Source: Candidatus Fermentibacterota bacterium
GTDB lineage: Bacteria > JAFGKV01
Length of the DNA stretch: 6,733 nt
Assembly (NCBI GenBank): GCA_030620115.1
Contig: JAUXFG010000188.1
Location: forward strand, 1 to 6,733
Reading direction: 5' to 3'
The notes beneath the pieces were generated by a model. That model was not told where the DNA came from, searched no databases, and saw only the letters and a list, made by a program, of their open reading frames with translations. This document shows positions 1-6,733 of the stretch, piece after piece (the stretch's first letter is position 1; each line of letters starts with the position of its first letter). A program made the translations under genes and the position numbers.

Positions 1-128
1 CGTGACAAGAAGGCGGAACCACAGATGACACAGATTGGGAAAGGAGATGGGGATGGGATTGCGAGATGAGGCGGAAAGGGCGCAAAGAGAGAATCCTGCT
101 GTGATCTTCAGTTGATAGAAAATCCGGG
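1..128 (-). other. Non-coding tail downstream of nqrF, possible Rho-dependent termination region
   Basis: No gene and no stable hairpin with a T tract is visible after the nqrF stop. On the minus strand the stretch 60-36 contains no G and about half C, and the surrounding sequence is pyrimidine-rich, which is the composition of Rho loading sites. This is a compositional argument only. Confidence 0.25.
20..35. repeat. Short CACAGAT direct repeat
   Basis: CACAGAT occurs at 20-26 and 29-35, period 9. Sequences of the type ACCACAGATnACACAGAT are, from memory, common in intergenic regions of several environmental bacterial phyla. Two units alone are weak evidence for a repeat family. Confidence 0.35.
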
Positions 129-1352
129 TTAGAACTTATCGAAGGCGATCATCTCCTCGGGTACCCGGAGTTCGGCAAGAAGCCTCTCTGCCGCTTCGAT
201 CATCAGCGGTGGGCCGCACATGTAGTACTCTATCTGTGCGGGGTCGGGATGTGTCTTGAGATACATGTCGTATGCCACGTCATGGATGAAGCCTTCCGGC
301 CCCTCCCAGTTGTCCTCGGGCTGTTTCTCGCTCAGGGCCACCACAAACTTGAAGTTGGGGAACTCATCCTGCAGAGCCTCGAAATCCTCGGCGTAGAACA
401 TCTCCCTGAGGGATCGGGCGCCATACCAAAAGGTAACTTTGCGCTTGGTTTTCAGCGTACGAAACAGATGTATGATATGCGAGCGCATGGGCGCCATACC
501 GGCCCCCCCGCCCAAGTACAACATCTCCCGATCGGTGTCTTTGATCAAGAAATCTCCGTAGGGGCCGCTAATCGTGATCTTCTGGTCCGGTTTGAGCGCG
601 AAGATATAGCTCGAGCCAAGCCCAGGCGGGGCCTTCTTGACCTCGGGCGGTGGTGTGGCAATGCGGATATTCAGCCTCAGATGCCTGCCCTCGGCAGGAT
701 AGCTGGCAAGGGAGTATGCTCTCATGAGCTGAGGGTCATCGTTCGGCGCATGCAGCTTCCATAGTGCGAATCTATCCCAGGCATCGCGATACTCTCTCTC
801 GACATCGAAGTCCGTGAAAGGGATGTCGAATTCGGGCATATGAATCTGGACATACTGTCCCGCCAGGTACTCAAAGCCTTCTTCGCCCTCCGGCAATTCC
901 ATGACGAGCTCTTTGATGAAGGTCGCCACGTTGTGATTGGAGAGTACAGGGACCACAATCTGTTTGATCTCGAGGTATTCGGGAGGGATCTCCAGCTTGA
1001 TATCTTGCTTCACCTTCACCTGACAGGTGAGGCGAATATGCTCCCGCATCTCTTTCCTCGTGAGCAGACCTATCTCTGCCGGTAGGAACTCGCCGGCTCC
1101 CTCAGGGATCTTGCACTTGCAGTATGCGCATGTTCCCTTTCCGCCACAGCCGGAAGGAATAAAAATATCATGCTGCATGAGGGTGCTGAGCACCGTATCC
1201 CCTGCAGGCGCCACGAAGCTCGCGTCGGAGCCTTCATTTATGTCGATGTGTACATCACCCGTCTGAACCAGCCGAGATTCAGCAAGAACAAGAAGCCATG
1301 ATAGAAGGCCTACTACACCAGAAAGAACAACAACTGCAGAAACCAGCTCCAT
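129..1352 (-). CDS. nqrF: Na+-translocating NADH:quinone reductase subunit F (NADH dehydrogenase, FAD and [2Fe-2S] subunit)
   Basis: This subunit is the electron entry point of Na+-NQR. It oxidises cytoplasmic NADH and passes electrons through FAD and a [2Fe-2S] cluster into the membrane subunits. The 407 residues match the usual length of about 408. One N-terminal membrane helix spans about residues 3-24. A plant-type ferredoxin domain follows, with cluster ligands Cys69, Cys75, Cys78 and Cys110. A ferredoxin-NADP reductase-like domain carries the FAD motif RAYS (211-214), the nucleotide-binding GGGAGMAP (281-288) and CGPP (379-382), and ends in an aromatic residue. Cys80, two residues after the third ligand, is an additional cysteine where I recall Val in the Vibrio protein. 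The ATG at 1352 is preceded by AGAGGT at good spacing. The gene is last in the operon, 10 nt after the nqrE stop. Single-gene relatives such as phenol hydroxylase reductase components are excluded by the membrane helix and the operon context. Confidence 0.98.
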   Translation of the reverse strand: MELVSAVVVLSGVVGLLSWLLVLAESRLVQTGDVHIDINEGSDASFVAPAGDTVLSTLMQHDIFIPSGCGGKGTCAYCKCKIPEGAGEFLPAEIGLLTRKEMREHIRLTCQVKVKQDIKLEIPPEYLEIKQIVVPVLSNHNVATFIKELVMELPEGEEGFEYLAGQYVQIHMPEFDIPFTDFDVEREYRDAWDRFALWKLHAPNDDPQLMRAYSLASYPAEGRHLRLNIRIATPPPEVKKAPPGLGSSYIFALKPDQKITISGPYGDFLIKDTDREMLYLGGGAGMAPMRSHIIHLFRTLKTKRKVTFWYGARSLREMFYAEDFEALQDEFPNFKFVVALSEKQPEDNWEGPEGFIHDVAYDMYLKTHPDPAQIEYYMCGPPLMIEAAERLLAELRVPEEMIAFDKF

Positions 1353-1362
1353 ATCCGCACCT

Positions 1363-1974
1363 CTACCCTAGGTTGGCGACACCGGCAAAGCCCAGGAATG
1401 CCATTGCCATGAGGCCCGTGACGATCATGGTGATGCCAACCCCCTTCAATGGTTCCGGGATATTGGCAAAACGCAGCTGCTGACGGATGCCCGCAATGAG
1501 CACGATGGCGAGAAACCATCCGAGGCCACTGCCGAGGCCGTACCCGGCAGCCTGGATGAACGTGTATTTTCGTATGACCATAAAGACGGATGTGCCAAGA
1601 ATGGCGCAATTGACTGTTATCAGAGGAAGGAAAATGCCAAGCGCCATGTAGAGTGTTGGCGAGTATTTATCGATCACCATTTCGACAAGTTGCACAAAGG
1701 CGGCAATAACGGCAATGAAGATTATGTATTGGATGAATGTCAAATCAACACCAAATATGGAAGTCGAGGCATTGAGAAAGAAGTAGTATATTCCATAATT
1801 GATTATTGCAGTCGCGGTTGTGACGAATGTGACCGCCAGGCCTAGCCCGTACGCAGTCTTGAGGGTCTTGGATACGGCGAGGAATGAGCACATTCCCAAG
1901 AAATAGGCGAGCAGGATGTTGTTCGTGAATATCGCCGCAAAAAGAACGAGCATCCAGTGAATCTGCGGAGCCAC
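1363..1974 (-). CDS. nqrE: Na+-translocating NADH:quinone reductase subunit E (integral membrane)
   Basis: NqrE is a six-helix membrane protein that forms an inverted-topology pair with NqrD. Together they hold an intramembrane iron centre that carries electrons across the membrane from NqrF to NqrC. The 203-residue product is slightly longer than the usual 198. Conserved stretches are visible: FLGMCSFLAVSK around Cys29, the LGIFLPLITVNCAI block with Cys123, and GSGLGW in the later part. Cys29 and Cys123 are the expected metal ligands. The start is GTG at 1974, chosen because AAGGAG lies 7 nt upstream, the best Shine-Dalgarno in the operon, and because the next ATG (1953) would trim the first helix. 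The GTG lies one base after the TAA of nqrD, suggesting coupled translation. The RnfA paralogue is the main alternative, but the neighbours NqrB, NqrC and NqrF make NqrE the better name. Confidence 0.97.
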   Translation of the reverse strand: MAPQIHWMLVLFAAIFTNNILLAYFLGMCSFLAVSKTLKTAYGLGLAVTFVTTATAIINYGIYYFFLNASTSIFGVDLTFIQYIIFIAVIAAFVQLVEMVIDKYSPTLYMALGIFLPLITVNCAILGTSVFMVIRKYTFIQAAGYGLGSGLGWFLAIVLIAGIRQQLRFANIPEPLKGVGITMIVTGLMAMAFLGFAGVANLG

Positions 1975-1975
1975 C

Positions 1976-2620
1976 TTATATCTCCTTCTCAGGGCCCTGG
2001 CTGGCTTTGACCACCCAGATCAAGAGGCCCAAGACCAGGAAGGCGCCTGGTGGAAGAATCAGGAGCAGCGGAAACTGGCCGTCCATGGCTGCTCTCAGAG
2101 GAGCTGGAAACACCATGATTTCCGTCTGCGCAAGCGTGGTGAACACTATCTTGCCCGTGCCAAGCACTTCACGGACCAGGGCAACAACCAGAAGCACCCA
2201 TGTATAGCCGATGCCATTCCCGAATGCATCCAGCAGGGAGAGCCGAACTGGATTCACAATGGCGAAGGCCTCGGCCCGCCCCATGACAATACAGTTCGTG
2301 ATGATGAGTGCGACATAGGCTCCCATGACCTTTGCCGCGTCCCATGCGTAGGCTTTCAGGATGAGGTCCACAATGATAACGAACGTCGCGATAATGAGGA
2401 CTTCCATGATCATGCGTGTTCGTTTCGGGATGACCTTCCTGAGGAGTGAGACAAGGCCACTGCTTCCTGCGAGCACGAACATGAGGGCGAGCCCCATGAG
2501 AAACGCGTTTTCGAGTCGATTCGTGACCGCCAAGGCGGAACAGATGCCCAGGATCTGGTAGACAATAGGGTTATCGCTTAGGGTTCCCTTCTCAATCAGT
2601 CGCTTTGCGGGTCCGCTCAT
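1976..2620 (-). CDS. nqrD: Na+-translocating NADH:quinone reductase subunit D (integral membrane)
   Basis: NqrD is the second member of the NqrD/NqrE membrane pair that encloses the transmembrane iron centre of Na+-NQR. The 214-residue protein is strongly hydrophobic with about six helices. Its signature stretches are NPIVYQILGICSALAVT with Cys27 and LIITNCIVMGRAEAFA with Cys110, each matching a metal-ligand position known in the family. The basic loop around residues 61-69 and the DAFGNGIGYTW stretch are also typical. The ATG at 2620 overlaps the nqrC stop codon as ATGA (4 nt), and an AGGGGG sequence precedes it. The N-terminus is soluble and short, as usual. RnfE is the homologue in Rnf complexes, but sequence and context favour NqrD. 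Confidence 0.97.
   Translation of the reverse strand: MSGPAKRLIEKGTLSDNPIVYQILGICSALAVTNRLENAFLMGLALMFVLAGSSGLVSLLRKVIPKRTRMIMEVLIIATFVIIVDLILKAYAWDAAKVMGAYVALIITNCIVMGRAEAFAIVNPVRLSLLDAFGNGIGYTWVLLVVALVREVLGTGKIVFTTLAQTEIMVFPAPLRAAMDGQFPLLLILPPGAFLVLGLLIWVVKASQGPEKEI
1982..1987 (-). promoter_or_regulatory. Ribosome binding site deciding the GTG start of nqrE
   Basis: The minus strand reads AAGGAG, then 7 nt containing the nqrD TAA, then GTG at 1974. The motif is embedded in the final codons of nqrD, so ribosomes finishing nqrD could reinitiate at once. It justifies a GTG start over the ATG seven codons later. Confidence 0.75.
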
Positions 2621-3294
2621 GCCTGGCCCCCTTTGTCTGTTCCACTCACCAGATCACTGGCGGCGTACCATTCTATGGCTCGATTCACCATCCCCTGGAT
2701 TCCTTGGCTAGTGATGGTGGCCGAAGTGAGGCCATCTATCTCGTAGGGGCCTTCGGCCAACCCTTCGCTTTTCAATATCTTGAGCCCGGGCACGAGTTTG
2801 CCAACGGAGGCGCGGAATCTGCTCTTGAAATCCTCATCGCGGATGCGCTTCCCCAGGCCTGGAGTTTCCTCATCCCTGTAGATGATCAGACCCCGCACCG
2901 TCCATGTCTCTTGTCCAGGAACTTTTGGTTCCAATGCCAAGAAGCCGCGCATCTCACCCCAGAGACCCTTGCCGAAGACTCTGATGGCTGTGCCCTCGAC
3001 CCTCTCGTCTTTGAAGTATCTGAAGACGTCGAATTCCATTTCCTTGGCCTCTTCCCCATGCACCTTGCGCACGAATTGCCGGTAGTACGTCTCTACCTGA
3101 GCTGCTGAGGCCGAGGCCGCTTTGTTACCGTCTTGATTGCGGACATCCAACGCCTCGAGGATCGCACGTTGCTCATCAATACTCAAATTCCGTTCAATGT
3201 TTGCCAGCACAAATCCACGGACTCCCACAAGCAACACCGCGCATATCGCTCCTATGAGAGTCGTCACGAGTACGGTTCTGATGGGGCTATCCAT
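2617..3294 (-). CDS. nqrC: Na+-translocating NADH:quinone reductase subunit C (covalent FMN, extracytoplasmic)
   Basis: NqrC carries a covalently bound FMN on the outer side of the membrane and relays electrons towards NqrB. The product has 225 residues when started at the ATG at 3294, somewhat shorter than the roughly 257 of Vibrio. I chose this start because GAGGAGGT stands 6 nt upstream; an in-frame ATG at 3336 would add 14 residues with no comparable site. One N-terminal membrane helix spans about residues 7-28, followed by an FMN-binding domain. The GKGLWGEMRGFLAL stretch and ETPGLG (143-148) are family hallmarks. The flavinylation site reads D187-G-L-T-S-A-T193, with Thr193 the expected phosphoester attachment residue. 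Ser191 replaces the usual Gly of SGAT. Attachment would need an ApbE flavin transferase, which is not in this window. The gene overlaps nqrB by 8 nt. Confidence 0.96.
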   Translation of the reverse strand: MDSPIRTVLVTTLIGAICAVLLVGVRGFVLANIERNLSIDEQRAILEALDVRNQDGNKAASASAAQVETYYRQFVRKVHGEEAKEMEFDVFRYFKDERVEGTAIRVFGKGLWGEMRGFLALEPKVPGQETWTVRGLIIYRDEETPGLGKRIRDEDFKSRFRASVGKLVPGLKILKSEGLAEGPYEIDGLTSATITSQGIQGMVNRAIEWYAASDLVSGTDKGGQA

Positions 3295-4387
3295 GCTGGA
3301 ACCTCCTCGAAGTGATGCTGCGGTGAGCGTGATCAAGAAGCGGCGCTACCAGGTTCATGATGAGGATAGAGAACATGACTCCTTCGGGATAGCCCGACAG
3401 GCCGCGGATGAGGAGAATGAGAATGCCGATCCCGATCCCGTATGCCCATCGCGCCCGGTTGTAGACCGGACCAGACACCGGATCAGTGGCCATGAAGAAG
3501 GCACCATATAAGAGCCCTCCGGCCAGCAGTTGGTAGTGGGGAGGCATGAATGTCGAGGGCGCAAGCGTGTGGAGAACCCATCCCAACACGATGATCGTGC
3601 CGAATATTGAAACCGGTATGCGCCAGTTGGCGACTCTGCTGAAGATGACGATGAGGCCACCGATGACCACGAGGATCGCCGATGTGGCGCCAAAGGCATC
3701 AGGCCCCTTTGTCCATAGAAGCTGCAGCCAGTCTGTTCCCACCACTTCCTTGATAGCCACGGTGACCGACTGCCCTGCTGACTGTGCCAGCTTGACTGCC
3801 AGGAGTGGTGTCGCGCCGGTGGTTGCGTCATGACTAAGGCCGGCTCCCAATGCCCCCTGGCCGGGTAAGACCCATCCAGAAGACATGGCCTTCGGGAAAC
3901 TAAGAAAGAGGAAGGCTCGGCCCACCAACGCCGGATTCATGATGTTGTGACCGGTTCCTCCGAACACCTCCTTTCCGAAGAATACGCCGAATATGGCGCC
4001 CGAAGCAACCATCCAGAGGGGAGTGCCTACGGGAAGTGTGAGAGGGAATATGAGCCCTGTCACGAGGAGACCCTCCGCAATAGGCTCCTTCCTGAGGATG
4101 GAGAACATGACCTCGACTAGTCCGCCTGCCACGTAGGAGACGAGGACCACCAACAGGACACGTGGCCCGAAGAAGTACACTGAGCCGAAGAACGCGGGAA
4201 AGAGCCCGATAATGGCCCAGGACATAAAGCGTTTGGCATCAACGCCGTCACGTATGTATGGCGGCCCCTCCGGCGTCTTGTCCGGGCTATAGAGGAAGAA
4301 ATCCAAGGCCTCGACAATGGGTCCGAAAGGACCTTTGCCGTAGGCTTGCAGCATCCTGTCCATCAACTTGCGGAGCACGTACATCAT
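3287..4387 (-). CDS. nqrB: Na+-translocating NADH:quinone reductase subunit B (covalent FMN, membrane)
   Basis: NqrB is the large membrane subunit of Na+-NQR, linked to Na+ translocation, riboflavin binding and quinone reduction. The product has about 366 residues and some ten hydrophobic segments. Typical stretches are IRDGVDAKRFM (45-55), GGLVEVMF (88-95), KEVFGGTGHNIMNPALVGRAF (starting at 139) and FMATDPVSGP near the end. The FMN-threonine motif is D187-A-T-T-G-A-T193. The N-terminus and the loop between the first two helices are shorter than in Vibrio NqrB (about 415 residues), closer to RnfD dimensions. A longer open frame reaches 4489, but those extra residues are basic, non-conserved and inside nqrA. 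I prefer the ATG at 4387, which overlaps the nqrA TGA as ATGA. The adjacent ATG at 4384 is equally possible, with GAGAGG upstream of both. Confidence 0.95.
   Translation of the reverse strand: MMYVLRKLMDRMLQAYGKGPFGPIVEALDFFLYSPDKTPEGPPYIRDGVDAKRFMSWAIIGLFPAFFGSVYFFGPRVLLVVLVSYVAGGLVEVMFSILRKEPIAEGLLVTGLIFPLTLPVGTPLWMVASGAIFGVFFGKEVFGGTGHNIMNPALVGRAFLFLSFPKAMSSGWVLPGQGALGAGLSHDATTGATPLLAVKLAQSAGQSVTVAIKEVVGTDWLQLLWTKGPDAFGATSAILVVIGGLIVIFSRVANWRIPVSIFGTIIVLGWVLHTLAPSTFMPPHYQLLAGGLLYGAFFMATDPVSGPVYNRARWAYGIGIGILILLIRGLSGYPEGVMFSILIMNLVAPLLDHAHRSITSRRFQHG
3301..3308 (-). promoter_or_regulatory. Strong ribosome binding site deciding the nqrC start
   Basis: The minus strand reads GAGGAGGT, a near-perfect anti-16S match, 6 nt before the ATG at 3294 and inside the last codons of nqrB. 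It rules in favour of 3294 rather than the upstream ATG at 3336. Confidence 0.8.
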
Positions 4388-5778
4388 TCGGCCCTCTCTG
4401 CTTCCAGGCGTTTCAGGCCTGCAACGATCTTGCCCATGAGGTCTATCTTGGAAGGACAGACATACGAACACAGGCCGCATTGAATGCACCGATCAATGCC
4501 GTAAAGCTCCATCTCCTCTATGATGTCGGCATCGGCCACTTTGAAGAGGTAGGAGGGAGAAATCCCCCGAGGACAGACTTCTTCACACGCTCCGCACGAA
4601 ATGCAGGGCCGTTCCTCTCCACCCACTTCGGCTTTTGATTCGAATCGTACTCTGGGCAAGAGAGATGAAAGCACTGTACGCGTCCATGAGTGGCGGGTCG
4701 CTGCCGGCATGGCAAAACCCATGAATCGACGCTCGGGCAACGGGAGCGCCACCACATTGTGATAATGAGGCAACAGGGGCTGGTCATCTGTCAACCCCTC
4801 GCCTGCCAAGAGACCACCGGCCACCAGCTTTGACGGCCTGACCAAAAGCGGCTCGAAGAATCCTCCCGCACAAGCCCCGATACGCGTGAGGACCGCGACG
4901 GTATTCTTTGCTCCTTCACCAAGAAGCTCAAGACGGGTCTCAATGAGGGGTCGCCGAGAGGTCATAATCCTCCCCGCGGCCAATACCGATGCGGTATCGA
5001 TGACCAGTATTCCCTCGTTCAGCGGGTTCGTTTCACCCGGGAGATCTTTCTGCAGATGAGCGCAGGCCAAAATCACCGGATTCTCGTATGGGTAACGATT
5101 CGGCAAAGCCTTGATGTGTACTTGCTCGCTCTCCACTCCAGCGGCGCGCCATCGCTCGATCTCTTCTTCTGTCACGGCGATGGACACTGGGGTCCCCGAG
5201 GCGGCGGTTTGCCAGAGGGAGAGCCCTGCTGAGAACAAGGAAACATCTTCTTCTACAGCCCCGATGCCGCTGGAACCCAGGGGAGATGTGGAGAGCCCGG
5301 CGACTACCAGAGCCTTGAGGTGATTTTGTGTTTTTCCCAGAAGCCATCGGCCGATCTCTTCTCCGCAAGCATGGATGACGCCGGACCGGATCATTAAGAG
5401 ACGAGCCGCAGCCGCGTCGGCGGGGAGATCGTATTCCTTCTCCCAGAACAAGTCGTCGCCAGACCTCGCGATCGCGACGCTGGTTGGAGCACGCATACCT
5501 TTCCCGTGCGAAATGAAACGATCGACATGCCCCGTGACTGTGCTGAGGTGAAATTGTCGTGGTGAGATCAGATCATCGGGGACAAGCGGCTGGCCAGTCT
5601 TGATTGGATCGCCCTCAGCAACCAAGGCATCGCCTTTGGGAATCCCGATGGGAATCAATACCTCTGGAGGGAGCGCGGATTCAATCGTTGCTGAGATCGA
5701 ATCAGCCCGGTAGGCGCCGAATCGCATACCACCGGGCATCCTCCATGTGCTTGCTTGAGAAACCTCGCTACTCAACAT
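4384..5778 (-). CDS. nqrA: NqrA-type subunit of Na+-NQR with RnfC-like ends and two [4Fe-4S] motifs
   Basis: This is the cytoplasmic, membrane-associated subunit at the head of the nqr operon; NqrA of known enzymes has been linked to quinone binding. The product has 464 residues. The N-terminus (12-88) looks like RnfC: W-R-M-P-G-G, then a biotinyl/lipoyl-like fold with GDPIKTGQPL (56-65). The centre is NqrA-like, with VAGLSTSPL (159-167) and MGFAMPAATRHSWTRTVL (353-370), which matches the FGWAMPG...TRSFL block of NqrA. The C-terminus carries two complete ferredoxin motifs, Cys392/395/398/402-Pro and Cys431/434/437/441-Pro, which normal NqrA (about 446 residues) does not have. The RnfC glycine-rich NADH/FMN motif is absent. 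The ATG at 5778 follows AGAGGG at slightly short spacing, and a later start would remove the GG motif. RnfC is the alternative name; the downstream genes favour NqrA. Whether the clusters transfer electrons is inference. Confidence 0.9.
   Translation of the reverse strand: MLSSEVSQASTWRMPGGMRFGAYRADSISATIESALPPEVLIPIGIPKGDALVAEGDPIKTGQPLVPDDLISPRQFHLSTVTGHVDRFISHGKGMRAPTSVAIARSGDDLFWEKEYDLPADAAAARLLMIRSGVIHACGEEIGRWLLGKTQNHLKALVVAGLSTSPLGSSGIGAVEEDVSLFSAGLSLWQTAASGTPVSIAVTEEEIERWRAAGVESEQVHIKALPNRYPYENPVILACAHLQKDLPGETNPLNEGILVIDTASVLAAGRIMTSRRPLIETRLELLGEGAKNTVAVLTRIGACAGGFFEPLLVRPSKLVAGGLLAGEGLTDDQPLLPHYHNVVALPLPERRFMGFAMPAATRHSWTRTVLSSLLPRVRFESKAEVGGEERPCISCGACEEVCPRGISPSYLFKVADADIIEEMELYGIDRCIQCGLCSYVCPSKIDLMGKIVAGLKRLEAERAE
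4456..4605 (-). other. Dicluster [4Fe-4S] ferredoxin domain within nqrA
   Basis: This segment encodes NqrA residues 392-441. It contains two CxxCxxCxxxCP motifs separated by a 28-residue linker, the spacing seen in RnfC and other dicluster ferredoxin domains. All eight cysteines and both trailing prolines are intact, so two cubane clusters are expected. As I recall the Vibrio sequence, its NqrA keeps only a single CxxxCP remnant near the C-terminus at the place of the second motif. Confidence 0.85.
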
Positions 5779-5789
5779 GTTCCCTCTTG
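5779..5789 (-). promoter_or_regulatory. Ribosome binding site of nqrA
   Basis: Read on the minus strand, AAGAGGGAAC directly precedes the ATG at 5778. The AGAGG core sits about 4 nt from the start, a little close but usable. It supports this start over the in-frame ATG 13 codons downstream, which would lose the conserved N-terminal Gly-Gly. Confidence 0.5.
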
Positions 5790-5810
5790 AGATAGAAACC
5801 TATGCCAACC

Positions 5811-5840
5811 ATATTTGAAATCCATTTCAGTACAAAGCAA
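5811..5840 (-). promoter_or_regulatory. Possible sigma-70-type promoter of the nqr operon
   Basis: On the minus strand TTGCTT (5840-5835) is followed after 18 nt by AAATAT (5816-5811). The -35 is a fair match and the -10 a weak one. A start site near 5804 would leave a short leader of about 25 nt before the nqrA ATG. The region is locally AT-rich compared with its surroundings. Only sequence resemblance supports this. Confidence 0.25.
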
Positions 5841-5867
5841 TGTTGATTGATATTTCGACGCTTCAGG

Positions 5868-5897
5868 TTGTGCGAGTGTTCATTGTGCGAGTGTTCA
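5868..5897. repeat. Perfect 15-bp tandem duplication
   Basis: TTGTGCGAGTGTTCA occurs twice back to back (5868-5882 and 5883-5897) with no mismatch. It lies roughly 90-120 bp upstream of nqrA, just beyond the promoter candidate. It may be a slippage product or a duplicated binding site; the sequence does not decide. Confidence 0.85.
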
Positions 5898-5920
5898 GGG
5901 GTTCAGCGTTCAGAGTTCAG
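5893..5920. repeat. Cluster of four GTTCAG units
   Basis: GTTCAG begins at 5893, 5901, 5908 and 5915, a spacing of 7-8 bp. Inverted copies follow: CCCCTGAAC at 5949-5957 pairs with 5893-5901, and CCCTGAACTC at 6043-6052 is a perfect 10-bp complement of 5913-5922. The set could fold into alternative long-range hairpins. It resembles dispersed intergenic repeats of some environmental bacteria, but the family cannot be named from this window. Confidence 0.65.
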
Positions 5921-6002
5921 GGAAAGACGGGTCTTTGGCCGTTGATCCCCCCTGAACCCTTGTTTGAGAGTGCATTTCGTATCTGCGGTACTCTCTGCCT
6001 TG

Positions 6003-6029
6003 AAAAACCTGATGGCGCGGCGCCACCAG
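6003..6029 (-). terminator. Candidate intrinsic terminator between the glycosyltransferase gene and nqrA
   Basis: The minus strand forms CTG-g-TGGCG, loop CCG, CGCCA-t-CAG (6029-6009), an 8-pair stem with one internal mismatch, followed by G and five T (6007-6003). It lies about 160 nt after the glycosyltransferase stop and about 220 nt before nqrA. It would separate the two transcription units. The distance from the gene end and the short T tract keep confidence moderate. Confidence 0.45.
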
Positions 6030-6189
6030 AGGCCAGAGTGAACCCTGAACTCCCGTAACGCCTATACCTTGCAATGCCCAATCGAACTTGTTTGACTCAT
6101 CTACTCAAAAAACGAAGTAAAAGGAACTGGTGTCACGTTGAGCCAAAATATGACCGGTCTTATTATCACCCACCACCGGGCAAGTCAAG

Positions 6190-6733
6190 TCAATCCCATT
6201 CGACCTTCATGCCTCGGCGGGTGGGGTTTCTGATATCGTAGATCAGGATCGAATGCGCCACGAGATGGGTTGGTGGGTTCATCCTGAACCAGGCCAGTTC
6301 CTGCATACGGTTCGGGAAGTGATAGAGGCCCTGCCGATACGTGGCGCTCACGGCATAGACTCCAGGAGGCGGTCTTTTCCTCCCCATGGGCTGACACGAG
6401 AATTCGTACTTGATCCCATAATGCTCCGGCACATCGGACCCGAAGTAGAGGAGAGAAAGCTGCTCCATGCCATGCCTGTTTTGGAACTCTGCCAGCGCGG
6501 GGAGGTCCTGACCCCAATCCAAGTTGCAGTCAACAAGGTAATGATATCCCCGATCCGGCCCGCCGGTCCCAACGTTGAAGTAGGCAAGGTAGTGGGGATG
6601 AATCGTCACGCCTTCCACAATGATGGCCATTGCCAGGAGCAATGAGGAAACTCTAAGGGCTTTTCCCTGTCGCCACCATGCGGAAAGGAGCAGACCCGCG
6701 CCGAGTGCCAAAAACGGATAGATGGGGAGGATA
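6190..6733 (-). CDS. GT-39/ArnT-like membrane glycosyltransferase, C-terminal part (5' end outside window)
   Basis: About 180 residues of the C-terminal end are visible; the frame is open to the window edge. Proteins of this type use a polyprenyl-phosphate-linked sugar and transfer it to a lipid or protein on the outer side of the inner membrane. The fragment begins with LPIYPFLALGAG, typical of the last membrane helices. A second hydrophobic segment covers about fragment residues 29-44. Then comes HPHYLAYFN (45-53) and the diagnostic GY-(x)6-NLDWGQDL stretch (62-77), seen in many annotated phospholipid-carrier-dependent glycosyltransferases. The rest is a soluble extracytoplasmic tail ending at TGA 6190-6192. 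The catalytic N-terminal acidic motif lies outside the window. The gene shares the strand of nqr but is separated by about 410 bp and a terminator candidate, so functional linkage is unlikely. Donor and acceptor cannot be inferred. Confidence 0.8.
   Translation of the reverse strand, partial: ILPIYPFLALGAGLLLSAWWRQGKALRVSSLLLAMAIIVEGVTIHPHYLAYFNVGTGGPDRGYHYLVDCNLDWGQDLPALAEFQNRHGMEQLSLLYFGSDVPEHYGIKYEFSCQPMGRKRPPPGVYAVSATYRQGLYHFPNRMQELAWFRMNPPTHLVAHSILIYDIRNPTRRGMKVEWD

Follow-up and report, generated by a model that had tools for sequence, protein, structure and literature searches.

The stretch of DNA analysed here, 6,733 nucleotides of a Candidatus Fermentibacterota contig (hereafter the window), carries on its minus strand six genes in the order nqrABCDEF, A first, of which adjacent ones overlap by a few bases or lie at most about ten bases apart (Table 1). 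The A-subunit gene is read from 5778 to 4384, the plus-strand reading being interrupted by stops. The preliminary description had assigned the operon to a Na+-NQR, and the neighbours NqrB to NqrF bear this out: NqrF and NqrE pass the NCBIfam equivalog cut-offs (for NqrE, 250.7 bits against 247.6), while the B, C and D subunits have their best scores with nqr models yet remain under the nqr cut-offs. The gene order nqrABCDEF combined with NqrF is what characterizes the Na+-NQR complex, and both are found in the window; open reading frames and domain matches gave no RnfB among the genes of the operon. The ligand motifs for the remaining cofactors are all present, namely flavinylation-type motifs in NqrB and NqrC, the cysteines of NqrD and NqrE, and the [2Fe-2S] and FAD sites of NqrF. 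Elsewhere in the same genome lies a second operon, a canonical rnf that includes RnfB, whose RnfC retains the FMN loop as well as the clusters.

Table 1. Features of the window, with coordinates counted from its first nucleotide.
Feature	Position	Strand	Description
nqrA-type subunit with RnfC-like dicluster	4384..5778	-	464 aa, stop codon included; open reading frame and NqrA/RnfC HMM matches
Residues 133-150, where RnfC has its FMN glycine loop	5329..5382	-	loop lost in the window protein
NqrA-type linker preceding the ferredoxin domain, residues 349-386	4621..4734	-	from alignments; absent from RnfC
First [4Fe-4S] motif CISCGACEEVCP, residues 392-403	4570..4605	-	cysteines invariant in 49/49 dicluster homologues
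Second [4Fe-4S] motif CIQCGLCSYVCP, residues 431-442	4453..4488	-	cysteines invariant in 49/49 dicluster homologues
nqrB	3287..4387	-	366 aa; N-terminal extension, Gly88-Gly89; RnfD-like, without the later insertion
Codons of NqrB Gly88-Gly89, quinone pocket	4121..4126	-	alignment to V. cholerae G140-G141
nqrC	2617..3294	-	FMN-binding domain with DGLTSAT flavinylation-like motif
nqrD	1976..2620	-	C27 and C110 for the intramembrane [2Fe-2S] cluster
nqrE	1363..1974	-	scores over the NqrE equivalog cut-off; C29 and C123
nqrF	129..1352	-	[2Fe-2S], FAD and NADH domains; TIGR01941 538 bits, cut-off 295

Textbook NqrA contains no Fe-S cluster. The A protein of the window exhibits two intact CxxCxxCxxxCP motifs, C392/395/398/402 and C431/434/437/441, which are the eight cysteines already pointed out in the preliminary description; the Gly16-Gly17 reported there is present as well. 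Pfam dicluster models score well over their cut-off (Fer4_7, 39.6 bits against 27). All eight cysteines are kept in 49/49 dicluster sequences, and since most of these homologues share only 21-28% of their residues with the window protein (32-sequence alignment), the motif lies far beyond chance. Judging from this conservation, the clusters of dicluster NqrA are under selection, and we infer from the motifs that they are occupied in the A subunit of the window.

The NqrA and RnfC models match the whole protein about equally, with 126 bits for NF003761 (residues 52-461) against 115 and 105. It stays below the cut-offs for canonical NqrA (TIGR01936, 77 against 321 bits; NF003761, 126 against 450) and for RnfC (TIGR01945, 105 against 246 bits; RsxC model, 115 against 345), and PF05896 gave no match in its own genome. 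An AF2 model of the single subunit, calculated with no cofactors, has a pLDDT of 87, low at 357-373, and its fold matches RnfC with a Z of 34 and NqrA with a Z of 29, each over more than 410 residues. In common with canonical NqrA (V. cholerae; TIGR01936, NF003761) are the position in the operon, the absence of the FMN loop, an alignment that starts at residue 53 and runs through the linker to the C-terminus, and the fold (Z 29.3 over 421 residues). The stretch around residues 353-370, claimed earlier as an NqrA-like block, indeed aligns with FGWAMPGKNKFSVTRSFL of V. cholerae NqrA and is missing in RnfC. Canonical NqrA differs in having no cofactors or redox cofactor motifs and in lacking six or more of the eight cysteines. 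With RnfC (A. woodii 9eri, C. tetanomorphum 7zc6, A. vinelandii 8ahx) the protein shares the two [4Fe-4S] motifs and the fold (Z 32-34), and it also aligns with RnfC, best in the ferredoxin domain; compared with RnfC, it has the extra linker, NqrF instead of RnfB in its operon, and neither the FMN glycine loop nor ECEPYLTxD. Where RnfC has GxGGAGFPT...ECEPYLTxD (GMGGAGFPTHVKLSPP...GAECEPYLTADHR), the window reads GVIHACGEEIGRWLLG...LSTSPLGSS. With RnfC-type clusters, an NqrA-type linker and no FMN site, the protein thus mixes one RnfC trait with two NqrA traits, and in the broad sense given by the linker, the missing FMN loop and the NQR side of the A-subunit tree, it is an NqrA.

The nearest precedent is an RnfC without FMN that belongs to Desulfobacterota RNF, as noted for Desulfobacula toluolica Tol2 (cited in PMC5109826). 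It shares with the window the dicluster, the lack of an NADH/FMN module and the lack of a known acceptor, and it differs in belonging to an RNF operon with a long RnfB (about 700 aa), not to nqrABCDEF, and in having no NqrA linker. The dicluster NqrA of Desulfobacterota (e.g. Desulfoluna butyratoxydans, locus L100) shares the nqrABCDEF operon, the dicluster and the missing FMN loop. It is nearer to canonical NqrA, scoring with NF003761 460 bits in one locus (L055), over the cut-off of 450, and 373 bits in L100, under it; its NqrB already has a 21-residue insertion, unlike that of the window.

In NqrB, Gly88-Gly89 aligns with G140-G141 of V. cholerae, which are among the quinone-pocket residues of that protein (PMC10643135). 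The N-terminal extension of the window NqrB corresponds to the region of the quinone-site amphiphilic helices in V. cholerae NqrB, and RnfD has neither extension nor GG, so that both features place the subunit with NQR. The GG pair is not universal, being found in 27/50 dicluster NqrBs; many Desulfobacterota-type sequences have GF or GL, and the closest relative of the window has GA. As for the quinone, a MenA homologue over cut-off is present in the window's own genome, and UbiA/MenA or polyprenyl synthetase genes adjoin several other dicluster nqr operons, which fits a menaquinone acceptor. A search for the MqnA/MqnD family gave no match in the own genome and three relatives, and the search of the own genome for NqrM was empty, as was its control.

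A scan of genome contigs that started from the window protein by itself found no relatives; an alignment-based scan found them. Scanning of GTDB genomes followed by gene-by-gene typing yielded 45 loci, window included, whose A subunit is of dicluster type and falls on the NQR side; all six genes were called in 29 of them, and the F gene is atypical in one (L060). Among the named organisms are Omnitrophota, Planctomycetota (Phycisphaerae, Brocadiia, Pirellulaceae), Verrucomicrobia, Eisenbacteria, Fraserbacteria, Bipolaricaulota, Dethiobacter, Tissierellales, Spirochaetales, Armatimonadetes and Desulfobacterota, the last including a cultured organism, Desulfoluna butyratoxydans. Complete nqr operons in which NqrF accompanies a dicluster A subunit are found in Omnitrophota, Planctomycetota, Eisenbacteria, Bipolaricaulota, Bacillota, Armatimonadota, Desulfobacterota and others. 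As the scan patterns demand one Cys motif, these loci are biased to cysteines, and a second sample of 386 genomes chosen by kinship only was therefore added. About 39 of these have a full-length NqrA-type match, which is dicluster in 9 (G000, G002, G003, G088, G322, G341, G147, G230 and G384), mono-cluster in 3 and cluster-free in about 27; leaving out the window's own family, 7 of about 37 are dicluster. The regions of G088, G322, G341, G147 and G230 each hold A-B-C-D-E and an NqrF-type gene. The family search for NqrF missed deep-branching members such as that of G003, so that NQR is undercounted by this search. The survey of nqr operons proposed in the preliminary description hence changes its picture in one respect: the NqrA/RnfC hybrid does carry traits of both families, but it is no single oddity. 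The window is one instance of a common and apparently undescribed class, whose members bear either NqrA or RnfC as database names.

A tree of the membrane core, B+D+E, in which the A subunit is not used, splits RNF from NQR with support of 100/100 and puts the window core on the NQR side. Within it the dicluster NQRs are paraphyletic and make up a grade that lies between RNF and cluster-free NQR. From the base, G003 branches off, then Bipolaricaulota, a group of Omnitrophota, Bacillota and Armatimonadota, and Brocadiia; there follow the window clade, in the middle of the grade, and a Planctomycetota/Verrucomicrobiota group, and then Desulfobacterota-type, mono-cluster and cluster-free NQR together. 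A single clade of all dicluster rows is rejected (delta lnL 194, AU p 1.8e-55) and appears in 0/200 bootstrap trees. The earlier suggestion of an intermediate stage is supported by this topology. The tree of the A subunit calculated without the ferredoxin domain likewise has the window on the NQR side, apart from ordinary RnfC, the position on which the preliminary description had made its reading depend. In that A tree the window clade groups with the FMN-less Desulfobacterota RnfC (support 85), a grouping that we disbelieve, both being long branches and the B+D+E tree not containing it. The length of an insertion in NqrB follows the tree order: the distance from the HxRD motif to Gly140 is 40 residues in almost every RNF and in 33 of the dicluster forms, the window and other early ones among them, 61 in Desulfobacterota-type and mono-cluster forms, and 61 to 87 in cluster-free ones.

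In the crossed 2[4Fe-4S] ferredoxin fold, each cluster is held by cysteines I-III of one motif and cysteine IV of the other. The mono-cluster lineage, one small phylum (4/4 genomes), has lost cysteines I-III of motif 1 and kept cysteine IV and the whole of motif 2. By the crossed-fold rule, the equivalents of C402 and C431/434/437 that it retains are exactly the four ligands of one cluster; beyond these, the last cysteine of motif 2 is also retained. Cluster-free NqrAs keep mainly C437 (20/26) and C441 (21/26), fossil cysteines of motif 2. The FMN loop is partly retained in the deepest branches, G003 and Fraserbacteria, which read GGGKGGFPT and LGKAGFPT there. With RNF taken as outgroup, the polarity is one of loss and not of gain, and eight ligands are more readily lost than acquired. 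RnfB would have been replaced by NqrF, and the FMN/NAD site of RnfC lost, both while the two [4Fe-4S] clusters remained; the order of loss would then run from the FMN site to one cluster, through cysteines I-III of motif 1, and to the other cluster.

On sequence grounds, the window operon most likely encodes a Na+ pump of the NADH:(mena)quinone type, in which NqrA has retained a redox-capable dicluster. Electrons from NADH would enter at NqrF (FAD, [2Fe-2S]) and pass through the [2Fe-2S] cluster of NqrD/E to the FMN of NqrC, the FMN of NqrB and riboflavin, a path that the sequences support, as they do the availability of the quinone pocket at NqrB to these electrons. The dicluster, if built and lying beside riboflavin as in RNF, would constitute a cytoplasmic one-electron spur at the riboflavin/quinone branch point. 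In RNF riboflavin is 11.7 Å from the nearest RnfC cluster (PMC9588780), and in NQR it is 11.6 Å from the quinone (PMC10643135); riboflavin would thus have two equidistant exits, provided that the dicluster sits as in RNF. We regard as probable the overall reading, that is, a Na+-translocating NADH:(mena)quinone oxidoreductase of dicluster class, with redox-capable NqrA clusters as a cytoplasmic spur and stepwise cluster loss in the family. That a soluble partner such as ferredoxin swaps electrons with the dicluster, so that electrons are drawn off riboflavin or else reach the quinone pool without going through the pump, is the least certain step, for which the odds are somewhat adverse.

The clusters might also be built and yet serve only a structural or assembly role, or sense oxygen or redox state, turnover following the ordinary path from NADH to quinone. 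With the FMN/NAD module gone, they have no known partner and lead nowhere known; the conserved-neighbour search around dicluster nqr operons gave no gene for a redox partner, the same fold exists in cluster-free NqrA (Z 29), and a 2025 review assigns NqrA no direct function (PMC12174285). Against this, the same domain carries electrons from riboflavin in RNF (PMC9588780), the eight ligands never vary in proteins that otherwise have only 21-28% identity to that of the window, and a stepwise loss that spares one complete cluster is not predicted by such a role, though not forbidden. We consider a structural or sensor role rather unlikely, and the plausible reading of the clusters as an electron port, proposed in the preliminary description, is ranked slightly above it in our analysis.

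Other explanations carry far less weight. The dicluster could have been regained, if a cluster-free NqrA acquired the ferredoxin domain of an RnfC by recombination, once or several times, and the own genome, G002 and G003 do carry rnf genes as possible donors. However, with cysteines left out, the ferredoxin domain of the window shows 24% identity to the corresponding domain of the RnfC of its own genome against a mean of 45% to other dicluster NqrAs, and the same-genome NqrA/RnfC pairs of G002 and G003 reach 33% and 40%; a recent acquisition is rejected by these identities and by the grade on the B+D+E tree, and the fossil C437 and C441 of cluster-free NqrA also speak against regain, which we hold to be very improbable. 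Still slimmer is the chance of an ordinary RNF with RnfB encoded elsewhere and the "NqrF" as an accessory reductase. It would account for the dicluster, for a fold nearest RnfC (Z 34) and for the deep members (G003, Omnitrophota) that score over the RnfC cut-off, but not for an operon without RnfB whose NqrF reaches 538 bits on TIGR01941, for the canonical rnf operon in the same genome, for the quinone-site extension of NqrB or for a membrane core grouping with NQR at 100/100. The draft state of the assembly (a contig of 6.7 kb in a genome of 296 contigs) might suggest a chimera or a decaying gene, but this is refuted by G002, the second genome of the window's family, which has the same gene order with 48% identity in A and 72-82% in NqrB/D/E; the same operon type recurs across many independent assemblies, and the chance of an artefact is negligible.

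That NqrA is without cofactors is stated by Reyes-Prieto 2014 (PMC4014512), by the C. tetanomorphum RNF paper (PMC9588780) and by the 2025 review (PMC12174285). Reyes-Prieto 2014 derives the cofactor loss of RnfC from the loss of RnfB, before NqrF joined, and notes that Desulfobacteraceae NqrB/NqrF branch early with Chlorobi/Bacteroidetes, a position called anomalous (PMC4014512); the literature places the origin of NQR in Chlorobi/Bacteroidota. Nothing on Fe-S motifs in NqrA turned up in a search of the open-access literature, so that an earlier note elsewhere is possible. The case foreseen in the preliminary description, that dicluster NqrA is a well-documented common form, thus holds for the genomes, where the form is common, and not for the open-access literature, where no description of it was found. 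The dicluster form is an NQR variant and a good intermediate, real, common and apparently undescribed as such.

The naming of its A subunit as NqrA or RnfC in databases splits one complex between two families. The presence of dicluster NQRs in many phyla suggests, in place of the order proposed in 2014, that NqrF and the quinone site predate the loss of the clusters, cluster-free NqrA being a later loss nested inside. As the cultured anaerobe Desulfoluna butyratoxydans has the dicluster form, the purpose of NqrA becomes directly testable. Dicluster NQR might even be a three-way machine, in which the clusters at the riboflavin branch point couple NADH, quinone and ferredoxin in many phyla; we think this unlikely, but if true, ferredoxin could for example feed menaquinone, or the Na+ gradient could assist the reduction of ferredoxin while NADH reduces quinone.

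The locus that branches off first among the NQRs of the tree (L033, genome G003; L numbers denote loci from the scan of GTDB genomes, G numbers genomes) retains the FMN-binding glycine loop in part, and its genes are ordered B-C-D-E-(173-aa ORF)-A-F instead of the usual A-F. Mono-cluster NqrA was found at L145, L146, L192 and L203 (genomes G209, G339, G068 and G386), all from one small phylum; here motif 1 is without cysteines I-III and retains cysteine IV, while motif 2 is intact. FMN-less RnfC occurs within RNF operons of Desulfobacterota (L088, L094, L098, L106, L112 and L122), a subset of which encode an RnfB of about 700 aa. A comparable RNF of Desulfobacula toluolica, with both features, was reported earlier, as cited in PMC5109826.

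At L045, L052 and L064, which come from three phyla, the dicluster nqr operon is followed by genes for a UbiA/MenA-type prenyltransferase and/or a polyprenyl synthetase. According to PMC10643135, any non-glycine residue at G141 of V. cholerae NqrB, the second glycine of the quinone-pocket GG, would block quinone; in contrast, many NqrBs from dicluster operons of Desulfobacterota, those of L072, L078 and L100 among them, carry F, L or V at this position.

Rieske and cytochrome b6-type protein genes directly precede the dicluster A gene at L060 (Fraserbacteria), L062 and L065. Where NqrF would be expected, L060 encodes an NqrF/RnfB-like hybrid of 267 aa, which has a Fer2 domain and two RnfB-type FeS (PF04060) motifs but no FAD/NAD domain. 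The following gene combines Fer2 with a weak match to the cytochrome b C-terminal domain.

Coordinates of neighbouring features
Locus	Positions	Strand	Feature
L045	10653-12570		UbiA/MenA-type prenyltransferase and/or polyprenyl synthetase genes
L060	6559-14740		region with the Rieske, cytochrome b6-type and dicluster A genes, the NqrF/RnfB-like hybrid gene and the gene after it
Window	6190-6732	minus	partial ORF 5' of nqrA

The partial ORF of the window has no Pfam match of its own, and the equivalent position in the same-family relative G002 holds a PMT_2 family glycosyltransferase. In G001, a 94% complete genome of this family, RNF is present with no NQR match, and the NQR operon is therefore patchy in the family.
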